DNA of 64,000 nt. It comes from Romboutsia sp. CE17 (GTDB lineage: Bacteria > Bacillota > Clostridia > Peptostreptococcales > Peptostreptococcaceae). Shown here piece after piece: positions 1 through 64,000 of the stretch (its first letter is position 1; each line of letters begins with the position of its first letter). The notes beneath the pieces are model-generated. The model was not told the origin of the DNA. It searched no databases and saw only the letters and a list, made by a program, of their open reading frames with translations. Made by a program: the position numbers and the translations under genes. The DNA is taken from contig NZ_CP051144.1 of the NCBI RefSeq assembly GCF_012317385.1, positions 620,001 to 684,000 of the forward strand. Reading direction: 5' to 3'.

Positions 1-1189
1 TAGACAAAGATACTGGGGATGTCCAATACCAGTTGTTTACTGTGATACTTGTGGTGTAGTTCCAGAGAAAAAAGAAAACTTACCAATATTATTACCAACA
101 GATGTTGAGTTTAGTGGAAAAGGTGAATCGCCTCTTACAACTTCAAAAGAGTTTATGACTACAGCTTGTCCATGCTGTGGAAAGCCAGCTAGAAGAGAAG
201 TTGATACAATGGATACATTCGTTGACTCTTCTTGGTATTTCTTAAGATATATAGATCCTAAGAATACTGAAAATATATTTGATTCAGAAGTAGTTAACAA
301 ATGGATGCCAGTTGATCAATATATAGGAGGAGTAGAGCATGCTATAATGCACTTACTATACTCAAGATTCTTTATAAAAGCATTCAATGATATGGGACTT
401 GTTGACTTTAAAGAGCCATTTAAGAACTTATTAACTCAAGGTATGGTTCTTAAAGAAGGTAGTAAAATGAGTAAATCAAAAGGAAACGTAGTTTCTCCAC
501 TTGAAATAATAGAAGAGTATGGTGCAGATACTGCAAGACTATTCGTATTATTCGCAGCACCTCCAGAAAGAGATTTAGACTGGTCAGAACAAGGTGTTGA
601 AGGATGTTATAGATTCTTAAATAGAGTTTATAGATTAGTAGATGAATTATCAGAAATTGCTAAGAGCGATGTTAAAATAGATGAATTAACAAAAGAAGAT
701 AAAGCTATGAGATATACAATCCATGCAACACTTAAGAAGGTTACAGAGGATTTAAGTGAAAAATTTGGATTTAATACAGCAATATCTTCATTAATGGAAT
801 TAATAAATGAAATGTACAAATACAAAGAGCTAGATAATAGAAATAATGCAGTTATAAAAGAAGGTATAGAAACTATAGTAACTATACTTGCACCATTTAC
901 TCCTCATATAGGAGAAGAATTATGGACTATGATAGGCAAAGAAGGAAGCATATTTGATATAAGTTGGCCAAAATACGATGAATCTGCATTAGTTAAAGAT
1001 GAAGTTGAAGTTGTAGTTCAAGTTAATGGCAAAGTTAGAGGGAAGTTAACAGTTGGAGCTAATGTTTCTAGAGAAGAAATGCAAGAATTAGCTATAGCTG
1101 ATGAAAAAATAAAAGCTTTAGTAGAAGGAAAGACTATAGTAAAAGTAGTTGCGGTTCCTAAAAAATTAGTTAATATAGTTGTTAAATAA
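1..1189 (+). CDS. leuS: Leucyl-tRNA synthetase, 3' part (5' end outside window)
   Basis: Charges tRNA-Leu with leucine in the cytoplasm. The frame is open from base 2, so the gene enters from the left edge and only about the last 395 of roughly 800 residues are present. Visible are the RYWGCPIPV segment, a Cys-rich stretch (CPCCGKPA) followed by [13 protein letters not shown], and the class I signature KMSKSKGN, then the anticodon-binding helical domain and the small C-terminal domain containing [12 protein letters not shown]. No frameshift is seen. A strong terminator follows at once, so this is the last gene of its unit. The assignment is certain; only the 5' end is missing. Confidence 0.97.
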
Positions 1190-1196
1190 TTTTTAT

Positions 1197-1243
1197 AAAA
1201 ATCATATCTAAAATATACTTACATATTTTAGATATGATTTTTT
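1197..1243 (+). terminator. Intrinsic terminator after leuS
   Basis: A near-perfect 20-bp AT-rich stem (1197-1216 with 1223-1242), a 6-base loop (acttac) and a run of T at the 3' end. It begins eight bases after the leuS stop codon. Confidence 0.85.
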
Positions 1244-1472
1244 AATTTAAACATAATGTCTATTTAATTTTTTTAAGTTTAAATTAATATTAAATATAAA
1301 AGTTATTTACTATAATTTTCGAAAATTTTAGTGAACTAATAAATATATATATAATTTATTCTAAAATAGAAGTTGAATATTTATTCTAAATTATAAAAAA
1401 ATTGAAAAATAAGAATGTGTAAATAATACATTTGTCACTATGAGGTTTATATCATTTTATAGTAGGTTGTTG

Positions 1473-1579
1473 CTTTAGGTGTGAGAACGTACACTTTAAA
1501 AAGTAAAAGATAAAATAAAATTAAACTTAAAATATTTAACTTAAATATATAATATACCTAACTTTAGGTAAGTTTTTTT
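1473..1579 (+). promoter_or_regulatory. Candidate leader RNA or attenuator upstream of the threonine ammonia-lyase gene
   Basis: The 482-base gap between leuS and the next gene is AT-rich and has no convincing reading frame. It holds a short hairpin (1555-1560 with 1565-1570, loop actt) followed by seven T (1573-1579), which looks like a weak terminator. An upstream copy of the 3' arm, ttaggt at 1475-1480, can pair instead with the 5' arm acctaa (1556-1561). This gives the two mutually exclusive folds expected of an attenuator or small riboswitch. A further short hairpin lies at about 1478-1497. The T-box sequence TGGAACCGCG is absent, and I do not recognise the RNA. It could also be the end of a small RNA. 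Confidence 0.35.
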
Positions 1580-1725
1580 ATTGAAAAAAAGGTTATAAAT
1601 CTAAAAAAATGTTGACGAAAACTGATTGTTAATAATATAATTAATTTGTAGAAAAAATAACACATAAAAATGTTAAATAATGTTAAAGAAATGACTATTA
1701 AAAATAAACTGTAGGGGGTAATATT

Positions 1726-2943
1726 ATGTTACAAGTTACATTAAAAGATATACAAGATGCAAAGGAAACTATAAAAGATATAGTTAAAAAAACTGATTTA
1801 TTAGAGTGTGCAGGTCTTAGTAGTATGACTAATGCAAACGTTTTTTATAAATGCGAAAATCTTCAAAGAACAGGATCATTCAAGGTAAGAGGGGCTTGTA
1901 ATAAAATAGCAAATTTAACTTATGAAGAAAAGGCAAACGGTGTCATAGCGTCTAGTGCAGGAAATCATGCACAAGGAGTTGCTTTAGGTGCAAAGATGAG
2001 TGGAATAAAATCAACAATAGTAATGCCAGCAACTGCGCCATTATTAAAAGTTTCTGCTACTAAAGGTTACGGTGCAGAAGTAGTTTTAAATGGACTAGTG
2101 TATGATGATGCTTATGCAAAAGCTGTTGAAATACAACAAAAAACTGGTGCTACTTTCTTGCATCCATTTAATGATAAGTATGTAATTGCAGGACAAGGAA
2201 CTATAGGTCTTGAAATATTTGAACAATTAAATGATAAAGTTGATACAATATTATGCCCAATTGGTGGCGGAGGACTAATAGCAGGTGTTGCTGTTGCGGC
2301 TAAAGCATTAAATCCCAATTGTAAGGTAATAGGTGTCCAAACTGCAAATATACCTTCAATGTATGAGTCTATGAAAAAAGGAAAAGTTACAACTGCATTC
2401 AACTCAACAACAATAGCTGATGGAATAGCAGTCAAAACTCCAGGAGATATAACTTTTGAAATAATAAAAGAATTAGTTGATGAGATAGTTCTTGTAACAG
2501 AAGAAGAAATAGCTCATGGGATAGTATACTTAGTGGAAAATTTAAAAGTTGTAGCTGAAGGATCAGGTGCGGTAACAACTGCTGCTCTAGTAAGTGGAAA
2601 GTATGCTCCTAAAGCTGGTGAAAATGTTGTTTGTATAATATCTGGTGGAAATGTAGATGTTAATAATTTATATAGAATAATAGGGACTGGCCTTGCTAAA
2701 CAGGGAAGAAGATATTCATTCAGTGTAACTATGGTAGATCAACCAGGAGGATTCTCTGAATTAACTAAAATAATAAGTGAAAATAACGCAAATATATTAA
2801 ATGCTAATCAATCTAGATTATCATCTGGAGCATATATAGGAAAACAAATTGCGGAATTTGTTTTAGAAACATTTGATAATTCACATATAGAAAAAATAAA
2901 AGCTGATATAGAATCTGCAGGATTTGAAATAAAAGATTTATAA
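1726..2943 (+). CDS. ilvA: Threonine ammonia-lyase (threonine dehydratase) with C-terminal ACT domain
   Basis: PLP enzyme that deaminates L-threonine to 2-oxobutanoate, feeding isoleucine synthesis or threonine fermentation. It has 405 residues. The PLP lysine is K53 in GSFKVRGA, the phosphate-binding glycine loop is GGGGLIAG at 180-187, and an ACT domain covers about 325-405 (YSFSVTMVDQPGGFSE). This short form with one ACT domain sits between the E. coli biosynthetic IlvA and catabolic TdcB types, so the symbol is a choice (tdcB is equally used). The SD is gggggt, 9 bases before ATG. ridA follows 88 bases downstream. RidA removes the reactive enamine and imine products of this enzyme, which supports the assignment. 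Confidence 0.93.
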   Translation: MLQVTLKDIQDAKETIKDIVKKTDLLECAGLSSMTNANVFYKCENLQRTGSFKVRGACNKIANLTYEEKANGVIASSAGNHAQGVALGAKMSGIKSTIVMPATAPLLKVSATKGYGAEVVLNGLVYDDAYAKAVEIQQKTGATFLHPFNDKYVIAGQGTIGLEIFEQLNDKVDTILCPIGGGGLIAGVAVAAKALNPNCKVIGVQTANIPSMYESMKKGKVTTAFNSTTIADGIAVKTPGDITFEIIKELVDEIVLVTEEEIAHGIVYLVENLKVVAEGSGAVTTAALVSGKYAPKAGENVVCIISGGNVDVNNLYRIIGTGLAKQGRRYSFSVTMVDQPGGFSELTKIISENNANILNANQSRLSSGAYIGKQIAEFVLETFDNSHIEKIKADIESAGFEIKDL

Positions 2944-3031
2944 AAATAATATATACAAATTTTATTATAGGGTAGTATAATATATAGGAAAATGTTGCAT
3001 AACATATTTAAATTTATAGGAGGAATTAAAA

Positions 3032-3415
3032 ATGAAGCATCAAGTAATACATACTGATAATGCGCCAAAAGCAATAGGGCCATATTCTCAAGCTATAAAA
3101 GCTGGAAATTTACTATTTGTATCTGGACAAGTTCCATTTGTCCCAGAAACTATGGAAATAGTTGAAGGAGATGTAAAAGCTCAAACTAGACAATCTTTAT
3201 CAAATGTAGCTGCTATATTAAAAGAAGCTGGAGCTGATTTTTCAGATGTAGTTAAGTCTACAGTGTTCATAAGTGATATGAATGAGTTTGCTTTAATAAA
3301 TGAAGTTTACGCAGAATTTTTTGGTGAAAATAAACCAGCTAGAGCTTGTGTAGAAGTTGCTAGATTACCAAAAGATGTTAAAGTTGAAATAGAAGTTATA
3401 GCTGTTGTAGAATAA
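3032..3415 (+). CDS. ridA: RidA family enamine/imine deaminase
   Basis: Hydrolyses reactive 2-aminoacrylate and 2-iminobutyrate released by PLP-dependent serine/threonine dehydratases, protecting other PLP enzymes. It has 127 residues, the standard length for the YjgF/YER057c/UK114 family. The N-terminal GPYSQA segment (17-22), the SGQVP strand and the conserved arginine R104 in [11 protein letters not shown], which binds the substrate carboxylate, are all present. The SD aggagg lies just before ATG. It is directly downstream of the threonine ammonia-lyase gene, with no terminator seen between them, so they are probably co-transcribed. A terminator follows at 3437. Confidence 0.95.
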
Positions 3416-3436
3416 TTAATTTCAACATAAGCATAT

Positions 3437-3465
3437 AAAAGTGGCCAGTGTATGCTGGTCATTTT
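3437..3465 (+). terminator. Intrinsic terminator after ridA
   Basis: A 12-bp stem with two G-T wobbles (arms aaaagtggccag and ctggtcatttt) around the loop tgtatg, ending in T-rich sequence. It closes the ilvA-ridA unit. Confidence 0.75.
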
Positions 3466-3786
3466 AAATTTGTTATGAAACAGTTCAAAAAAAGTAAGTA
3501 AACTAATAATTGAAAAATAAAAAAATAAGAAAAAATATATTCCAAAAAAATGATTTTTTATATATAATATAAATATAAGATTGAATAAATAATAAATTAA
3601 TGTATAGATGCTTTTATTTAATTAATAATAACTAGTATAGATAATAATAGCTATATACTTAATGCTAATAATAATTAAAAATTAAACACTTTTGTTATTA
3701 AATGTTAAACTGATTTTTATTTATAAATCATGAAAATGATTTCAAAATTAGTTTGATATGACATTCAAGAAAAGAGAGGTAAATCA
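3466..3786 (+). other. AT-rich intergenic region before sdaAB
   Basis: 321 bases without a convincing reading frame. It contains a 7-bp hairpin with a GAAA tetraloop (3725-3731 with 3736-3742) about 45 bases before the sdaAB start, and the SD agaggt just ahead of the ATG. The transcription start must lie here because a terminator precedes it, but no clear -35/-10 pair can be picked out. No known riboswitch was recognised. Confidence 0.4.
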
Positions 3787-4461
3787 ATGGCTAAAGATTA
3801 TAGTGTATTTGACGTTGTAGGACCAAATATGATAGGTCCATCGAGTTCCCATACTGCAGGAGCTGCAAGACTTGGAAAGACTGCTTCTAAAATAGCAGGT
3901 AAGCCTGTAAAAGAAGTTAAATTCTTATTACATGGTTCTTTTGCAGAAACATACAAAGGTCATGGTACTGACAAAGCATTAGTTGGAGGTATATTAGGAT
4001 TTGATCCAGAGGATGCTAGAATAAGAAACTCTTTTGACATAGCAGAAGAAAATGGTGTTAAATTTGAATTTATAAAAACTGACTTAGGTGAAAATGAACA
4101 TCCTAATACTGTTAAGATGGAAATGGTTTTAGAAGATGGATCTAAAAGTGTAATTAAAGGTGCTTCTATAGGTGGAGGTAACATAAAGCTTACTGAAATG
4201 GATGGATTATCATTAGACTTTAATGGTGTTAAGCCAGCAGTAATATTAGAAATAAAAGATATACCAGGAGCTGTATCTTTTGTAACAGGACTACTAGCTC
4301 ATAACAATAAGAATATAGCTACAATGTCTACTAATAGACCAGCAGGATCTAAATATACATTCGTAACTATAGAAACAGATGAACCATTAGAGCAAGAAAT
4401 ATTAGATCAAATATCTAAATTTGAAGTTGTAGCTAAGGCTGTAGTTTTAGACAAATTCTAG
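3787..4461 (+). CDS. sdaAB: L-serine dehydratase, iron-sulfur-dependent, beta subunit
   Basis: Regulatory/small subunit of the two-subunit clostridial L-serine ammonia-lyase, which converts serine to pyruvate and ammonia. It has 224 residues. The N-terminal family signature GPSSSHTAGAARLG is at about 16-29, and an ACT domain fills about 150-224 (LEIKDIPGAVSFVTG). The SD agagaggt precedes the ATG. It is 20 bases upstream of the alpha subunit gene, in the usual beta-alpha order. With ilvA and ridA nearby, the region handles hydroxy-amino-acid deamination. Confidence 0.95.
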   Translation: MAKDYSVFDVVGPNMIGPSSSHTAGAARLGKTASKIAGKPVKEVKFLLHGSFAETYKGHGTDKALVGGILGFDPEDARIRNSFDIAEENGVKFEFIKTDLGENEHPNTVKMEMVLEDGSKSVIKGASIGGGNIKLTEMDGLSLDFNGVKPAVILEIKDIPGAVSFVTGLLAHNNKNIATMSTNRPAGSKYTFVTIETDEPLEQEILDQISKFEVVAKAVVLDKF

Positions 4462-4481
4462 ACAGTAAGGAGAATGAGACA

Positions 4482-5360
4482 ATGAAATATAATTTCACAA
4501 GCGGACAAGAATTATTAGAAATGTGCAAAAAGTATGAAATGCCTATACATGAATTATGTTTAGAAAGAGAAGTTGAGCTTTCTGGATTATCTAAAGAAGA
4601 TATAAGAGCAAAAATGAGACATAGTTTAAATATAATGAAGGCAGCAACAGAGAAAGCTGTTGAAGAAGATATAAAATCAGTTGGTGGACTTATCGGTGGA
4701 GAAGCTAAAAAATTAACTATATTTAGAAATAACTCTAAATCGGTTTGTGGATCATTAATGAATAAAGCTTTAGTAGCTGCAATGGGAACTATGGAAGTTA
4801 ATGCTTCTATGGGACTTATAGTTGCTGCTCCAACTGCAGGATCTTGTGGTATACTTCCAGGTGCTGTAGTTACTATAGGAAAAGAATATGATTTAACTGA
4901 TGACCAAATGCTAGATGCTTTATTTACAGCTTCTGCAATAGGAGCTATAATAACTAGAAATGCAACAGTTGCCGGAGCAGAAGGTGGATGCCAAGCTGAA
5001 ACAGGTGCTGCTGCTGCAATGGCTGCTGCAGGTGTTGTAGAAATGATGGGCGGAACTCCTGAGCAAGCTGTACATGCTGCATCTCATTGTTTACAAAACG
5101 TAATGGGTCTTGTATGTGATCCAATAGCAGGGCTTGTTGAAGCTCCTTGCCAAGGAAGAAATGCTATAGGTGTAGCAAATGCTTTAATATCTGCTGAATT
5201 ATGTTTAGCTGGAATATTAAACATAATACCATTTGATGAAACAGTAGAAGCTATGTATAAAGTTGGTAAAGGATTACCAGCTGAATTAAGAGAAACTGCC
5301 TTAGGTGGAGTAGCTGCTACTTGTACAGGATGTTCTTTAACTAATAAAATATTCGGATAA
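4482..5360 (+). CDS. sdaAA: L-serine dehydratase, iron-sulfur-dependent, alpha subunit
   Basis: Catalytic subunit of the oxygen-sensitive serine dehydratase; it carries a [4Fe-4S] cluster that acts as Lewis acid in dehydrating L-serine to pyruvate. It has 292 residues, standard for the split enzyme. The conserved APTAGSCGILPG (C122) and the later CDPIAGLVEAPCQGRNA segment supply the cluster cysteines, and a further CTGC is near the C terminus. The SD aaggag is present and the gene lies 20 bases after sdaAB. A strong terminator follows. Expression of both subunits as one transcript is clear from the layout. Confidence 0.96.
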   Translation: MKYNFTSGQELLEMCKKYEMPIHELCLEREVELSGLSKEDIRAKMRHSLNIMKAATEKAVEEDIKSVGGLIGGEAKKLTIFRNNSKSVCGSLMNKALVAAMGTMEVNASMGLIVAAPTAGSCGILPGAVVTIGKEYDLTDDQMLDALFTASAIGAIITRNATVAGAEGGCQAETGAAAAMAAAGVVEMMGGTPEQAVHAASHCLQNVMGLVCDPIAGLVEAPCQGRNAIGVANALISAELCLAGILNIIPFDETVEAMYKVGKGLPAELRETALGGVAATCTGCSLTNKIFG

Positions 5361-5402
5361 AAAAATAAAAGCTATCTCAATAGAGATAGCTTTTATTTTT
5401 TT
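5361..5402 (+). terminator. Intrinsic terminator after sdaAA
   Basis: An 18-bp perfect stem (5361-5378 with 5383-5400; core gctatctc/gagatagc), loop aata and T-rich tail directly after the sdaAA stop. Confidence 0.92.
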
Positions 5403-5421
5403 ACTAAAGGCTACAATAAAT

Positions 5422-5448
5422 TTGACTATCTATAAATTATGATATAAT
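5422..5448 (+). promoter_or_regulatory. Possible sigma-A promoter for the HAD phosphatase gene
   Basis: ttgact at 5422-5427 and tataat at 5443-5448, the latter preceded by TG as in an extended -10. The spacer of 15 bases is short, so the -10 is better supported than the -35. It lies between the sdaAA terminator and the next gene. Confidence 0.4.
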
Positions 5449-5494
5449 GAATAAAGGGTAATAAATATATAAATATATAAAATGGAGTGGAGAT

Positions 5495-6325
5495 ATGAGT
5501 TATAAATTAATAGTAACAGATATGGATGGAACACTATTAGGAGATGACCATGAGGTTACAGAAAATAATAAAATAGCTCTTAAAGAGGCTTTAGATAGTG
5601 GTATTTATGTAACTGTAGCAACTGGAAGAATGTACAGCTCAGCAAAATCTCACATAGAATTTTTAAATTCAAAAATACCTATAATAGCATGTAATGGAGC
5701 TTTAATAAAAGATTCTAGAAATGATGAAGTAATATTTTCGAATATGATTAATAAAGAAATATGCATAAAAATATTAGGTATATTAGAAAAATATAATGTA
5801 TATTATCAATATTATTCAGAAGAATTATTGATGTGTAAAAAGCGTGAAAATAATAAAGAGGATGAAATAAGATTAGAGCGTCTTATCAAAAGTGGTATAA
5901 ACTTAGTGTCATTAAAAAACTTAATGGATTATATTATGTCAGAAGAAATATTAAAAATTATAATTGTAGAAGAAAATGATATATCTATATTAGAAAAAAT
6001 AACTAAAGAACTTAAGCTTATAGAAGGTATAGAAATAACTAAATCATGGTTTAACAATATAGAAATAATGGCAAAAGGTTCTAGCAAAGGAAACGCAGTA
6101 AAGATTATATCAGAATATTTAAATATAGATAAGAGCGATATAATTGCATTTGGAGATAATTATAATGATATAAGTATGTTTCAATATGTAGGTACTGGAG
6201 TAGCTATGGGAAATGCAGATGAATATGTAAAGTCAAAAGCTGATTATGTTACAAGTAAAAATAGTGAAGATGGAGTTGCAAATGCAATAAGAGATTTTGT
6301 ATGCATTAGTAATGTAAATAATTAA
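5495..6325 (+). CDS. Cof-type HAD family phosphatase
   Basis: Cytoplasmic haloacid dehalogenase-superfamily hydrolase of the Cof/YbiV group, acting on sugar phosphates or other small phosphorylated metabolites; the substrate cannot be read from sequence. It has 276 residues. Motif I is DMDGTLL (nucleophile D9, acid D11), motif II lies in VATGR, motif III Lys is in KGSSKGNA, and motif IV is GDNYND near residue 215. The large cap between motifs II and III fits the C2B type. The SD gtggag precedes the ATG. It stands alone between terminators, so gene context does not help. Confidence 0.88.
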   Translation: MSYKLIVTDMDGTLLGDDHEVTENNKIALKEALDSGIYVTVATGRMYSSAKSHIEFLNSKIPIIACNGALIKDSRNDEVIFSNMINKEICIKILGILEKYNVYYQYYSEELLMCKKRENNKEDEIRLERLIKSGINLVSLKNLMDYIMSEEILKIIIVEENDISILEKITKELKLIEGIEITKSWFNNIEIMAKGSSKGNAVKIISEYLNIDKSDIIAFGDNYNDISMFQYVGTGVAMGNADEYVKSKADYVTSKNSEDGVANAIRDFVCISNVNN

Positions 6326-6353
6326 AAAAAGGTAGGTTAAACCTACCTTTTTT
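6326..6353 (+). terminator. Terminator between convergent genes
   Basis: Arms aaaaaaggtaggt and acctacctttttt (stem 13 bp, loop taa). It has A and T tracts on both sides, so it can stop transcription of the HAD gene and of the minus-strand gene ending at 6364. Confidence 0.85.
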
Positions 6354-6363
6354 ATTGAAATAA

Positions 6364-6609
6364 TTAGTAATTTATATCTGCGGCTTTTATATTGTTTTTA
6401 TCATGAGAGCTGCAAGGAGTCACTCCATATGTCATGTTACAATAAGGACATTTGTCAACATGTGTTTTCATAGTAAAAACTTTATTGCAGTTAATACATT
6501 CTAAGTCATGAGTATTTCTTAATGGGAAGTTTTCCTTACCCTTGCTTCTTATTAAATCAACTACATTTTTTCCGTCATTTTTATTTATACCTTCACATCC
6601 ACAGCTCAT
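6364..6609 (-). CDS. Small Cys-rich (zinc-ribbon-like) protein of unknown function
   Basis: I do not recognise this 81-residue protein. It has an N-terminal CGC (MSCGCEG), a central pair CINC and CPYC spaced like a zinc ribbon, and a later CSSH. There is no membrane segment, so it is probably a cytoplasmic metal-binding protein. The start is supported by the SD aggagg on the minus strand, just upstream of the ATG. It is a lone gene, convergent with the HAD phosphatase; dacF lies further upstream on the same strand, about 125 bases away. Confidence 0.7.
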   Translation of the reverse strand: MSCGCEGINKNDGKNVVDLIRSKGKENFPLRNTHDLECINCNKVFTMKTHVDKCPYCNMTYGVTPCSSHDKNNIKAADINY

Positions 6610-6734
6610 ATAATTTCCTCCTAAATTAATTTATAATAAATATTATATAACAATCTAAAATATAATTCTGTAACGACTGTTACATAAAGAAAAAATGATT
6701 ATACAAAATAAATTATTCTGTATAATATTTTTAA

Positions 6735-8024
6735 TTATCTTCTTTTTTTATTAAATATATTTTTTTTACGCTTCTTTTTATTTTTATTTCTTATGATAAG
6801 TAGCATAATAAAGATAGATACAAAAGCAACTATACAAATTTTTAATATTGTACGAATTAATTTGTTTTCTACAATAGGGCCGAAAATACTATTAAGATTA
6901 TTAGTTGCAACTAGATCAATTGTAGTTTCCAGTTCTTTGCCATTGTAAACTTCTAAAGTACCAACTTTATCACCTTTTTTAACAGGAAGTTTTATCTTAT
7001 CTAATTTAGTTTTTACTGAGTAAGTACTAGATGGCGTACCATTTTTTAATAGAACTTTATATGAAAATTCAGGTTCATAGATAAGTTCTTTTTGCTTTGT
7101 AAATAAAACTCTTTTATTTCCTGAATGTTCTTCTTTTGTTATTATAGTTGACTTATTATAGTTTTCAAAACCATAATCAAGTATAGTTCTAGATGATAGA
7201 TACAAATCATTGCCATTTGACTTAAATACTGCAGATATAAGCCTCATATCATTTTTTACGGCACTTGATAGAAGACATCTTCCTGCATCATCGGTATATC
7301 CTGTTTTTATACCATCGACTATATCATATTTAATATCAATGTCTTTACCTCTGTAATTTATCTTTTCGTTTGAAGTTAAAAATTTATTTGTATTAACAAA
7401 ATACCTTTCAAAAGGATAAACCTCAGTTGCGGGGAAAGATACAGATTTCATTTTAACAATTTCTCTGAAAATACTATTACTCATACATTCTCTAGCCATA
7501 AGAGCCATATCATATGCAGTAGTATAATGATTTTCATCAGGTAATCCATGAGGATTATTAAAATGTGTATTTTTAGCTCCAATAGATTTTGCTTCCTCAT
7601 TCATTAATTTTACAAATTCTTCAACTGATCCACTTACATATTCTGCTAAAACTACAGCTACATCATTAGAAGAATGGATTAACAAAGCTTCGAGTAATTC
7701 CCTAGCAGTGAAACATTCTCCTACTTTTAAGTACATACTAGAACCTTCAGTAGTAGGATCTTTCGTAATTGTTATCTTTTCACTTAAATTTGGCTTGTAT
7801 TTTAAAACTAAGTAAGCAGTCCAAGCCTTTGTAGTTGATGCTGGATAAACCTTTTCGTTTCCATTTTTATCATATAAAACTGTGCCAGTTTCATAGTCCA
7901 TAAGAACTGCTGCTTCTGCAGGAATTGATGGTTGATCACTGTTAGCATACGATGTATTTGCTGAGTTTAAAAATGTAGAGAAAAGTGTAATAAATGTTAT
8001 TAGCAAAGATAGAAATTTTTTCAT
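6735..8024 (-). CDS. dacF: D-alanyl-D-alanine carboxypeptidase (peptidase family S11)
   Basis: Penicillin-binding protein that trims the terminal D-Ala from peptidoglycan pentapeptides outside the membrane. It has 429 residues: signal peptide (about 1-28), then the three serine-transferase motifs STTK (S63-K66), SSN (S118-N120) and KTG (240-242), a C-terminal beta-rich PBP5-like domain, and a single membrane anchor near 395-415 followed by a very basic tail (NKKKRKK). The SD ggagg lies just before the ATG. Sporulating Firmicutes carry several paralogues (dacA, dacB, dacF), so the exact paralogue is uncertain. It is divergent from the comEA-like gene. Confidence 0.9.
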   Translation of the reverse strand: MKKFLSLLITFITLFSTFLNSANTSYANSDQPSIPAEAAVLMDYETGTVLYDKNGNEKVYPASTTKAWTAYLVLKYKPNLSEKITITKDPTTEGSSMYLKVGECFTARELLEALLIHSSNDVAVVLAEYVSGSVEEFVKLMNEEAKSIGAKNTHFNNPHGLPDENHYTTAYDMALMARECMSNSIFREIVKMKSVSFPATEVYPFERYFVNTNKFLTSNEKINYRGKDIDIKYDIVDGIKTGYTDDAGRCLLSSAVKNDMRLISAVFKSNGNDLYLSSRTILDYGFENYNKSTIITKEEHSGNKRVLFTKQKELIYEPEFSYKVLLKNGTPSSTYSVKTKLDKIKLPVKKGDKVGTLEVYNGKELETTIDLVATNNLNSIFGPIVENKLIRTILKICIVAFVSIFIMLLIIRNKNKKKRKKNIFNKKRR

Positions 8025-8101
8025 TTATAACCTCCAAATTTTAAACTTATATTTTAGTATATCATATTTTAGTTAATAATAAAAAAAAAGGAGTGAATAA
8101 A

Positions 8102-8755
8102 GTGAAAAAAAATAAAAAAAGTATAGTATTTTTAATTATAATATTTACTATAATATTTACTTTTTATTTCAGAAATAAGTTTTTAGTAGAAGAAAATGTC
8201 TATGTAGTAAGTAAAGAGGAAGTAAACGATAAACAAGACATGATGATAGATAAAAGCTCAAATGAAAATATTATCGAAACTGAAAAAGTTGATTTAAATA
8301 AAGATGTAAATACAAATATGATAACTATATATATAAGTGGAGAAGTGAAAAAACCAGGTGTAGTGACTTTAGAAAGTAATAAAAGATTAGCAGATGCTAT
8401 TAAAGAATTAGGTGGAACTACAGAAGATGCAGATTTAAACAAAATAAATATGGCATTAAAAATTAAAGATGAAGAACACTATATAATACCAAAAATAGGT
8501 GAGGAAATAGTGAATAATGAGTCTACAATAAATGAAAATACTTTTAGTGAAAATAATAATAAAAAGATTAATATAAACTTAGCTGAAATAAATGAATTAG
8601 AAGAATTACCTGGAGTAGGAGAAGCCACTGCAAATAAAATTATAAAATATAGAGATGAAAACGGAAGTTTTAAATCTATTGAGGAAATTAAAAATGTCAA
8701 TGGAATTGGAGATAAAAAATATGAAGATTTAAAGGATTTAATAAGTATAAATTGA
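8102..8755 (+). CDS. comEA: ComEA-like SLBB/helix-hairpin-helix DNA-binding protein
   Basis: Membrane-anchored DNA receptor of the competence type. An N-terminal membrane segment (about 6-22) is followed by a linker, an SLBB domain (YISGEVKKPGVVTL, about 75-130) and a C-terminal double helix-hairpin-helix (LEELPGVGEATANKI and VNGIGDKKYEDL, about 155-217). It has 217 residues from the GTG at 8102. An earlier in-frame GTG at 8093 overlaps the SD aaggag, so 8102 is preferred. A ComEC channel and a separate ComEC-type nuclease-like domain lie about 16-20 kb downstream, but no type IV pilus genes are in the window. Confidence 0.85.
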   Translation: MKKNKKSIVFLIIIFTIIFTFYFRNKFLVEENVYVVSKEEVNDKQDMMIDKSSNENIIETEKVDLNKDVNTNMITIYISGEVKKPGVVTLESNKRLADAIKELGGTTEDADLNKINMALKIKDEEHYIIPKIGEEIVNNESTINENTFSENNNKKININLAEINELEELPGVGEATANKIIKYRDENGSFKSIEEIKNVNGIGDKKYEDLKDLISIN

Positions 8756-8776
8756 TACAATAATAAATAGTTTCGA

Positions 8777-8804
8777 ATATAATTTTATATAATTAAAATT
8801 ATAT
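8777..8804 (+). other. AT-only hairpin upstream of selD
   Basis: An 11-bp perfect inverted repeat of A and T (8777-8787 with 8794-8804, loop of 6). No T run follows, so it is not a standard terminator. It may end the comEA transcript poorly or lie in the selD leader; its role is unknown. Confidence 0.35.
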
Positions 8805-8857
8805 GAACTCAAAATATGGTATTATATGTAATGACAAGAAGGAAAGGAGGTCTTTTT

Positions 8858-9904
8858 GTGGAAAAATATAAAAGACTAACAGAAATGACAACTTCGGGAG
8901 GCTGAGCCGCTAAAATAGGGCCAGAGGTTCTGGCTTCGGTATTAAGTCAACTTCCTAAGAATGAAAGTGATAAGATAAATAACTTATTAGTTGGGCTAGA
9001 GACAGCTGATGATGCTGCAGTATATAAATTAAATGATGACATGGCCTTAATACAAACTTTAGATTTTTTTACACCTATGATAGATGATCCATATATTTTT
9101 GGACAAATAGCAGCTGCAAACTCCTTATCAGATGTATACGCAATGGGTGGAAAACCAATAGTGGCTATGAATATAGTTTGTTTTCCTTCATGCCATGATA
9201 TGGATGTTTTAGCTCAAATAATGAAAGGTGGATTTGATAAAGTAAAAGAGAGTGGAGCCCTTTTAGTAGGAGGACATACTGTTGATGATAAAGAGCCTAA
9301 GTATGGGTTATCTGTATCAGGAATAGTCCATCCTAAAAAGGTTTTATCTAATGCTACATCGAAACCAGGAGATATTTTAATTCTTACTAAACCATTAGGT
9401 GTGGGTATATTAAATACAGCTATGAAAGCTGACTTGATTAGTAAAGAAACAGAAAAAAAAGTTATTAATGTTATGACTCATCTTAATAAATATGCAGCAA
9501 TGAGTTTTGATAAAATAGATGTTAACTCTGTAACGGATATAACTGGATTTGGGCTTTTAGGACATGCATTAGAAATGGCAAAAGCTTCAGATGTGAGTAT
9601 TCATATAAATTCAAAAGAAGTTCCTATAATAGAAGAAACTATAGATATGGCAAGAATGGGAATTATACCATCTGGAATGTATAGAAATAAGCAATATATT
9701 GAAAATGATGTAGATATGAATAGTGTAGATACGGCAATTAGAGATATATTATATGACCCACAAACATCAGGTGGATTATTAATATCTGTAAAAGAAAAAT
9801 ATGCGGATAAACTTATAAAAGATATGAAAGATAATGGTTCTATAGAAGCAAAAATAATAGGACATGTAACAACAAAAGGAGATAAATATATTACTGTTAG
9901 ATAA
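8858..9904 (+). CDS. selD: Selenide, water dikinase SelD, itself a selenoprotein (in-frame UGA)
   Basis: Makes selenophosphate from selenide and ATP, the selenium donor for Sec-tRNA. Translation starts at GTG 8858 behind the SD aaaggagg. The frame continues through TGA at 8903-8905, read as selenocysteine at residue 16 in TSGG-U-AAKIG, exactly where other SelD proteins have catalytic Cys or Sec. With this the protein has 348 residues, the normal length; starting after the TGA would lose about 60 residues, including the catalytic residue and Lys. The AIR-synthase-like fold is clear ([39 protein letters not shown]). A SECIS-like hairpin follows the UGA. It heads the selD-selA-selB cluster. Confidence 0.97.
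8918..8936 (+). promoter_or_regulatory. Bacterial SECIS hairpin in selD
   Basis: The perfect stem gccaga/tctggc (8920-8925 with 8929-8934) closes a GGT apical loop and can be extended by two G-T wobbles. It begins 14 bases after the UGA. A short stem topped by GGU at this distance is the known SelB-binding bSECIS arrangement, as in E. coli fdhF. Confidence 0.8.
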
Positions 9905-9938
9905 ATATCTAAACTAATATAAGAAAGAGTGATTATAA

Positions 9939-11339
9939 TTGGATAAGAAGAAGCTATTTGCTATGTTACCTTCTGTAGATGAGATTTTAGGAGATGATAG
10001 TTTAAAATCTATATTAAATGAATATCCTAGATCTCTTGTTCTAGATTCTGTGAGACAAGCTATAGATGAAAAAAGAAAGTTAATTATTAAATTAGATGAA
10101 AATAATGAGGGTATAGAAATTAATAACTCAGATATAATTATAGATTCTATAAAAAAAATTAAAGTTAATTATTCTCTATCTCTTAAAAATGTTATTAATG
10201 GAACTGGTGTAGTATTACATACTAACTTAGGGAGATCTTTGCTTAGTGAAAGTATTAAAGAAGAGGTCTGGGAAATCGCATCTAAGTATTCTAATTTAGA
10301 ATATGATATAGAACTTGGGCAGAGAGGTTCTAGATATGTTCATCTAGTAGATATAATAAAAAAATTAACAAAAGCAGAAGATGTATTGATTGTAAATAAT
10401 AATGCAGCAGCAGTATTATTAGTTTTAAATACATTAGCAAAGAATAAAGATGTTATAGTTTCAAGAGGAGAGTTAGTAGAAGTCGGAGGATCTTTTAGAA
10501 TACCAAGTATAATGTCTTTAAGTGGCGCAAAGTTAGTAGAAGTTGGAGCAACCAATAAAACTCATATTTTAGATTATGAGGAAGCTATAAATGAAGATAC
10601 TAATATCTTAATGAAAGTTCACACGAGTAATTATAAAATTTTAGGATTTACAGAAAGTGTAGGACTTGATGAATTATCTAAGATAAGCAAAAAATATAAT
10701 ATTCCTCTTGTTGAAGACTTAGGAAGTGGTGTACTTATAGATCTATCTAAATATGGATTATCATATGAACCCACTGTATTAGATTCCATAAAAAAAGGAG
10801 TAGATATTGTTACCTTCAGTGGAGATAAAATGTTAGGAGGACCACAAGCTGGAATTATAGTTGGAAAAAAAGAGTATATAGACAAAATGAAGAAAAATCA
10901 GTTAACTCGAGCATTAAGAGTTGATAAAATTACAATAGCAGCTTTAGAAGCTACCTTTAGATTATATTTAGATGAAAAAAAAGCAGTTAAAGAAATTCCT
11001 ACCTTAAGAATGCTTACATATAGTTTAGATGAATTAAAAGATAGAGCTAAGAAATTTTTAGATATGTTAAACAAATTGAAATTAAATATAGATATTAAGC
11101 TTGAAGAAGGATTCTCTCAAGTTGGAGGTGGGTCTATGCCCATTGAAAGGATGAATACATACTTGATATCTTTAAGGCCTAATAACATTAGCGTCTCTTC
11201 ATTAGAAGAAAAATTGAGGCTAAGTAACTCACATATAATAGGAAGAATATCTGAGGATAGGTACTTACTAGATGTAAGGACCATATTTGATAACCAATTT
11301 GAAATTATAGCTAAAGAAATAAAAAATGCTTTAATTTAA
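9939..11339 (+). CDS. selA: L-seryl-tRNA(Sec) selenium transferase
   Basis: PLP enzyme that converts Ser-tRNA-Sec to Sec-tRNA-Sec with selenophosphate; it forms a homodecamer in the cytoplasm. It has 466 residues, the usual length. The PLP lysine is K297 in [30 protein letters not shown] (85-100) and [11 protein letters not shown] are family signatures, and the N terminus has the typical LPSVDEIL. The start is TTG at 9939 behind a weak SD (aagaaag), 34 bases after selD; the next ATG (9963) would cut into the conserved N-terminal helix. It is followed by selB after 23 bases. Confidence 0.96.
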
Positions 11340-11362
11340 ACTCTTAAGTAAGGGGGTAAAGT

Positions 11363-13246
11363 ATGAATAATATAATAATAGGAACAGCGGGACATGTAGA
11401 TCATGGAAAAACAACCCTTATAAAAGCACTTACAGGGAGAGATACAGATACCTTAGAAGAGGAAAAGAAAAGGGGCATTTCTATAAATTTAGGTTTTACA
11501 TATTTTGATTTACCGAGTAAAAAAAGAGCTGGTATAGTAGATGTACCTGGACATGAAAAATTTATAAAAAATATGTTAGCAGGAGCATCAGGTATTGATA
11601 TAGTATTATTAGTTATTGCTTGTGATGAAGGTGTAATGCCACAAACTATTGAACATTTAGATATACTACATTTTTTAAATGTAAATAAAGGAATAATAGT
11701 TCTTACTAAATGTAATAGTGTAGATATTGAATTTAAGGAATTAGTAAAAGAAGATATAAGAGAGAAGCTTAAAGGTAGTTTTCTTGAAAAATCGGAAATA
11801 ATAGAAGTTGATTCTATTTCAGGATATGGAATAAAAAATTTGATAAATACTATAGATAATATTAGTAATGAAATTGAAGAAAAACATGAAGGTTTTCCAG
11901 CTAGACTTAATATAGATAGAGTATTTTCATTAAAAGGATTTGGAACTATTGTAACAGGAACATTATTAGAAGGTGTTATTAATATAGATGATGATTTAGA
12001 AGTCTATCCAAAAGGTTTAAAAGTAAAAATAAGAGGGATACAAGTTCATGGAAAAAATGTAGAATGCGTATATGCAGGTCAGAGAGCTGCTATAAATATA
12101 TCTAATTTAAAAGTTGATGATATAAAAAGAGGTGATGTTCTAGCATATAGCAATTCATTAAAAGAATCAAATATGCTAGATGTTAAAATTACTCTAGTAA
12201 GTCACACCGATAAAGTATTAAAGCATTGGGATAGGATTAAATTATATCAAGGGACAAGAGAAGTTTTATGTAGGGTTGTTCTATTAGATAAAGAAATTTT
12301 AAAAAGTGGAGAAAGTGCATATGTACAATTACGTCTAGAGGAGGGAATTGTAGCAAAACAAGGTGATAGATTTGTTATTAGAACTTATTCTCCTATGGAA
12401 ACTATAGGTGGAGGGATTGTCCTAGATACATGTGTAAAAAAACACAAAAAGTTTGACCCTATAGTTATAGAATCATTAAAAATTAAAGAAAAAAGAAATC
12501 CTAAAGATATTATATCTGAATATTTAAGGTTACATAAAAATAAGTATATAACAATGAAGGAACTTAAGTCATATACTGGTTTTTATGAGAGTGATATTGA
12601 AGATATTATAATGGAACTTGTAAAAAAAGATGAAGTTATATTATTTAACAATTATTACTTACATAAAAATAAATATGAAAATTTAAAACAAGAGATTCTA
12701 AATTTACTAGAAGATTTCCATAAAAAAAATCGATTAAAAAAAGGTATATCTAAGGAAGAACTTAGAAGTAAAATTGATTCTAATCTAAAAAATAAAGATA
12801 TTGATTTACTTATAAGTAAAATTAGTAATGAAAGTTTAATAAAACTAACGAATAACTTAGTATCTTTAAGTAGTTTTAAAGTTACTTTTAATAGTAAGCA
12901 AAAAGAAATTAAATTAAATATAAAAGATAAGTTGAAGAATTCTGGATTATCTTCAATAATGACCATAGATGATATTTGCAATAAAAATAATTATTATAAA
13001 GAAGTATTAGAGTCTATGATAGGTGAAGAAATAGAACTATTAGATGATAAGTATGTATTAGATACAAATGATTATTTAAAGGCAAAGAAAACATTAATAA
13101 GCTATATAGAAAATAATAAGAGTATAACCTTAGGTGAGTATAAAAAATTAATAAACTCAAGTAGGAAAAACTGTTTAATAATTTTAGAACATTTTGATAG
13201 AAAACAAATTACAAAAAGAATAGAAGATAGAAGAGTATTATATTAA
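11363..13246 (+). CDS. selB: Selenocysteine-specific elongation factor SelB
   Basis: EF-Tu-like GTPase that delivers Sec-tRNA-Sec to the ribosome at UGA codons marked by a SECIS hairpin. It has 627 residues. The G domain carries GTAGHVDHGKT (7-17), a switch region with KRGISINLGF and DVPGHEKF. Two beta-barrel domains follow, and the C-terminal 260 residues form the winged-helix repeats that bind the SECIS. The guanine-specificity motif, usually (N/T)KxD, reads TKCN at 115-118, so the Asp is replaced by Asn. The SD aaggggg precedes the ATG. It is the last gene of selD-selA-selB and is followed by a strong terminator. Confidence 0.96.
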   Translation: MNNIIIGTAGHVDHGKTTLIKALTGRDTDTLEEEKKRGISINLGFTYFDLPSKKRAGIVDVPGHEKFIKNMLAGASGIDIVLLVIACDEGVMPQTIEHLDILHFLNVNKGIIVLTKCNSVDIEFKELVKEDIREKLKGSFLEKSEIIEVDSISGYGIKNLINTIDNISNEIEEKHEGFPARLNIDRVFSLKGFGTIVTGTLLEGVINIDDDLEVYPKGLKVKIRGIQVHGKNVECVYAGQRAAINISNLKVDDIKRGDVLAYSNSLKESNMLDVKITLVSHTDKVLKHWDRIKLYQGTREVLCRVVLLDKEILKSGESAYVQLRLEEGIVAKQGDRFVIRTYSPMETIGGGIVLDTCVKKHKKFDPIVIESLKIKEKRNPKDIISEYLRLHKNKYITMKELKSYTGFYESDIEDIIMELVKKDEVILFNNYYLHKNKYENLKQEILNLLEDFHKKNRLKKGISKEELRSKIDSNLKNKDIDLLISKISNESLIKLTNNLVSLSSFKVTFNSKQKEIKLNIKDKLKNSGLSSIMTIDDICNKNNYYKEVLESMIGEEIELLDDKYVLDTNDYLKAKKTLISYIENNKSITLGEYKKLINSSRKNCLIILEHFDRKQITKRIEDRRVLY

Positions 13247-13255
13247 CATAAAAAT

Positions 13256-13303
13256 AAAAATGTCAAATTGATAGATAAACTATGTATCAATTTGACATTT
13301 TTT
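13256..13303 (+). terminator. Intrinsic terminator after selB
   Basis: An 18-bp stem (13256-13273 with 13285-13302; core tgtcaaattgata), 11-base loop and T run. It separates the sel cluster from the sensor kinases. Confidence 0.9.
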
Positions 13304-13379
13304 ACTATAAAAATAAATTTTATGTATCTAATTATAGTATAATTAGTTTAGCTATAAATTTAGGGGGATTTATAAAAGT

Positions 13380-16088
13380 ATGTTAATAAATATAAATAAT
13401 AAAAATGTTGATAGAATTAGTATTATTTATTTTTCAATAATGATTGTACTATTTACATTGGTAAGAAATAAATTGGAATTTATACTGCTTGTAAACTGCT
13501 TATATGCAGCACTTTTAATAGTTATAGTAATAATTATGAGTAAAACAATTAAGTTTAATCCAAATACAAATACTACATTTTTAGGAATTATATGTACAAC
13601 AATAGGAATTTTAGAGGTTACATTCATATTAATTAATATAAATTATACAAGTTTTGAATTGAGTTATTTTGATTATGGATTTTGTTTGTTTATAGATTTA
13701 CTTAAGCTTATTGGAATATATTCAAGTTTCTACTTAAGTTTAAATAAAATAAAGTTAGGTGAAATTCTTATAAGATTTATTAAGCTATTATCTGTATCCT
13801 TAATGATTTCAATCTTTTTTAGCTTTATTATAAAAATGATTTTTAATATTAGTATTAATTTATTCATAATAATCGAAAGTACGATTACAATTTTGACATG
13901 TGTTACATTTATTATTATTAGAAATAATATAAGAACTACAAAAGATGATAGTTTAGAGAGAGATCTTTTATTTAGAATTATACTTTTATTTACAATAGCT
14001 AGATTTATCATGGTAACTATTTATATTATATATAATTTAAGCTGGGGATATCAGTTAAGTAAGTTTGTATCAAATATGTGGATTTATTACATTTATAGAT
14101 ATATATATTACATAAATATAAAAAAGCCATATGAAGAATTAAGTGAAATTAATGAAAGACTAAAATTATACTCTAGAAAATTAAGCTATAAAAATGAGAG
14201 GATAATTTTAGAAATGAAAAAAACTCAAATGTTAAAAGATCGTTTGAATATAAATGATCAGAAATTACGCTTAACCATTAATAGTGCAATGAATCCAACT
14301 ATTATTTTCTCTAATAATAAAGACATTATATATAGTAATAAATCATTTGAAATAGAGTTTTCAGATGGTAATAATTATAGTATAGATTATATGTTGAGAT
14401 CTAAATTCAAAGAATATAACAAGATACTTGAAACAGTAAATACTGTTATTGATAAAGGAAAAGAGATAAAAATAAATATAGAAAGTGAAAATTCTAAATT
14501 TTATAAAGTAATACTTACACCTTTTATAATAAATAATAAAAATGAAGGGTGTTTATGTATTTTTATGGATAACACGAAAGAAACTGTATTTGAAAAAGAG
14601 ACTATCTCTATGAACTTATGTTACGATAATTTTTTAGAAAGTATTAATGATGGAATTCTTTTACTAGAGAACAGAAAAATATTATATGCTAACAATGCGT
14701 GTAAAAAAATGTTTAAAAATGATTTATCAGTTATTGATACATATATTGCTGAAGATAAAAATATAAAAGAAGAGATATATATAATAGATGGAGAAAAAAT
14801 ATATGTAGAAATGATATATTCAAAATATAGTAAAGATAAAGTTAGTATAGTAATTAGAAATATTACTGAAAGAAAAGTAGCAGAAGAAAGACTAAAGGAA
14901 AGAAAAGAATCATATTCAAGGTTAATAGATATACTCCCTGATGGTATATGTTTATTAGATTATAATTACAATATAAAATACTTAAATCAATCTATATTAA
15001 ATATTGTTAATATTAATAATGATTATGATAGCTATACTATAAGAGATATAATTAAGTTAAGTTCTGATGAAGAAATTTTATTATTAAAAAATCTTAGAAA
15101 GGTTATAAAAAATAACCAACACTTTATATTATTAAACAAGCAACTTATATCTAAAAATAATGTTAATATAGATGTTGAAATAAATGCGATACCGTTTTCT
15201 GATGATGGTAATAATAAATATATAATGTTAATAATCAAAGACTTAACTAATAAAAAAACAAGTGAGTTAGTCGAAAAAGAACTATCAGAAAGATTAGAAA
15301 CTGATAAGGTGAAGACCGAGTTTTTTACAAGTATGTCTCATGAATTAAAGACGCCTTTAAATGTAATATTTAGTTCAAATCAATTATTAGAATCTTTTTA
15401 TAAATCTGGGAAGATTAATGACTATAATAATAATATTAATAGCCATATAGATTTAGTTAAGACAAACTCATATAGGCTTCAAAGATTAATAAATAACATA
15501 ATAGATTTAACTAAGCTTGAATCAGGGTTCTATAGGTTAAATTTATCTAAATCAAATATTGTAGAAATAGTTGAAGACCTATTTATGAAGATTGAAAAAT
15601 ATGCGAGAAAAAAAAATATTGGATTAGTATTTGACACAGAATCAGAAGAAATAAATTTATTTATTGATAAGTCAGAAATTGAAAGAATTATGTTAAATCT
15701 ATTATCTAATTGTGTAAAGTTTACACCTGATCATGAAGAAATAATTGTAAATATATATGATAGAGAAAATTCGGCATGTATTAGTGTAAAGAATACCGGA
15801 ATCGGTATACCAAAAGATAAATTAGATACTATATTTGAAGAATTTTCTCAAGTTGATAAGACATTATCAAGAAATACAGAAGGAAGTGGTATAGGATTAT
15901 CTATAGTTAAGAATTTAGTAGAACTTCACGGTGGAAAAATAGAAGTTAAGAGTGAAGAAAATAAGGAAACGGAGTTTATAATAACTTTAAATAAAAATAA
16001 ACAAGATAATCTTAAAGAACAAAAAAATAAAGCAATATATAATATTGAAGAGAAAATAAATATTGAGTTTTCAGATATATATTATTAA
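13380..16088 (+). CDS. Membrane PAS-domain sensor histidine kinase (first of tandem pair)
   Basis: Orphan sensor kinase of 902 residues. About seven to eight membrane segments fill residues 1-240, followed by a coiled coil and three PAS-like domains starting near 297, 415 and 515. The HisKA domain has phospho-acceptor H654 in SMSHELKTPLN. The HATPase domain has the N box LLSNCVKF and G2 box GSGIGLSIVKN, but its G1 box reads NTGIGIP, with Asn where Asp is usual. No response regulator or receiver domain is near. By position after selB and by architecture it resembles the C. difficile orphan kinases that feed Spo0A phosphorylation; this is inference. The SD agggggat is about 13 bases before the ATG, rather far. 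The second kinase starts 14 bases downstream. Confidence 0.88.
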   Translation: MLININNKNVDRISIIYFSIMIVLFTLVRNKLEFILLVNCLYAALLIVIVIIMSKTIKFNPNTNTTFLGIICTTIGILEVTFILININYTSFELSYFDYGFCLFIDLLKLIGIYSSFYLSLNKIKLGEILIRFIKLLSVSLMISIFFSFIIKMIFNISINLFIIIESTITILTCVTFIIIRNNIRTTKDDSLERDLLFRIILLFTIARFIMVTIYIIYNLSWGYQLSKFVSNMWIYYIYRYIYYINIKKPYEELSEINERLKLYSRKLSYKNERIILEMKKTQMLKDRLNINDQKLRLTINSAMNPTIIFSNNKDIIYSNKSFEIEFSDGNNYSIDYMLRSKFKEYNKILETVNTVIDKGKEIKINIESENSKFYKVILTPFIINNKNEGCLCIFMDNTKETVFEKETISMNLCYDNFLESINDGILLLENRKILYANNACKKMFKNDLSVIDTYIAEDKNIKEEIYIIDGEKIYVEMIYSKYSKDKVSIVIRNITERKVAEERLKERKESYSRLIDILPDGICLLDYNYNIKYLNQSILNIVNINNDYDSYTIRDIIKLSSDEEILLLKNLRKVIKNNQHFILLNKQLISKNNVNIDVEINAIPFSDDGNNKYIMLIIKDLTNKKTSELVEKELSERLETDKVKTEFFTSMSHELKTPLNVIFSSNQLLESFYKSGKINDYNNNINSHIDLVKTNSYRLQRLINNIIDLTKLESGFYRLNLSKSNIVEIVEDLFMKIEKYARKKNIGLVFDTESEEINLFIDKSEIERIMLNLLSNCVKFTPDHEEIIVNIYDRENSACISVKNTGIGIPKDKLDTIFEEFSQVDKTLSRNTEGSGIGLSIVKNLVELHGGKIEVKSEENKETEFIITLNKNKQDNLKEQKNKAIYNIEEKINIEFSDIYY

Positions 16089-16102
16089 GAAAGGTTAGAA
16101 GA

Positions 16103-18922
16103 ATGGAGATAAGTAGTATAAAATCAAAGGGGAAGATTTCATCTATTCAGATAAAAGTTTTTAGTATACTTATATTTATGACACTTATTTATTTTAGTTA
16201 TACAAATATACAGTTATATGGGATATCTGTTATTATAGCTAGGCTTACTCTTAGTATACTAATAGTAACTTTTACAGTAGGTGTAAATAAATCTAAGTTA
16301 GACTATATGAGTTTTATAGGTATAACATATATTATTTCAAATATTTTGTATATAAGTAACTTATTAATATTTAATGATATGAGGTATCTTTCAGAGGCTT
16401 TAATAATAAGAAATATCTTAGAATCTGTAACTATATATTTGATTATTGATAATGTTTACAAGAAATCATCTGTATCAAAACAAAGCACATCTAATGTATT
16501 TTCAATATACTTTGTATTTTCTATAGTTACATATTTAATTATAAAATATAACTATAACTTTATGAAAAAAAATAATTTAAATTTAGGCATATTTGAAATC
16601 ATAGTATTAATAAATGTACTTTTATTGTTTAATACTATTAAAAAAAACTTATATTATGTAAAAAATAATGATGATTTTTTAGAATGTGAAAAATTTAAGA
16701 TTATTAATAAAGTTATTATATTAAAGTTATACTTTTTTATAGGATTATTATTTTTAATGAACGTAAAACTTTTAGAATTTGATTTTTATAAATTACTAGA
16801 AGTTGTAAGTATACTAGAAACTTATTATATATATAAATTTACAGTAGATTTAAACTTAATTAATCCTTATATAAAAAAAATAGAGATTAATAAAAAGCTA
16901 GAAGAACAATATATTAAGCAAAAGTCTATAGGTAATATTTTAAAAAATATGTTAGATGTACAAAAAGATATAAAAAAAGAAATGCAATATAAGGAAGATT
17001 TATTTTATCAAATATTATCGTCAACTCCAAATGGGTGGATTGTATTTGATAGAAATAAAAAAATAACTTATATTAATAAATCTATGAAAAATATTTGTTC
17101 TATAAACTCCAAAAATAATTACAATGATATCAATGCAAAATTGAAAGATGTTATAGTAAATTATGATGAATTTATTAATAAGTTGAATGAATTAGATAAT
17201 ACTACTGATACAATTGAATATGAAATACAGACCTATAGTGGAAAATATTATAAGTGTGTATATTCAAAAGATGAGATATCAAATGAAAGGGTATGTATTT
17301 TCAGGGATATTTCTAATGAAAAGAACATGATCAATAGTATGATATATTTAAAAAAAGAATATGAAAAATTAATAAGTAGTATAGGTTGTCCGATAATTAT
17401 ATATGATAAATACAATAATATTATTCAATCTAGCAAAGCTTACGAAAAACTTTTTAATAATTCTACAGTTCACTATAAAGATATAGAATTTTATAATTAT
17501 GTTATGGAAATTAATAAAAAAGCAATGACAAATAAAGAATTATATGATAATGGAGTATTTAGATATAGAAGAATAGATAATGATGGAGAGGTAATATGGA
17601 TAGAGTCGACAGTAACAATATTTTATGAGGGAAGCAAAAAATATATTGTAGAGAGTCATAGCGATATTACATATCACATTGAGAATAGAGAAGCTATTAG
17701 ACAAAGTCAAAATATGTATAAAGCTTTATTAGATGAAATACCTGAAGGCATTTATTTAGAAGACCTAGATACTAATAAATATATTTACGTTAATAAGAAA
17801 TTTAAAGATATTTTTAAGTTAGATGAAGAAATAAATGATGAAATATTAGGCATATGTAGAGAAGATTTTATGAAAGTTCATCCTGATTATAATGAAGTAG
17901 TTAATGATAACATATATAATGTAAAACAAGGGAAAAATTCAGATTATTATAAAATAAAATATTTTGATAAAGATGAAAATATAATTGAAACACAAGTAGC
18001 TAGCATACCTTTTAAAGTAGATAGAAAAGTATTTAAGCTTACTATAATCAAAGATATGAAAGATATAAGAAAGTTAGAGTCTTTAAAAAAGCAAATTATA
18101 GAACGAGAAAAGAGGGATAGTATAAAGACACAGTTTTTTATAAATATGTCTCATGAACTAAAAACACCTCTAAACCTTATATTCACTAGTACACAATTAA
18201 TAGAAAATCTATATAATAAAGGGAAAATTTCAGATGAAGATGAGGTTGTAAAAAAACATATTGATTTAACAAAGCAAAATAGCTATAGATTAATTAAAAT
18301 AATAAATGATTTAATTGACTTTACTAAAATGGAATCAGGCTTTTATAAGCTTAGATTAGAAAATAAAAATATTATAAGTATAATAGAAGATATAGTTATG
18401 TCTGTAGTAAATTATGCTAGTAATAATAATATTAATATAGTTTTTGATACTAATGTAGAAGATTTAATAATCTCAGTTGATGTAAACGCTATAGAGAGAA
18501 TATTACTAAACATATTATCCAATGCAATTAAATTTACAGGTGATGGTGGAAATATATATGTGAATCTTATATATAAAAATGGTAAAGTAAGTATAGAAAT
18601 AGAAGATACAGGTATTGGTATACCAAAGGATAAATTAGATCATATATTTGATAGATTTAATGATATTAATAAAGGGTATATTGGGAATGTATATGGAAGT
18701 GGTATAGGTTTATCAATTGTTAAATCAATGGTAAACCTAATAGGTGCAAGTATAAAGGTTGAGAGTGAACTTAATGTAGGAACTAAATTTACTATAACTA
18801 TGGATGTTAATTTATTAGATGAAGAAGAATATTATTATGAATATGGCTTAGAAAATTCATCTAATATAGATAGATTAACAATAGGAATGACTGATGTATA
18901 TAAAGAGACTATAGCAAAATAG
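16103..18922 (+). CDS. Membrane PAS-domain sensor histidine kinase (second of tandem pair)
   Basis: Orphan sensor kinase of 939 residues with the same plan as its upstream neighbour: about eight membrane segments (1-250), a coiled linker, PAS-like domains beginning near 305, 422 and 537, HisKA with H684 in NMSHELKTPLNLIF, and a full HATPase domain (N box NILSNAIKF, G1 DTGIGIP, G2 GSGIGLSIVKS). The two kinases are clearly paralogous, most similar in the kinase core and much less so in the sensor part, which suggests tandem duplication followed by change of signal. No cognate regulator is encoded nearby. The last codons and stop form the 5' arm of the terminator. Confidence 0.9.
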   Translation: MEISSIKSKGKISSIQIKVFSILIFMTLIYFSYTNIQLYGISVIIARLTLSILIVTFTVGVNKSKLDYMSFIGITYIISNILYISNLLIFNDMRYLSEALIIRNILESVTIYLIIDNVYKKSSVSKQSTSNVFSIYFVFSIVTYLIIKYNYNFMKKNNLNLGIFEIIVLINVLLLFNTIKKNLYYVKNNDDFLECEKFKIINKVIILKLYFFIGLLFLMNVKLLEFDFYKLLEVVSILETYYIYKFTVDLNLINPYIKKIEINKKLEEQYIKQKSIGNILKNMLDVQKDIKKEMQYKEDLFYQILSSTPNGWIVFDRNKKITYINKSMKNICSINSKNNYNDINAKLKDVIVNYDEFINKLNELDNTTDTIEYEIQTYSGKYYKCVYSKDEISNERVCIFRDISNEKNMINSMIYLKKEYEKLISSIGCPIIIYDKYNNIIQSSKAYEKLFNNSTVHYKDIEFYNYVMEINKKAMTNKELYDNGVFRYRRIDNDGEVIWIESTVTIFYEGSKKYIVESHSDITYHIENREAIRQSQNMYKALLDEIPEGIYLEDLDTNKYIYVNKKFKDIFKLDEEINDEILGICREDFMKVHPDYNEVVNDNIYNVKQGKNSDYYKIKYFDKDENIIETQVASIPFKVDRKVFKLTIIKDMKDIRKLESLKKQIIEREKRDSIKTQFFINMSHELKTPLNLIFTSTQLIENLYNKGKISDEDEVVKKHIDLTKQNSYRLIKIINDLIDFTKMESGFYKLRLENKNIISIIEDIVMSVVNYASNNNINIVFDTNVEDLIISVDVNAIERILLNILSNAIKFTGDGGNIYVNLIYKNGKVSIEIEDTGIGIPKDKLDHIFDRFNDINKGYIGNVYGSGIGLSIVKSMVNLIGASIKVESELNVGTKFTITMDVNLLDEEEYYYEYGLENSSNIDRLTIGMTDVYKETIAK

Positions 18923-18951
18923 ATATTTTGCTATAGTCTCTTTATTTTTTA
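18902..18951 (+). terminator. Terminator overlapping the end of the second kinase gene
   Basis: A 19-bp perfect stem (18902-18920 with 18925-18943), loop agat, then T-rich sequence. The 5' arm is coding sequence for the kinase C terminus, and the 3' arm runs into the last codons of the convergent apbE gene, so it may serve both directions. Confidence 0.9.
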
Positions 18952-19994
18952 GGTAGAGTTGATATTTTGAAACTATTGTCTGTAAGTGTAAATTTATCAC
19001 TCAAATTAGATGTTAAATATATCTCTTTATTTTTTGTTATAAAAATAGCATCAACATTATCTATAGATTCTATTAAGTTTAAACCAGGCTCCAGACCAAG
19101 TCCAAAAGCAGATGTAGAGAGTGCATCACATGAAATTGACTTATCTGAAATTATAGTTACACTACTCAATTCATTATCGAAAGGATATCCGTTAGATGGA
19201 TTTAAAATATGATGATAAATTTTATTTTCAGACTCAATGTAACGTTCGTATATACCTGATGTAACTACAGATTTATTTGAGACTTTTATGTTCCCTATAG
19301 AATTACCTCTAGGCATAGTTGGGTCTTGGATTCCTACTGTAAAAGGTTCATTATTAGATTTGTTTCCTATAGTGTATACATTTCCTCCTAGATTTATAAT
19401 AGCGCTATTAACATTATTTGATTTAAGATAATTTGCGATTACATCTGCAGCATATCCTTTTGCAATTGCACCTAAATCTATTTTCATATTGTCTTTTTCT
19501 AGTTTTATAGAAGAATCGTTTTTATTTAGTGTTATATTTTTATAATTAACTAAATTTAAATATTTTTGTATCTCTTCTTTTGATGGAATTCTAGCATCCT
19601 CAGTTCCGATGGCCCATAGGTCAGAAATAGGTCCTATTGTAATATCAAAATTTCCATTAGATAAATTAGAGTATTTAATTGCTTCTTCTATTACGAAAAA
19701 TGTATCACTTGAAACTTTTACAAATGATCCTGCGTTGTTATTAATTTTACTTACATCACTACTAACTATAGTATCACTCATCTTATTTTCAATATCTCTT
19801 AAAATCTCATCGCATTTGCTTAGAATTTGTTCACTTTGTGATTTTTTTATATTAAAAAGTGTTATTTCATTAACTGTCCCTAGGTAAAAGTAGCTTTTGT
19901 TGTATTTACTCTCTGAATTAGATGATTTTAGTAATAGAAAACCTATAAAGGCTAAAAAGAATATAGACATAAATAAAATTTTTTTTCTATTCAT
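18942..19994 (-). CDS. apbE: FAD:protein FMN transferase (ApbE family)
   Basis: Attaches FMN covalently to Thr/Ser of extracytoplasmic flavoproteins such as RnfG-type or FMN-bind domain proteins, using FAD as donor. It has 350 residues with one N-terminal membrane segment (about 5-22) and no lipobox Cys. Family features visible include FDITIGPISDLWAIG, DLGAIAKGYAADVIA, a glycine-rich INLGGNVYTIG and a C-terminal SCDALSTSAFGLG. The start is ATG 19994, eight bases after the SD ggggg; the TTG at 20000 is too close to it. It is divergent from a NusG domain II protein gene, a pairing often seen in flavinylation loci. No flavinylated substrate protein is seen in the window. Confidence 0.93.
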   Translation of the reverse strand: MNRKKILFMSIFFLAFIGFLLLKSSNSESKYNKSYFYLGTVNEITLFNIKKSQSEQILSKCDEILRDIENKMSDTIVSSDVSKINNNAGSFVKVSSDTFFVIEEAIKYSNLSNGNFDITIGPISDLWAIGTEDARIPSKEEIQKYLNLVNYKNITLNKNDSSIKLEKDNMKIDLGAIAKGYAADVIANYLKSNNVNSAIINLGGNVYTIGNKSNNEPFTVGIQDPTMPRGNSIGNIKVSNKSVVTSGIYERYIESENKIYHHILNPSNGYPFDNELSSVTIISDKSISCDALSTSAFGLGLEPGLNLIESIDNVDAIFITKNKEIYLTSNLSDKFTLTDNSFKISTLPKK

Positions 19995-20059
19995 ATACAA
20001 TTCCCCCGAAAAATTATGTTATATTTAATTATAGCATAATATTCTAAGGGGGATAGGAT

Positions 20060-20431
20060 ATGAAAAAAAAAGATATTTTTTTAGTTATAGGGATTATATT
20101 TGTAATTATTATACTTTTTATTGTAAATAATATTAAAAACAATAATAAATCTGAGGCTATAGAAATCTATATAAATAATAAACTATATAAAAGCATACCA
20201 ATAGATGAAGATGAAGATTTAAAAATTGAAGGTGAGTTTGGATATAATTATATAAAGATACATGATAATGGAGTTGAAATTACTGAAGCTTCTTGTCCTG
20301 ATAAGGTATGTGTAGAATCTGGATTTATAAGCAAGCCTAGTGAAAGGATTGTTTGCATGCCTAATAAAGTAGTTATAAAAATAAAGGCATCAGATAAAGT
20401 GAACAATAATGAAGACGTTATATCCGAATAA
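20060..20431 (+). CDS. NusG domain II-containing membrane-anchored protein
   Basis: 123 residues: one N-terminal membrane segment (about 5-25) and an extracellular NusG domain II fold, with the characteristic [14 protein letters not shown] and [15 protein letters not shown] segments (three Cys). The biochemical role of this family is not settled, but it occurs widely next to apbE and to flavin-based electron-transfer genes. It starts at ATG behind the SD aaggggg and is divergent from apbE with a 65-bp shared promoter region. ung starts 28 bases downstream. Confidence 0.88.
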
Positions 20432-20459
20432 ATATAAAATTATACAAGTAGGTGGAAAT

Positions 20460-21134
20460 ATGGTAAAACTAAACAATGACTGGGATGAATTACTAGATGA
20501 TGAATTTAAGAAAGATTATTATCTTAAATTAAGGCAATTTCTTATTAATGAATATAATACAAGATTAATCTTCCCACATGTGAATAATATATTTGAAGCT
20601 TTAAAGCATACTTCTTATAAAGATACAAAAGTTTTAATATTAGGTCAAGACCCTTATCATGGAGAAAATCAAGCTCATGGATTAGCTTTTTCAGTACAGC
20701 CTAATATTAAGATACCTCCATCATTATTAAATATATATAAAGAATTAAGAGATGATTTAGGATGCTACATACCAAATAATGGATATTTAATACCATGGGC
20801 AGATCAAGGAGTGCTATTATTAAACACAGCATTAACAGTTAGAGCTCATGAGGCTAACTCTCATAAGAATAAAGGGTGGGAGATTTTTACTGATGAGATA
20901 ATAAAAATATTAAATAAAAGAGATGATCCTGTTATATTTGTTTTATGGGGAGCTAATGCTAGAAAGAAAACAGAATTTATTGATAATAAAAAACATTATA
21001 TATTAGAGGCTCCACATCCTAGTCCTTTATCTGCTAGTAGAGGTTTTTTTGGATGCAAGCATTTTTCAAAAATTAATGATATTTTAATTAAGTTAGGAAA
21101 GACACCTATAAATTGGCAAATACCTAATATATAA
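20460..21134 (+). CDS. ung: Uracil-DNA glycosylase, family 1
   Basis: Removes uracil from DNA as the first step of base excision repair. It has 224 residues, the standard length. The catalytic water-activating motif GQDPYHG and the DNA-intercalating loop [13 protein letters not shown] are intact, and WANQGV-like [16 protein letters not shown] is present. The start is ATG 20460 with the SD aggtgg seven bases upstream; a longer in-frame start at 20409 overlaps the upstream gene and lacks an SD. It is probably co-transcribed with the NusG-II gene and ends at a strong terminator. Confidence 0.96.
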
Positions 21135-21186
21135 ATAATATTAAAAATTAAATAAAAAAGTTACAAAAGAGTAACTAAAAAATGAA

Positions 21187-21243
21187 AAAATAAAATGTGC
21201 TAAAATAGTTGAAAAAACTTAGTAAGCACATTTTATTTTTTTT
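21187..21243 (+). terminator. Intrinsic terminator after ung
   Basis: A 15-bp stem (21187-21201 with 21225-21239), a long loop that can form an inner agtt/aact hairpin, and a run of about eight T at the 3' end. Confidence 0.85.
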
Positions 21244-21366
21244 GTCAAGTTGACAAAAAGTATCAAAAAAGTTACAATTCATCTATCGATTATGAGGAAA
21301 AAGTGAAAGTTTAAAATTCTGTTAGATTATAAAATGAAAATTAAGTAAATTATGGAGGGAAATATT

Positions 21367-22221
21367 ATGAATTTAAAAAATAAGAAGATAATTAAAAGTG
21401 CATTTCTGACCGGTATGATATCGGCAACTATATTAGGAGGTTATTCATTATTAAATAAAGATATAACTTTAGTAGTAGATGGTAAAGAAAAAGAAATATC
21501 TACATTTAAATCAAACGTAGAAGATCTTTTAGTAGCGGAAAATATAAAATACGATAGTAATGATATAATTAGCCAAGATTTAAGTACGAAACTAAGTGAT
21601 AAAATGAGAATAGAAGTAATCAATGTAACTGAAGAAATAATAAAAGAAAGTAAAGAGGTTCCTTTTGATGTTACAGTTGTAGAAGATAATGATTTATTAA
21701 AAGGGGAAACAAAAGTAGAAGAAGAAGGACAGACTGGAAAAAATGAATTAGTATATAAAATAACTTATCACAATGGAAAAGCAGTGGAAAAAACTTTTTT
21801 AGAAGAAATAGTTTCTACAGAACCAGTTAACAAAGTGGTTAAAAAAGGAACTAAGGTAGAAGAAGTGAAAGTTGCTTCATCAAGAGGTGAAAGTACACGT
21901 AGACCAGTTTCAGCAAACAATACAAACTCAAATAGTACAAGTTCAAGTAGTAGAGGTAAACATATATCAGTTGTAGCAACAGCATATACAGGTCACGGAA
22001 TAACTGCTACGGGAACAAAGCCAAAGTGGGGAACTATAGCTGTTGACCCATCTATAATACCTTATGGAACTAAGGTATATATACCTCAATTTAATAAAAC
22101 TTTTATTGCTGAAGATTGTGGAGGAGCTATAAAAGGTAATAAAATAGATATATATATGAATGATGAAACTTCAGTTAGAAATTGGGGAAGAAAAACTATA
22201 GATATATATATAGTAAAATAA
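21367..22221 (+). CDS. Secreted G5/3D domain protein (YabE/YocH-like)
   Basis: Predicted cell-wall hydrolase or wall-remodelling protein of 284 residues. An N-terminal membrane or signal segment (about 10-28) is followed by a DUF348 (YabE-like) repeat (about 30-85), a G5 domain (about 90-165), a Ser/Asn-rich linker and a C-terminal 3D domain (about 198-284) with conserved Asp residues in AVDPSIIPYG, AEDCGGAIKG and KIDIYMND. The 3D fold is shared with lytic transglycosylase MltA. The start is ATG 21367, seven bases after the SD ggaggg; the upstream ATG at 21352 overlaps that SD. It is a single gene between terminators. The substrate is inferred from the family. Confidence 0.88.
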   Translation: MNLKNKKIIKSAFLTGMISATILGGYSLLNKDITLVVDGKEKEISTFKSNVEDLLVAENIKYDSNDIISQDLSTKLSDKMRIEVINVTEEIIKESKEVPFDVTVVEDNDLLKGETKVEEEGQTGKNELVYKITYHNGKAVEKTFLEEIVSTEPVNKVVKKGTKVEEVKVASSRGESTRRPVSANNTNSNSTSSSSRGKHISVVATAYTGHGITATGTKPKWGTIAVDPSIIPYGTKVYIPQFNKTFIAEDCGGAIKGNKIDIYMNDETSVRNWGRKTIDIYIVK

Positions 22222-22227
22222 TAAATG

Positions 22228-22271
22228 AAAAATCCTTTAGTAGTTAAATATAGCTATTAAAGGATTTTTTT
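22228..22271 (+). terminator. Intrinsic terminator after the 3D protein gene
   Basis: Arms aaaaatccttta and taaaggattttt, extended by a further imperfect stem around a 10-base loop, then seven T. Confidence 0.85.
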
Positions 22272-22392
22272 ACATAATAAATTATAACTAATATAATTGG
22301 GTATACTAAAAATGATATTATTATTTATAGTAAAATTTAATAAAATTTTAATTTATTGCCAAATATTAAAAAATATGATAGTATAAGTTAAA

Positions 22393-22398
22393 TATAAT
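22393..22398 (+). promoter_or_regulatory. -10 element of the tRNA-Sec gene
   Basis: A perfect tataat ends seven bases before the first base of the tRNA, where a -10 box would be expected. No good -35 is seen 17 bases upstream. Confidence 0.45.
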
Positions 22399-22404
22399 AA
22401 ATAT

Positions 22405-22501
22405 GGGGGTGGATGGGTTCTGGTGTGCCCTCTAGTCTTCAAAACTAGTATGAGGAGTTAATAGCTTCTTAGGTGGGTTCGATTCCCACGCATTCCCGCC
22501 A
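22405..22501 (+). tRNA. selC: tRNA-Sec (anticodon TCA)
   Basis: A selenocysteine tRNA of 97 bases including an encoded CCA (22499-22501). The anticodon stem ctagt/actag holds the loop cttcaaa with anticodon TCA (22439-22441). The T arm is gtggg-ttcgatt-cccac, the long variable arm has a 7-bp stem (22451-22457 with 22465-22471), and the D arm has a 4-base loop, all as expected of tRNA-Sec. The acceptor pairs 22405-22411 with 22491-22497, including two G-T wobbles; the eighth pair is G-G (22412/22490), and the D stem has one T-T mismatch. The discriminator base is G. It lies 9 kb from selD-selA-selB and completes the Sec decoding set. Confidence 0.93.
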
Positions 22502-22540
22502 ATAAAAAAAGAGCTCTTTTAGAGCTCTTTTTTTATTTTA
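22501..22540. terminator. Bidirectional terminator after tRNA-Sec
   Basis: Stem aataaaaaaagagctct (22501-22517) with the complementary arm at 22521-22537. It starts at the last base of the tRNA and also contains the 3' end and stop codon of the minus-strand gene at 22519, with A and T tracts on both sides. Confidence 0.9.
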
Positions 22541-23268
22541 AAACATTCTATAGTAGGACACCATTCGTAGATTTCTTTTAATGTATTTTTATTGTTTTCT
22601 ATAAACTCGTATGAATTTGTTAAATTTATAAATAGACCTTTGTATAATGTTTTACTTGTTACACAAAGGATCCTTGGCGAGTCGCCTTCAAGATAATCAA
22701 TAGAAGAGCTTTCTATCTCTTTTGTTATTTCATTCTCTTTTGAAGTTGTGTTTTTTATAATCTTTTCCATATATATATTTTTATAAAATACTGGTATATA
22801 AGAATGATTTTTGTTGTAGAATATTTCTAAAAACTCTCTTTGAGTAAAATTAGTAGATGGTTTAGAGTCGGATTGTTCAACAACAATAAAATCTTCATAA
22901 TAATAAAAATTTTCAATATTAGATAAATTATCTATAATACCTTCGAATGAATAATTATTTTCACTATCTTTGCTATAAATAACTATAAAAGAGCATTGTT
23001 GGGGCAAAGATAAAGTGTAAGCTATTTTATTTTGGGTATCATTAGGTATAAAATTAATAGTTTGTAAGCTAATTAAATTAGCATAAGGTATAAGATTATC
23101 TTTATTTGTATCTTTTAAAATTTTAACTATTAAAGTATAATTATCATTATTGTATTTAACAATATCATCATAAGCTATAGAATTATATTTGTTAATTGCA
23201 TATGATTTTGATAATTGGATACTTAATATAAAAAAAAATGATAGTAGTAGAATTATTAATTTTCTCAA
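22519..23268 (-). CDS. Secreted protein of unknown function
   Basis: I do not recognise this 249-residue protein. Starting at TTG 23268, six bases after a perfect SD (aaggagg), it has a classic signal peptide (RKLIILLLSFFFILS, ending near SKSYA), then a soluble domain with an Asn/Tyr/Ile-rich composition and no catalytic motif that I can name. It has five Cys (residues 90, 208, 237, 242 and 245 by hand count), three of them in the last 15 residues. A longer open frame upstream to 23394 overlaps the divergent tcdA gene and is unlikely to be translated. The 3' end lies inside the terminator shared with tRNA-Sec. Confidence 0.7.
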   Translation of the reverse strand: MRKLIILLLSFFFILSIQLSKSYAINKYNSIAYDDIVKYNNDNYTLIVKILKDTNKDNLIPYANLISLQTINFIPNDTQNKIAYTLSLPQQCSFIVIYSKDSENNYSFEGIIDNLSNIENFYYYEDFIVVEQSDSKPSTNFTQREFLEIFYNKNHSYIPVFYKNIYMEKIIKNTTSKENEITKEIESSSIDYLEGDSPRILCVTSKTLYKGLFINLTNSYEFIENNKNTLKEIYEWCPTIECFKIKKEL

Positions 23269-23356
23269 TTTAATCCTCCTTTTAAATAGTTTTGGATAAA
23301 ATTGAAAAAGATATTCTTCTAATGAGAAAATAAACAATAAGAGGAGCAGTAATAAA

Positions 23357-24061
23357 ATGGAAAAAGACTTTACAATGAGAACTTCACTAATCATAGGAGA
23401 AGAAGGTATTGAAAAATTAAAAAATGCAAATGTTATAGTTTTTGGAGTAGGTGGAGTTGGAAGTTTTGCAGCAGAAGCTATAGCTAGAGCAGGAGTTGGT
23501 AATTTAACTATAGTAGATTTTGATGAGGTTGATATAACTAATATAAATAGACAGTTACCAGCTCTTCATTCTACAGTTGGAAAAAGTAAAGTAGAAGTAA
23601 TGAAGGATAGAATTTTAGATATAAACCCAAATATAAATTTAAGAGCGGTAAAAAAACTATATAATGCAGAAACTAGTGATGAAATTTTATGTGAAGAATA
23701 TGACTATGTAGTTGATGCAATTGATATGGTTGCTTCTAAATTAAAACTTATAGAAACTTGCAAGAATAAAGGGCTTAATATAATAAGTTCTATGGGAATG
23801 GGTAATAAGCTAGATCCAACTAAAATAGTAGTTACAGATATACATAAGACTCATACTTGTCCTTTGGCAAAAGTTATTAGAAAAGAATTAAGAGATAGAA
23901 AAATTAAGAAACTTAAGGTGGTTTACTCTACAGAGCAACCCATTGAGTTAAAAACTAAAATAATGAATGGAAAAAAAGTTACACCAGGAAGTATATCTTT
24001 TGTTCCATCTGTAGGTGGTCTAACAATAGCTTCAGTAGTAATTAATGATTTACTTAAATAA
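23357..24061 (+). CDS. tcdA: tRNA threonylcarbamoyladenosine dehydratase (E1-like)
   Basis: ThiF/MoeB-type ATP-dependent enzyme that cyclises t6A37 of tRNA to ct6A. It has 234 residues, the normal length for the YgdL/TcdA group. The nucleotide-binding GVGGVGSFAAEAIARAG starts near residue 30, followed by DFDEVDITNINRQ, and the substrate region contains SMGMGNKLDP and GSISFVPSVGG. The SD gaggag is present before ATG. It is divergent from the unknown secreted protein gene (88 bp between starts) and ends at a terminator shared with a convergent gene. Confidence 0.93.
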   Translation: MEKDFTMRTSLIIGEEGIEKLKNANVIVFGVGGVGSFAAEAIARAGVGNLTIVDFDEVDITNINRQLPALHSTVGKSKVEVMKDRILDINPNINLRAVKKLYNAETSDEILCEEYDYVVDAIDMVASKLKLIETCKNKGLNIISSMGMGNKLDPTKIVVTDIHKTHTCPLAKVIRKELRDRKIKKLKVVYSTEQPIELKTKIMNGKKVTPGSISFVPSVGGLTIASVVINDLLK

Positions 24062-24068
24062 TCTATAG

Positions 24069-24121
24069 AAAAATACTGTAGTCTAATTTATATAAAATTT
24101 AAATTTGGCTACAGTATTTTT
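24069..24121. terminator. Terminator between convergent tcdA and the MBL lipoprotein gene
   Basis: A 15-bp stem (aaaaatactgtagtc with ggctacagtattttt; one wobble) around a 23-base loop, with A and T tracts on either side. It touches the stop codon of the minus-strand gene. Confidence 0.8.
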
Positions 24122-24962
24122 ATTCTTTATATTTTTTTCTAGTAGTTATAGTTAAACCATCACTATAAAATATCATATCGCCATTTATATCAGTTCGATA
24201 TGTAATAATATTATTTTCTCTTAAAGTGTCTATTGTAGATTGATGTGGATGTCCATATTGGTTCTTATATCCACAGGATATAATTGCTAAGTCTGGACTT
24301 ACTTCTTGTATAAATTCTGGGGTAGAAGATGAGCTGCTACCATGATGCGCTATTTTTAGGAAATCTACACTCTCTAAATTAAAAGCACTGATAAGTTCTT
24401 TTTCATTAGATTCTTCACAGTCACCTGTAAATAAAAATGATTTATTTTTATATATTAAATTAAATACTATAGAGTTTAAGTTACTTTCATTCTGAATGTA
24501 CGATGGACTTAATACTAGAATATCAATATCCTTATCAATAGGTAAATTATATCCTCTATATAGATACTCTAGGGTTAAATCTTTATTATTACATGCATTA
24601 ATTAGGTTTTTATACGATGAACTATCAGAATCATTCTCAGGCATATAAATATTATTTACTTTGAAGTTATTTATAACAGAATCTAAACCTCCTATGTGAT
24701 CTGAATCTGGATGCGTAGCTATTACCATATCTATAGTCTTAACTTTTTCTTTTTTTAGATAACTAGTGACAATATAATCACTATTTTCATCACCACCATC
24801 TACTAAAATATTTTTATCAGAAGGTGTTTTTATAAGTATGCTATCTCCTTGTCCGACATCTATAATATGAATTTCCAGCATATATTTTTTGTCACAACTG
24901 GATAAAAATGTTATTATAATAATTATTAGTAAAATTTTATACCATTTACTTATATGTATCAC
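24120..24962 (-). CDS. ComEC/Rec2-type metallo-beta-lactamase domain lipoprotein
   Basis: 280 residues: a lipoprotein signal with lipobox FLSSC (C23), then a stand-alone metallo-beta-lactamase fold like the C-terminal domain of ComEC. Visible are HIIDVGQGDSILI, VDGGDE, the metal ligands HPDSDH (84-89), FTGDCEE, KIAHHGSSSSS and ISCGYKNQYGHPH. It is predicted to sit outside the membrane as a hydrolase or nuclease. The channel part of ComEC is encoded separately at 27443, where the domain is missing, so the two may form one DNA-uptake machine. The GTG start overlaps the only SD-like sequence (gaggtg), so the exact start is uncertain. Confidence 0.85.
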   Translation of the reverse strand: MIHISKWYKILLIIIIITFLSSCDKKYMLEIHIIDVGQGDSILIKTPSDKNILVDGGDENSDYIVTSYLKKEKVKTIDMVIATHPDSDHIGGLDSVINNFKVNNIYMPENDSDSSSYKNLINACNNKDLTLEYLYRGYNLPIDKDIDILVLSPSYIQNESNLNSIVFNLIYKNKSFLFTGDCEESNEKELISAFNLESVDFLKIAHHGSSSSSTPEFIQEVSPDLAIISCGYKNQYGHPHQSTIDTLRENNIITYRTDINGDMIFYSDGLTITTRKKYKE

Positions 24963-25118
24963 CTCATTTATATCATGTTTATAAAATTTCTAGATGGGTA
25001 ATATAAACATGTAAAAGAATATTAGTTTATATTTTTAACAAATAATTATGAATTAATACAAATGTATAGGGATACAGATTATTTATATAAATTATACAAC
25101 ATGAAGTAGGAGGATTTT

Positions 25119-26069
25119 ATGATATCAAGAAATACAGAAATGTGCTTGAAGGAAAAAGAACTTATAATATTTAAAGATATTGATATAGATGCAAAGGATA
25201 AGCTACAACCTTATTTTGATATGGTTAATTATGAAGCGTGTGAATATTGCTTTGCAACTTTATATATGTGGCAACATCTTTATAAAACAGGGTATTATAT
25301 AGGAGATGGGTTCGCTGTTTTAATAGGAGAATATGAAGGAGACACATTCTCTATATTACCATTATGCTCTAAGGATAAGCTTCCTCAAGTTATAGATTTT
25401 GTACTTAACTATTTTGAAAGTATAGAATCTAAATTATATTTTAGAGGAATAACTCAAGAAATTGTAGATGACTTGAAAGAGTATTACCCAGGAAGATTTG
25501 AATATATAGAAGAAAGAGACTTATTTGATTATGTGTACGATGCTGAAAGCATGAGAACTTTAGCTGGTAGAAAAAATCAGAAGAAGAGAAATCATATAAA
25601 CTATTTTTTAAAAGAATATGAAGGAAGATTTGAATATAAATTACTTGATAAAGATAATTTTGATGAATGTTTAGACTTAGTTAAGCAATGGGCTGATAAT
25701 AAAGAAGAAAATAATGAGTATGATGAGGGTATGGATGATGAACTTATAGGTATTAAAAAGATATTTAATAACTATGATGTTTTAAGATCTAATGTTAAAA
25801 TAGGTGGAATATATGTAGATGGTAAATTAGAAGCATTTACTATAGGGGAATTATTAAATCCTAATATGGCTTTAATTCATATTGAAAAAGCAAATCCAAA
25901 TATAAGAGGACTTTATCCTTTTATAAATCAACAATTTTTAGTTAATGAGTTTAGTGATGTAGAATTTGTGAATAGAGAAGAAGATTTAGGTATACCTGGT
26001 CTTAGAAAAGCAAAGCTATCATATCATCCTATTAGATTTGTTGAGAAGTATACAGTTAAGGAGGCATAA
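25119..26069 (+). CDS. DUF2156 domain protein (LPG synthase C-like, GNAT fold)
   Basis: 316-residue soluble protein matching the DUF2156 family, related to the C-terminal aminoacyl-transferase domain of phosphatidylglycerol lysyltransferase (MprF) but without its membrane part. Visible family features are YFDMVNYEACEYCFATLYMW near the N terminus, KNQKKRNHINYFLKEY near 150, and NREEDLGIPGLRKAK near the C terminus. The true acceptor is unknown. The SD aggagg is seven bases before ATG. A GNAT acetyltransferase gene begins three bases after its stop, so the two are co-translated. Confidence 0.85.
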   Translation: MISRNTEMCLKEKELIIFKDIDIDAKDKLQPYFDMVNYEACEYCFATLYMWQHLYKTGYYIGDGFAVLIGEYEGDTFSILPLCSKDKLPQVIDFVLNYFESIESKLYFRGITQEIVDDLKEYYPGRFEYIEERDLFDYVYDAESMRTLAGRKNQKKRNHINYFLKEYEGRFEYKLLDKDNFDECLDLVKQWADNKEENNEYDEGMDDELIGIKKIFNNYDVLRSNVKIGGIYVDGKLEAFTIGELLNPNMALIHIEKANPNIRGLYPFINQQFLVNEFSDVEFVNREEDLGIPGLRKAKLSYHPIRFVEKYTVKEA

Positions 26070-26072
26070 TGT

Positions 26073-27230
26073 ATGCATATAAGATTTGCAAAAGAGGATG
26101 AAAAAGATTATATAAGAGAGATTTGGGACTATTGTTTTAATGATAGTCCTAAATTTACTGATTTTTATTTTGATAATAAATATGATAAAGAAAATACATT
26201 AGTAGTTGAAGAAGATGGAGAAATTGTTTCTTCATTGCAGTTAAATCAGTACAATATAAAACTAAATGATAAACTGTATGACACATCTTATGTAGTTGGA
26301 GTATCTACATTTCCTCATGTAAGGGGAAAGGGATATATGAAGCACATAATGGAAAAAACATTAAAAGAGCTTTATAAAAGAGATCAACTTGTATCTATAC
26401 TAATGCCTATAGATTATAGATTATATAGAAAATATGGGTATGAACATTGTTATGATCAGATAGAATACAATTTAGATATAGAGTCTTTAAAATCGTTTAA
26501 ATCAAAAGGATATATGAAAAAAGCAAAATTTGAGGATATAAAAGAACTTCAAGATATCCATGATGAATTTTTAAAAGGTGTAAATGGAAATGTAAATAGA
26601 ACTTCATTTTATTATGAGAACTTATTTAAAGAAGTTCAAAGTGAAGATGGACATATATTTATACATGGAGATAAAAAAAGTGAAGGATATATAATATATT
26701 TTATAAATGGGGAAAATATGTTTATAAGAGAGTTATTTTATAAAAATATAGATTCGCTAAAATCTATGTTAAAGTTTGTATATAACCATAATACTCAATG
26801 TAAAAATGTTACAATAGCAGCTCCTATAAATGATAAAATAAGGTATATACTTGATAATCCAAGAACTTCAGAAATAAAAATAAAGCCTTTCATGATGGGT
26901 AGAGTAATAAACTTACAAAAATATTTAGAAGGACTACATATTGAAAGTGATATAAATGGGTCTATAACAATATTAGTAAAAGATGAATTTATTGAAGAAA
27001 ATAATGGAGTATTTAAGATTGAGATAAAAGACAAGAATTTAATAGTTAAAAAAGATGGTTTTAAATACGATGTAGAATTTAATATAAACACAATTACACA
27101 ATTAGTTTTTTCATATATAAATGTAGAAGAAGCATTTTTATTAAATAATATAGATAGGAATGAAGATGTAGAAAAGTTTTTAGAACTTATTTTCTCTAAA
27201 AAGAATAACTATATAAATGAATATATATAA
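26073..27230 (+). CDS. GNAT family N-acetyltransferase (Eis-like)
   Basis: 385-residue acetyltransferase of the Eis/DUF4081-like type: N-terminal GNAT domain with the acetyl-CoA loop VRGKGYM (about 88-94) in VVGVSTFPHVRGKGYMK, a second GNAT-like domain, and a C-terminal sterol-carrier-like domain (about 285-385). The substrate is unknown; Eis relatives acetylate amines, including aminoglycosides in mycobacteria, which should not be assumed here. The SD taaggagg lies in the end of the upstream gene. The unit ends with the terminator at 27229. Confidence 0.85.
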   Translation: MHIRFAKEDEKDYIREIWDYCFNDSPKFTDFYFDNKYDKENTLVVEEDGEIVSSLQLNQYNIKLNDKLYDTSYVVGVSTFPHVRGKGYMKHIMEKTLKELYKRDQLVSILMPIDYRLYRKYGYEHCYDQIEYNLDIESLKSFKSKGYMKKAKFEDIKELQDIHDEFLKGVNGNVNRTSFYYENLFKEVQSEDGHIFIHGDKKSEGYIIYFINGENMFIRELFYKNIDSLKSMLKFVYNHNTQCKNVTIAAPINDKIRYILDNPRTSEIKIKPFMMGRVINLQKYLEGLHIESDINGSITILVKDEFIEENNGVFKIEIKDKNLIVKKDGFKYDVEFNINTITQLVFSYINVEEAFLLNNIDRNEDVEKFLELIFSKKNNYINEYI

Positions 27231-27252
27231 AGTACCGTAAGGTACTTTTTTT
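27229..27252 (+). terminator. Intrinsic terminator after the GNAT gene
   Basis: Stem aaagtacc/ggtacttt, loop gtaa, then a T run. Its 3' arm resembles that of the terminator after holA (29729-29770). Confidence 0.85.
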
Positions 27253-27319
27253 ATATGCAATAAAATAGCACCAACTATAGCTCAAAGATAAGTAAGTAAA
27301 TTTATAGAGAAATATAATT

Positions 27320-27405
27320 TAGACTTTCGTATTTAGAAATTTAAATCTATATAGATGTATCATATTTGCCTGGATTTTTATTTTTACTGATTAAAAGAAA
27401 GTCTA
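27320..27405 (+). repeat. Inverted repeat in the comEC upstream region
   Basis: A 9-bp inverted repeat tagactttc (27320-27328) and gaaagtcta (27397-27405) encloses 68 bases containing the palindrome atctatatagat. It could fold as a leader structure about 30 bases before the comEC SD or be an operator. Its role is unknown. Confidence 0.35.
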
Positions 27406-27442
27406 CTTGATGATAATAAAAATAAAAAACTTAGGAGGATAT

Positions 27443-28711
27443 ATGAGAAGGCCTCTATTAATAATATTTATTGTTTTACTATTTATAGATTTAATTCATA
27501 TAAATCTTAAGAGTATAGATGTATCAAAAGATAATGAGATTGTGATAGTTGAAGGTTTAGTTAAAGGGAAGGTAGAAAAGCAAAAGTATGATCAATACAA
27601 GATTGGAAAATTTATTGTAAACGATTATGGTAAGAAAAAAAGTTTACAAATAGGTCAAATTGTAAAAATAAAAGGAAGGTATAAATCTTTAGATAATATG
27701 AAATTTAAAGATTTTGATTATGGAAGATATATAAGAAGTACGGGATATGAAGCTATAATATATGTAGATAAATGTGAAGTAATAAATAGTAATTATCTAT
27801 ATATTAGTATAGGAAAGGTTAAAAAATACATTAAAGATACTCTTAGGTATTTATATAAGGATAAGTCTGATTTTATAAACTCTATAATATTAGGAAGTAG
27901 TGAATACTTGAGTACGGAAGAAAAGGATATGTTTATGAGGACTGGAACTAGTCACATTATAGCAATATCAGGTTTGCATACAGGACTAATCTGTAGTATG
28001 ATAGCTTTTATTATAAGAGGGATTAATAACATATATAAACTAATACTATTATTCATCATAATATTTTTATACTCTATAATGGTTGGTTCATCTCCATCTA
28101 TAGTACGATCGTTGTTATTTACGATGATTATGTACACTGCTATATTTCTTGATAGAAAAAGAGATGGTATATCAACTTTATCATTAATTGGCATATTTTT
28201 TATTATAAATAATCCATATATTATATATAATGCAAGTTTTCAATTGAGTTTTCTTGCTACATTGTCTATAATATACTTCTGTAGTTATGTAAATGATATA
28301 TTCAAAAATAGATTAATATCAGTAACTATATCTGCTAATATATTAACAATACCTATAATATATTACAGTTTCAATGGAATACCGATACTTTCTATTTTAG
28401 GGAATATGATAATTGTTCCATGTATAGGTATTATAATATATCTTAGTATAGCTAGTGTAGCTATGTTTAGAATAAATTTATACTTAGCGAAACTTGTAGC
28501 TTATTTTAATAAAGAAGTAATAAATATAATATATTACTTCTTAGATAAAATTAGCATATTAAGTTTTTCATATATTGAAGTAGATAATCCGAAATTTTAT
28601 TGTGTTGTTATATATTACATAATATTGTTTTCATATATGATTTATAAGGAACTAAAGACTATGAAGGAGCAAGAAAATGAATTACAAGGATATTATAAAG
28701 AGTGTCAATAA
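27443..28711 (+). CDS. comEC: ComEC/Rec2 competence channel without the metallo-beta-lactamase domain
   Basis: Membrane channel that carries single-stranded DNA into the cell in competent bacteria. It has 422 residues: one N-terminal helix and an OB-like region (DUF4131 type, about 30-120), then the Competence domain with eight or more membrane helices, including the hallmark GTSHIIAISGLHTGLI. Full ComEC proteins of 700-800 residues continue into a metallo-beta-lactamase domain; this one stops, and a separate lipoprotein with that domain lies 2.5 kb upstream on the other strand. The start is ATG 27443 behind the SD aggagg; an earlier in-frame ATG at 27407 lacks an SD. It overlaps holA by 35 bases. 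Confidence 0.85.
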   Translation: MRRPLLIIFIVLLFIDLIHINLKSIDVSKDNEIVIVEGLVKGKVEKQKYDQYKIGKFIVNDYGKKKSLQIGQIVKIKGRYKSLDNMKFKDFDYGRYIRSTGYEAIIYVDKCEVINSNYLYISIGKVKKYIKDTLRYLYKDKSDFINSIILGSSEYLSTEEKDMFMRTGTSHIIAISGLHTGLICSMIAFIIRGINNIYKLILLFIIIFLYSIMVGSSPSIVRSLLFTMIMYTAIFLDRKRDGISTLSLIGIFFIINNPYIIYNASFQLSFLATLSIIYFCSYVNDIFKNRLISVTISANILTIPIIYYSFNGIPILSILGNMIIVPCIGIIIYLSIASVAMFRINLYLAKLVAYFNKEVINIIYYFLDKISILSFSYIEVDNPKFYCVVIYYIILFSYMIYKELKTMKEQENELQGYYKECQ

Positions 28712-29720
28712 TAGAGATTTAAAAAATATATATCTTTTTTATGGTAGAGAATTTTATCTTATAGAAAATTCAATAAATTTATTTAAAGGAATTTTAAATG
28801 AAAGTATGTTGGATTTTAACTTAGATGTTATAGATGGAAAAGAAATTGTTTTAGATCAAGTAATAAGCTCAATAGAAACACTTCCTTTTATGGATGAAAG
28901 AAAAATAGTTATAATAAAAGATTTTGAGCTATTAAAAGGAAAAAAGAAAAACTTTACAGATAGTGATGAAAAATATTTAATAGAGCATTTGGATAATATA
29001 CCAGAAAGCACAATTTTAATATTTGCTGTATATGGTGATATAGATAAACGAAAAAATATAGTAAAAAAGATAAGTAAGAATGGCATAATTTGCAATTGTG
29101 ATAAATTATCTGATATGGATTTGTTTAAATGGGTAAAGAAAAAGTTTGAAGCAAGAGATGTTATAATAGAAAATGCTCAAGTTATGTATTTTATTGATTC
29201 TGAAGGATATAGAGATAAAAGCAGTGATAAAACATTATCTGATTTAGATAATGAAATAAATAAAATTAGTTCATTTGTAGGTAAGGGCAATTTAATTACT
29301 AATGAAGTTATAGATAAGTTATCTCAAAAAAAAGTAGAAAATGATATATTTAAGCTTATTGATTACATAGGTGAAAAAAATCCGTCTAATGCTATTAGAA
29401 TATTGAATGATATGATTCAAGAAGGAGAGTCTGTTCTTGGTATATTTGCTATGATAGCTAAACAATTTAGAATAGTTATGCAAGTGAGACAATTTCAAAT
29501 AGAAGGGTATACTAGTAAAGTTATAGCTGAAAAGCTTAAGTTACATCCATTTGTAGTAGGAAAAGCGTTAAAACAAGCATCAAATTTCTCTGATGATATG
29601 ATTATTGATATGTTAAATTATATTCTGGAGAGTGATTACAAAATAAAAAATGGACTGATAAAGGATACCTTAGCTATAGAGATACTTGTGAGTAAGTATT
29701 GCCAAAGAAAAATTAGTTAA
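28677..29720 (+). CDS. holA: DNA polymerase III, delta subunit
   Basis: Clamp-loader subunit that opens the beta ring. It has 347 residues with the typical N-terminal NIYLFYGREFYLIENSI, DGKEI, LPFMDERKIVIIKD and a C-terminal helical collar domain (FAMIAKQFRIVMQVRQ). The SD aggag lies within the comEC coding end, and the start overlaps comEC by 35 bases, the comEC-holA order common in Firmicutes. It ends at a strong terminator, convergent with rpsT. Confidence 0.95.
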   Translation: MNYKDIIKSVNNRDLKNIYLFYGREFYLIENSINLFKGILNESMLDFNLDVIDGKEIVLDQVISSIETLPFMDERKIVIIKDFELLKGKKKNFTDSDEKYLIEHLDNIPESTILIFAVYGDIDKRKNIVKKISKNGIICNCDKLSDMDLFKWVKKKFEARDVIIENAQVMYFIDSEGYRDKSSDKTLSDLDNEINKISSFVGKGNLITNEVIDKLSQKKVENDIFKLIDYIGEKNPSNAIRILNDMIQEGESVLGIFAMIAKQFRIVMQVRQFQIEGYTSKVIAEKLKLHPFVVGKALKQASNFSDDMIIDMLNYILESDYKIKNGLIKDTLAIEILVSKYCQRKIS

Positions 29721-29728
29721 TATAGAAT

Positions 29729-29770
29729 AAAAAGTACCTTAAGATTAAAATAATCTTAAGGTACTTTTTT
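29729..29770 (+). terminator. Intrinsic terminator after holA
   Basis: A 19-bp perfect stem (aaaagtaccttaagatta and its complement) with loop aaa, followed by T. Confidence 0.92.
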
Positions 29771-29807
29771 AGTAAAAAGAATTATTAAGCGAATTAAATT
29801 AAATTGA

Positions 29808-29836
29808 ATAAAAACCCCTGATAATTATCAAGGGTC
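29808..29836 (-). terminator. Intrinsic terminator after rpsT (minus strand)
   Basis: On the minus strand, arms acccttgat and atcaggggt (9 pairs, one wobble) enclose aatt and are followed by a T run. It lies about 28 bases past the rpsT stop. Confidence 0.85.
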
Positions 29837-29863
29837 AAATCTATTAAAGTTATAAACAGAGAA

Positions 29864-30130
29864 TTAAGCGTTCATTCCGTTTAACTTTTGAGCTAACTTA
29901 GCTATTTTTCTAGCTGCAGCGTTCTTGTGTATAGTTCCTTTAGATGCAACTTGAGATATTCTCTTTTGTGCATATTGGAATCTTTGAGTAGCTTCTTCTT
30001 TATTTCCTGCCATTACAGCTTCTTCGAATCTTCTTATAGCAGTTTTTAATTGAGATTTTCTAGCTCTATTTAAAGCAGTTTTCTTCTCGATAACTTTTAT
30101 TCTTTTCTTAGCTGATTTTATGTTTGCCAT
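29864..30130 (-). CDS. rpsT: 30S ribosomal protein S20
   Basis: Small-subunit protein binding 16S rRNA. It has 88 residues, the standard length, and is highly basic, starting [13 protein letters not shown] and containing [16 protein letters not shown]. The SD agggggtg precedes ATG on the minus strand. A single-gene unit between its promoter and terminator, convergent with holA and divergent from gpr, as in many Firmicutes. Confidence 0.97.
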
Positions 30131-30181
30131 GTGAGTTCACCCCCTCGTACATTTTTATTATATTCATCGTCAACATATTAG

Positions 30182-30210
30182 ATTTTAACAGAAATAAATC
30201 TAAAAATCAA
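30182..30210 (-). promoter_or_regulatory. Probable sigma-A promoter of rpsT
   Basis: On the minus strand ttgatt (30205-30210) and taaaat (30182-30187) are separated by 17 bases, about 50 bases upstream of the rpsT start. Both hexamers differ from consensus by one base. Confidence 0.45.
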
Positions 30211-30401
30211 GGATAATTTATTCATAATCTTATTTTTATAATATCTTCTTGCTTTTGACTTTTAAGATTATAACCTATATGAAAATAATTTACAACATGT
30301 AATTTAATTATACGTAGATTTATAAAAATATAATTTTTGTTATAAAATACTAAATTTTGTTAACAATTATAAATATCATTCAATTAATACTGGAGGTTAA
30401 C

Positions 30402-31358
30402 ATGATAAATATAAGAACAGATTTGGCTCTAGAAGCTAGAGAAATGTATTCAGCGGAGCAAAAAACTAAAGAATTGCCTGGAGTGAATGTAGAAACTAAA
30501 GAATTAGAGAATTGTATTGTAACAAAGGTTGAAGTTATAGATGAGCAAGGTTCGACAATAATGAATAAAGGTATAGGAACTTATATAACATTAGAAAGTA
30601 ACTTGATGAAGTTTGATGATGATGAATCAAGAGAAGAAATGATAAATTACTTAAAAGATGAATTGATTGATGTATTTGGGAGTGATAAAACAAAAAAAAC
30701 ATTAATAATTGGTTTAGGAAACTGGAATATAACATCAGATGCATTGGGTCCAAGAAGTGTATCAAAAACTTTAGTAACTAGACATATATTTAAAAATTAC
30801 AATAAGGATTATGATGATGACTTTACAGAAGTTGCTGCACTTAGCCCAGGGGTTATGGGAATTACAGGGATAGAAACAAGTGAAACTGTAAAAGCAATTG
30901 TAGATACTATAAAGCCTGATAGAGTTGTTGCAATAGATGCACTTGCATCAAGAAAAATGGAAAGAGTAAATGCAACTATACAAATATCAACAGAAGGAAT
31001 ATGTCCTGGAGGTGGAGTTGGAAATAAAAGAAAAGCATTAAATAAAGAGTACCTAGGAGTAGATGTGATAGCTATAGGAGTACCTACAGTAGTTGATGCA
31101 GCAACTTTAACTAATGATGTTTTAGATATGGCTATAGATAACCTTATGAATGAATCTAAGGAATCTGAAAGTTTTTATAATATGTTGAAGAAGTTAAAAG
31201 AAGAAGAAAAATATCAATTGATAAAAGATTCGTTAGATCCATATGATAAAAATTTAATTGTTACACCTAAAGATATAGATGAAACAATAGAGAATTTATC
31301 AGTAATAATAAGTGAAGGGTTAAACAGATCATTGCATCCAGGAAGGATAACCCAATAA
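30402..31358 (+). CDS. gpr: Spore germination protease GPR
   Basis: Aspartic-type endopeptidase (family A25) that degrades small acid-soluble spore proteins during germination; made in the forespore as an inactive zymogen. It has 318 residues. The N terminus MINIRTDLALEARE is the propeptide region, followed by family segments IGLGNWNITSDALGPR, ALSPGVMGITGIET and GVGNKRKALN. The start is ATG 30402, four bases after the SD ggaggt; a longer frame from 30357 lacks an SD. A forespore sigma-F/G promoter is expected upstream but could not be identified. It is followed by spoIIP after 12 bases. Confidence 0.96.
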   Translation: MINIRTDLALEAREMYSAEQKTKELPGVNVETKELENCIVTKVEVIDEQGSTIMNKGIGTYITLESNLMKFDDDESREEMINYLKDELIDVFGSDKTKKTLIIGLGNWNITSDALGPRSVSKTLVTRHIFKNYNKDYDDDFTEVAALSPGVMGITGIETSETVKAIVDTIKPDRVVAIDALASRKMERVNATIQISTEGICPGGGVGNKRKALNKEYLGVDVIAIGVPTVVDAATLTNDVLDMAIDNLMNESKESESFYNMLKKLKEEEKYQLIKDSLDPYDKNLIVTPKDIDETIENLSVIISEGLNRSLHPGRITQ

Positions 31359-31370
31359 GGAGGAAAAATA

Positions 31371-32309
31371 ATGAGAAAAAAGCGCATTAAGGCAAAATTA
31401 TTGGCCTGTGTGTTAATATGTATGATACCAACGACTACTTTTGCTATGGGAAAGGATGATTTTTTTAGATATCTAATAGATTCTTCTTATCCAGAAGTAG
31501 AAACTGAAGATACTAATGAAGATAAAGATTCAGCAAGCGCAGATGATAAAGAGAATAGTGAAGAGAGTAGTGATTATATAAAAGTACACGTAGGAGAAGA
31601 AAATATACCGAGCTTAAATACAACAGATGATGAAAGTAATGCGAGTGAAGAAAGTATTTTAGCATTATCTAATCAATATAAAGATAATGTGAGAGTTACA
31701 AGTTCAAGCCCTAGAATGTTAATTTATCACACACATAGTGCTGAAACTTATTCAAATTCACCATCAGGTAACTACCACTCTGAAGACATAAAAAACTCAG
31801 TAATGCAAGTTGGAAGTTTACTAACAACAGAGTTGACAAATAAAGGGTGGGGTGTGATTCATACAACTAAATATCATGACTATCCATCATATAATGATTC
31901 ATATTCAAATAGTTTGAGCACAGTAAAATCAATACTTTCACAATATAAAAGCGTAGATATAGCGATAGATTTACATAGAGATGCCGTTACAGAGGTAAAT
32001 GATAAAAGTAACGCAAGTTATACAACGACTATAAATGGAGAAAAAGTTGCTCAATTTTGTTTTGTTGTAGGTATGAAAAATGAAAATGTTGATAAAGTAA
32101 TGAAAATAGCAACTGACCTTACTAATTTAGCCAATGAGAAATATCCAGGTATAGCTAAACCTGTAGTAGAAAAACAATATGGTAGATATAATCAATATGT
32201 CGCAGAAAATGGTATCTTAATAGAAGTAGGATGTAATGCAACAAGTGTAGAAGAAGCTAGCGCAAGTGTTAAGTATATAGCTGATGTGCTAGATTCGTAT
32301 TTTAAATAA
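31371..32309 (+). CDS. spoIIP: Stage II sporulation protein P (peptidoglycan amidase/endopeptidase)
   Basis: Part of the DMP peptidoglycan hydrolase complex driving septal thinning and engulfment. It has 312 residues: N-terminal signal or anchor segment (about 8-26), an acidic low-complexity linker (about 40-90), then the SpoIIP domain with LIYHTHSAETY, AIDLHRDAV and GILIEVGCN carrying the zinc ligands. It is shorter than the roughly 400-residue B. subtilis protein, mainly in the N-terminal part. The SD aaggagg precedes the ATG. It follows gpr as in B. subtilis. Confidence 0.94.
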   Translation: MRKKRIKAKLLACVLICMIPTTTFAMGKDDFFRYLIDSSYPEVETEDTNEDKDSASADDKENSEESSDYIKVHVGEENIPSLNTTDDESNASEESILALSNQYKDNVRVTSSSPRMLIYHTHSAETYSNSPSGNYHSEDIKNSVMQVGSLLTTELTNKGWGVIHTTKYHDYPSYNDSYSNSLSTVKSILSQYKSVDIAIDLHRDAVTEVNDKSNASYTTTINGEKVAQFCFVVGMKNENVDKVMKIATDLTNLANEKYPGIAKPVVEKQYGRYNQYVAENGILIEVGCNATSVEEASASVKYIADVLDSYFK

Positions 32310-32331
32310 TCTTAAAACTCAGGTGTCTATA

Positions 32332-32562
32332 ATGAGTCGCTTAGAAAAGAATTTTGAGAGAAGATACAAGATGCAAAAAAAAAGATTTATGCTAAAAGTT
32401 ATCTTTATTATTAGTATGACGATTTTAACTAGTATATGCTTAATTATAGTATACGATAATGCTAACACCATGCTATGTAATAATACATTTAAGGAAGATA
32501 GTAAACTATATTTAGAAAATATAGAAACTTATATAAAAAATCAAATAAGTAATTTTAGATAA
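32332..32562 (+). CDS. Small single-pass membrane protein of unknown function
   Basis: 76 residues: a basic N terminus (LEKNFERRYKMQKKRF), one membrane helix (about 22-42) and a short outer tail with one Cys. I do not recognise it. The start is ATG 32332, six bases after aggtg; a GTG at 32323 overlaps that SD. It is 22 bases after spoIIP and before the terminator at 32587, so it probably shares the spoIIP transcript and may be sporulation-linked; this rests only on position. Confidence 0.6.
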   Translation: MSRLEKNFERRYKMQKKRFMLKVIFIISMTILTSICLIIVYDNANTMLCNNTFKEDSKLYLENIETYIKNQISNFR

Positions 32563-32586
32563 ATATGAAAAATCAGATAAATAATT

Positions 32587-32628
32587 AATAAAATAAGACT
32601 TAGAATAATACTGAGTCTTATTTTATTT
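32587..32628 (+). terminator. Intrinsic terminator after the gpr-spoIIP unit
   Basis: A 16-bp stem (aataaaataagactta with tgagtcttattttatt, one wobble), 9-base loop and T-rich tail. Confidence 0.88.
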
Positions 32629-32699
32629 CTTTTATTTACATAAATGCGGATATATTATAAAATAAAAGCTATGATAATTAATAACAAGGAGGAATAAAG

Positions 32700-34505
32700 G
32701 TGGACAATAAACAAAGTAGAACTAGAAATTTCAGTATAATAGCACACATAGATCACGGGAAGTCTACCTTAGCAGATAGATTAATACAAAAAACAGGTCT
32801 TGTTAGTGATAGAGAAATGAAAGATCAGTTATTAGATAATATGGATCTTGAAAGAGAAAGAGGAATCACTATAAAGTTACAAAATATAAGACTAGTTTAT
32901 AAAGCTAAGGATGGAAATGAATATTTTTTAAATCTTATAGATACTCCAGGTCATGTAGATTTTAACTATGAAGTATCAAGAAGTTTAGCAGCTTGTGAAG
33001 GAGCATTATTAGTAGTAGATGCAGCACAAGGTGTTGAAGCTCAGACTTTAGCTAATGTTTATTTAGCATTAGATCAAGATTTAGAAATATTGCCAGTTAT
33101 AAATAAAATAGATTTACCAAGTGCTAGACCAGATGAGATTAAGTCAGAAATAGAAGATATAATAGGTCTTGACGCAAGTGAAGCGCCACTTATTTCAGCT
33201 AAGAGTGGGTTAAATATAGAAGATGTTTTAGAAAGCATAGTTAAAAATATACCAGCACCACAAGGAGATAAAGAAGCTCCATTAAAAGCATTAATATTTG
33301 ATTCATATTATGATGCTTACAAAGGTGTTATAGCTTATGTTAGAGTTTATGAAGGTACTGTTAAAAAGGGTATGACTATAAAAATGATGAACACTAACAA
33401 AAGTTTCGAAGTAACTGAAGTAGGTGTTATGGCTCCAGGACAAAGAGAGCTTGACGAATTAGCTGCAGGTGATGTTGGATATATTGCTGCAAGTATAAAA
33501 GATATAAGAAGTTGTCAAGTAGGTGATACTATTACTGATGCAAATAATCCTACTGAAAATCCATTACCAGGGTATAAAAAAGCTACACCAATGGTTTATT
33601 GTGGAATATATCCAGGTGAAGGTGAAAAGTATGAAAATGTTAGAGATGCCCTTGAGAAACTTCAAGTAAATGATGCAGCTCTTGAATTTGAATCAGAAAC
33701 ATCTGCTGCATTAGGATTTGGGTTTAGATGTGGATTCTTAGGTCTTCTTCATCTAGAGATAATACAAGAAAGACTAGAAAGAGAGTTTGATCTTAACTTA
33801 GTTACAACAGCTCCTTCAGTTATATATAGAGTAACAAAAACTGATGGTGAAGTAGTTATGGTTCAAAATCCTGCAAACTTACCAGAAGTATCTGAAATTA
33901 GGATGATAGAAGAACCTATAGCTAAAGGCGATATAATAGTTCCTAAAGACTATGTAGGTGTAGTTATGGAATTATGTCAAGAAAGACGTGGAACTATGTT
34001 AAATATGGAGTATATAGATGAGAAAAGAGTTATGCTTCATTATGACCTACCACTAAATGAAGTTATTTATGATTTCTTTGATGCATTAAAATCGAGAACA
34101 AGAGGATATGGATCTTTGGATTATGAAATAAAGGGATATGTTCCATCTAACCTTGTTAAACTTGATATACTAATAAATAAGGAACAAGTAGATGCACTTA
34201 GTTTTATAGTACATGAAAGTAGAGCTTATCCGAGAGGTAAAGCTATGTGTGAAAAATTAAAGAATGAAATACCTAGACATCAATTTGCTGTACCTATACA
34301 AGCTGCAGTTGGAAATAAAGTAGTAGCTAGAGAAACTATAAGTGCTCTTAGAAAAGATGTTCTTGCTAAGTGTTATGGAGGAGATATATCTCGTAAGAAA
34401 AAACTTCTAGAAAAGCAAAAAGAAGGTAAGAAACGTATGAGACAAATAGGTTCTGTTGAAGTTCCGCAAAAAGCATTTATGTCAGTATTAAAATTAGATG
34501 ATTAA
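32700..34505 (+). CDS. lepA: Elongation factor 4 (LepA)
   Basis: Ribosome-associated translational GTPase. It has 601 residues, the standard length. The G domain has [25 protein letters not shown] and [11 protein letters not shown]-like domains II, III and V follow, and the unique C-terminal domain ends [17 protein letters not shown]. The start is GTG with the SD aaggagg upstream. It is a single gene between terminators. Confidence 0.97.
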
Positions 34506-34524
34506 TATATAAATTTAAAGTAAT

Positions 34525-34573
34525 AAAAGGCAGATACATAAATTCCTAGGATTTTATGTATCTGCTTTTTTAC
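34525..34573 (+). terminator. Intrinsic terminator after lepA
   Basis: Long stem (core cagatacataaa/tttatgtatctg) with loop ttcctaggat and a T run. Confidence 0.88.
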
Positions 34574-34764
34574 TATTTAAAATAAAATATATAAATGTAT
34601 ATAAAATAAATTCTATTTATAATAATAAAAACATTTATAAAAGAATTTAATAAGATAAGTTAGATATCGTATAGAATTATTAATCCTAATATTTCATAAG
34701 AAGCTGGTAATACTAAATATGTAAAAATATATAAACTTTATTAATTTTAGCAAGGAGGCAACTT

Positions 34765-36084
34765 ATGAGTGATGGACTTAAAAAAAACTTAGGTTTTGGA
34801 ACTGCGCTTTCAACAGTTGTAGGATTGGTGATTGGGTCAGGAGTTTTCTTTAAGCCTCAAGCAATATATTCTATTACTAATGGAGCTCCAGGTCTTGGAA
34901 TAATTGCTTGGATTGTAGGTGGAGTTATAACTATTATGGCAGGACTTACAGCAGCAGAGATTTCAGCAGCTATACCTAGAACTGGTGGTATGATGGTATA
35001 TATTGAAGAAATTTATGGGAAAAAGTGGGGATTTTTAACAGGTTGGATGCAAACTGTTTTATTCTTTCCAGGTACAATAGCTGCAATAGCTGTAATTTTT
35101 GCTCAACAATGTGCAGAATTATTTGGTTTTTCCTCAGCTAATATGTCAGTAGTACTACCTATTGCATTAGGAATTATAATATTACTAGCTATTTTAAATA
35201 ATATAGGATCTTCTTTTGGTGGTGCTATACAAAACGTTGCAACTATAGGTAAATTATTACCTTTAATATTAATAATAATATTTGGATTTATAAAAGGGAA
35301 AGGAACAGGTAGTGTGTTTTCTCCTTTAGTTGGTCCTGGAGTAAATGCAAGTACAGCCATGGGACAAGTTTTAATAGCTACATTATTTGCTTATGATGGT
35401 TGGATTAATGTAGGTGCAATAGCTGGGGAAATGAAAGATCCAGGTAAAGATTTACCTAAGGCGATAGTAGGTGGACTATCAGCTGTTATGGCTGTTTATA
35501 TAGTAATAAATTTAGCATATTTAAGAGTTGCTGATGCCTCAGAACTTGCATTAGTAACTTCACCAGCTACTTTAGTTGCAACTAGATTATTTGGTGATAT
35601 TGGAGGAAGAATTATAACAATAGGTATATTAATATCTGTATTTGGTACACTTAATGGATATTTACTTACTGGTCCAAGAGTACCATACACTCTAGCTAAA
35701 CAAGAAATAATACCTGGAAGTAAATCTTTGGCAAAGGTTAATGCAGGTGGCTCTCCTATAAACGCAACATGGTTAGTAGCATTACTTGCATGTATATATG
35801 CATTATCAGGGCAATTTAACCTACTAACAGATTTAACTGTTTTTACAATATGGGTATTCTATGTATTAACATTTATAGGTGTAATTAAGCTTAGAAAAGA
35901 TAAGCCAGATTTAGATAGACCATATAAAGTGCCATTATATCCAGTAGTTCCAATAATAGCAATAATAGGAGGATTATTTGTTATCATAAATCAAATAATG
36001 ACGGCGACTCTTATAGCTTTAGGAGGTATAATAATAACTTTAATTGGTTTACCGGTATACAGTTATATGTCTAAGAAAAAATAA
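34765..36084 (+). CDS. APC superfamily amino-acid permease (LAT/SteT-like)
   Basis: Cytoplasmic-membrane amino-acid transporter of 439 residues with about twelve membrane helices. TM1 carries the substrate-binding VIGSGVFFKP, and the loop after TM2 has AAIPRTGGMMVYIEE; FAYDGWINVGAIAGEM is the typical TM6 segment of the L-type exchanger group, to which B. subtilis SteT (serine/threonine exchanger) belongs. Substrate is not certain from sequence. The SD aaggagg precedes the ATG. It stands alone, with about 190 bases of AT-rich promoter region upstream and a terminator downstream. Confidence 0.88.
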   Translation: MSDGLKKNLGFGTALSTVVGLVIGSGVFFKPQAIYSITNGAPGLGIIAWIVGGVITIMAGLTAAEISAAIPRTGGMMVYIEEIYGKKWGFLTGWMQTVLFFPGTIAAIAVIFAQQCAELFGFSSANMSVVLPIALGIIILLAILNNIGSSFGGAIQNVATIGKLLPLILIIIFGFIKGKGTGSVFSPLVGPGVNASTAMGQVLIATLFAYDGWINVGAIAGEMKDPGKDLPKAIVGGLSAVMAVYIVINLAYLRVADASELALVTSPATLVATRLFGDIGGRIITIGILISVFGTLNGYLLTGPRVPYTLAKQEIIPGSKSLAKVNAGGSPINATWLVALLACIYALSGQFNLLTDLTVFTIWVFYVLTFIGVIKLRKDKPDLDRPYKVPLYPVVPIIAIIGGLFVIINQIMTATLIALGGIIITLIGLPVYSYMSKKK

Positions 36085-36131
36085 AAATTATAAAATGAAG
36101 TTGTTATTTAAATATGTTTAATGGGTAAATT

Positions 36132-36198
36132 AAATAAAAGACTAAAATGTAAGTTCTATATTAAGAATCATTCAGGCTTATATTTTAGTCTTATTTTA
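36132..36198 (+). terminator. Intrinsic terminator after the permease gene
   Basis: A long imperfect stem (36132-36153 with 36177-36196; core agactaaaat/attttagtct) with a 23-base loop and T-rich end. Confidence 0.75.
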
Positions 36199-36279
36199 CT
36201 ATAAAATATTATTGATTTTATAGTAAAATAAAGGGTATGGAAATATTTATCAATAAACAGTATGGAAGCAGGTGTAGAA

Positions 36280-37413
36280 ATGTTTGGGTTATATATACAT
36301 ATTCCTTTTTGTGTAAAAAAGTGTAACTATTGTGATTTTAATTCTTTTAGATTAGATAAGGATTTAAAAAATAGATTTTTACAAGATTTAAAAAAAGAGA
36401 TGAAATTATATAAAGAAGAATTAGAGAATGAAGCGGAGATTACAAGTATATTTTTAGGTGGAGGAACCCCGAGTATACTAAATGAAGAAGAAATTGAGTA
36501 CATATTTAAATGTATAAACGAAAATTTCAAAATAAAAGAAGGTGCAGAGATCACTATTGAGTGTAATCCAGGGACACTTAATTTAGAAAAATTATTAATG
36601 ATGAAGAAGGTAGGAATAAATAGACTTAGTATAGGCCTTCAAGCAACACAAGATAAGCATTTAAAATATATAGGTAGAATACATACTTATGATGAATTTG
36701 AGAAAAATTATAAAGAAGCTTTAAATGTTGGATTTAATAATATTAATATTGATTTAATGTATTGTTTGCCAAATCAAAGTTTTGATGACTGGAAGGAAAG
36801 TTTAGAAAAAATAACTAATCTAAGTCCAGCTCATATATCAGCATACTCTTTAATACTAGAAGAAGATACGGAACTATATAATATGTATAAGCGAAATGAA
36901 TTCAAGCTTATGGATGAAGATACAGATATAGATATGTATGAGTATACTATTAATTACCTAAAATCTAAAGGGTATAATCAATATGAAATATCTAACTACT
37001 CTAAACCTGGATTTGAATGTAATCATAATATATTATATTGGAAATGTGGTCATTATATAGGTCTTGGACCAGGGGCATCAGGGTACATAAAAAATATTCG
37101 ATATGGAAATTTATGTGACTTAAATGAATATCATACAAAGCTATTGAAAAATGAAAAACCTATAGAAAGTAAAGAGGTTATTAGTATAAAAGATGGTATA
37201 GAAGAAAAAATATTTATGGGACTTAGAATGAATGAAGGTATAAAGTTTGCTGATTTTAAGTCTGAATTTAATATAGATTTTTTAGAAAAATATAAAAAAC
37301 AAATACAAGATTTAAGTGAAAAAAAATTAATTAAGTTAGATGATGATGGTATTGCGCTAACTCAAAAAGGTCGTGAAATTTCTAATTCTGTATTTATAGA
37401 ATTTATGAATTAA
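36280..37413 (+). CDS. hemW: Radical SAM heme chaperone HemW
   Basis: Radical SAM protein that inserts heme into target proteins; formerly called HemN-like oxygen-independent coproporphyrinogen III oxidase. It has 377 residues. The cluster motif is CVKKCNYC (C11, C15, C18), GGGTPS binds SAM, and the HNxxYW motif (HNILYW), which distinguishes HemW from true HemN, is present. The start is ATG 36280 after the SD aggtg; an earlier ATG at 36262 lacks an SD. It lies just upstream of hrcA, as in many Firmicutes (lepA-hemW-hrcA), but hrcA has its own promoter. Confidence 0.93.
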   Translation: MFGLYIHIPFCVKKCNYCDFNSFRLDKDLKNRFLQDLKKEMKLYKEELENEAEITSIFLGGGTPSILNEEEIEYIFKCINENFKIKEGAEITIECNPGTLNLEKLLMMKKVGINRLSIGLQATQDKHLKYIGRIHTYDEFEKNYKEALNVGFNNINIDLMYCLPNQSFDDWKESLEKITNLSPAHISAYSLILEEDTELYNMYKRNEFKLMDEDTDIDMYEYTINYLKSKGYNQYEISNYSKPGFECNHNILYWKCGHYIGLGPGASGYIKNIRYGNLCDLNEYHTKLLKNEKPIESKEVISIKDGIEEKIFMGLRMNEGIKFADFKSEFNIDFLEKYKKQIQDLSEKKLIKLDDDGIALTQKGREISNSVFIEFMN

Positions 37414-37424
37414 TATTAAAAGTG

Positions 37425-37453
37425 TTGACAAAATAAATTTATAGTGATATAAA
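37425..37453 (+). promoter_or_regulatory. Sigma-A promoter of the hrcA-grpE-dnaK operon
   Basis: ttgaca (37425-37430), a 17-base spacer and tataaa (37448-37453), a near-consensus promoter immediately upstream of the CIRCE element. Confidence 0.85.
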
Positions 37454-37468
37454 ATAAATATAATCTTT

Positions 37469-37495
37469 TTAGCACTCGAATTTAATGAGTGCTAA
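37469..37495 (+). promoter_or_regulatory. CIRCE operator (HrcA binding site)
   Basis: The perfect 9-9-9 inverted repeat ttagcactc-N9-gagtgctaa. It lies just downstream of the predicted transcription start, so HrcA would block the operon at normal temperature. Confidence 0.97.
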
Positions 37496-37512
37496 CAGCA
37501 GGGAGGTGCAAG

Positions 37513-38535
37513 ATGGAGTTAAATGAAAGAAAACTAAATATCCTTAAAGCTATAATTAAAGACTACATAGATACAGCTGAAGCTGTAGGTTCTAGAACTA
37601 TATCTAAAAAATATAATCTAGGAGTTAGTGCAGCAACTATAAGAAATGAAATGGCTGATCTAGAAGAGTTAGGGTATTTAATTCAACCTCATACATCTGC
37701 TGGTAGAGTGCCAACTGAAAAAGGTTATAAGTTGTATGTAGATGCATTGATGGCAGCTAGCGAACTGAGTGATTCAGATAAAAAAATGATAGAGAAATGT
37801 GTTCGAGATAATATCGATCACATACAGAATCTTATTCATGAAACTTCTAAATTACTATCAGAGCTTACTAATTATACAACGGTAGGGTTTGCTCGAAACT
37901 TAGTAAATTACAGTACAATAAAACACATACAATTAGTAAGTATGAACGAAAATAACATATTATTAATTGTTGTTACAGACAAAGGTGATATAAAGAAAGA
38001 AACAATTTCAACAAAGGTTTATTTAGAGCAGCCGAAGTTAAATATTATATCAGATAATTTAACTAAGAAGCTTGGTGGAAAAACAATAACTCATTTAGAT
38101 AATAAATTTATAGCATTTATAAAGCATGAAATAGGTGAGTATTCAACCCTAATTGATCAACTTATAAATGCATTAAACACAAACTTATCTAATGAAGAGT
38201 TATCTATGTCTCTAAGCGGGGCAACTAATATATTAAGTTATCCGGAATTCAATGATGTACTAAAGGCAAGATCTTTTTTTAATATGTTAGAAGAAAAAGA
38301 AAATATAGCGAAGATGACTAAATCTAGAGGTATATTAAAAGATAATGCTAATATAATAATTGGTAGTGATAATGAAGTTGAAGAAGCTCAAGAATACAGC
38401 ATAGTTACAGCAACGTATAAAGTAGATGAAAACTCAGTAGGACGTATAAGTTTTATAGGACCTACTAGAATGGATTATTCTAGAATTTATTCTATAATAA
38501 GTTATATAAATTTACTGATTAATAATAAAAAATAA
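37513..38535 (+). CDS. hrcA: Heat-inducible transcription repressor HrcA
   Basis: Represses its own operon by binding CIRCE; folded with help from GroEL. It has 340 residues. The N-terminal winged helix (about 1-75) includes VGSRTISKKYNLGVSAATIRNEMADLEELG, and a GAF-like and dimerisation region follows. The start is ATG 37513, six bases after the SD gggagg; the in-frame GTG at 37489 lies inside the CIRCE element. It is first in hrcA-grpE-dnaK-dnaJ. Confidence 0.96.
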   Translation: MELNERKLNILKAIIKDYIDTAEAVGSRTISKKYNLGVSAATIRNEMADLEELGYLIQPHTSAGRVPTEKGYKLYVDALMAASELSDSDKKMIEKCVRDNIDHIQNLIHETSKLLSELTNYTTVGFARNLVNYSTIKHIQLVSMNENNILLIVVTDKGDIKKETISTKVYLEQPKLNIISDNLTKKLGGKTITHLDNKFIAFIKHEIGEYSTLIDQLINALNTNLSNEELSMSLSGATNILSYPEFNDVLKARSFFNMLEEKENIAKMTKSRGILKDNANIIIGSDNEVEEAQEYSIVTATYKVDENSVGRISFIGPTRMDYSRIYSIISYINLLINNKK

Positions 38536-38555
38536 AAAATGAGGGGTGCAGTATC

Positions 38556-41031
<2,476 letters not shown>

Positions 41032-41093
41032 ATTACAAAAACAGAGTAATTTTATATAATATAAAATAGAATGTTAAATCTGTTAAAATAAAG

Positions 41094-41136
41094 AATAATA
41101 GCTTGTAGTTTTAATATTCTACAAGCTATTATTTTG
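41094..41136 (+). terminator. Hairpin between dnaK and dnaJ (probable partial terminator)
   Basis: A 15-bp perfect stem (aataatagcttgtag and complement), loop of ten, with a weak T tract (ttattttg). It would lower dnaJ expression relative to dnaK or stabilise the dnaK 3' end. Confidence 0.65.
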
Positions 41137-41159
41137 TAGGATAAAGGTGGTGACAAAAC

Positions 41160-42317
41160 TTGAGTACTAAAAGAGATTACTATGAGGTATTAGGTGTTAG
41201 CAAAGGAGCGGATGAAAAAGAAATAAAAAAAGCTTATAGAAAGCTAGCTATGAAATACCATCCAGATAGAAATCCTGATAATAAAGAAGCTGAAGAAAAA
41301 TTTAAAGAAATAAATGAAGCGTATGAAGTATTATCAGATGAAACAAAAAGAAGAAATTATGATCAATTTGGTCATGAAGGAGTAAATGGACCAGGTGGAT
41401 TTGGAGGTCAAGGCTTCGGAGGAGGTTTTGGCGGAGGAGGTTTTGAAGACATATTCGGAGATATCTTTGGTGATATGTTCGGAGGTGGATTTGGAGGATC
41501 AGGCCGCCAAAGAAGAAGAGGTCCTGAACGCGGAGATGATATAAGACAAAGTGTAACTATAGACTTTGAAGAAGCAGCTTTTGGTAAAAAAGTTTCTATA
41601 AAGATAAATAGAAGTGAAGAATGTGATGAATGTCATGGTACTGGAGCAAAGCCGGGAACTTCCAAGAAAACTTGTCCAACATGTAATGGTAGTGGAGAAG
41701 TTAGAACAGTTCAAAGAACTCCATTTGGTAATATAGCAAGCTCTAGAACATGTAGTGAATGTAATGGAGAAGGAGAAATAAATGAGTCTCCATGTAATAA
41801 ATGTCACGGAAATGGAAGTACTAGAAAAGTTAAGACTATAGAAGTTGATATACCAGCAGGTATAGATGATGGTCAAATGATTAAACTTTCAGGTCAGGGT
41901 GAAGTTGGATCTAAAGGTGGACCTAGAGGAGATCTTTATATAGTTGTAAATATTAGAAAGCACTCATTATTTACAAGAGAAGGGTATGATGTATATCTTG
42001 AAATGCCAGTTTCATTTGCTCAAGTTGCTTTAGGTGGAGAAATAGAAGTACCGACACTAGATGGTAAGGTAGTATATAATATACCTGCAGGAACTCAAAC
42101 AGGTACTGTATTTAGATTAAGAGAAAAAGGTATCCAAAGACTTAGAGGAAACTCAAGAGGTGACCAATATGTTAAGGTTGTAGTTGAAACTCCTAAGCAT
42201 TTAACTGAAAGACAAAAAGAACTTTTAAGAGAACTTGCAAAAGAGTCTGGTGATGAAGTTCATGAAAAAAAGAGAACATTCGGACAGAAAATAGAAGATA
42301 TGTTTAAGAAAAAATAA
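41160..42317 (+). CDS. dnaJ: Molecular chaperone DnaJ (Hsp40)
   Basis: Stimulates DnaK ATPase and presents substrates. It has 385 residues. The J domain (about 1-70) has HPD in [10 protein letters not shown], followed by a Gly/Phe-rich region (about 75-125), four CxxCxGxG zinc-binding repeats ([32 protein letters not shown]; about 155-225) and the C-terminal substrate-binding domains. The start is TTG behind the SD ggtggtg. It is the last gene of the heat-shock cluster; a hairpin separates it from dnaK. Confidence 0.97.
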
Positions 42318-42342
42318 TATATGAGATAATATTTAAAATAAT

Positions 42343-42402
42343 AAAAATCTGTATTAGTAATTACTTTTATTTTATAAAGTAACTACCATACAGATTTTTT
42401 TA
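42343..42402 (+). terminator. Intrinsic terminator after dnaJ
   Basis: Outer stem aaaaatctgta/tacagattttt with an inner stem (gtaattacttt/aaagtaactac) and a run of seven T. Confidence 0.85.
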
Positions 42403-42539
42403 TATGTTAGAAGATAGAATTAAAAACTAAATAATATTTTTAATTTGTATTAAAGAATATGATAAAAGATAATAATAATTATGATATAATAAAATTTACG
42501 GGAAAATAGGAAATTTAATAGTAAAGGATGTGCTTACAT

Positions 42540-43481
42540 ATGAAATGGATTGAAGTAACTATAAAAACTACTACGGAAGCAGTTGAAGCAATAACTAATA
42601 TATTAGATGATTTAAGAACGGGCGGAGTAATGATAGAAGACCCTAAAGATTTCTTCTTCCAAAAGAAAAATGAATTAGACTGGGATTATGTTGAAGAAGA
42701 AGTGTTTAATAAAAGAAATAGTGATGGAGTGTTGATAAAAACATACATATCAGAAGAAAGAAACGTTATGGAATTAGTTGAAACTATAAAACAAAAAGTT
42801 TCGGCATTAACTAGATTTGGTATAGATATAGGAGAAGGTAGCGTATCTTTAGGACAAGTTAATGAAGAGGATTGGGCTAATGAATGGAAGAAATACTACA
42901 AACCAACTAAAATAGGTGAAAAGTTAGTTGTAAAGCCAACTTGGGAAGATTATGATGTTCAAGATGGAGATCTAGTAATAGAATTAGATCCAGGAATGGC
43001 ATTTGGAACAGGTACACATGAAACTACAACTATGTGTATGAGAGAGTTAGAAAAGTACGTAAGAGAAGACTCTAAAGTATTTGATATTGGATGTGGAAGT
43101 GGAATATTAGCAATAGCAGCAGCAAAACTTGGAGCTAAAGATGTTATAGCGGTAGACTTAGATGAAGTGGCTGTAAAAGTAGCAGCAGAAAATGTTGCCC
43201 ACAATAATGTGGAAGATGCTGTTAAAGTACTACATGGCAATTTAATAGATGTTGTAGATGATAAGGCCGATGTTGTAGTTGCAAATATAATAGCTGATAT
43301 AATAAAAATACTTGCTAAAGATGTTCATAGTTGTATGAAAGAAGATGCTGTATTTATATCATCAGGAATAATACATGCAAAAGTTGATGAGGTAAAGGCG
43401 AGTTTAATAGAAAATGGATTTGAAATAGTTGAAGTAAAAACATTAGGTGAATGGAATGCAATAGTAGCTAAACTTAAGTAG
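42540..43481 (+). CDS. prmA: Ribosomal protein L11 methyltransferase
   Basis: SAM-dependent methyltransferase that trimethylates ribosomal protein L11. It has 313 residues with an N-terminal substrate-recognition domain (about 1-100) and a Rossmann methyltransferase domain with LDPGMAFGTGTHETT, VFDIGCGSGILAIAAAKLGA and VVANIIADII. The start is ATG 42540 with the extended SD-like aaaggatgtg seven bases upstream; the ATG at 42528 is part of that SD. It is followed by rsmE, 10 bases away. Confidence 0.95.
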   Translation: MKWIEVTIKTTTEAVEAITNILDDLRTGGVMIEDPKDFFFQKKNELDWDYVEEEVFNKRNSDGVLIKTYISEERNVMELVETIKQKVSALTRFGIDIGEGSVSLGQVNEEDWANEWKKYYKPTKIGEKLVVKPTWEDYDVQDGDLVIELDPGMAFGTGTHETTTMCMRELEKYVREDSKVFDIGCGSGILAIAAAKLGAKDVIAVDLDEVAVKVAAENVAHNNVEDAVKVLHGNLIDVVDDKADVVVANIIADIIKILAKDVHSCMKEDAVFISSGIIHAKVDEVKASLIENGFEIVEVKTLGEWNAIVAKLK

Positions 43482-43491
43482 GTGCAATATT

Positions 43492-44244
43492 ATGGATAGA
43501 TTTTTTGTTGAAAAGAGAAATATTAACCTAGATAATAATACTTGTATTATTGAAGGTGAAGATGTAAAACATATATCGAAGGTTTTAAGATGTAAAGTCG
43601 GAGAAAAAATAGAAGTATGTGATAAAGATAATAAAGAGTATATTTGTGAAATATCAAATATAAATAAAGATGTAGTAGAACTTAATATAGTTGATATGAT
43701 TCAAATAAAAAGAGAAGCTGATGTAAGAGTTAAATTATATCAAGGTCTTCCAAAGGGACCTAAAATGGAAATGATACTACAAAAGCTTACAGAAGTTGGA
43801 GTAGATGAAATAATATTAGTTCAAACTAAAAGAAGTGTAGCTAAGGTTGATGAAAAAAAAGAAGACAAAAAAATCGAGCGTTGGGAAAGAATTATATATG
43901 AAGCAGCTAAGCAGAGTAAAAGAGGTATAATACCAAAGCTAATAGGTGTTTTAAGTTTTAAAGAGGCCTTAGAAGATATGAAAAATAATGACATGAATAT
44001 ATGTCCTTATGAAAATGAAAAAACTGTATCAATAAAAAAAGCTATAAAAAATGCAGATATAAAAAGTATAGGAATATTTGTAGGACCAGAAGGTGGAATT
44101 ACGGAAGAGGAAATTGAAAGTGTTCAATCAATTGGATCTCATGTGGTTTCATTAGGTCCTAGAATATTAAGAACAGAGACTGCATCGGTGGTTGCATCGT
44201 CTATAGTTTTATATGAACTAAGTGACATAGGAGGAGATGAATAA
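43492..44244 (+). CDS. rsmE: 16S rRNA (uracil(1498)-N(3))-methyltransferase
   Basis: SPOUT-class (trefoil knot) enzyme that methylates U1498 of 16S rRNA. It has 250 residues. An N-terminal PUA-like domain contains HISKVLRCKVGE; the knot has FVGPEGGITEEEIE and SLGPRILRTETA, which bind SAM. The SD aggtg precedes ATG. It lies between prmA and mtaB, a conserved Firmicute order. Confidence 0.95.
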   Translation: MDRFFVEKRNINLDNNTCIIEGEDVKHISKVLRCKVGEKIEVCDKDNKEYICEISNINKDVVELNIVDMIQIKREADVRVKLYQGLPKGPKMEMILQKLTEVGVDEIILVQTKRSVAKVDEKKEDKKIERWERIIYEAAKQSKRGIIPKLIGVLSFKEALEDMKNNDMNICPYENEKTVSIKKAIKNADIKSIGIFVGPEGGITEEEIESVQSIGSHVVSLGPRILRTETASVVASSIVLYELSDIGGDE

Positions 44245-44245
44245 A

Positions 44246-45556
44246 GTGAAAAAAGTAGCTTTTTACACACTAGGATGTAAAGTAAACCAATATGAAACAG
44301 AAGCTATGCTTGAAATGTTTAAAAAAGACGGGTATGAGCAAGTTGATAGTGAAGAATACGCAGATGTGTATGTTATAAATACTTGTACTGTAACACATAT
44401 GAGTGATAGAAAATCACGTCAGTATATAAGAAGAATGAAAAAGAAAAACCCAAATGCCATAATAGCTGTTGTTGGGTGCTACTCACAAGTTTCTCCAGAA
44501 GAGATACTTGAAATTGAAGAAGTAAACCTTGTAATGGGGACTAACGAAAGAAGAACTATAGTAGAAGAAATAAAAAAATTAGAAGCTACTCAAGGTGATA
44601 AAAAAGCTAGTACTGTTGATGATATAATGAAGGTAAGAGCTTTTGAAGCAATTGAAATAAGTCAATCTAATGGTAGAACTAGAGCATTCATGAAAATTCA
44701 AGATGGATGTGATAGATTCTGTAGTTATTGCATAATACCTTATGCAAGAGGTGGAAAGGTAAGAAGTAGAGATATAGAAAGCATAGTTAATGAAGCACAA
44801 ACTTTAGCCAATAATGGATATAAGGAAGTTGTATTAACTGGTATACATGTAGCTTCTTATGGAAAAGATTTAAGAGAAAGTAATTTAAAACTTTTAGATG
44901 TCATAAAAAGAATAAATGAAATTGATGGAATTGAAAGAATAAGAACAAGTTCAGTTGAGCCAATTTTGTTCACAGATGAATTTGTAAATGAAGTTGCAAA
45001 GATGGAGAAAGTATGTCCTCACTACCATTTATCTTTACAGAGTGGATGTAATGAGACATTAAAAAGAATGAATAGAAGATATACTACAGAAGAGTATAAA
45101 GAAATTGTTGACAAATTAAGAAAGAAAATACCTAATGTAGCAATAACTACTGATGTAATAGTAGGTTTTCCTGGAGAAACTAATGATGAGTTCAACAAAA
45201 CATATGATTTTTTAAGGGACATAGAACTTTCACAAATGCATGTGTTTAAGTACTCACCTAGAAAAGGTACTCCTGCTGCTACAATGGAAAATCAAATAGA
45301 TCCACAAATAAAACAGTTTAGAAGTGAACAACTTATAAATTTAAGTAAAAGTAATTTTAATAAATTTGCAGATAAATTTATTGGAACAGAAATGGATGTA
45401 TTATTTGAAACTAATGTATCAGAAAATAAATATGAAGGATTAACTCCTAACTATATAAGAGTAGTTGTACAAAGTAATGATGATATTCATGGTCAAATAT
45501 TAAAAGTCAAATTAACAGAAATAAAAGATGAATATGTAGAAGGAATTTTGGTATAA
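44246..45556 (+). CDS. mtaB: tRNA t6A37 methylthiotransferase MtaB
   Basis: Radical SAM enzyme that converts t6A37 to ms2t6A in tRNAs reading ANN codons. It has 436 residues from GTG 44246. The N-terminal UPF0004 domain has Cys in FYTLGCKVNQYE and NTCTVTH, plus VVGCYSQ, for the second cluster; the radical SAM domain has CDRFCSYC; a TRAM domain closes the protein (about 370-436). An in-frame ATG at 44237 is only two bases from the SD aggagg, while GTG 44246 gives the typical VKKVAFYTLGCK start but 11-base spacing. Either is possible. TcdA, another t6A-modifying enzyme, is elsewhere in this window. Confidence 0.93.
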   Translation: MKKVAFYTLGCKVNQYETEAMLEMFKKDGYEQVDSEEYADVYVINTCTVTHMSDRKSRQYIRRMKKKNPNAIIAVVGCYSQVSPEEILEIEEVNLVMGTNERRTIVEEIKKLEATQGDKKASTVDDIMKVRAFEAIEISQSNGRTRAFMKIQDGCDRFCSYCIIPYARGGKVRSRDIESIVNEAQTLANNGYKEVVLTGIHVASYGKDLRESNLKLLDVIKRINEIDGIERIRTSSVEPILFTDEFVNEVAKMEKVCPHYHLSLQSGCNETLKRMNRRYTTEEYKEIVDKLRKKIPNVAITTDVIVGFPGETNDEFNKTYDFLRDIELSQMHVFKYSPRKGTPAATMENQIDPQIKQFRSEQLINLSKSNFNKFADKFIGTEMDVLFETNVSENKYEGLTPNYIRVVVQSNDDIHGQILKVKLTEIKDEYVEGILV

Positions 45557-45599
45557 GATGTAGAAATATTACTTCTTGTATGGATAGGAGGTGTGAAAA

Positions 45600-45953
45600 A
45601 TGAGCTGTATATTTTGTAAAATTATAGAAGGTGAAATACCATCACAAAAGGTTTATGAAGATGAAAAAGTAATCGCATTTAATGATATAAATCCAGTAGC
45701 ACCTTATCATATATTAGTTGTTCCTAAGAAGCATTATGAAAGCATAATTGATATAAATGAAAATGAGATGGAAATAGTTGCACATATTCATAATGTAATA
45801 AATAAAATAGCTAATGAAAAAGGCTTTGATAAAGCTGGATTTAGAATAATTAATAATTGTGGTAATGATGGTGGTCAAGAAGTTAAGCACATTCATTATC
45901 ATATATTAGCTGGAAAGAAATTACCTTTATATGAAGCTGAGAAACAACAATAA
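45600..45953 (+). CDS. HIT family (HINT-like) nucleotide hydrolase
   Basis: 117-residue histidine triad protein, purine nucleoside phosphoramidase type. It begins CIFCKIIEGEIPS and contains NDINPVAPYHILVVPKKH and the triad HIHYHILAGK (HxHxH) near the C terminus. The CxxC near the start (CIFC) with downstream His is typical for the zinc-containing subgroup. The SD aggaggtg precedes the ATG. It is probably co-transcribed with mtaB. Confidence 0.94.
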   Translation: MSCIFCKIIEGEIPSQKVYEDEKVIAFNDINPVAPYHILVVPKKHYESIIDINENEMEIVAHIHNVINKIANEKGFDKAGFRIINNCGNDGGQEVKHIHYHILAGKKLPLYEAEKQQ

Positions 45954-46036
45954 ACTTAAAAATGTATTCTTCTTTACGAAAAATACTTGATAAAAGTATA
46001 TTTTTAGTTTATAATAAACAAAGTGTGAGGTTGTAA

Positions 46037-46101
46037 TGCATATTATGCAGATTATAATCGTAGTTACAGTCCCAGCATAATTCGCGCTATCGGAGGGAGG
46101 G
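46037..46101 (+). promoter_or_regulatory. Possible structured leader of rpsU
   Basis: Two adjacent inverted repeats, tgcatattatgca (46037-46049) and gattataatc (46050-46059), are flanked by gtaa/ttac. Downstream, tccc (46070-46073) could pair with ggga in the SD region (46095-46098). It resembles a ribosomal-protein autoregulatory leader but matches none that I know. Confidence 0.3.
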
Positions 46102-46109
46102 AAAAAGAA

Positions 46110-46289
46110 ATGTCAGAAGTAAGAGTAAGAGAAAATGAAACATTAGACAGTGCTTTAAGAAGATTTAAACGCCAATGTGCTATGTCTGGCATCATGTCTG
46201 AAGTTAGAAAAAGAGAGCACTATGATAAGCCAAGCGTTAGACGTAAGAAAAAGGCTGAAGCTGCAAGAAGAAAAAACGCTAAAAAATAG
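46110..46289 (+). CDS. rpsU: 30S ribosomal protein S21
   Basis: 59 residues, fully standard: [19 protein letters not shown] at the N terminus, a central [20 protein letters not shown] and a basic tail ending RRKNAKK. The SD ggaggg lies 10-15 bases upstream of the ATG. The 155-base leader contains several small inverted repeats (46037-46059). yqeY follows 26 bases downstream, the common rpsU-yqeY pair. Confidence 0.97.
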
Positions 46290-46315
46290 TAAGAAAGAAT
46301 AAAGAGGTGAAGGGA

Positions 46316-46759
46316 ATGTCCCTTAGAGAAAAGTTACAAGAAGATTTAAAGTCTTCTATGAAGAACAAGGATACAGTAAAAAAGTCTGTAGTAACTTTAA
46401 TAAGAGCTTCTATTAAGCAATACGAAGTAGACAATAGAGTTGAACTTAGTGATGATGAAATCATTGATTTAATTGCAAAGCAATTAAAGCAACGTAGAGA
46501 TTCTTTAGTTGAATTCAAAAAAGCTAATAGAGATGATTTAGTAAGTGAAACAGAAGCTGAAATCGAAGTTTTAAAAGAGTACCTACCTCAACAGTTAAGC
46601 GAAGAAGAATTAAATGAAATAGTAAAAGCTACTATATCTGAAGTAGGAGCTACTTCAATGAAAGATATGGGCAAAATCATGGCAGCTATAAAACCTAAAA
46701 CAAAAGGCAGAGCTGACGGAAAACTTATAAATGAGTTAGTTAAAAATAACTTACAATAG
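46316..46759 (+). CDS. yqeY: GatB/YqeY domain protein
   Basis: 147-residue helical protein related to the tRNA-binding tail of GatB; the cellular role is not established. It starts MSLREKLQEDLKSSMKNKD and contains VVTLIRASIKQYEVD and YLPQQLSEEEL, all typical. The start is ATG 46316, six bases after agaggtg; the GTG at 46307 is within that SD. It is downstream of rpsU and ends with a terminator. Confidence 0.93.
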   Translation: MSLREKLQEDLKSSMKNKDTVKKSVVTLIRASIKQYEVDNRVELSDDEIIDLIAKQLKQRRDSLVEFKKANRDDLVSETEAEIEVLKEYLPQQLSEEELNEIVKATISEVGATSMKDMGKIMAAIKPKTKGRADGKLINELVKNNLQ

Positions 46760-46762
46760 ATT

Positions 46763-46794
46763 AAAAGTCTAGAGATTATCTCTAGACTTTTTTA
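46763..46794 (+). terminator. Intrinsic terminator after yqeY
   Basis: Perfect stem aaaagtctagaga/tctctagactttt with loop tta and a T run. Confidence 0.93.
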
Positions 46795-46878
46795 TATTTA
46801 ATAAAAAGAAAATAATCATAATAAACACATCTTGTACATATTTATTAAATAAAATAAAGTTATAAGAGGTGGGAAAGT

Positions 46879-47376
46879 TTGATAATATCAATAAAAGAAA
46901 TTCGAAATTTTCTTATAAGTATATTAATACCTATACTTGTAGGTTATTGTAGTTCAGCTATAGCAAACATTTTAGCTGGAATCAATATTAGTACATATTA
47001 CTCTCAACTTATAAAACCTGGATTTGCACCTCCTAGCTATATATTTCCAATAGTATGGATTATATTATATACATTAATGGGGGTATCATTATATAAAATA
47101 ATGAGAAAAGGATCGGATTTATATAAAGTTAGAGATGCTATGTTTTATTATTGGCTGCAGTTATTTTTAAATTTCATATGGAGTATTTTATTTTTTGGGC
47201 TAGATTTAAGGTTTACATCTTTAGCGGTTATATTAATTATGATAGTAATTGTATCAATAATGGTATATAAGTTTTACAAGCTTGATAAGCTTGCAGCATA
47301 TATCAATATACCGTATATAATTTGGTTATTTTATGCAGCATTTTTAAACTATTTTATTTGGGTAATTAATAGATAG
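46879..47376 (+). CDS. tspO: TspO/MBR family membrane protein
   Basis: 165-residue tryptophan-rich sensory protein homologue with five membrane helices. Family hallmarks are KPGFAPPSYIFPIVWIILY (about 45-63), LMGVSLY and WLQLFLNFIWSILFF. Members bind porphyrins and cholesterol-like ligands; the role in anaerobes is unclear. The start is TTG with the SD aagaggtggg. It is a single gene, convergent with an unknown minus-strand gene. Confidence 0.92.
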   Translation: MIISIKEIRNFLISILIPILVGYCSSAIANILAGINISTYYSQLIKPGFAPPSYIFPIVWIILYTLMGVSLYKIMRKGSDLYKVRDAMFYYWLQLFLNFIWSILFFGLDLRFTSLAVILIMIVIVSIMVYKFYKLDKLAAYINIPYIIWLFYAAFLNYFIWVINR

Positions 47377-47382
47377 AGTTTT

Positions 47383-47438
47383 AATGAAAAGGGAATGTCT
47401 TAAAGTGTTTTAATTTGTTTTGAGACACGCCCTTTTCT
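47383..47438. terminator. Probable terminator between convergent genes
   Basis: Arms aaaaggg..tgtct and agaca..ccctttt with a small internal mismatch and a long loop; T-rich on the plus side. It may serve both tspO and the unknown gene. Confidence 0.6.
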
Positions 47439-47456
47439 ACTAGTATTTAATAATGT

Positions 47457-48413
47457 CTAAAATAAATATAGTTCTTGAATATAGATATATCTTGCATCTA
47501 TTGTAATATAGATACCTTTATTTAAGTTTACTTTACCTAAATTATCTTTAAAATTATATTTGAATTTATAAGATTCAGGAATATTCATATAAGAATATAT
47601 ATTTAAATAGTCTTTATCAAAAACTAAATAATCAAATTCTTCTTGCAGTTTTTCTTTAAGGAAATTATCAGAAAATAGTTTTGCATCATCGTTAGTCATA
47701 GTTGGGGCTATCTCTAAAGAATCTTTTAGAATTTGATACATATAGAAAACTGATGAGTCTTTATCTGATATTCTAATTTTTATTGATCTATCATCGAAAT
47801 TAAAGAAGAATTGATAAAATCTATTATTAGGATCGTTTTCAAAGAAAATCTCGTAATTTTCATCATAAATATGTTTGTTTTTTAAAGGATAATCAAAGAA
47901 AAATTCAGCTGACTCCATACATATATCTCTAAAATTATTTATAAAATCATCAGATGTTCTAGATATATTTTCATTATTAACTCCTTTAGAAAAATTAAAG
48001 TTTAATATTTTTGCATTGTTAAATTTTTTTATAGGAAAAATATAGTTCATACAAGATGTAAAACCAAAATAGCTATAAATTAATTGGTTTATAAATTGAG
48101 TGCAATAAGAATTATTTATTTTTGATTTAAGTAATTTTAAGTCTGAAATAATTTCAAAGAATAATCTGAATAATGTGCTTAAGTTTTCATTAAAATTTTT
48201 ATTTAAATCTATTATATCTACATTCTCGGGAATTAGCACATCTTTATATAAATATTCATATACATAACACAGAGTTCTAATATCTTGTAAGTTCTCATTT
48301 TTCATATTTATGAATAATTTTTTCCATTGTAAGTCGTTATATTTTAAAAGTTCGTTAATAAGAAAGTTACAACAAATACATTTATGAACAATAGATGTAA
48401 GGTTTTTTTTCAT
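47457..48413 (-). CDS. Protein of unknown function (318 residues)
   Basis: I do not recognise this protein. The N terminus has a Cys cluster (HKCICC, residues 12-15) and no signal peptide. The rest is rich in Phe, Tyr, Asn, Asp and Lys with alternating helical stretches, and ends in a hydrophobic beta-like segment (ITIDARYIYIQELYLF). No enzyme motif is visible. The SD aaaggagtg precedes ATG on the minus strand. It is an isolated gene between tspO and the divergent yqfC; the flanking order (yqeY, then yqfC-yqfD) is conserved in Firmicutes, so this is an insertion relative to that core. Confidence 0.75.
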   Translation of the reverse strand: MKKNLTSIVHKCICCNFLINELLKYNDLQWKKLFINMKNENLQDIRTLCYVYEYLYKDVLIPENVDIIDLNKNFNENLSTLFRLFFEIISDLKLLKSKINNSYCTQFINQLIYSYFGFTSCMNYIFPIKKFNNAKILNFNFSKGVNNENISRTSDDFINNFRDICMESAEFFFDYPLKNKHIYDENYEIFFENDPNNRFYQFFFNFDDRSIKIRISDKDSSVFYMYQILKDSLEIAPTMTNDDAKLFSDNFLKEKLQEEFDYLVFDKDYLNIYSYMNIPESYKFKYNFKDNLGKVNLNKGIYITIDARYIYIQELYLF

Positions 48414-48547
48414 ACAGCCACTCCTTTCTAAGTGATTATAAAGATTGTATATAGTTAGTTTATTCTAAATACAAATATATGTTTACAAAGTAAATACGAG
48501 TAATTTAAGTGAGTTAACAACATAGAATATATTAAGGAGGTATGCCG

Positions 48548-48784
48548 ATGATTGATATATCAGCTGATTTACAAGTTACTCAGCCTACAATAACTGTTGT
48601 TGGAAATAAATTTGTTAGTATAGAAAATTATTTATCTATAGTAACTTATGATACCAATTTAATAAAGATAAAGACTAAAATAAAAACGATAAAAATATCC
48701 GGTGATAATCTTTTATTGAAATATATAACTGATGGTGAGATAGGCATTAAAGGAATAATATACAGCATAGAGTATATAGATTAG
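48548..48784 (+). CDS. yqfC: Sporulation protein YqfC
   Basis: 78-residue YabP/YqfC family protein, made in the mother cell during sporulation in Bacilli. It has ISADLQVTQPTITVVGNKFVSIENY and a C-terminal IKGIIYSIEYI. The start is ATG 48548, seven bases after the SD aaggagg; the ATG at 48542 is one base from the SD and unlikely. It is directly upstream of yqfD. Confidence 0.93.
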   Translation: MIDISADLQVTQPTITVVGNKFVSIENYLSIVTYDTNLIKIKTKIKTIKISGDNLLLKYITDGEIGIKGIIYSIEYID

Positions 48785-48796
48785 GAGGAGATACAA

Positions 48797-50098
48797 TTGA
48801 TAAGCTATATAAGGGGATACTATGTGATAACGTTAGAAGGAGTGGAAATAGAAAGATTTTTAAATTATCTTATAAGAAACAATATAAATGTCTACAATGT
48901 AGGTAGAATTAGCTCGACTAAAATACAATTTTGTGTAGACAGAGAAGATATGAAAAGATTTAAAAATGCATATAGAGGAAGTAATTTTAAAATTAAAGTA
49001 AAACAAAAGACTGGAATTCCTTTTATAATAAAAAGGATTTATAAATATAAAGGCATGTGGATTTGTGCAATAATATCATTAATGATACTAATGGCTACTT
49101 CGCAGTTTGTAACAGATATATATATTGATTGCCCAGAGGGGATAAAGCAAGAAGAGGTAAGGAAAGAACTTTATAAATTAGGCCTTAAACCAGGTATATA
49201 TAAAAAAAATATAGATAGAAAGAAAATTAGAGATAGTGTAATGGTTACATTTGATGAAATTGCTTACATCTCTGTGAATGTAAAAGGAACTAATGTATTT
49301 GTAACTATAACTAAAAAAGCAGAAACATTGTCATCTCAAGAGCAATCAAATTATTGTAATATAATTGCGGAAAAAAGTGGTATAATAGAAAAGGTAATAC
49401 CTAGAAGTGGTAATGCAGTAGTAGAGGAAGGTACTATAGTTCAAAAGGGTGACTTGTTAGTAAGAGGTTCAAATACAAAAGCTTTGCCAGAAGTTTGGGC
49501 TACGACTTTTTATGAGGTTAAAAAAAGTGCAAGCTATATTGATACTAAACAAGAAAAAACAGGAAAAAGTAAGAATATATATACCATAACTTTCTATGAT
49601 AAAAAATTCGATATTAGGAGAAATATAAAATATAAGGACTATATTATTGAAAATAAAGAACTAAAGTTAACCTTAGGAAATTATACTTTTCCACTTAAAA
49701 TAAATATAAGTACTTTTCATGAAGTTAATAATGTAAAAATAGAAAAAAATGAAGCTGAATTAAAGGAAGAGTTAAGACAACAAGCTTTGAAAGAGCTTGA
49801 CTACATAATACCTGCTTCTGCAAAGTATACCGATGTAAAAGACGAATATAAAGTAAATAAAAATATGTTAGAATATTTAGTAACAGTACATACTAGTGAA
49901 AATATTTCACAAGTTTATAATCTTAGTAAATCAGAAGCAGAGCAGATGATAAAAGATGAAAATAAAAAAATTGAAGAATCTGGAGAAACAGTTCCTTCTA
50001 ATCCTGATAAAAGAATGATAGATGATATAAGAAATGAATTTCAAGATAAAGAAGAGAATAAAGAAAATGAAGATAATAAGGATTCTAATAATAATTAA
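48797..50098 (+). CDS. yqfD: Sporulation protein YqfD
   Basis: 433-residue membrane protein of the YqfD/SpoIV-associated family. The N-terminal cytoplasmic domain (about 1-90) is followed by one membrane helix (WICAIISLMILMATSQFV, about 93-110) and a large extracytoplasmic region with a FtsQ/POTRA-like segment and the typical IAEKSGIIEKVIPRSGNAVVEEG; the C terminus is a charged tail. The start is TTG, eight bases after aggagg. yqfC is 12 bases upstream, and phoH follows. Confidence 0.93.
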   Translation: MISYIRGYYVITLEGVEIERFLNYLIRNNINVYNVGRISSTKIQFCVDREDMKRFKNAYRGSNFKIKVKQKTGIPFIIKRIYKYKGMWICAIISLMILMATSQFVTDIYIDCPEGIKQEEVRKELYKLGLKPGIYKKNIDRKKIRDSVMVTFDEIAYISVNVKGTNVFVTITKKAETLSSQEQSNYCNIIAEKSGIIEKVIPRSGNAVVEEGTIVQKGDLLVRGSNTKALPEVWATTFYEVKKSASYIDTKQEKTGKSKNIYTITFYDKKFDIRRNIKYKDYIIENKELKLTLGNYTFPLKINISTFHEVNNVKIEKNEAELKEELRQQALKELDYIIPASAKYTDVKDEYKVNKNMLEYLVTVHTSENISQVYNLSKSEAEQMIKDENKKIEESGETVPSNPDKRMIDDIRNEFQDKEENKENEDNKDSNNN

Positions 50099-50128
50099 AA
50101 CTAATAAATTTGAGGAGGACTAAGTCTA

Positions 50129-51136
50129 TTGATAATACAAAAGAAATTCATAGTATCAGAAGAAAAGTTTGAAAGAGAACTATTTGGGAATTTTGATGAA
50201 AATGTTAAATTAATAGAAGAAGCACTAAATATAGATGTTATCTTAAGAGAAGGCAATATAGTTTTAATGGGTGAAGAGAAAAATGTTGACTCTGCACTTA
50301 AGCTTATGAATGAGCTTCATCAAGCTGTATCTAATGGTAGAACTTTAGATAAGCAAAATATATCTTATTCACTGTCTCTTTTATTAGAAGGAAGTGAAAA
50401 TAAGATAAAAGAGCTAGAAAATACAGTTGTAATAACTCAAAAAGGAAAATCAATTCAGCCTAAAACTTTAGGACAAAAAGAGTATATTAAATTAATTGAA
50501 AATAATGATATAACTTTTGGTATTGGACCTGCTGGAACAGGTAAGACATATTTAGCAGTAGCTATGGCTGTAAAAGCTTTCAAAAAAGATGAAGTTAGTA
50601 GAATAATACTTACAAGACCAGCAGTAGAGGCAGGAGAAAGTTTAGGATTTTTACCAGGAGATTTAAAAGATAAAGTAGACCCGTATTTAAGACCTTTATA
50701 CGATGCACTATTTGATATGATAGGTCCTGATAAGTTTAATAAATATTTGGAAAGAGGTACTATAGAAGTTGCGCCTCTTGCGTTTATGAGAGGTAGAACA
50801 CTTGATAATGCATTTATAATCTTAGATGAAGCTCAAAATACAACTCCAGAGCAAATGAAGATGTTTTTAACTAGACTTGGATTTGGATCAAAGGCTGTAG
50901 TGACAGGAGATATTACTCAAACTGATTTACCTAATAAGAACAAAAGCGGTCTGATCCAAGCTAGAAAGGTTTTAAAAGATGTTCCTGGAATTGGAGATAT
51001 AACTTTAAGTGATAAAGATGTTGTAAGACATGAATTAGTACAAAGAATAATAAGAGCATATGATAAATTTGATAAAGAAGAAGAATTAAAAAGAGAAAAA
51101 ACAAAAGAAAGACTTTCTTCAAAAAATAATAAATAG
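50129..51136 (+). CDS. phoH: PhoH family ATPase
   Basis: 335-residue P-loop protein (PhoH/YqfE type), putative RNA-associated ATPase. The N-terminal KH-like region (about 10-75) is followed by Walker A GPAGTGKTYLA (about 131-141) and Walker B FIILDEAQNTTPEQMKMFLTR. The start is TTG behind the SD gaggagga. It lies 23 bases before ybeY; phoH-ybeY pairing is widely conserved and suggests a link to RNA processing. Confidence 0.94.
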   Translation: MIIQKKFIVSEEKFERELFGNFDENVKLIEEALNIDVILREGNIVLMGEEKNVDSALKLMNELHQAVSNGRTLDKQNISYSLSLLLEGSENKIKELENTVVITQKGKSIQPKTLGQKEYIKLIENNDITFGIGPAGTGKTYLAVAMAVKAFKKDEVSRIILTRPAVEAGESLGFLPGDLKDKVDPYLRPLYDALFDMIGPDKFNKYLERGTIEVAPLAFMRGRTLDNAFIILDEAQNTTPEQMKMFLTRLGFGSKAVVTGDITQTDLPNKNKSGLIQARKVLKDVPGIGDITLSDKDVVRHELVQRIIRAYDKFDKEEELKREKTKERLSSKNNK

Positions 51137-51159
51137 ATAAGGAATAAGTAGGTGTAAGT

Positions 51160-51624
51160 ATGAAACTTATAATAGACGATAGACAAGATAAACTTCAAGT
51201 TAGTGAAGAACTTATAGAGAAAATAAAAGATATAATACTAGAATGTTTAGATTATGAAGGATATGATGATGACTATGATATAAGCTTATCTTTTGTAGAT
51301 AATAAAGAAATACATGAGTTAAATAAACTATATAGAGGAATAGATAGACCTACGGATGTATTATCATTTCCTATGTTAGATGAGGAACTTGATTTTGATA
51401 TTGAGTTGGAGGAAAAATCACTAGGTGATATAGTTATTTCCTTAGAGAGAGCATTTGAACAAAGTGTAGATTATAATCATAGTTTTGAAAGAGAAGTTTG
51501 TTTTTTAGTATGTCATAGCATGTTCCATCTTTTAGGATATGATCATGACACAGAAGAAAATACAAAGGAAATGAGAGAAAAAGAAGAATACATACTAAAC
51601 AAGTTAAGCATAACAAGGGAGTAA
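51160..51624 (+). CDS. ybeY: Endoribonuclease YbeY (rRNA maturation)
   Basis: 154-residue metalloprotein acting in 16S rRNA 3' maturation and ribosome quality control. The zinc motif H3xH5xH is HSMFHLLGYDH; the canonical HGxLHLxGYDH has Gly where this has Ser. YRGIDRPTDVLSFPM is the other family signature. The SD taggtg precedes the ATG. It overlaps no gene; the DgkA-PAP2 gene starts four bases later. Confidence 0.95.
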   Translation: MKLIIDDRQDKLQVSEELIEKIKDIILECLDYEGYDDDYDISLSFVDNKEIHELNKLYRGIDRPTDVLSFPMLDEELDFDIELEEKSLGDIVISLERAFEQSVDYNHSFEREVCFLVCHSMFHLLGYDHDTEENTKEMREKEEYILNKLSITRE

Positions 51625-51628
51625 TTTT

Positions 51629-52351
51629 ATGAAAGTAAAAAAAACTCGACAAGGTATAATTAAAGCTTTTAATGCGGCTATTGAGGGTATAATATACACC
51701 TTCAAATTCGAGAGAAATATGAAGATTCATTATTGCTTAGCTGCAGCAGTTTTAATAGGAAGTTTATTCTTCAAATTAAATAAAGTTGAAATGTTAATAC
51801 TACTGTTTTCTATTAGTTTAGTAGTTATAACTGAAATGTTCAATACTGCTATAGAAAAAACTATAGATATGGTAACTGATGAATATCATCCTCTTGCGAA
51901 AATAGCGAAGGATGTTGCAGCAGGTGCTGTTGTAATTGCAGCACTTAACTCTGTTGTTGTTGGTTATATGTTATTTTATGATCAATTAACAGATATATCT
52001 AAATCTTTAATTTTTACAATAAGAAAATCTGAACCACATGTAACTTTAATATGTATAGTATTAGTGTTAATATCAGTAGTAGTAGTAAAGGCACTTACTT
52101 CTACAGGAACTCCTTTAAAAGGTGGAATGCCAAGTGGTCACGCAGCATTAGCATTTGCTATGGCAACCGCAATAACTATGATGACAGAAAGACCAGTAGC
52201 TGCAACCTTAGCTTATATAATGGCTATATTAGTTGCTCAAAGTAGAATAGAAGGTAAAATACATACTTTTTGGGAGACAATTGCAGGTGCATTACTAGGT
52301 ATACTAATAGGTATTCTAGTTTTCCAAATAAAAATAATTAACTTTTACTAA
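51629..52351 (+). CDS. Fused diacylglycerol/undecaprenol kinase and PAP2 phosphatase
   Basis: 240-residue membrane protein joining two enzymes. Residues 1-120 are DgkA-type, with FKFERNMKIHYCLAAAV and MFNTAIEKTIDMVTDEYHPL. Residues about 130-240 are a PAP2 phosphatase, with KGGMPSGHAALAFAMA and SRIEGKIHTFWETIAG giving the acid-phosphatase motifs. In Firmicutes DgkA phosphorylates undecaprenol and PAP2 enzymes dephosphorylate undecaprenyl pyrophosphate, so the fusion fits a lipid-carrier recycling role; this is inference. The SD aaggga precedes the ATG. It ends at a terminator; era is next. Confidence 0.9.
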   Translation: MKVKKTRQGIIKAFNAAIEGIIYTFKFERNMKIHYCLAAAVLIGSLFFKLNKVEMLILLFSISLVVITEMFNTAIEKTIDMVTDEYHPLAKIAKDVAAGAVVIAALNSVVVGYMLFYDQLTDISKSLIFTIRKSEPHVTLICIVLVLISVVVVKALTSTGTPLKGGMPSGHAALAFAMATAITMMTERPVAATLAYIMAILVAQSRIEGKIHTFWETIAGALLGILIGILVFQIKIINFY

Positions 52352-52402
52352 AATAATTAATAATTAAAGTAGCCTAAATATATTGTGCACAAATACTAAT
52401 AC

Positions 52403-52434
52403 AAAAAAAGAAGTCTACATGACTTCTTTTTTTA
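52403..52434 (+). terminator. Intrinsic terminator after the DgkA-PAP2 gene
   Basis: Perfect stem aaaaaaagaagtc/gacttcttttttt with loop tacat. Confidence 0.93.
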
Positions 52435-52638
52435 TGTTATAATGTAAGGTACTAAAGAAAGATGATAATAATAATTATAGTAAGAATATTTGTTACTTAT
52501 ACCTTATAATATAAATTTATATAGATGAAAGTATGATAAAAATATATGAAAGTAGCATAAAAGAATTATTACCATATTACTTCATAGGAAGTGACTTTAA
52601 AAAATAATAATTGATGACAAAAGATAGGAGACTTATAA

Positions 52639-53529
52639 ATGTTTAAATCAGGATTTGTTAGTATAGTAGGAAGACCTAATGTTGGTAAATCTACTCTTAT
52701 GAATAATGTAGTAGGAGAAAAAATTGCAATAATGAGTGATAAACCTCAAACTACTAGAAACACTATACAGGCAGTGTTTACAGATGAAAAATGTCAAATT
52801 GTATTCTTAGATACACCGGGTATTCATAAACCTAAAACTAAATTAGGAGAATATATGGTTAAATCTGCAACAGATGCATTTAAAAATGTTGATGTAGTAA
52901 TATATGTTGTAGATGAGTCTAAAAAAATAGGACCTGGAGATAGAAAAATAATAGAAGACTTAAGAAGTGTAAAGGCACCTGTTATTCTTGTAATAAATAA
53001 GATAGATCAATTACAAGAAAGTGAAGTGTTTGATTTAATTAAGATGTATCATTCAGAAGGAGTATTTAAAGAAATAGTACCAATATCAGCTCTTAAGGGT
53101 AGAAATGTAAAAGAATTAATCAAAGTAGTACAAAATTACTTAGAAGAAGGTCCAAAATACTTCCCAGATTATATGATAACTGATCAACCAGAAAGAGTAT
53201 TAGTATCTGAGCTTATAAGAGAAAAAGTACTTCATTATGTACACGATGAAATTCCTCATGGTGTTGCGGTAGAAATAGAAAAAATGAAATCTAGAAATGA
53301 TAAACAAATAGTTGATATTTCTGCAGTTATATATTGTGAAAGAGATTCTCATAAAGGTATAATAATAGGGAAGAATGGTAGAAAATTAAAGGGTATAGGT
53401 AAATCAGCTAGAGAAGATATCGAATTACTTTTAGGTTCTCAAATAAATCTTCAACTATGGGTTAAAGTAAAAGAAAATTGGAGAAATTTACAAAATTATG
53501 TAAGTAATTTTGGATATACTGATAAATAA
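52639..53529 (+). CDS. era: GTPase Era
   Basis: Ribosome assembly GTPase that binds the 3' end of 16S rRNA. It has 296 residues, the normal length. G1 is GRPNVGKST (11-19), followed by KPQTTRNTI, DTPGIHKPKT and NKID; the C-terminal KH domain contains GIIIGKNGRKLKGIGKSAR. The SD ataggag precedes the ATG. Unlike B. subtilis, cdd is absent between dgkA and era. Confidence 0.97.
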   Translation: MFKSGFVSIVGRPNVGKSTLMNNVVGEKIAIMSDKPQTTRNTIQAVFTDEKCQIVFLDTPGIHKPKTKLGEYMVKSATDAFKNVDVVIYVVDESKKIGPGDRKIIEDLRSVKAPVILVINKIDQLQESEVFDLIKMYHSEGVFKEIVPISALKGRNVKELIKVVQNYLEEGPKYFPDYMITDQPERVLVSELIREKVLHYVHDEIPHGVAVEIEKMKSRNDKQIVDISAVIYCERDSHKGIIIGKNGRKLKGIGKSAREDIELLLGSQINLQLWVKVKENWRNLQNYVSNFGYTDK

Positions 53530-53540
53530 GGGTGGATTAT

Positions 53541-54920
53541 ATGGATAGGAAACAAGATATTTCCAAGGATTTACTAAGTGAAGTTAAGTCTTTAATTGAT
53601 AACAATAAAATATTGGAGTTAAGGGAATTACTTGAAGAGTATCATATAATAGATATATTCGATATAATGGAATATCTAGATGAAGATATGAAAGTTAAGT
53701 TATTTGAGGTACTTCCAATAGATATGTCAGCTTCAATATTAGAAGAATGTGATGTTGAATTATTTAAAACAATATTATCAAAATTAGATATAGAACATCG
53801 TAAAAATATATTAGAATTAATGTCTCTAGATGATATGGCAGATATGTTAAGTCAATTAGAAGAAGACGAAAGACAAGGCGTAATGGAACTTTTAAGCCAA
53901 GAAGATGCAGATGATGTAAAAGAATTATTAATATATGAAGAAGATTCTTCTGGTGGAATAATGACTACAGGATATATAGAAGTAAACAAAGATATGACAG
54001 CTAAAGAAGCTATAGAACATCTGAGAAAGAATGCATTAGATGCTGAAACTATTTATTATATTTACGTTGTAGATAATGACGAAAAATTAGTTGGAGTTAT
54101 ATCTTTAAGAGAATTAATAACAGCAAGGGATTCTAATATTGTTGAAGAACTGATGAGTGAAAATATCATATCGGTATATGTAGATGAAGATAGAGAAGAA
54201 GCTGTTAGATTAGTATCAAAATATGACTTGTTAGCTATTCCTGTAATAGATAGACATAAAAAAATAAAAGGTATAATAACTGTAGATGATATAATAGATG
54301 TAATGGAAGAAGAAGCTACAGAAGATATGTATAAGTTTGCGGGTTCATCAGAACATGAAGTGGAATTAATAGAAAAAATTAATCCTACGCCAAGAGAACA
54401 AATTTTTTCTTCTGTTAGAGCTAGAATTACATGGCTTATAATTACCTTAATAGGAGGATTAATATCTACAGCTATAATATCTAATTTAGACTTCATAACT
54501 AATCCCAAATATGCACCGATAATATTTTTTATACCAGTAGTAATCGGTATGGGTGGAAATATAGGAACACAATCGTCAGCTCTAACTGTTATGACATTAT
54601 CAAATAAAAATTTAGACTATACAAATGTTATAAGAGAAGGGGTAGTTGGGATTATTACAGGTATATTATGTAGTATTATAATAGCAGTAGCAGCGTTTAT
54701 TTTTATAAAAGATAAAGGTATTGTTTTAGTTGTATCACTATCTTTATTTATAAATATGATAGTAGGTGCGATGATTGGTGCATTTATGCCAGCATTATTG
54801 AAGAGAATGGATGTAGATCCATCTATAATTTCAGCACCGTTAATATCAACTTTACTTGATATTACAGGAGTAACTGTGTATTTTATAATAACTTCTCTTG
54901 TATTGTCAAAAATTGTATAA
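53541..54920 (+). CDS. mgtE: Magnesium transporter MgtE
   Basis: Mg2+ channel of the inner membrane gated by cytoplasmic Mg2+. It has 459 residues: N-terminal superhelical MgtE_N domain (about 15-130), tandem CBS domains (about 135-255, with the TTGYIEVNKDMTAKEAIEHL linker), a plug helix, and five membrane helices (about 285-459) with the selectivity-filter region FIPVVIGMGGNIGTQSSAL. The start is ATG 53541 after the SD agggtgg; the GTG at 53532 is within it. It lies 11 bases after era, an unusual neighbour. Confidence 0.94.
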   Translation: MDRKQDISKDLLSEVKSLIDNNKILELRELLEEYHIIDIFDIMEYLDEDMKVKLFEVLPIDMSASILEECDVELFKTILSKLDIEHRKNILELMSLDDMADMLSQLEEDERQGVMELLSQEDADDVKELLIYEEDSSGGIMTTGYIEVNKDMTAKEAIEHLRKNALDAETIYYIYVVDNDEKLVGVISLRELITARDSNIVEELMSENIISVYVDEDREEAVRLVSKYDLLAIPVIDRHKKIKGIITVDDIIDVMEEEATEDMYKFAGSSEHEVELIEKINPTPREQIFSSVRARITWLIITLIGGLISTAIISNLDFITNPKYAPIIFFIPVVIGMGGNIGTQSSALTVMTLSNKNLDYTNVIREGVVGIITGILCSIIIAVAAFIFIKDKGIVLVVSLSLFINMIVGAMIGAFMPALLKRMDVDPSIISAPLISTLLDITGVTVYFIITSLVLSKIV

Positions 54921-54948
54921 TAACTTTTAACAACTTTATGTATTATTT

Positions 54949-54997
54949 ACCCTCTTCTTACTTAAAATATAAATATAATCGTAAGAAGGGGGTTTTT
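54949..54997 (+). terminator. Terminator-like hairpin overlapping the yqzL ribosome binding site
   Basis: A 13-bp stem accctcttcttac (54949-54961) with gtaagaagggggt (54981-54993, one G-T wobble), a 19-base loop and five T. The 3' arm contains the SD (aaggggg) of the yqzL gene starting at 55002. It can terminate mgtE transcripts and would mask the SD in any read-through RNA. The loop holds a tataat (54974-54979), which may be the -10 of a separate promoter. Confidence 0.75.
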
Positions 54998-55001
54998 AAA
55001 A

Positions 55002-55157
55002 ATGAACAATTTGTGTTGGGATATTTTTAAAAAGACTGGAAGTATAGAAGCCTTTTTATACTTGAACGATTTTAAAAACATCAATGAAGAAAATAATCAG
55101 TCGAGGGAGATAGATAGCAATTATGATAATCTTGAACACCCAAGGGATAGTTCTTAA
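55002..55157 (+). CDS. yqzL: YqzL-like small protein
   Basis: 51-residue protein recognised by [18 protein letters not shown], close to the YqzL pattern (W..F..TG.I..YL), and by its place just upstream of recO, the era-yqzL-recO order of B. subtilis. Function is unknown. The SD aaggggg lies about nine bases before ATG, inside a hairpin. Its 3' end overlaps the recO start by 35 bases, so the two are translationally coupled. Confidence 0.75.
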
Positions 55158-55896
55158 AGCCGTTAGGTACAAAGAAAATGACGTAATCTTAACCATATTT
55201 ACAAGAAAATTGGGGAAAATAGCTGCAATGGCTAAAGGGGCAAAAAAAAATAAAAGTTCATTGCTTTCATCATCGCAGCTCTTTTCTTATTCAAATTATA
55301 CTTTAAAAAAATATGGTAATATGTACAGAGTAAGTCAAAGTGATGTAATAAAAAGTTTTTATGACTTATCTTATGATTTAGAAGCATTTTCATATGCTAC
55401 GTATATTACTAAATTAGTCGAATCATCTACATTAGAAAATCAAACTAATAATAGATTATTTGTATTATTAGCTCAAACTTTATATTTATATACTCAAGAA
55501 AATATAGATAAGCAATTTATAACTAGAGCGTTTGAATTAAAGTTTTTGGATTACATAGGCTTTAGACCAATTGTGAATAGGTGTAGTAATTGCGGTTCTA
55601 AAGATAATCAAGAATATGTTTTTAATTCATATGAAGGTGGAATATTATGTAAAACATGTAGTACTATTTTTGATGAAAATCAAAAAATTGATATAACAAC
55701 TGTAAAGCTTATGGAATATATATTAAGTAATGACATATTAAGATGTAGCAAAGCAAAAGTGTCAAAATATATTATCTATGAGTTACATCGTATACTAAAA
55801 CAGTATCTTATGATTTATATTGATAATATTAATTTTAAATCGCTACACTTATTACATGAAATAGAAAATAATAAGGGAGTTGATAATTATGAGTAG
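55123..55896 (+). CDS. recO: DNA repair protein RecO
   Basis: Recombination mediator that loads RecA with RecR. It has 257 residues. The N-terminal OB fold has [23 protein letters not shown] and [12 protein letters not shown]; the central helical region is followed by a four-Cys zinc site CSNCGSK...CKTC (about 149-185). ATG 55123 lies within the end of yqzL; the nearest SD (gaggga) is somewhat far, so coupling to yqzL translation is likely. Its 3' end overlaps the next gene's start by eight bases. Confidence 0.94.
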
Positions 55897-56476
55897 CAAA
55901 ATAACCATAGAAAGTATAGATGCAGTATATCAAAGAATACCTAATGCTACGTATTCTGAAGCAAAAGAAGCATTACAACAATGTGATGGAGATGTTTTAG
56001 AAGCAATAATACTCCTAGAATCTAAAAAAGGAACTTCTGGAGTTAAGAAAGCTAAAAAAACAGTTGAAGATGTATTTGGAAAAGATGGAGAACAAATAAA
56101 ATTTCAATTAAAAGAACTTCTTAGAAAAAGTAGTGTAATAAGAGTAATAGTAGATAAAAATGGAAAAACTATAATTAATATACCTTTAACAGTAGGAGTA
56201 GTAGGTCTAGCTTTAGGTCCATTAGTTACATTAGCAGGATTATCTGTAGCTATGATAGGGAAATGTAATATTAAAGTAGAAAATGAAGATGATGGAACTA
56301 CTGTTGATTTAGGAGAATTAACTGAAGAAAAATTAAATATATTAAAAGATATGATAAGCCACGCGGCTAAAGACGTAAAAGATGTCGTTAATGAGAAAAA
56401 TAAAGATGACAAAGACATAACAGATGAACTTATAAAGGAAACAGAAATTCAAAAAAAAGAAGATAAAGAAGAATAA
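55889..56476 (+). CDS. UBA-like/DUF4342 domain protein
   Basis: 195-residue protein with a UBA-like helical bundle at about 8-45 ([23 protein letters not shown], the pattern seen in NAC and EF-Ts), a DUF4342 domain at about 60-135 with a hydrophobic Gly/Leu-rich stretch ([16 protein letters not shown]), and a charged coiled tail. Function is unknown; the hydrophobic part may associate with the membrane. The start is ATG 55889, nine bases after aagggag; TTG 55880 abuts that SD. It is the last gene of the recO unit. Confidence 0.85.
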
Positions 56477-56549
56477 TAGATATTATCTATCTATATTGAC
56501 AAATTTTGAATGATTTGATATTCTAAAAGTTATAAAAGAACTCTTAATG

Positions 56550-56583
56550 AGCCTTTCGTGTAGACGAAAGGCTTTGTTATTAT
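56550..56583 (+). terminator. Intrinsic terminator before glyQ
   Basis: Perfect 10-bp GC-containing stem agcctttcgt/acgaaaggct, loop gtag, then ttgttatt. No T-box features are present around it, so it is read as the terminator of the recO unit. Confidence 0.85.
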
Positions 56584-56636
56584 TATTAAACTACGATGTT
56601 TATTAAATAGAATTTAAGTTAATAGGAGGTATTCTT

Positions 56637-57515
56637 ATGAATTTTCAAGAGATGATACTTGCGCTACAAAATTACTGGTCAAAACAAGGATGTATAATGA
56701 TGCAACCATATGACGTTGAAAAAGGAGCTGGGACTATGAACCCAAATACTCTTTTAAGATCATTAGGACCAGAGCCTTGGAGTGTATGTTATGTAGAACC
56801 ATCTAGAAGACCTGCAGATGGGAGATATGGAGAAAATCCAAATAGATTATACCAACATCATCAATTCCAAGTTATATTAAAACCATCTCCAGATAATATA
56901 CAAGAACTATATTTAGGTAGTTTAGAGGCTATAGGAATAAATCCTTTAGAGCATGATATAAGATTTGTTGAAGATAACTGGGAATCAACTACAGTTGGAG
57001 CTTGGGGACTTGGATGGGAAGTTTGGCTAGATGGAATGGAAATAACTCAATTTACATATTTCCAACAAGTTGGAGGTATAGAATGCGAGCTTGAGACTGG
57101 AGAAATTACATACGGCTTAGAGAGACTTGCGATGTATATACAAGAGGTAGATAGTGTTTATGACTTAAAGTGGAACGATCACATAACTTATGGAGATGTA
57201 TTTAAGCAAGCTGAATATGAAAATTCTGTATATGCATTTGAAGAATGTGATGCAGATATGTTATTTAACTTGTTCGATACATATGAAAAAGAGGCTTTGA
57301 AACTTATAGAAAGAGGATTAGTAGTTCCTTCTTATGATTATGTATTAAAGTGCTCACATACATTCAATACTTTAGATGCAAGAGGCGCTATAGGAGTTAG
57401 CCAAAGAGCATCATTTATAGGAAGAGTTAGAAATATGGCTAGAGCGGTTTCTTCTTTATATGTTAAACAAAGAGAGGAAATGGGATATCCTCTTTTAAAG
57501 GAAGGTGACAAATAA
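56637..57515 (+). CDS. glyQ: Glycyl-tRNA synthetase, alpha subunit
   Basis: Catalytic subunit of the bacterial alpha2beta2 GlyRS. It has 292 residues. Class II features include [53 protein letters not shown] and [21 protein letters not shown]. The SD aggaggt precedes the ATG. Its TAA overlaps the glyS ATG by one base (TAATG), so the subunits are coupled. Confidence 0.97.
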
Positions 57516-59581
57516 TGAATAATTATCTTTTATTTGAAGTAGGGGTGGAAGAATTACCATCGAGATTTGTTAGTAGTACTTTAGAACAAATAAAAAGTAA
57601 TTTAACAAAATTATTTAATGAAAATAGAATAATTTTTGATGATATAGAAACATATGGAACACCAAGAAGATTAGCATTTATAGTAAAAGGTATAAGCGAA
57701 AAGCAAAGTAATTTAGAAGAAGAAGTAAAAGGTCCATCTAAGAAGATTGCAGTAGATGCAGATGGAAACTTTACAAAACCAGCTTTAGGATTTATAAAAA
57801 GTAAAGGTTTAAAAGAAGAAGACGTATACTTTAAGCAAGTAGGAAAAGATGAATATATATTTGGTACTATAAAGCAAGAAGGTATAGAAACTAGTGAGGT
57901 TCTAAAAGTTGTATTACCAGAAGCTATAAAAAGTGTAACATTCCCTAAAGCAATGCGTTGGGGCGGAAAAAATATGAGGTTTGCTAGACCTATAAGATGG
58001 ATGGTTACTTTATTAAATGATGAAGTGCTTGAAATTAACTTAGAAGGTATAATATCGTCAAATGTTACTAAGGGACACAGATTCTTAGGAGAAAAAGAAT
58101 TTGAAGTAAATTCTTTAGAAGATTACTATGCTAAGTTAGAAGAAAACTATGTAATTTTAGACCAAAATAAAAGAAAAGAACTTATAAAAGATCAGTGTAT
58201 AGAAGTTGCTAAATATTTAGGTGGAGAAGTTGAGTTTGATGAAGATTTATTAGAAGAGATAACTCACTTAGTAGAATATCCAACTGCATTTTATGGTGAG
58301 TTTGACAAAGCCTATGCAAATCTTCCAAAAGAAGTTGTTACAACTCCTATGAAAGAACATCAGAGATATTTCCCAGTTGTAAAAGATGGTAAATTATTAC
58401 CAAACTTTATAGCAGTTAGAAACGGAAATGATTACAAAATAGAAGTAGTTAAAGCTGGTAATGAGAAAGTTTTAGTTGCAAGACTTGAAGATGCTTTATT
58501 CTTCTATAATGAAGATACTAAGAAAAATTTAGAAAGTTACGTAGAGAAATTAAAAACTGTTGTATTCCAAGCTAAACTAGGAACAGTTTATGATAAGAGT
58601 TTAAGAATAGAAAAATTAAGTGCAGATATATTAGAAGCACTAAATTTAAATGATATAAAAGAGGATACATTAAGAGCTGCCAAATTATGTAAGGCAGATT
58701 TAGTTACTAACATGGTATTTGAATTTACTGAGTTACAAGGTATAATGGGGAGAGAATATGCTAAGGTTGGTGGAGAAAATGAAGTTGTAAGCGAAGCTAT
58801 ATTCGAACATTATCTACCAAGATTTGCAGGAGATATGCTTCCTGAAACTAAGTCAGGTATGGCATTATCTATAGCAGATAAGCTAGACTCAATTGCTGGA
58901 TTTTTTGCAATTGGAATTCAACCAACAGGATCTCAAGATCCATATGCATTAAGACGTCAAGCTTTAGGTGTATTAAGTATATTAATGGACAAGAAGTTAG
59001 ATGTAAACTTAAAAGATCTGGTTAAGTATGCGCTAGATAATTATAGTAACTTAGAGTTTAATAAAGAAGAAGTATGCGCTCAAATAATGGAATTCTTTAG
59101 AGAAAGAATCAAAAATCTATTTAGGGATTTAGGTATAAGATATGACGTTATAGAAGCTGTATTAAACTCAGAAATAAATGATATACATGATATGCATACT
59201 AGAGCAGTTGAATTAAATAAATGGCTATCAACTGAAGGTCTAGTTGAAATGTTAACTGCATTTAATAGGGTATCTACATTAGCACAAAAAGCAAATTCGT
59301 CAGAAATTAATGAAAATTTATTAAAAGAAGATGCTGAAAAAGAATTATATAATGGATTTAAGGGAATTAAAGTAACAGTAGAAGAATTATTGAAAGATAA
59401 AAAGTATAGTGAAGCTTTAGATGCATTTGCATCACTAAGACCATTAGTTGATAATATGTTTGATAATGTTATGGTAATGGACAAAGATGAGGCTATAAAA
59501 GAGAATAGATTAGCTTTATTAAAGCAAATCTGCGATACAATGCTTTCTATATGTGACTTATCTAAGATAGTTTATAAATAA
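57515..59581 (+). CDS. glyS: Glycyl-tRNA synthetase, beta subunit
   Basis: tRNA-recognition subunit of GlyRS. It has 688 residues, the full length. It starts with LLFEVGVEELPSRFV, contains YGTPRRLA, FPKAMRWG, FARPIRWMV, TPMKEHQRYFPV and DPYALRRQALG, and has an HD-like and C-terminal anticodon-binding region. It follows glyQ with a one-base overlap and is closed by the terminator at 59613. Confidence 0.97.
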   Translation: MNNYLLFEVGVEELPSRFVSSTLEQIKSNLTKLFNENRIIFDDIETYGTPRRLAFIVKGISEKQSNLEEEVKGPSKKIAVDADGNFTKPALGFIKSKGLKEEDVYFKQVGKDEYIFGTIKQEGIETSEVLKVVLPEAIKSVTFPKAMRWGGKNMRFARPIRWMVTLLNDEVLEINLEGIISSNVTKGHRFLGEKEFEVNSLEDYYAKLEENYVILDQNKRKELIKDQCIEVAKYLGGEVEFDEDLLEEITHLVEYPTAFYGEFDKAYANLPKEVVTTPMKEHQRYFPVVKDGKLLPNFIAVRNGNDYKIEVVKAGNEKVLVARLEDALFFYNEDTKKNLESYVEKLKTVVFQAKLGTVYDKSLRIEKLSADILEALNLNDIKEDTLRAAKLCKADLVTNMVFEFTELQGIMGREYAKVGGENEVVSEAIFEHYLPRFAGDMLPETKSGMALSIADKLDSIAGFFAIGIQPTGSQDPYALRRQALGVLSILMDKKLDVNLKDLVKYALDNYSNLEFNKEEVCAQIMEFFRERIKNLFRDLGIRYDVIEAVLNSEINDIHDMHTRAVELNKWLSTEGLVEMLTAFNRVSTLAQKANSSEINENLLKEDAEKELYNGFKGIKVTVEELLKDKKYSEALDAFASLRPLVDNMFDNVMVMDKDEAIKENRLALLKQICDTMLSICDLSKIVYK

Positions 59582-59612
59582 TGAGAATAAATACATGTAG
59601 ATAATAAATACT

Positions 59613-59690
59613 AAAATAAGGGGTGGAATCAAAGTATATAGTAAGGTGAATTAACTTTTTTATATACGAAGGATTTTATCCCTTATTTTT
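59613..59690 (+). terminator. Intrinsic terminator after glyS, with branched inner stems
   Basis: Outer stem aaaataaggg/cccttatttt, then gaatc/ggatt and gtatata/tatatac inner pairs, ending in five T. It is unusually long (78 bases). Confidence 0.8.
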
Positions 59691-59937
59691 ATAATTTATA
59701 ATAAAATAATGTGACATAAATTGTAAAAATATACACTATAATGTTAAAATAAGAACATAACTATAAATTTCATTTTATTAATTATTAATTATCTATCATA
59801 AATATATTTATAATGAATTATATATGGCAAAATGTATTATAATTAAAACAAAAAAATTTACGGCATGATATATAGAGATATACAATGTATTATAGAATGG
59901 ATTTTCAAGAAAAAAGTATATTATATTAAGAAGGAAG
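59691..59937 (+). other. AT-rich intergenic region before the CBS regulator
   Basis: About 250 bases with no supported gene. Several tataat-like sequences occur (for example in gtattataatt near 59833), but no promoter can be chosen among them. The glyS terminator lies upstream and the SD aaggaagg at its right edge. Confidence 0.4.
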
Positions 59938-60573
59938 GTGATTATTATTCAACTTAATCAAAGACAGTTAAAGATAATCGATATCGTCAAAGAAAATGAA
60001 CCTATAACTAGTGAAAGTATTGCTGCAAGTTTGAATGTGACACGTGCTACACTAAGATCAGATTTAGCAATATTAACTATGACTGGAATATTAGATGCAA
60101 GACCTAAGGTGGGATATTTTTACTCAGGTGTAAGTGATTTAAATTTAGTTGGTAATGGTATAAAAGATAAAAAGGCAGAAGATATAATGAGTATGCCAGT
60201 AATAGTAAAGCAAGATATAAGTATATATGATGTAATAGTTAACATGTTCTTATCTGATGTAGGGAGTATATTTATAACTGATGATAACGAAAATTTATGT
60301 GGAGTAGTTTCTAGAAAAGATTTATTAAAAGCAACTATAGGTGGATCTGATATAAATAGGATTCCTATAGGTATGATAATGACTAGAACTCCAAATGTAA
60401 TCACAGCTAATAGAGATGAAGATATTTTATTAGTTATAAAGAAAATCATAGAGCATGAAGTTGATTCATTACCAGTAGTTGAAAATAACGAAGATGGAAT
60501 GAAGTTGAGAGTAGTTGGAAGAATCTCAAAGACAAGTATAACAAAGTTATTTTTAGAGATGCTTGACAACTAA
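59938..60573 (+). CDS. CcpN-like HTH/CBS-domain transcriptional regulator
   Basis: 211-residue regulator: N-terminal HTH (about 3-55) with PITSESIAASLNVTRATLRSDLAILTMTG and ARPKVGYFYSG, and two CBS domains (about 70-205). B. subtilis CcpN (YqzB) has the same layout and sits next to yqfL, the gene type found here 11 bases downstream. CcpN represses gluconeogenic genes; the target here is inferred to involve pyruvate/PEP metabolism. The GTG start overlaps the SD aaggaaggtg; one of the following ATT codons (59941-59947) could be the real start and fits the SD better. Confidence 0.88.
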   Translation: MIIIQLNQRQLKIIDIVKENEPITSESIAASLNVTRATLRSDLAILTMTGILDARPKVGYFYSGVSDLNLVGNGIKDKKAEDIMSMPVIVKQDISIYDVIVNMFLSDVGSIFITDDNENLCGVVSRKDLLKATIGGSDINRIPIGMIMTRTPNVITANRDEDILLVIKKIIEHEVDSLPVVENNEDGMKLRVVGRISKTSITKLFLEMLDN

Positions 60574-60584
60574 GGAGGGAATAT

Positions 60585-61424
60585 ATGGAAAATTTAATTA
60601 TATACGTAATATCAGATTCTGTAGGTGAAACAGCTCAGCAAGTTGCTAAAGCTGCAATCTCTCAATTCATGATAAATGATAATTATGAAATAAGAAGATT
60701 TCCCTATGTAGTAGATAAAAAATTCTTAATTGAGATATTAAATAGTGGAAAAAATGAAAATGCTATAATTATATATACTTTAGTAGATGAATCTCTATCA
60801 ACATTGACTAGAGAATATTGTTTAACAGAAGGTCTTAGTAATATAGATCTAATGTCTCCAATTTTAACTGAAATAGCTAAAAAGACTGATAAGAAGCCTA
60901 AAAGGGAGCCTGGTATTATAAGAAAGCTAGATGAATCTTACTTTAAGAGAGTTGAAGCTATAGAATTTGCAGTAAAATATGACGATGGTAAAGATCCTAG
61001 AGGGGTTTTAAAATCAGACATAGTTTTAGTTGGTATATCAAGAACATCTAAGACTCCTCTTAGTATGTATTTAGCAAATAAGAATATAAAGGTTGCAAAT
61101 GTTCCATTAGTTCCAGAAATACCATTACCAAAAGAACTAGATGATATAAATCCTAATAAGATAATAGGTCTTACAAATACACCAGAAAAGCTAAATAAAA
61201 TAAGACAAGAAAGATTAAAAGTATTAGGTTTATCTAGTAATGCAAATTATGCAAACATAGAAAGAATATTACAAGAATTAGAGTACTCAGATACTATAAT
61301 GAAAAGGTTAGGTTGTCCAGTAATTGATGTATCAAATAAGGCTATAGAAGAGACTGCTGGAATAATATTAGACCTTATAAAAGAAAATGGAATAAATACA
61401 GTAAAAGTCAAAGATAAAAAATAA
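60585..61424 (+). CDS. ppsR: Pyruvate, phosphate dikinase regulatory protein (kinase/phosphorylase, DUF299)
   Basis: Bifunctional protein that phosphorylates, using ADP, and dephosphorylates pyruvate phosphate dikinase, switching it off and on. It has 279 residues. Family segments are VISDSVGETAQQVAKAA at the N terminus, AVKYDDGKDPRG, the P-loop-like GISRTSKTPLSMYLA and GLTNTPEKLNKIRQERL. The SD aaggagg precedes ATG. With the CcpN-like regulator gene it forms a two-gene unit ending at the terminator at 61447. The dikinase itself is not in the window. Confidence 0.94.
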   Translation: MENLIIYVISDSVGETAQQVAKAAISQFMINDNYEIRRFPYVVDKKFLIEILNSGKNENAIIIYTLVDESLSTLTREYCLTEGLSNIDLMSPILTEIAKKTDKKPKREPGIIRKLDESYFKRVEAIEFAVKYDDGKDPRGVLKSDIVLVGISRTSKTPLSMYLANKNIKVANVPLVPEIPLPKELDDINPNKIIGLTNTPEKLNKIRQERLKVLGLSSNANYANIERILQELEYSDTIMKRLGCPVIDVSNKAIEETAGIILDLIKENGINTVKVKDKK

Positions 61425-61446
61425 AATTAAAATATTTAATATAGAG

Positions 61447-61514
61447 ACTCCTTTATATTCTGTAAATGAAACTTATTTGTTTAATTTGCATAGATTAATA
61501 AAGGAGTATTTTTA
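61447..61514 (+). terminator. Intrinsic terminator after the PPDK regulator gene
   Basis: Stem actcctttat (61447-61456) with ataaaggagt (61498-61507), a 41-base loop and atttttatt after it. The large loop makes it less certain. Confidence 0.6.
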
Positions 61515-61531
61515 TTATGGGGGGATAATCT

Positions 61532-61783
61532 ATGGTCAAATGTCCGAGATGTGGAAAAGAAGTATCATCAAGACCTGGTACAATTTGTCCAAGATGTGGG
61601 CTTAATGTTTCTGAGGTTAATGCGAAGATAAGATGTCCAGAACAAAACTGTAGAGCTTTAGTTTCTAAAAAATTAGAGTATTGTCCAAAGTGTGGATGCA
61701 AATTAAGAGGATATAAGTTTAATGAATTAATGAGGATGGCTAGAAATAAGATTGACGAGGTATTATATGATGATAAAGAATAG
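61532..61783 (+). CDS. Double zinc-ribbon protein
   Basis: 83-residue protein with three CxxC pairs and a related Cys spacing (CPRCGKE, CPRCGLN, CPEQNC, CPKCGCK), forming two zinc ribbons, and a short helical tail (FNELMRMARNKIDEVLYDD). The function is unknown; such proteins often bind nucleic acid or partners. The SD is a run of G about eight bases before ATG. Its last codons form the 5' arm of the terminator shared with the convergent topB. Confidence 0.75.
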   Translation: MVKCPRCGKEVSSRPGTICPRCGLNVSEVNAKIRCPEQNCRALVSKKLEYCPKCGCKLRGYKFNELMRMARNKIDEVLYDDKE

Positions 61784-61812
61784 GGTGATTTAAAATCCCT
61801 ATTCTTTATTTT
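61773..61812. terminator. Terminator between convergent zinc-ribbon and topB genes
   Basis: Stem ataaagaataggg (61773-61785) with ccctattctttat (61797-61809) and an 11-base loop. The 5' arm is inside the zinc-ribbon coding end, and topB ends three bases beyond. Confidence 0.85.
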
Positions 61813-61814
61813 AA

Positions 61815-64000
61815 TTATTTAGATGATTTGGACTCTATTTCCATAGTCCATCCCCAGTAACCATTATCTTTTTTATTATATTTTAATATAGCATCAAATT
61901 TAGTTCCTTTTTTTGAAGTTAATGACTTAACTTTAGCTTGTCCATTTTTTAATATGCTTTTAACCATTGTCTTATTAGGTTTTTTATTATAGTATTCTAG
62001 ATATTTATCATTTTTCCAAATACCAAACTTACAATTGATATAGTTTGAACATAAATATCCTTTTTCTGATTCGATGACATCATTTTGACATACAGGACAT
62101 TTACCTAAAGAATCATTTTTAGTGGATTTTTTCTTAGAACTATTTTCATCAGATGAATTTTTTGAATTAGATTTCCTTGATGCAACAGCTGATTCTTTAA
62201 CATATTTTTTTGTTTTAGCATTATAAGTATAATTTTCAGTATTTATATTCTTTTTATCATCATGTTTTATTAAATTAACATTTTGATATATAAATTTCAT
62301 TATGTTTGTTAGATATTCTTTTCTAGTAAATTGTCCTTTTTGTATATCGCTTAAGCTTCTTTCTAGCTTACCAGTATAGTCAACATCAAATAGATCTTTA
62401 ACTGGGAATATTTCAACTAAGTTTTTTCCTAAATCAGTTATGGAATATGATTTTCCTTTTTTCTTAACATATCCAACTTGTCCGACTTTTTTCAAAACAT
62501 CAGCACGAGTAGCAGATGTTCCAATTGAATACCCAGATAGAACTGTTGTATCATCTTCTGATACATTCTTTCCACAATTTTTCATTGCTTTAAGTAAAGT
62601 ATCCTCAGTATATGGCTTAGGAGGAGTTGTTTGTTTAGTCAATGTTTTTATATCTAAGATGTCTACAACTTCTAGTTTATTTACTAGAGGAAGTAAGTCG
62701 TCTTTTTCTTCTTTATTGTACACCTCTAAATATCCCTTTACTTTTAAAACTTTTCCCTTTGTCAAAAATAAGTTTTTATCGACTTCTGTTTTAATTTCTG
62801 TATTTTCATATTCAGCAGGAGGCATAAAGTTTGCAATAAATCTATCTTTTATAGCGTTATAAACAATCTGTTCATCTGGTGTTAAGTTAGTAGGAACTAT
62901 ATAAGTTGGTATTATTGCACTATGGCTGTCGACTTTAGAAGAGTCAAATATTCTTTTACTTTTAGTAAATACTATTTTACTTTCATAAGGAAGACCAGCT
63001 TTTATTTTATCTAATGTTTGAGAAACTTTATTAACCAAACTTTCTTCTAAATAAATAGAATCAGTTCTAGGATAAGTTATATATCCTCCCTTACCTTTTC
63101 CCTCATAAAGAGACTGACATACGTTTAAAACCTTATCTGAAGTGAAATTTGAGTACTTCGAAGTAATAAATCCTTGAAGAGATGTTAAACTAAATAGTTT
63201 AGGTGCATACTCTTTAGAAGTAGATACTTTTTTATCTATTATAGTTCCAGTATTTGATGATATACTAGAAATAATTTTATTAGCTTCATCTATAGTATCA
63301 AATTTACTTTCTTTACCTTTTATTAGTTTTCCTTTATATTCTCCATTAGAACTTTTAAAATTACCTTCTATTTCAAAATAATTCTTAGGTATAAAATTTG
63401 TTATTTCCATATCCCTATCATAAACTAGTTTTACTGTTGGAAGTATTACACGACCTATATTTAGTAATTTACCATTGCCATATTTTAAAGTTGCAACAGA
63501 AGTAAAGTTAATTCCTATTAACCAATCTGTAATCAATCTAGTATAACCTGCTGCTTGTAAATTTATCATATCAGAGTTATCTTTTAAGTTATTTAGACCT
63601 CTTGTTATGTCTTCTGGAGTCCATTCATTTACTAGAATTCTTTTAACAGGTTTTTTATTCTTTGCCAATAAAAAAATTAAAAAAGAAATTAATTCACCTT
63701 CTCTATCATTATCTGTAGCGTTTATTACATACTCTATATCATCTCTATGTAAAAGTCTTTTTACAGTATCAAATTGCTTTTTCTTTGAGCTATCGACTTT
63801 AAATTTGAATTTATCACTAGGTATAAATGGAAAATTATCCATTTTCCAAGATCCTGAGTATTTATCTTTATCATAGTCTTTCATATCAAATAAGGAAACT
63901 AGATGACCAACGGCATAAGTAACTATGTAATCATTTCCTTCAAAGTAACCATCATGCCTAGTTCTTGCGCCTAAAAAGGTAGCTATAGTTTTAGCAACAG
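61815..64000 (-). CDS. topB: DNA topoisomerase III, start beyond the right edge
   Basis: Type IA topoisomerase that decatenates and relaxes DNA. The frame stays open to base 64000, giving about 728 residues, with only the first residues missing. Near the edge are VAKTIATFLGARTR and the conserved IVTYAVGHLVSL; an ATG at 63884 is internal. TOPRIM acidic residues are in NATDNDREGEL, the active-site Tyr is in GGYITYPRTDS, and the C-terminal part has a zinc ribbon (CPVCQND, CSNYINCKFGIW). The Ser/Lys-rich linker near the C terminus is low complexity. It is convergent with the zinc-ribbon gene. Confidence 0.95.
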   Translation of the reverse strand, partial: VAKTIATFLGARTRHDGYFEGNDYIVTYAVGHLVSLFDMKDYDKDKYSGSWKMDNFPFIPSDKFKFKVDSSKKKQFDTVKRLLHRDDIEYVINATDNDREGELISFLIFLLAKNKKPVKRILVNEWTPEDITRGLNNLKDNSDMINLQAAGYTRLITDWLIGINFTSVATLKYGNGKLLNIGRVILPTVKLVYDRDMEITNFIPKNYFEIEGNFKSSNGEYKGKLIKGKESKFDTIDEANKIISSISSNTGTIIDKKVSTSKEYAPKLFSLTSLQGFITSKYSNFTSDKVLNVCQSLYEGKGKGGYITYPRTDSIYLEESLVNKVSQTLDKIKAGLPYESKIVFTKSKRIFDSSKVDSHSAIIPTYIVPTNLTPDEQIVYNAIKDRFIANFMPPAEYENTEIKTEVDKNLFLTKGKVLKVKGYLEVYNKEEKDDLLPLVNKLEVVDILDIKTLTKQTTPPKPYTEDTLLKAMKNCGKNVSEDDTTVLSGYSIGTSATRADVLKKVGQVGYVKKKGKSYSITDLGKNLVEIFPVKDLFDVDYTGKLERSLSDIQKGQFTRKEYLTNIMKFIYQNVNLIKHDDKKNINTENYTYNAKTKKYVKESAVASRKSNSKNSSDENSSKKKSTKNDSLGKCPVCQNDVIESEKGYLCSNYINCKFGIWKNDKYLEYYNKKPNKTMVKSILKNGQAKVKSLTSKKGTKFDAILKYNKKDNGYWGWTMEIESKSSK

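Follow-up and report, generated by a model that had tools for sequence, protein, structure and literature searches.

A SelB from Romboutsia sp. CE17 in which guanine may be read through the G5 rather than the G4 motif

The selB gene in a 64,000-nucleotide stretch of Romboutsia sp. CE17 DNA (hereafter the window) probably encodes a working protein in which the Watson-Crick edge of guanine would be read by an aspartate of the G5 motif, Asp150, instead of the aspartate of the G4 motif, whose position (118) is occupied by Asn. SelB is the elongation factor by which selenocysteyl-tRNA is delivered at recoded UGA codons. Comparison of 271 distinct SelB sequences further inclines us to the view that, in several Bacillota lineages, the residue that confers guanine specificity no longer lies in the NKxD but in the SAK motif, a move made via living double-Asp intermediates, such that the "invariant" Asp position would now be a free site.

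The identity of the gene is well defined. The open reading frame contains no internal stops, and its product scores 353.4 bits against NCBIfam TIGR00475, exceeding the curated family cut-off of 242.25. The Pfam domains follow the order PF00009, PF03144 and PF25461 (EF-Tu-type and beta-barrel) and then the winged-helix domains PF09106 and PF09107. An AlphaFold2 model built with no ligand (mean pLDDT 86.8, with 44 at residues 31-40) matches solved SelB and EF-Tu structures, with Z 38.2 and rmsd 5.2 over 570 aligned residues for 4ZU9. Domain order, fold, and the G1-G3 motifs are shared with the canonical SelB structures 5LZB-D and 4ZU9, which we take to be the E. coli and Aquifex proteins, respectively. 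These have an Asp in G4 (TKAD and TKMD) and Ala or Ser in G5, whereas the SelB of the window has Asn and Asp. Gene decay was considered and is not supported: the protein differs at 10 of 183 columns that are at least 95% conserved among 63 distinct relatives of 50% identity or more, a leave-one-out count that is tied fourth highest of 64 (maximum 20) and that describes a somewhat divergent, not a degenerate, protein.

Table 1. Features of the window discussed in the text (window positions).
Feature	Position	Strand	Basis
selD, selenide water dikinase	8858..9904	+	TIGR00476, 407 bits
Hairpin after the selD UGA, weak candidate bacterial SECIS	8906..8940	+	z -1.73; 11/200 shuffles fold as well
selA, L-seryl-tRNA(Sec) selenium transferase	9939..11339	+	TIGR00474, 624 bits
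selB, selenocysteine-specific elongation factor, 627 aa	11363..13246	+	TIGR00475, Pfam domains, fold matches
G1/P-loop GHVDHGKT, residues 10-17, intact	11390..11413	+	translation, alignment
G3 DVPGH, residues 60-64, intact	11540..11554	+	translation, alignment
G4 TKCN, residues 115-118	11705..11716	+	translation, alignment
Asp121, substitute suggested in the original prediction	11723..11725	+	D/E in nearly all SelBs, with or without Asp118
Asp150 (GAT), first G5 residue (V-D-S), candidate guanine-reading carboxylate	11810..11812	+	alignment
tRNA-Sec, anticodon TCA	22405..22497	+	Rfam RF01852, 67.9 bits

The selB gene lies behind selD and selA, and both of these, together with tRNA-Sec, are found within the window (Table 1). 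In selD, an in-frame TGA at 8903-8905 is read as selenocysteine (N-terminal stretch GGUAAKIGPE), presumably at the position of the N-terminal catalytic Cys/Sec residue of SelD. Hence, production of full-length SelD needs a working SelB. With SelD itself a selenoprotein, SelB and SelD are mutually dependent for selenoprotein synthesis. Directly downstream of selB are two tandem genes for PAS-type sensor histidine kinases (13380-16088 and 16103-18922, both on the + strand), for which the best match is NF047874 (MASE3_PAS_HK) with 518 and 460 bits, below the curated cut-off of 560.

The G4 motif departs from the canonical TRAFAC form, [NT]KxD, at its fourth position, where codon 118 is AAT (11714-11716). 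This Asn, and the motif TKCN at residues 115-118, had been read from the DNA in the original prediction and are borne out by translation of 11363-13246. The other G motifs had been described there as intact, which holds for G1, G2 (GISI) and G3 but not for G5. The latter reads E148-V149-D150-S151 and deviates from the canonical [S/C]A[K/L/T] at its first position, with Asp150 in place of the Ser of the SAK consensus. A genome-wide shift of GTPase motifs can be rejected, as NKxD is retained at five of five other GTPase loci of the same genome that were brought in by the same search.

A shifted G4 loop, with Asp121 in the role of the missing Asp, had also been put forward and was rejected. Residues 105-120 are gap-free in every alignment row, and the AlphaFold2 model keeps the short helix at 117-119. 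Two rows, each of which has Asp118, contain an additional residue after position 120 and before 121. Residue 121 is Asp or Glu in 225 of the 227 rows with Asp118 and in 43 of the 44 without it; being nearly universal in both, this residue does not qualify as a special substitute.

To place residues 118 and 150 in context, SelB sequences were gathered from several samples. The initial contig search provided 80 loci, kept of 572 relatives. In the family of the window, 71 genomes were searched and 68 have a SelB. A phylum draw of 299 genomes gave 205 with a match, from which 70 loci were read (the best 30 plus 40 hand-picked among the matches listed), while a class draw of 391 genomes gave 60 with a match, all of which were read, some being loci already taken from other searches. 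From the order that includes Enterococcus rivorum, 34 of 295 genomes had a match and contributed 35 genes, the family of genome G566 had matches in 18 of 20 genomes, and among eight genomes of the order to which a Turicibacter genome belongs there was one match, a copy already in the set. In total, 327 loci collapse to 271 distinct SelB sequences.

Asp118 is absent from 44 of these 271 sequences and replaced by Gly, Ser, Ala, Asn, Glu, Thr or Gln, a proportion that does not represent a population frequency, as the E. rivorum order and the G566 family were enlarged after variants had been seen there. Asp150 is present in 43 of the 44, and the remaining row has Glu118. Among the rows without Asp150, Asp118 is retained in 133 of 134, the single exception being this same Glu118 row. 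In other words, all 40 rows that lack both Asp and Glu at 118 have Asp150, and none of the 271 distinct sequences lacks a carboxylate at both positions. The 118/150 pairs are D/S (132), D/D (94), G/D (13), S/D (10), A/D (7), N/D (6), E/D (3), T/D (3), Q/D (1), E/S (1) and D/A (1). Residue 150 alone is Asp in 137 rows, Ser in 133 and Ala in one; in the phylum draw, Ser occupies this position in 68 of the 70 SelBs read. Non-Asp118 residues are found in 18 of 18 members of the G566 family and in 21 of the 35 genes of the E. rivorum order. Within the family to which the window belongs, the alignment of close relatives that had been proposed as a check gives Asp118 in 66 of 68 SelBs, the two others being the Asn of the window and one Gly. 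Moreover, Lys116 is invariant (271/271, window included), and the P-loop and G3 show little or no variation, whether residue 150 is Asp or Ser. This conservation argues that the nucleotide pocket is not decaying.

The genomes behind the variants retain the selenocysteine pathway. Among genomes with a non-Asp118 SelB, selA was found in 43 of 43, and tRNA-Sec in 41 of 42 plus the genome of the window. The exception without tRNA-Sec above the cut-off is G743, a 2.2 Mb metagenome-assembled genome that has selA and whose SelB (L050) is N118/D150; here, the absence is perhaps due to incomplete assembly. In the E. rivorum order, genome G956 carries two selB genes (L300 and L336), with Ala118 and Gly118 and both with Asp150, together with a single selA and a single tRNA-Sec at the thresholds used.

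The distribution of variants also bears on whether Asn118 is real. A sequencing or assembly error, in which GAT was read as AAT, would involve a one-base difference from most relatives, and a single genome of the genus was compared. Such an error is nevertheless highly improbable: the genome is a single contig with 99.94% completeness, and 43 other distinct SelBs have a residue other than Asp at 118, five of them Asn (L050, L312, L321, L323 and L340; four AAT and one AAC), so that an error is not needed as an explanation.

How strongly the two positions are linked depends on which rows are counted. The idea of a relocation was formed on the first 225 distinct rows, before enlargement, of which seven lack Asp118. 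Here, Asp150 is present in 6/6 rows with Asn, Gly or Ser at 118 versus 85/219 others (Fisher p 0.004), and in 6/7 versus 85/218 when the Glu118 row is included (Fisher p 0.018). Every one of the 46 rows that came from the enlargement has Asp150, and 37 lack Asp118. These rows show repeated loss of Asp118 in Asp150 lineages but add no contrast and inflate raw p-values, and the Fisher value of 1e-13 on all 271 rows is inflated by the enlarged variant groups. On two phylogenetic trees (FastTree, 271 rows; IQ-TREE, 91 rows), built with residues 117-119 and 149-151 excluded, losses were placed by parsimony, for the 271-row tree under two alternative placement schemes. On that larger tree, 5/5 or 9/9 losses of Asp/Glu118 fall on Asp150 branches (p 0.0009 and 0.00001), which make up 24-28% of its length, and on the 91-row tree 4/4 do so (33% of length; p 0.013). 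Counting Glu118 as a loss gives 5/6 and 7/8, and 4/5 on the 91-row tree (p 0.003, 0.0003 and 0.043). Changes at residue 150 are rare, with two to four on the trees, which leaves few chances to see Asp150 lost where Asp118 is absent. The 271-row tree shows the G566 family acquiring Asp150 separately, but this gain is not safe: the 91-row tree needs only two changes at this position. Four D118/D150 proteins (L253, L070, L238 and L217) lie outside the main Asp150 group on the 271-row tree; they possibly represent separate gains of the G5 Asp, while the 91-row tree needs fewer changes.

Other columns behave similarly in these comparisons. By raw association with residue 118, Asp150 ranks fourth among all column-residue pairs, behind V331, Q408 and G351. 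A Pagel-type likelihood comparison, which is rough with parameters at their bounds, gives residue 150 the highest likelihood ratio of 23 columns tried (15.1; 8.4 with Glu118 counted as a loss), with close values for I155 (14.9), V353 (14.9), Q408 (13.3), C117 (13.1) and S153 (12.6). An independent-pairs test has zero informative pairs, as rows matched because they differ at 118 hardly ever differ in their G5 state. The tree statistics are not unique to residue 150, and we consider the statistical case supportive but not conclusive. Residue 150 is set apart by its complete coverage (40/40), matching chemistry and expected place in the pocket.

The association of residue 118 with further lineage-marker columns, of roughly the strength seen for 150, would also fit a tolerated weakening of the site. 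In this scenario, GTP is bound more weakly and less selectively, the high cellular GTP concentration and stabilization by Sec-tRNA suffice, and Asp150 is permissive or structural. The affinities of SelB/eEFSec for GTP and GDP are reported to be similar and an exchange factor unneeded (PMC5059743), and a weaker site may be tolerable in such a factor. However, losses of Asp118 would then be expected outside the Asp150 group too, on branches that account for approximately 67-77% of the Asp118-bearing tree length, whereas the proteins without Asp150 keep Asp118 with one exception, which still has a carboxylate. We therefore regard a tolerated weakening as rather unlikely, although it carries more weight than the other alternatives considered here.

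The relocation of guanine reading to Asp150 has a plausible structural basis. Asp150 aligns with the G5 Ser of 4ZU9 and the Ala of 5LZB, a position that we take to correspond to Ser145 of Ras. In the structural accounts of MM1309 (PMC4329189) and human eEFSec (PMC5059743), guanine is bonded on its Watson-Crick edge by the carboxylate of the G4 Asp and on its other side by a G5 backbone amide. A contact of the Ser of the G5 SA[KL] motif with the guanine base has been reported (PMC4316618), and in docking models of Miro a single amino group of adenine is contacted by the counterparts of both Ras S145 and Ras D119 (PMC6321465). With the G5 Ser near the base in other GTPases, an Asp at 150 could supply a carboxylate to N1 and N2. 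Moreover, a PDB survey, which covers more than P-loop GTPases, describes 61 of 298 guanine-binding complexes as using Asp or Glu without NKxD (PMC11594714). A relocated guanine-reading Asp in SelB was not found described in the open-access literature searched, as far as the accessible texts go.

An Asn at the G4 position raises the question of XTP. The corresponding Asp-to-Asn change in EF-Tu makes the protein prefer XTP, a nucleotide that is scarce in cells, over GTP. Engineered changes of this kind also do so in Ras and other GTP-binding proteins, according to PMC7952092. A preference for XTP under selection would be expected to retain Asn. Among the SelBs that have an Asp in G5 and lack Asp118, however, residue 118 is Gly, Ser, Ala, Asn, Glu, Thr or Gln in equivalent proteins; Asn does not look selected, and the site looks released, not re-specified for xanthine. 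Gly, Ala and Ser would not be expected to read xanthine as Asn does. In addition, every SelB surveyed retains a carboxylate at 118 or 150, that of the window being the G5 Asp. A shift to XTP would accordingly come as a great surprise, and the window SelB probably still uses GTP. Of the original suggestion that nucleotide recognition had changed with compensation, the XTP change is thus not supported, while the compensation is probably right in outline, on comparative sequence grounds, but through a different residue, Asp150, which had gone unmentioned.

That the protein has become promiscuous for nucleotides, or has switched to ATP, has a precedent in SpoIVA, an ATPase with a changed base pocket whose G4 Asp was lost as constraint relaxed and whose G5 Ser position is Asn, Asp or Ser (PMC7952092); its use of ATP with such a G5 weighs against the relocation. 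The likeness to the SelBs extends to the weakly constrained G4 Asp site. The same source reports that SpoIVA also lost the G4 Lys, and that its Asp site is mostly Lys, His, Asn or Arg. This joint loss does not apply to the SelB of the window, which keeps Lys116 as do all other SelBs surveyed, and residue 118 of SelB is Asp, Glu, Asn, Gln, Gly, Ser, Ala or Thr. On chemical grounds, a carboxylate at the base edge would be expected to repel N1 of adenine. Promiscuity or use of ATP is, in our judgment, very unlikely.

Other GTPases offer partial parallels to the proposed relocation to Asp150. The archaeal aSelBL proteins and MM1309 are SelB relatives whose G motifs are altered too (PMC3037878, PMC4329189). 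Even the more conservative aSelBLs keep only part of G1 and G4, guanine is still read by the G4 Asp103 in MM1309, and the accessible parts of these accounts describe no relocation. The Group 2/3 MglA GTPases, with a G5 "DAR", have an Asp at the first G5 position, as in the window SelB (PMC4316618). The authors of that study speculate that G5 compensates for the change in G4. In MglA, the proposed compensation consists of an Arg for the G4 Lys, and the Group 2 G4 (NxFD) retains its Asp, unlike the SelB of the window. Closest to hand are the double-Asp SelBs of the Peptostreptococcaceae and Enterococcus (e.g., L009 and L055), which are among the nearest relatives of the window protein (about 45-67% identical). 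They share Asp150 but also keep Asp118, and we take them as the intermediate state; judged by their residues at these two positions, the 94 D118/D150 rows look like evolutionary intermediates.

These comparisons suggest an order of events. Asp150 would have arisen first, in SelBs still carrying Asp118, its carboxylate at the start of G5 contacting N1-H and N2-H of guanine. Two carboxylates at the base edge would have made Asp118 dispensable, and it may then have been lost several times to small or polar residues (Gly, Ser, Ala, Asn, Thr, Gln or Glu), namely in the window genome, in another family of its order, and in the order that contains Enterococcus. GTP binding, presumably with its preference for GTP, and the delivery of Sec-tRNA to UGA codons would have been retained throughout.

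GTPases are recognized by the Asp of NKxD, which also serves as the switch for engineering mutants that depend on XTP. Should a neighbouring loop be able to assume its role, motif-based annotation and the rule that D-to-N means XTP would fail for a definable set of proteins. If true, the case would represent a natural relocation of the residue that defines the specificity of a P-loop GTPase, with both end states and the intermediate sampled. With start, intermediate and end all found in living proteins, the stepwise evolution of a nucleotide-specificity site would become testable in a well-studied factor.
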